Source: Desulfobacteraceae bacterium (GTDB taxonomy: Bacteria > Desulfobacterota > Desulfobacteria > Desulfobacterales > Desulfobacteraceae). From it: a DNA stretch of 5,393 nt. The notes below the pieces were generated by a model that was not told the origin of the DNA, made no database searches, and saw nothing but the letters and a program-made list of their open reading frames with translations. This document shows, one piece after another, positions 1-5,393 of this stretch. The DNA lies in assembly GCA_003354055.1 (NCBI GenBank), contig PIVQ01000531.1, positions 1 through 5,393 on the forward strand, written 5' to 3'. Numbering within the stretch: position 1 is the stretch's first letter; every line of letters begins with the position of its first letter. Both the position numbers and the translations under genes were made by a program.

Positions 1-262
1 CAGACGATTATAATTACGCTGTAGCTGCTTAAGGCGGCTTCCGTCCTCCTGATATCCCTCTTGCAGATTCAGGTCAGGGCGTCGACTATGCAAGATCGCT
101 CGTTATGGTTTCCTGAGCCCTAACAGTTAAATTAATCAGGCTATACCGGATCGTATCCCTCCTGAAGGAGACCTCCCGGCCAATTTTAAAGTTCAGGATA
201 AGTATGTAGAAGCCAGGGTTGATTGTTTTCGGACGCGGGTTCAACTCCCGCCGCCTCCACCA
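1..262 (+). ncRNA. ssrA: tmRNA, 3' portion (cut by window start)
   Basis: This is the downstream part of transfer-messenger RNA, which rescues stalled ribosomes and tags the unfinished protein. Bases 3-32 encode DDYNYAVAA followed by TAA; the two bases before (CA) fit a preceding Ala codon, giving the tag ADDYNYAVAA. Downstream are segments conserved in bacterial tmRNA: AATTAATCAGGCTA near 130-143, AAGTATGTAGAAGCCAGGG near 201-219, and TTTTCGGACGCGGGTTCAAC at 226-245. The last forms the T arm (GCGGG / CCCGC around TTCAACT). The 3' acceptor strand and an encoded CCA end at 262. The 5' acceptor half, the resume region and the first pseudoknot lie outside the window. The 3' end is also an island attachment site (see the repeats). 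The gene remains complete at its 3' end after integration, so it is probably functional. The identification rests on remembered tmRNA sequences and is very secure. Confidence 0.96.
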
Positions 263-282
263 TATATATGTGATAAAATCAG
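231..282 (+). repeat. Left attachment site (att copy 1) in the ssrA 3' end
   Basis: This is a direct repeat of 4391-4442. Positions 234-263 match 4394-4423 exactly (30 bp: the tmRNA T arm, acceptor end and CCA). Position 233 (A) differs from 4393 (C). After the core, 264-270 diverge, and 271-282 (TGATAAAATCAG) is identical again to 4431-4442. Tyrosine recombinases commonly integrate at tRNA or tmRNA 3' ends and duplicate the core, so this is read as attL of a genomic island. Strand exchange should lie inside the 30-bp identical core. The resemblance beyond CCA reflects two related islands having the same left end, not the duplicated target itself. Confidence 0.9.
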
Positions 283-314
283 ATAGTTGCCTCATTTTCA
301 CCCCCCTTAAAAGT

Positions 315-332
315 GGGGCAGAAATGGGGCGG
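315..332 (+). repeat. Paired 11-bp-phased motif, left end of island 1
   Basis: The motif GGGGC occurs at 315-319 and 326-330, exactly 11 bp apart, in the sequence GGGGCAGAAATGGGGCGG. Fifteen of 18 bases match the segment 4334-4351 at the other end of the island, in the same orientation. A partial inverted copy (TGCCC) lies at 342-346. The position, about 50 bp inside the att core, and the one-helical-turn spacing suit integrase arm-type or accessory-factor sites. This function is inferred. Confidence 0.5.
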
Positions 333-362
333 TTTTATTTGTGCCCTTTATTGGTGTTTTTC

Positions 363-1103
363 TTAAACTCCAGTACCTCTTGCATTCGTTTTCCTTCTAA
401 TGATCAATTCGGCCATCTCAGCCGATTCATGCTCATCCATTTGGCAGTATCGGTCAAACGCTTTGTTTGTTCTATGGCCAGAATGTTTTTTGGCTGCCTC
501 TTTGCCCTGAAGTTTTCCAATTTCAGTGGTTGTGGTGTGCCGTGTGCCACCATAAAGATCCAAACCTTCTATCCCAAGTTTTTCACAGGCTGCTACCCAG
601 GCTTTATAAAAATACTTTTCTCCAAATGGGGCATCTTTGGCCACCCCCTTGATACCTTCGACGTGGCGGAAAAATTTAACACTGGGCAGGGCAGGGTATT
701 GATGTTTCAGTTCCCGAAACAGTTCAACATGATCTGGGGCCAGCCGGACAGTTAAAAGACTGTTTTTCTTTTTGGTGGGATAATGGATAAAGAGCATACC
801 TGATGCCAGGTCAATGTCTCCCTCAGTTAATTTTAGCAGGTCTTTTGGCCGCAACTTTGTATATACACTTAAAAGCTCGATACCGAACCATTGCTTAGGA
901 TTCGGAGCCATTTCTTTGATGGTCTCCAGGATCCGGGCCTGTTCTTCCCATGTGGTAAAATTCCTGTATCCCAGATCATATTCAATGTCCGGAAACTCAG
1001 GCATCTGGGCAATGGTGATCACCCGGCGCTTGTGGATGTATTTCCAGAAGTCAGAAAGGGTGGATTTATAATTTGCCCGGGTCTTTTCGGAAATGCCCCT
1101 CAA
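363..1103 (-). CDS. Integrase catalytic half (C-terminal frame)
   Basis: This is the catalytic domain of a tyrosine recombinase, which cuts and rejoins att sites through a covalent phosphotyrosine. Residues are numbered from the TTG at 1103. Arg85 lies in LRPKDLL, the Arg188-His189 pair in LYGGTRHTTTTEI, and His210 in HSGHRTNKAF; the nucleophile Tyr219 is in FDRYCQ. The usual HxxR box is here GGTR, with Gly where many family members have His. The first residues (ISEKTRANYKSTLSDFW) are a normal core-binding helix continuing the upstream frame, so the TTG is an artefact of the frameshift. No Shine-Dalgarno sequence precedes it. On its own this half would lack the zinc motif and part of the core-binding domain. 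Function by homology is firm; activity is doubtful. Confidence 0.85.
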   Translation of the reverse strand: MRGISEKTRANYKSTLSDFWKYIHKRRVITIAQMPEFPDIEYDLGYRNFTTWEEQARILETIKEMAPNPKQWFGIELLSVYTKLRPKDLLKLTEGDIDLASGMLFIHYPTKKKNSLLTVRLAPDHVELFRELKHQYPALPSVKFFRHVEGIKGVAKDAPFGEKYFYKAWVAACEKLGIEGLDLYGGTRHTTTTEIGKLQGKEAAKKHSGHRTNKAFDRYCQMDEHESAEMAELIIRRKTNARGTGV

Positions 1104-1515
1104 TAGAGAAAAGAAAATCTTCTATGTCAGCACCATTGATGTATTTTACATTGATATCACCCCAGTGTTCCGTGGCGACCCTTATATAATTCCTAATATT
1201 TGAAATTGATTTTCGGGTTTTTTTTCGGTTCAGGTATTTTTCGGTTAGGGCTCTGAAGCCGTTGGGGTTTTCTTTTTTATAGTCGTTTGGATCATAGGAC
1301 CCTTCACCGGATTTGTATCTGAGGCCGGTTAAGAACCTTTCAGCCTTGGGATATGATTTGAACCGTCGATAAACATCGGTTCCTAACCTGACAATGAAAG
1401 AGGTGGCTCCTACCTGTGGATGTCCCGGACAGAAGCACCCGCCGCGCTTTTCATCATGTGTCAGGTTGCTTTTACAGACAAAACACTTCTCCCTGGTGGT
1501 TATATTCCCCTTCAT
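1066..1515 (-). CDS. Integrase N-terminal half (zinc-ribbon and core-binding frame)
   Basis: This is the 5' part of the same integrase gene. The frame is open back to 1581, but the ATG at 1513-1515 (MKGNITTREKC) is chosen because GGGGAGG (1521-1527) precedes it at five bases. A zinc-binding pattern follows: Cys11, Cys14, Cys27, Cys29 and His32 (C-x2-C-x12-C-x-C-x2-H). Next come FIVRLG, RRFKSYPKAERFL and KYLNRKKTRKSISNIRNY, typical of the N-terminal DNA-binding part of this integrase group. Good homology-like sequence ends at IEDFLFSIEG. The last nine residues (HFRKDPGKL) are out-of-frame translation before the stop at 1066. Alone it would bind DNA at most and could not catalyse recombination. 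Confidence 0.75.
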   Translation of the reverse strand: MKGNITTREKCFVCKSNLTHDEKRGGCFCPGHPQVGATSFIVRLGTDVYRRFKSYPKAERFLTGLRYKSGEGSYDPNDYKKENPNGFRALTEKYLNRKKTRKSISNIRNYIRVATEHWGDINVKYINGADIEDFLFSIEGHFRKDPGKL

Positions 1516-1520
1516 GCACA

Positions 1521-1527
1521 CCTCCCC
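1521..1527 (-). promoter_or_regulatory. Shine-Dalgarno that decides the integrase start
   Basis: GGGGAGG on the minus strand lies five bases before the ATG at 1513-1515. No comparable site precedes the longer in-frame ATG at 1581. The extra 22 residues of the long form (MTPHPHKYN...) would also fall on the promoter elements. Confidence 0.7.
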
Positions 1528-1530
1528 GAT

Positions 1531-1547
1531 TGATCTAAACTGATCTA
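1531..1547. promoter_or_regulatory. Direct repeat in the integrase leader, candidate operator
   Basis: TGATCTA occurs at 1531-1537 and again at 1541-1547, a 10-bp period. The repeats sit between the putative -10 element (1555-1560) and the Shine-Dalgarno sequence of the integrase gene. One-turn phasing next to a promoter suits binding by a repressor or by the integrase itself. This is inferred from position only. Confidence 0.35.
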
Positions 1548-1554
1548 CGAGACT

Positions 1555-1581
1555 GTTATATTTGTGTGGGTGGGGTGTCAA
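1555..1581 (-). promoter_or_regulatory. Putative sigma-70 promoter of the integrase gene
   Basis: On the minus strand TTGACA (1576-1581) is followed after 15 bp by TATAAC (1555-1560). Both hexamers are near consensus, but the spacer is shorter than the ideal 17. The promoter lies about 40 bp upstream of the chosen start, leaving room for a short leader containing the TGATCTA repeats. Confidence 0.45.
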
Positions 1582-1674
1582 GTTTTATCCAATTTCCTGA
1601 ACGTTAATACATAGTTTACTTTATCTGGTTACCACCCCGGGGCCTCTCCGTTTTCCGATGTAAGATCAATTTTC

Positions 1675-1941
1675 ATGGTCTACTTTATGGCAGCGGCTAC
1701 CTTGCGCTCAGTATGCTCCAGGGCTAACGGACAGGGGACCATATCAAGGATCAGCCGCACCCCGGGAAAAGCCAATCAAAAATCAGCGACAAAGACCCAT
1801 GTCTGCTCATGTTGTAATCAACGCCCAATTGCAAAAGGAAATCGTTTCCTTTGTGCAACCTGTTACGCCGGAGAAACGATGGAAGAACACATTGCATGGG
1901 CCCCCAGACCCTTTATTCCTGGCCATCATCGCCACCGCTGA
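1675..1941 (+). CDS. Possible small zinc-ribbon protein (88 aa), hypothetical
   Basis: I do not recognise this family with certainty. The C-terminal half looks like a real small zinc-binding protein: Cys44-x2-Cys47, twelve residues, then Cys60-x2-Cys63, in THVCSCCNQRPIAKG and NRFLCATCYAG, followed by EEHIA. Two CxxC knuckles suggest a DNA-binding or protein-binding ribbon. The N-terminal 40 residues are basic and low in character. Neither ATG (1675 or 1687) has a clear ribosome site, so the start is uncertain and the gene may be a remnant. It is the only plus-strand gene of the island and lies divergent from the integrase. Its stop codon falls inside a 12-bp perfect inverted repeat (1928-1960). 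An overlapping frame at 1799-2029 has no such motif and was not chosen. Confidence 0.4.
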   Translation: MVYFMAAATLRSVCSRANGQGTISRISRTPGKANQKSATKTHVCSCCNQRPIAKGNRFLCATCYAGETMEEHIAWAPRPFIPGHHRHR

Positions 1942-1960
1942 AGCCTATAGCGGTGGCGAT
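1928..1960. repeat. Perfect 12-bp inverted repeat (hairpin)
   Basis: ATCGCCACCGCT at 1928-1939 is perfectly complementary to AGCGGTGGCGAT at 1949-1960, around a 9-base loop. The arm is GC-rich and would fold stably in RNA of either strand. It spans the stop codon of the small zinc-ribbon ORF. Neither side has a run of T, so it is not a standard intrinsic terminator. It could protect an mRNA 3' end or act as a protein-binding site. Confidence 0.7.
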
Positions 1961-2475
1961 TCAAAAATAAAAATCGCCAAGACTCCTATCAATAAAAGCT
2001 TAACGTTTATTTTGCTTCATGTCTTCTAAAACGCCGAGTTTGCGGTTTCTTGCCACTCTTTGCAATCAGTGCAATGCACCTTATTCGGGGAAGCGCCCAT
2101 AGCTAAAGGGCATAGCATGGCGATTGCCACAGGCCCTTACTTGCAAAAAACTGACCCAAAAACGTCGAAGGTGAGGTGTGGAGGAGTTATTTTTTTTGGG
2201 GGTTTGGAATTTTTTTGAATGGCGGGGGTTTCGGGCGTTTTTAGGGGAGCTTAAAAATATGTTTGAAAAAGCACGCGCTAATAAACGGGGTGGTTTGTTG
2301 CTGGTATAGCTGTAATCGCTGATAGTTGGTGGTATTCAGAAACGATCGAGAAAGGGTATGGAAGATGTCTTAATATTCTAACTTTTTGACGTCTGATATC
2401 ATCAGTAAAAACATGCCGTATATGCTGAAATTGTTGAATAACATACGAAAAAATCAACTTGATTGGAGAATATCC
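1961..2475. other. Non-coding or degenerate stretch of the island
   Basis: I see no convincing gene here. The minus strand has a 30-codon open stretch (2026-2118) containing HCTDCKEW, a CxxC scrap that resembles the edge of a zinc-binding protein but has a stop on each side. Bases 2180-2240 are low complexity, with runs of T and G. A 16-codon ORF at 2259-2309 (MFEKARANKR...) has GGGGAG about ten bases upstream; nothing else supports it. The stretch looks like decayed genes between the integrase module and the cargo. Confidence 0.5.
2448..2464 (-). terminator. Weak candidate terminator after the PLD-like gene
   Basis: On the minus strand, AATCA-AGT-TGATT is followed by T residues (2448-2453). 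It lies about 12 bases past the PLD-like stop codon. The stem is only five pairs and all but one of them are A-T, so this would be a weak terminator at best. Confidence 0.2.
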
Positions 2476-2997
2476 TTATTGCGCGCTCAGTGCCCAAAGA
2501 TCATCAAACATCAAACTAAATTTTGAAACGTCCATTAAATCTCTGTATTCTATAAATAACTCCACATTATTTCCGTTAGCTGATTGGGTCCAATTAAAAG
2601 AACCGGTTATTGACAAATTATTATCAATAATCATAAATTTAGCATGAAGCTTCCCATAACTCCATCGCCTAACATCGGCTCCGGCATTTTCTGCGATATT
2701 TACAAGGCTCTTTTTCTTATTTGCTTCAATATCATCAACAATGAGTTTTACTTTAACACCCCTATTAAGAGCATCAATAATAGCATTTAAAAGACTATTT
2801 TCATCAAATTTATAAATCACAGCAGATACAGATTGATCTGCATTCTCAATCGCATCATAGGACCTTCTAATAGGATTTTCATACAAACTAAGTTTAATAG
2901 TCGGTTCCTGAGCAAATAATAGTGTGTTTTCAAAGCAGCAAAGACAACAGACAACACACAGTATGCGGAGTATGCATTTAAAACTATTTGTATTCAT
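2476..2997 (-). CDS. Secreted single-HKD phospholipase D / Nuc-type endonuclease-like protein
   Basis: This 173-residue protein belongs to the phospholipase D superfamily. The HKD signature H-x-K-x4-D is complete (His118, Lys120, Asp125 in LHAKFMIIDN), followed by the conserved GSFNW (132-136) and Asn143-Asn144-x-Glu146. One HKD per chain and the short length match the Nuc group, whose members work as homodimers and cleave phosphodiester bonds, often in DNA. A positive N-terminus (Lys7, Arg11) and a cysteine-rich hydrophobic core (9-22), ending LLFA-Q near residue 30, indicate a signal peptide, so the enzyme probably acts in the periplasm or outside the cell. The start at 2997 is chosen over the ATG at 3009 because GGAGGA, which overlaps that upstream ATG, is placed correctly for it. 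The gene has its own promoter and is visibly AT-rich. Substrate (DNA, RNA or lipid) cannot be told from the sequence. Confidence 0.9.
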   Translation of the reverse strand: MNTNSFKCILRILCVVCCLCCFENTLLFAQEPTIKLSLYENPIRRSYDAIENADQSVSAVIYKFDENSLLNAIIDALNRGVKVKLIVDDIEANKKKSLVNIAENAGADVRRWSYGKLHAKFMIIDNNLSITGSFNWTQSANGNNVELFIEYRDLMDVSKFSLMFDDLWALSAQ

Positions 2998-3000
2998 TTG

Positions 3001-3007
3001 TTCCTCC
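3001..3007 (-). promoter_or_regulatory. Shine-Dalgarno of the PLD-like gene
   Basis: GGAGGAA on the minus strand lies four to five bases before the ATG at 2995-2997. It overlaps an upstream in-frame ATG (3007-3009), which has no ribosome site of its own. This makes 2997 the start and gives the signal peptide a normal N-terminus. Confidence 0.75.
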
Positions 3008-3017
3008 ATAATCGGTC

Positions 3018-3046
3018 ATTATAGAAGTATAATTTGATGTACACAA
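3018..3046 (-). promoter_or_regulatory. Putative sigma-70 promoter of the PLD-like gene
   Basis: On the minus strand TTGTGT (3041-3046), a 17-bp spacer, then a perfect TATAAT (3018-3023). Transcription would start near 3011, giving a leader of about 14 bases that carries the Shine-Dalgarno sequence. The -35 box matches consensus only in TTG. Confidence 0.6.
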
Positions 3047-3424
3047 GACTGGCACTCAATGAATTTTTGATTTTTCAAACCATTCTTTAAGGACCTCGCT
3101 CTCTATCTACCGGCTATTGATAAACCAAACTCGATAATTTCGCTGCCTACAAAAAAGCTCATCCATTTTTTTCTTTGGGTTGATTAAAAGGGAAAGTCCA
3201 CCCAAAGCAGTGCCGACCGAGAAGTTCCCAAAGCAGACCAAAGGGCAGATGATCCTGGGTTTCTGTTAGGTAGATGACTGTAAAACTGTTTTAATCCTTG
3301 GTTGAGTCATCCCATCAATTATTTTTAAAGGTACCAGTTTATCAGGCGGGTTTCCGAACTGGGATGATAACGGCTTACAGGTAAGCTGCGGACGACGTAG
3401 CCGACCGTCAACTCCATCTGCTGG
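3047..3424. other. Intergenic stretch between the two cargo genes
   Basis: I see no gene here. The stretch holds small repeats only. CCCAAAGCAG occurs at 3201-3210 and 3227-3236. CTTTGGGT (3173-3180) is inverted as ACCCAAAG (3200-3207). Two inverted repeats share one arm: TCATCCCA (3307-3314) with TGGGATGA (3360-3367), and CCAGTT (3334-3339) with AACTGG (3357-3362). None has the T-run of an intrinsic terminator, so how transcription of the membrane-protein gene ends is unclear. Confidence 0.45.
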
Positions 3425-4009
3425 TTAGTCGGTCATGTTCGCGGACTTGCTTCCGTTCTTCTGGAATGCGGCTTTGCGTCTTCTATAGTTCTCGATTATT
3501 TCAGGTTTCAGACGAGGCATCCTCATGTAGAGTCGCGTTTCTCGCAATAGGACAGGGAGCCCAACGGCACACCAGGCAAGATACTGATAGATTCCGTAGT
3601 GCAGTGATTCCACATACAAGGCCGCCAAGGCCAAGCTGATCAGGCCTAGCACGGTGAAGTAGAGTATGCTTGTGTAAGACGCTGGAGTTTTGTCCTCAAC
3701 CAGGATGTCGTAATTCAGGACGTGCTCCCGATACATGTATTCCAGTTCCTCCTCGATAAACACGATTATGTAGCATGATGCCGAGATCATGTCTCGCAGT
3801 CTGTGAGAACATTGGTTTATCGCGCTTGCAGCCAAAATCAGACCAACCAGTGCAGGATATGCGCTGTCAAACTTGAGAGTTAGCGCCCAGAGAGCCACCG
3901 AGAAGGGTAACATCGCGCTTCGCCACCGGGCAATCTCTTGCCCAGACTGTCGAAAATCGGCCTTCAGGTCCTTCAGCTCCTCAAGTAGACATGCGGTTTT
4001 GGTATTCAT
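3425..4009 (-). CDS. Uncharacterised four-helix membrane protein (194 aa)
   Basis: I do not recognise the family. The N-terminal 31 residues are a charged helix (LLEELKDLKADFRQSGQEIARWR). Hydrophobic segments follow at about 32-46 (MLPFSVALWALTL), 51-67 (YPALVGLILAASAINQ), 113-133 (TSILYFTVLGLISLALAALY) and 139-155. Between the second and third lies an acidic helical loop (68-112) with RLRDMI and EEELEYMYRE. The C-terminus is basic (RRRK at 176-179). The positive-inside rule puts both ends and the central loop in the cytoplasm, with two hairpins in the inner membrane. The start is taken as the ATG at 4007-4009, with GAGG at 4021-4024 as a rather distant ribosome site. It stands alone with a repeat-bearing upstream region and has more GC than the PLD-like gene. 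Paired-hairpin architecture occurs among membrane effectors of defence systems, but no sensor partner is visible here, so that role is speculative. Confidence 0.75.
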   Translation of the reverse strand: MNTKTACLLEELKDLKADFRQSGQEIARWRSAMLPFSVALWALTLKFDSAYPALVGLILAASAINQCSHRLRDMISASCYIIVFIEEELEYMYREHVLNYDILVEDKTPASYTSILYFTVLGLISLALAALYVESLHYGIYQYLAWCAVGLPVLLRETRLYMRMPRLKPEIIENYRRRKAAFQKNGSKSANMTD

Positions 4010-4333
4010 TGCGTTTAAAACCTCATCGATCGATCCAGAATCCGGCTAACAATATGACTAATAAATCTGGATATCATTAATGATTCAATAGCAAACTGGA
4101 TATCATGCGGATATGAACGGTATCCAATTCTAACTATCACCTTTTTATTTTCCAAGCAAAGCAACTCTCATAGTCAACTGATTTGAAATCATTAACTTAC
4201 CTTGTCCCCAATTGCAACACTAAACATATAGAATATTATCTTTTCGGTTCATCCACTGGGTTCAGCTCCTAAAAAGGGAGTCGAACTCGGAGGTTTTTTA
4301 ATAGACTGAATGAGGAACCAGGAGAGTGCGATT
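4010..4333. other. Right-end non-coding region of island 1
   Basis: There is no gene between the membrane-protein start and the right att site. It contains the upstream repeats of that gene (4067-4106) and an AT-rich middle. At 4271-4300 there is a hairpin-like segment (GAGT-CGA-ACTC with A5 before and T6 after), a weak bidirectional terminator at best. GGGTTCAGCTCC at 4258-4269 resembles the tmRNA T-loop strand with one change. Confidence 0.45.
4067..4106. promoter_or_regulatory. Direct repeats with a central palindrome upstream of the membrane-protein gene
   Basis: CTGGATATCAT occurs exactly at 4067-4077 and 4096-4106. A perfect 12-bp palindrome, ATCATTAATGAT (4073-4084), overlaps the end of the first copy. 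The array lies 58-97 bases upstream of the membrane-protein start. This arrangement suits an operator for that gene, or accessory sites for recombination given that the island end is nearby. I could not place a convincing promoter beside it. Confidence 0.4.
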
Positions 4334-4351
4334 GGGGCGGAATTGGGGCGC
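4334..4351 (+). repeat. Paired 11-bp-phased motif, right end of island 1
   Basis: GGGGC at 4334-4338 and 4345-4349, again 11 bp apart, in GGGGCGGAATTGGGGCGC. It matches 315-332 at 15 of 18 positions in direct orientation. The second copy is part of an inverted repeat, ATTGGG-GCG-CCCAAT (4342-4356). It lies about 40 bp inside the right att core. It is a candidate integrase arm site of the first island. Confidence 0.5.
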
Positions 4352-4390
4352 CCAATGCTAACTACTTGAAATAATTGGAAACTTTAGTGA

Positions 4391-4442
4391 GGCCGCGGGT
4401 TCAACTCCCGCCGCCTCCACCATTTTTATATGATAAAATCAG
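4391..4442 (+). repeat. Second attachment site (att copy 2), junction of two islands
   Basis: It repeats the ssrA 3' end: 4394-4423 equals 234-263, including TTCAACTCCCGCC and CCA. No tmRNA body precedes it, so it is a displaced duplicate and not a gene. Left of it is the end of island 1. Right of it, 4424-4442 resembles the sequence after the first att copy (TGATAAAATCAG shared) and leads into a second integrase. It is therefore attR of the first island and attL of the next, with the final attR outside the window. Confidence 0.88.
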
Positions 4443-4467
4443 TAAGTTAGATGATTTTGTACCCCTA

Positions 4468-4512
4468 AAAAGGTGCTGTCTCGGTGCTGTGTTTAGCATC
4501 TCAGCACCTTTT
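4468..4512 (-). terminator. Putative intrinsic terminator of the second integrase
   Basis: On the minus strand AAAAGGTGCTG (4502-4512) pairs with CAGCACCTTTT (4468-4478) across a 23-base loop, and the T run reaches 4467. The stem begins in the last codons of the integrase gene. The T-tailed 11-bp stem suits a terminator stopping integrase transcripts before ssrA-like sequence, but the loop is long. The same bases also form the phased GGTGCTGT repeats, so a protein-binding role is an alternative. Confidence 0.45.
4472..4490 (+). repeat. Paired 11-bp-phased motif, left end of island 2
   Basis: GGTGCTGT occurs at 4472-4479 and 4483-4490, an 11-bp period, with an inverted CAGCACC at 4502-4508. 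The first copy starts 50 bases after the att CCA. In the first island the GGGGC pair starts 53 bases after CCA with the same 11-bp period and a following inverted partial copy. Layout is conserved and sequence is not, as expected for arm sites matched to a different integrase. Confidence 0.45.
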
Positions 4513-5079
4513 CTCATTTTTGGGGAACTCCAATATTTCTGCACTATCTTTTTTAAGTAATTCAACCATTTTAAAGGCCGTATCATTTTGAAACTGACAA
4601 TACCTGTCAAAGGCCTTGTTTGTTTCATGGTCAGATGCCTCCCTGGCACTTTGAGTGCCGGCGCGTCTGGCAATCTCCGTGGTGCTGGTATGCCGGGTGC
4701 CGCCATACAGATCCAGATCTTCCACCCCCAGTTCGTTGCAGGCCCTGTCCCACCAGACTTTGAAATACTTCGGACCAAAGGGTGCATTCACCTTCATGCT
4801 TTTAATACCGCAGTGGTGCCTGAAAAATTTCAGTTCAGGAACCGCAGTGAATCGTTGTTTTATTTCTGCAAAATAATCAATGTGCTCCTGGAGCAACCGT
4901 ACCGTTTTAAGCTTGTTCTTTGATTTGGTAGGGTAGTGGATGGTAATTAGTCCGTATGCTGCGTTAATGTCCTTTTCACGGATCTTGAGCAGGTCCCCGG
5001 GCCTGAGGTTCACATAGGTAGCCAGAAGATAGATCCCGAACCATATCTTTGGGTTGATCTCTTCAGTCAGTTCCCGCAC
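4501..5079 (-). CDS. Second tyrosine recombinase, 5'-truncated (catalytic domain only)
   Basis: The catalytic domain of a site-specific integrase, related to the one at 363-1103. Numbered from the GTG at 5079, the catalytic residues are Arg26 (NLRPGDLL), Arg129-His130 (LYGGTRHTSTTEI), His151 (ASDHETNKAF) and Tyr160 (FDRYCQ), all present. Family-like sequence continues upstream in frame for only about seven to nine codons (TQGAIINK). It then meets unrelated sequence and a stop, so the zinc-ribbon and core-binding regions of about 180 residues are missing. The GTG has no good ribosome site, and the gene is probably a non-functional remnant. It reads toward att copy 2 and ends about 80 bases from it, mirroring the first island. 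The C-terminus (DSAEILEFPKNEKRC) differs from its paralogue. Confidence 0.8.
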   Translation of the reverse strand: MRELTEEINPKIWFGIYLLATYVNLRPGDLLKIREKDINAAYGLITIHYPTKSKNKLKTVRLLQEHIDYFAEIKQRFTAVPELKFFRHHCGIKSMKVNAPFGPKYFKVWWDRACNELGVEDLDLYGGTRHTSTTEIARRAGTQSAREASDHETNKAFDRYCQFQNDTAFKMVELLKKDSAEILEFPKNEKRC

Positions 5080-5255
5080 CTTATTAATGATGGCCCCCTG
5101 GGTAGACGCTGCTTTTTAGTCACCAGCACTTTCCTCTCTCTATGTTTTGTAATTTCTGTCATCTTAGAAGTCGTAGTGTTTTGAAACGGGAAACACCGGA
5201 TGGACCTTATTGTTGGCCTAAAGGAATGGGTTTATGGCTACCTGGCAAGTGCTCT

Positions 5256-5393
5256 CTATTCCGTTGGTTTGGCTGGTGGGCGGGGGCCGCAAGGATCGCA
5301 GATGATCCTTATAGTACTTCCGTTTTGGGGGGTAGGGGCATCGTATCTTCTATAGTATTCATCTAAAACCTGGTGAATTTCTTTTTGTTCCAT
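5256..5393 (-). CDS. Short ORF touching the window end (45 aa visible), unidentified
   Basis: A minus-strand frame begins with ATG exactly at the window edge and ends with TAG at 5256-5258. It reads MEQKEIHQVLDEYYRRYD, then a Pro-rich tail with ICDPCGPRPP. The acidic and aromatic N-terminus looks protein-like, but I recognise no family. The start may be further upstream, outside the window. Further stops (TAG, TAA) follow in the same frame before more open sequence (MTEITKHRERKVL..., 5159 downward), so this may be a decayed gene. The intervening 5110-5255 shows no gene. Low confidence. Confidence 0.25.
   Translation of the reverse strand: MEQKEIHQVLDEYYRRYDAPTPQNGSTIRIICDPCGPRPPAKPTE

Follow-up and report, generated by a model that had tools for sequence, protein, structure and literature searches.

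A probable two-island stack at the 3′ end of ssrA in a Desulfobacteraceae bacterium, with differing repeat motifs at the joint

The ssrA 3′ end, its two core copies and two integrases

The window, a whole contig of 5393 bases from a Desulfobacteraceae bacterium, opens inside a tmRNA gene whose 5′ end is cut by the window edge (Rfam RF00023 at 1–262, with 102 bits for a gathering threshold of 47). Among 86 genomes of the Desulfobacter vibrioformis family, the closest is 94% identical in this gene. ARAGORN listed no gene on the window, as would be expected for a tmRNA lacking its 5′ half. The end of the tmRNA recurs as an exact 30-base copy with a start-to-start spacing of 4160 bases; extension on either side gives a mismatch, and chance would yield about 1e-11 exact 30-base repeats in 5393 bases. 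The second copy reads in the orientation of the tmRNA gene as a displaced gene fragment, and together with the intact tmRNA 3′ end at one boundary and the broken integrase gene int1 within unit 1 (264–4423) it gives the locus the make-up of a tDNA-integrated genomic island. An earlier sequence-only reading had pointed to the exact copy, to a first unit of about 4.16 kb and to a related integrase behind each copy, reading toward it, and all three hold; the two integrases, int1 and int2, share 56% identity across 167 residues. Two observations go beyond that reading, namely that the two copies remain alike beyond the core (85 bases at 80%) and that both integrases are broken as assembled.

Specifically, int1 lies behind core copy 1 as two overlapping frames that jointly cover nearly all of the related integrase P0002 (residues 15–175 and 169–413). 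Its C-terminal piece is 89% identical to P0001 and carries the PF00589 catalytic domain at 27.1 bits for a cut-off of 27.1, a profile that at E up to 1 matches 24 of 25 members of A1, many of them weakly. The window's integrase is a tyrosine recombinase, not a serine recombinase such as DsiB of the Dehalococcoides ssrA islands. The predicted fold of P0004, a relative and not the window's own protein, has lambda integrase as its best PDB match (E 1.9e-8; mean pLDDT 81, under 50 at 347–362), and the N-terminal domain of lambda integrase is arm-binding. The int2 frame behind core copy 2 extends only over 4519–5106, which covers P0022 residues 189–386. As assembled, int1 and int2 both look incapable of working, so unit 1 could move only with an integrase supplied in trans; the breaks may reflect sequencing or assembly error instead of decay.

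Features of the window, with the evidence for each (positions in bases)
Feature	Position	Strand	Evidence
tmRNA gene (ssrA), 3′ part; attachment gene	1–262	+	Rfam RF00023
Attachment core copy 1: tmRNA T arm, acceptor end, CCA, T	234–263	+	exact 30-base repeat
Left repeat pair of unit 1, TGGGGC at 11-base spacing; putative arm-type sites of the integrase	314–330	+	
int1, tyrosine integrase toward tmRNA; broken, frames 1066–1581 and 363–1103	363–1581	−	open reading frames; profile and protein matches
Small open frame	1675–1941	+	surrounding frame 1615–1938 weakly like stretches of two viral contigs
Phospholipase D-like nuclease, hydrophobic N-terminus (by eye)	2476–3009	−	Pfam PLDc_2, E 2.4e-23
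Orphan frame, 194 codons, hydrophobic stretches (by eye)	3425–4009	−	no family match
Right repeat pair of unit 1, ATTGGGGCG, at 11-base spacing	4331–4350	+	motif as at 314–330
Attachment core copy 2; probable unit 1/unit 2 joint	4394–4423	+	exact repeat; motif on the left differs from that on the right
Left repeat pair of unit 2, GGTGCTGT, at 11-base spacing	4472–4490	+	
int2, C-terminal remnant of a second integrase, P0022 type	4501–5106	−	P0022 residues 189–386 at 77%; 56% to int1
Rest of unit 2	5107–5393		int2 N-terminal half absent here

The frame surrounding the small open frame resembles L105 and L106, viral contigs with distant members of the integrase family, at a tblastn E of about 9e-7, and the small frame itself had no Pfam, PHROG or PADLOC match. 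The nuclease is 69% identical to its best relative and matched the NucT and DrmC models below their cut-offs. For the 194-codon frame, four family libraries gave no family and a search among 5.8 billion proteins returned itself as the sole match. The body of unit 1 showed two weak likenesses only to the fetched loci at E under 0.001, the rest of unit 2 had no DNA match at E ≤ 1e-4 among the loci compared at that stage, and against the nearest phages and plasmids the tmRNA end was the sole part of the window to match.

Relatives without unit 1 and islands with similar ends

With 264–4423 removed, the joined flanks (1–263 plus 4424–5393) align unbroken across the join in four of seven relatives and run at least 274 bases past it, as one piece in L188 and L180 (both 1–943), L193 (1–612) and L178 (1–537). 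All four carry an int2-type remnant directly behind the tmRNA; in the remaining three, the alignment reaches 44 and 22 bases past the join in two and ends at the join in one. These four relatives, whose species differs from the window's, supply the insert-less state by which a tDNA-integrated island is recognised, a comparison that the sequence-only reading had proposed.

The ends of unit 1 reappear on a 16.6-kb ssrA island in a Desulfobacter genome (G038), one end of which matches window positions 1–1590 at 76% and the other 4333–4424 at 75%, while the bodies of the two islands differ. The far-end likeness is modest and weaker than that at the integrase end, but without the core it still exceeds 300 of 300 shuffles. 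L082, a contig with a P0022-type integrase, outscores G038 at the far end of unit 1 (47 vs 29), a difference that stems from a 31-base stretch at 4245–4275. Same-kind island pairs elsewhere span 4.04, 4.64 and 4.77 kb, and up to 28.9 kb, so the small size of the first unit, which had been taken as unusual, is not special.

The G038 island also raises the alternative that unit 1 is a remnant or satellite of an integrative filamentous phage (inovirus) using this integrase at ssrA, since that island encodes pI/Zot-like, pIV secretin-like, Ace-like and replication-endonuclease-like genes. pI/Zot-like genes occur in 9 of 107 fetched loci with this integrase family, and also within the islands of G001 contig 31 and G060, but they are missing from most fetched loci. 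Most of the G038 phage region is moreover present twice more elsewhere in its chromosome at 97%, so the phage may be a passenger. As none of the seven window frames scanned encodes a pI/Zot-like ATPase or a phage structural gene, we reject an inovirus for the window itself and regard a remnant or satellite as unlikely, retaining filamentous phage as a possible ancestry.

Repeat pairs beside the attachment core

The window cores are followed by short direct repeats that recur across this integrase family. A direct repeat pair with a period of 11, about 50 bases behind the core, is found in 44 of 49 tmRNA islands with the window's integrase family, whereas each other period in the range 8–15 gives one to three of 49 and shuffled sequence gives 2.5%; five islands have no pair at the set threshold. 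The underlying survey took in 95 cores plus the two window cores, of which two were dropped for too little sequence and 95 classed: 49 with an integrase within 200 bases, 19 at tmRNA genes without one (five with a repeat pair) and 27 others (seven with a pair). A further set began with 59 loci, of which 15 had been used before, 22 had no RNA gene close enough and three showed no integrase by BLAST; with these 40 removed, 17 of the remaining 19 islands have the pair. So do all 18 tRNA-located members of the family, 17 of them with an ARAGORN tRNA and one (L054) assigned to its site from the core only. As a control, DNA of P2-like phages at ssrA in enterobacteria has a pair of the same spacing; the pair is thus not private to the window's integrase family, and the 11-base spacing is a general feature of such integrases. 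We infer that these repeats are integrase arm-type binding sites, and the arrangement known from lambda, with such sites on both sides of the core, is present in unit 1 as a sequence pattern only (314–330 and 4331–4350).

The sequence of the pair varies by integrase type and agrees at both ends of one island in 10 of 13 cases. The left motif matches an island's own right flank at a mean of 13.3 of 16 positions (13 islands), a value that 0 of 20000 permutations reached, vs 9.6 for 156 mismatched pairs; this test excluded G002, whose left pair lies at +124. The match is absent in three of the 13 (L028, L049 and G080); for G088 C157 it is at background, and G050 C549 has a left motif of type C that differs from the motif of its own tmRNA contig. 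Where catalytic identity is below 55%, motif likeness does not exceed background (mean 4.5 to 4.7 of 8); it is 4.85 at 55–70% and rises to 6.2 of 8 for the 24 pairs above 70%, with no integrase domain singled out as the one that the motif tracks.

At the second core copy, the unit 1 motif stands on the left and the unit 2 motif on the right, which argues for a joint of two islands. Two Desulfobacter vibrioformis contigs, L001 and L002, have a similar arrangement, with non-tmRNA DNA and one motif to the left of the core and a different integrase and motif to the right. On the basis of motifs alone, three contigs of that species chain in the order tmRNA, type C, P0022-type, P0004-type; L001 and L002 also have 322 identical end bases, but in opposite sense, so they do not join there.

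These contigs bear on the possibility that the joint arose in assembly, when contigs of a mixed population were connected through the 30-base repeat. The window is a whole contig, and such repeats are places where short-read assemblies join wrongly; 30 bases, however, fall short of the usual final word size of assemblies, and a similar joint with two different motifs is seen on both L001 and L002, which makes an artefact improbable. It is very improbable that 264–4423 was instead part of one old composite island with an internal core copy: the window shows one side of the array only, with the far end of unit 2 out of view, but four relatives have a unit 2-type remnant directly behind the tmRNA without 264–4423, and unit 1 has its own matching motif at both ends. 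That the second core is the attP of a circular element is hardly credible, for although the viral contigs L082 and L085 have cores outside tmRNA beside this integrase in which both flanks show one motif, the pattern to be expected of an attP, the window motifs differ on the two sides and core copy 1 belongs to a tmRNA gene that the contig also carries.

Order of events and comparison with known systems

We consider it about 85% probable, from sequence comparison, that two successive islands lie at one ssrA 3′ end, an older and decayed P0022-type island and, in front of it, the int1-type unit 1. The insertion and stacking of islands at ssrA that had been proposed from the window alone are borne out by the pre-insertion arrangement in relatives lacking 264–4423, by the ends that unit 1 has in common with another island and by the motifs of two islands beside 4394. 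The order of events would be that the P0022-type island entered the ssrA 3′ end first and then decayed; the 4.16-kb int1-type island would have inserted later at the tmRNA end, restoring the gene and displacing the older island outward together with its core copy. Each would have brought its own tyrosine integrase, both of one family. Growth of the array by repeated insertion, as the sequence-only reading had it, is on this evidence plausible for the past; both integrases being broken as assembled, self-driven growth may not extend to the present. The window would thus show a stack built in two clear steps, the first of which can still be seen in relatives.

The different arm motifs may allow separate recognition of islands with a common core. 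Going further, we tentatively suggest that one integrase family gives each lineage a private arm address, in which a tRNA or tmRNA core and the frame are fixed while the arm motif is lineage-specific. Islands could then pile up at a single core with each integrase excising only its own unit, and stack order, as well as joint vs attP, could be read from sequence. If the motifs are such addresses, they would explain how islands with one attachment core coexist, and they would offer a simple rule, based on sequence, by which ends are assigned, arrays split over several contigs are put in order and joints are told from attP sites.

Tandem ssrA islands, small units and arm-type sites are all known already; what is new is the fast change of motif next to a constant core. 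The host setting, environmental sulfate reducers, is one in which such arrays are little described. Tandem arrays, suggested earlier to be less ordinary, are an established class: Islander gives, among 3919 islands, 125 arrays of two or more and four of three or more, each member with one integrase and one gene fragment (PMC4383910). The window resembles these tDNA arrays in its rebuilt near-end tmRNA, in the far-end 3′ fragment displaced in the gene's orientation and, for the two members visible, in having an integrase or a remnant of one each. Unit 1 has both integrase and gene fragment and unit 2 an integrase remnant; unlike those arrays, the window shows the first two members only, both integrases are broken and the outermost fragment lies beyond the contig end at 5393.

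Dehalococcoides likewise has multiple tandem islands behind ssrA, bounded by copies of the ssrA 3′ end, with near-end integration genes that read toward ssrA and members without a working integrase, but it uses the serine recombinase DsiB and a 20 bp repeat, whereas the window has a tyrosine integrase and 30 bp (PMC3146451). Pf filamentous prophages are also small and use a tyrosine integrase, with a 28-bp tmRNA 3′ end as attachment site, but they differ in integrase group and hosts, and unit 1 lacks the phage genes that the related island has (PMC7549136). For Oenococcus prophages, the authors infer that the attP arms hold distinct sets of direct repeats, each bound by a different integrase N-terminus, and they describe one site at which a prophage lies in tandem with a remnant (PMC8074189). 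That case concerns few phages in one species, whereas here the arm motif varies among dozens of islands from a single bacterial group and serves to order a stack.

A two-unit array and sites without its first unit

In the window, a 5393-base contig, the last 29 bases of the tmRNA gene and one more (234–263) form the core at which islands insert, and they recur exactly at 4394–4423, as the sequence-only reading had it. That reading also placed a related integrase behind each copy, pointing at it, and int1 and int2 bear this out, with 56% identity. Both are broken as assembled, and between them unit 1, the island at 264–4423, encodes a phospholipase D-like nuclease; for the unit's 194-codon frame, protein search returned no relative.

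Features of the window
Feature	Position	Strand	Remarks
tmRNA gene, 3′ part	1–262	+	Rfam RF00023
int1	363–1581	minus, toward core	two overlapping frames, behind copy 1
int2	ends 5106	minus, toward core	C-terminal-half remnant, behind copy 2

Relatives lacking 264–4423, which the same reading had proposed as a check, were found by aligning the window flanks, with this stretch removed, to related genomes. The joined flanks gave one unbroken alignment over the join in four of these (G037, G035, G036 and G031, the last carrying the 94% tmRNA), covering positions 1–943 in loci L188 and L180, 1–612 in L193 and 1–537 in L178, and in three further relatives the alignment extended 44 or 22 bases beyond the join or ended at it. 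Because the joined flanks align unbroken, loci without unit 1 have a remnant of the unit 2 type, the probably older island beyond 4423, immediately next to the tmRNA; in the window this remnant has been displaced outward by 4160 bases. The integrase remnants of these genomes are themselves incomplete.

The proteins closest to int1 are up to 89% identical and include one that its source names uncultured Desulfobacter. Among 86 genomes of the Desulfobacter vibrioformis family, the window tmRNA was matched in 69 (best identity 94%), the core in 64 (no more than one of 26 bases differing), and the integrase family in 30; across 395 genomes sampled evenly from the phylum, the integrase profile matched 76, many weakly. 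The N-terminus of the family (residues 1–70) contains conserved Cys and His, zinc-ribbon-like and with weak Pfam matches only, ahead of the putative arm-binding region. Two other arrangements were observed. In L189 (genome G080, 463–4524), a unit of 4.04 kb has two cores but only a scrap of integrase motif, in frame 582–887. In Desulfospira joergensenii (L056, G012:C3:490990-493412), the integrase occurs twice at a distance of about 1.8 kb, in the region 4 to 7 kb behind the tmRNA, both copies sharing an internal deletion that joins residues 1–69 to about 255 on.

A repeat pair behind the core

About 50 bases behind the core, islands carry a short motif in duplicate, the starts 11 bases apart. 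At a threshold of at least 7 of 8 matches, we observed this pair in 44 of 49 islands with an integrase close by, both window units included (8 of 8 in 35), with periods of 8–10 and 12–15 each found in 1 to 3 of the 49 and shuffles giving 2.5%. All 18 integrase-family members at tRNA genes have it, as do 17 of 19 loci of a further set, 5 of 19 tmRNA flanks without an integrase and 7 of 27 other cores, some of the last two groups being right ends or relics. P2-like phage DNA at enterobacterial ssrA, our control, also has such a pair, and the 11-base spacing is therefore not private to this integrase family. The motif turns over fast, its likeness being about background unless the integrases are more than 70% identical.

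Ahead of the right-hand repeats of unit 1 we observed a palindrome (4257–4285) of two inverted T-arm-like half sites (16/18 positions), possibly a decoy core or terminator; similar palindromes precede 3 of 22 other cores (G038, L201, G002), each beating 100 of 100 shuffles.

Island ends and stack order

The near-end motif of an island recurs in the flank preceding its far core. Own-end matches averaged 13.3 of 16 in 13 islands, not all independent because related islands share motifs and three (G089, G092, G047) having their ends on different contigs, versus 9.6 in 156 mismatched pairs; none of 20,000 permutations reached the observed mean. Ten of the 13 scored at least 13, and L028, L049 and G080 only 9 or 10. 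At the 4394 core the left side carries ATTGGGGCG, the unit 1 motif, and the right side GGTGCTGT, that of unit 2, which marks this core as the joint of two islands. In each of the viral contigs L082 and L085, one core is flanked left and right by the same motif, the pattern an attP should show.

In D. vibrioformis, the pre-core flank on contig 55 fits the motif that follows the tmRNA on contig 31 (15/16) and the pre-core flank on contig 53 fits the contig 55 motif (16/16), so that three islands can be put in order; the contig 55 flank also matches a like motif of G060 at 16 of 16. Among open-licence PMC papers we found none using arm motifs to order island stacks.

The integrase end of a 16.6-kb Desulfobacter ssrA island (G038, on one 6.48-Mb contig) matches window 1–1590 at 76% and its far end matches 4333–4424 at 75%, the bodies having no DNA match. 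With the core excluded, the far end scores 29, where shuffles reach at most 26, and L082 outscores it there (47) through a 31-base stretch, 4245–4275. The G038 island carries filamentous-phage genes (L185, 2065–9848, with a TraX-like gene adjoining the integrase), and most of this region occurs twice more in the chromosome, at 97%.

A ttaa-n-aaaccga-like stretch, seen by eye, is common to L184, L190 and L191 behind the CCA and to L185 and L189 behind the far core, and probably represents the native flank of ssrA. The window lacks this stretch behind 4423, which argues that the array continues.

Proposed mechanism and known systems

The integrase would bind the core within the tmRNA 3′ end, its N-terminal domain putatively binding the paired sites that flank it. 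Lambda integrase binds arm sites via its N-terminal domain, and the predicted fold of P0004, a relative rather than the window's own protein, is like that of lambda integrase. Integration would restore the tmRNA and put a core copy outside, and because a later island would reuse the rebuilt end, the newest unit would adjoin the gene, with arm motifs, we infer, keeping stacked units separate. Since both integrases are broken as assembled, the window stack is probably fixed or needs help in trans.

Islander counts tandem tDNA arrays whose members each bring an integrase and a gene fragment (PMC4383910), Dehalococcoides has tandem ssrA islands with a serine recombinase (PMC3146451), Pseudomonas filamentous phages use tmRNA (PMC7549136), and the integrase N-termini of Oenococcus phages are argued to match different arm repeats (PMC8074189).
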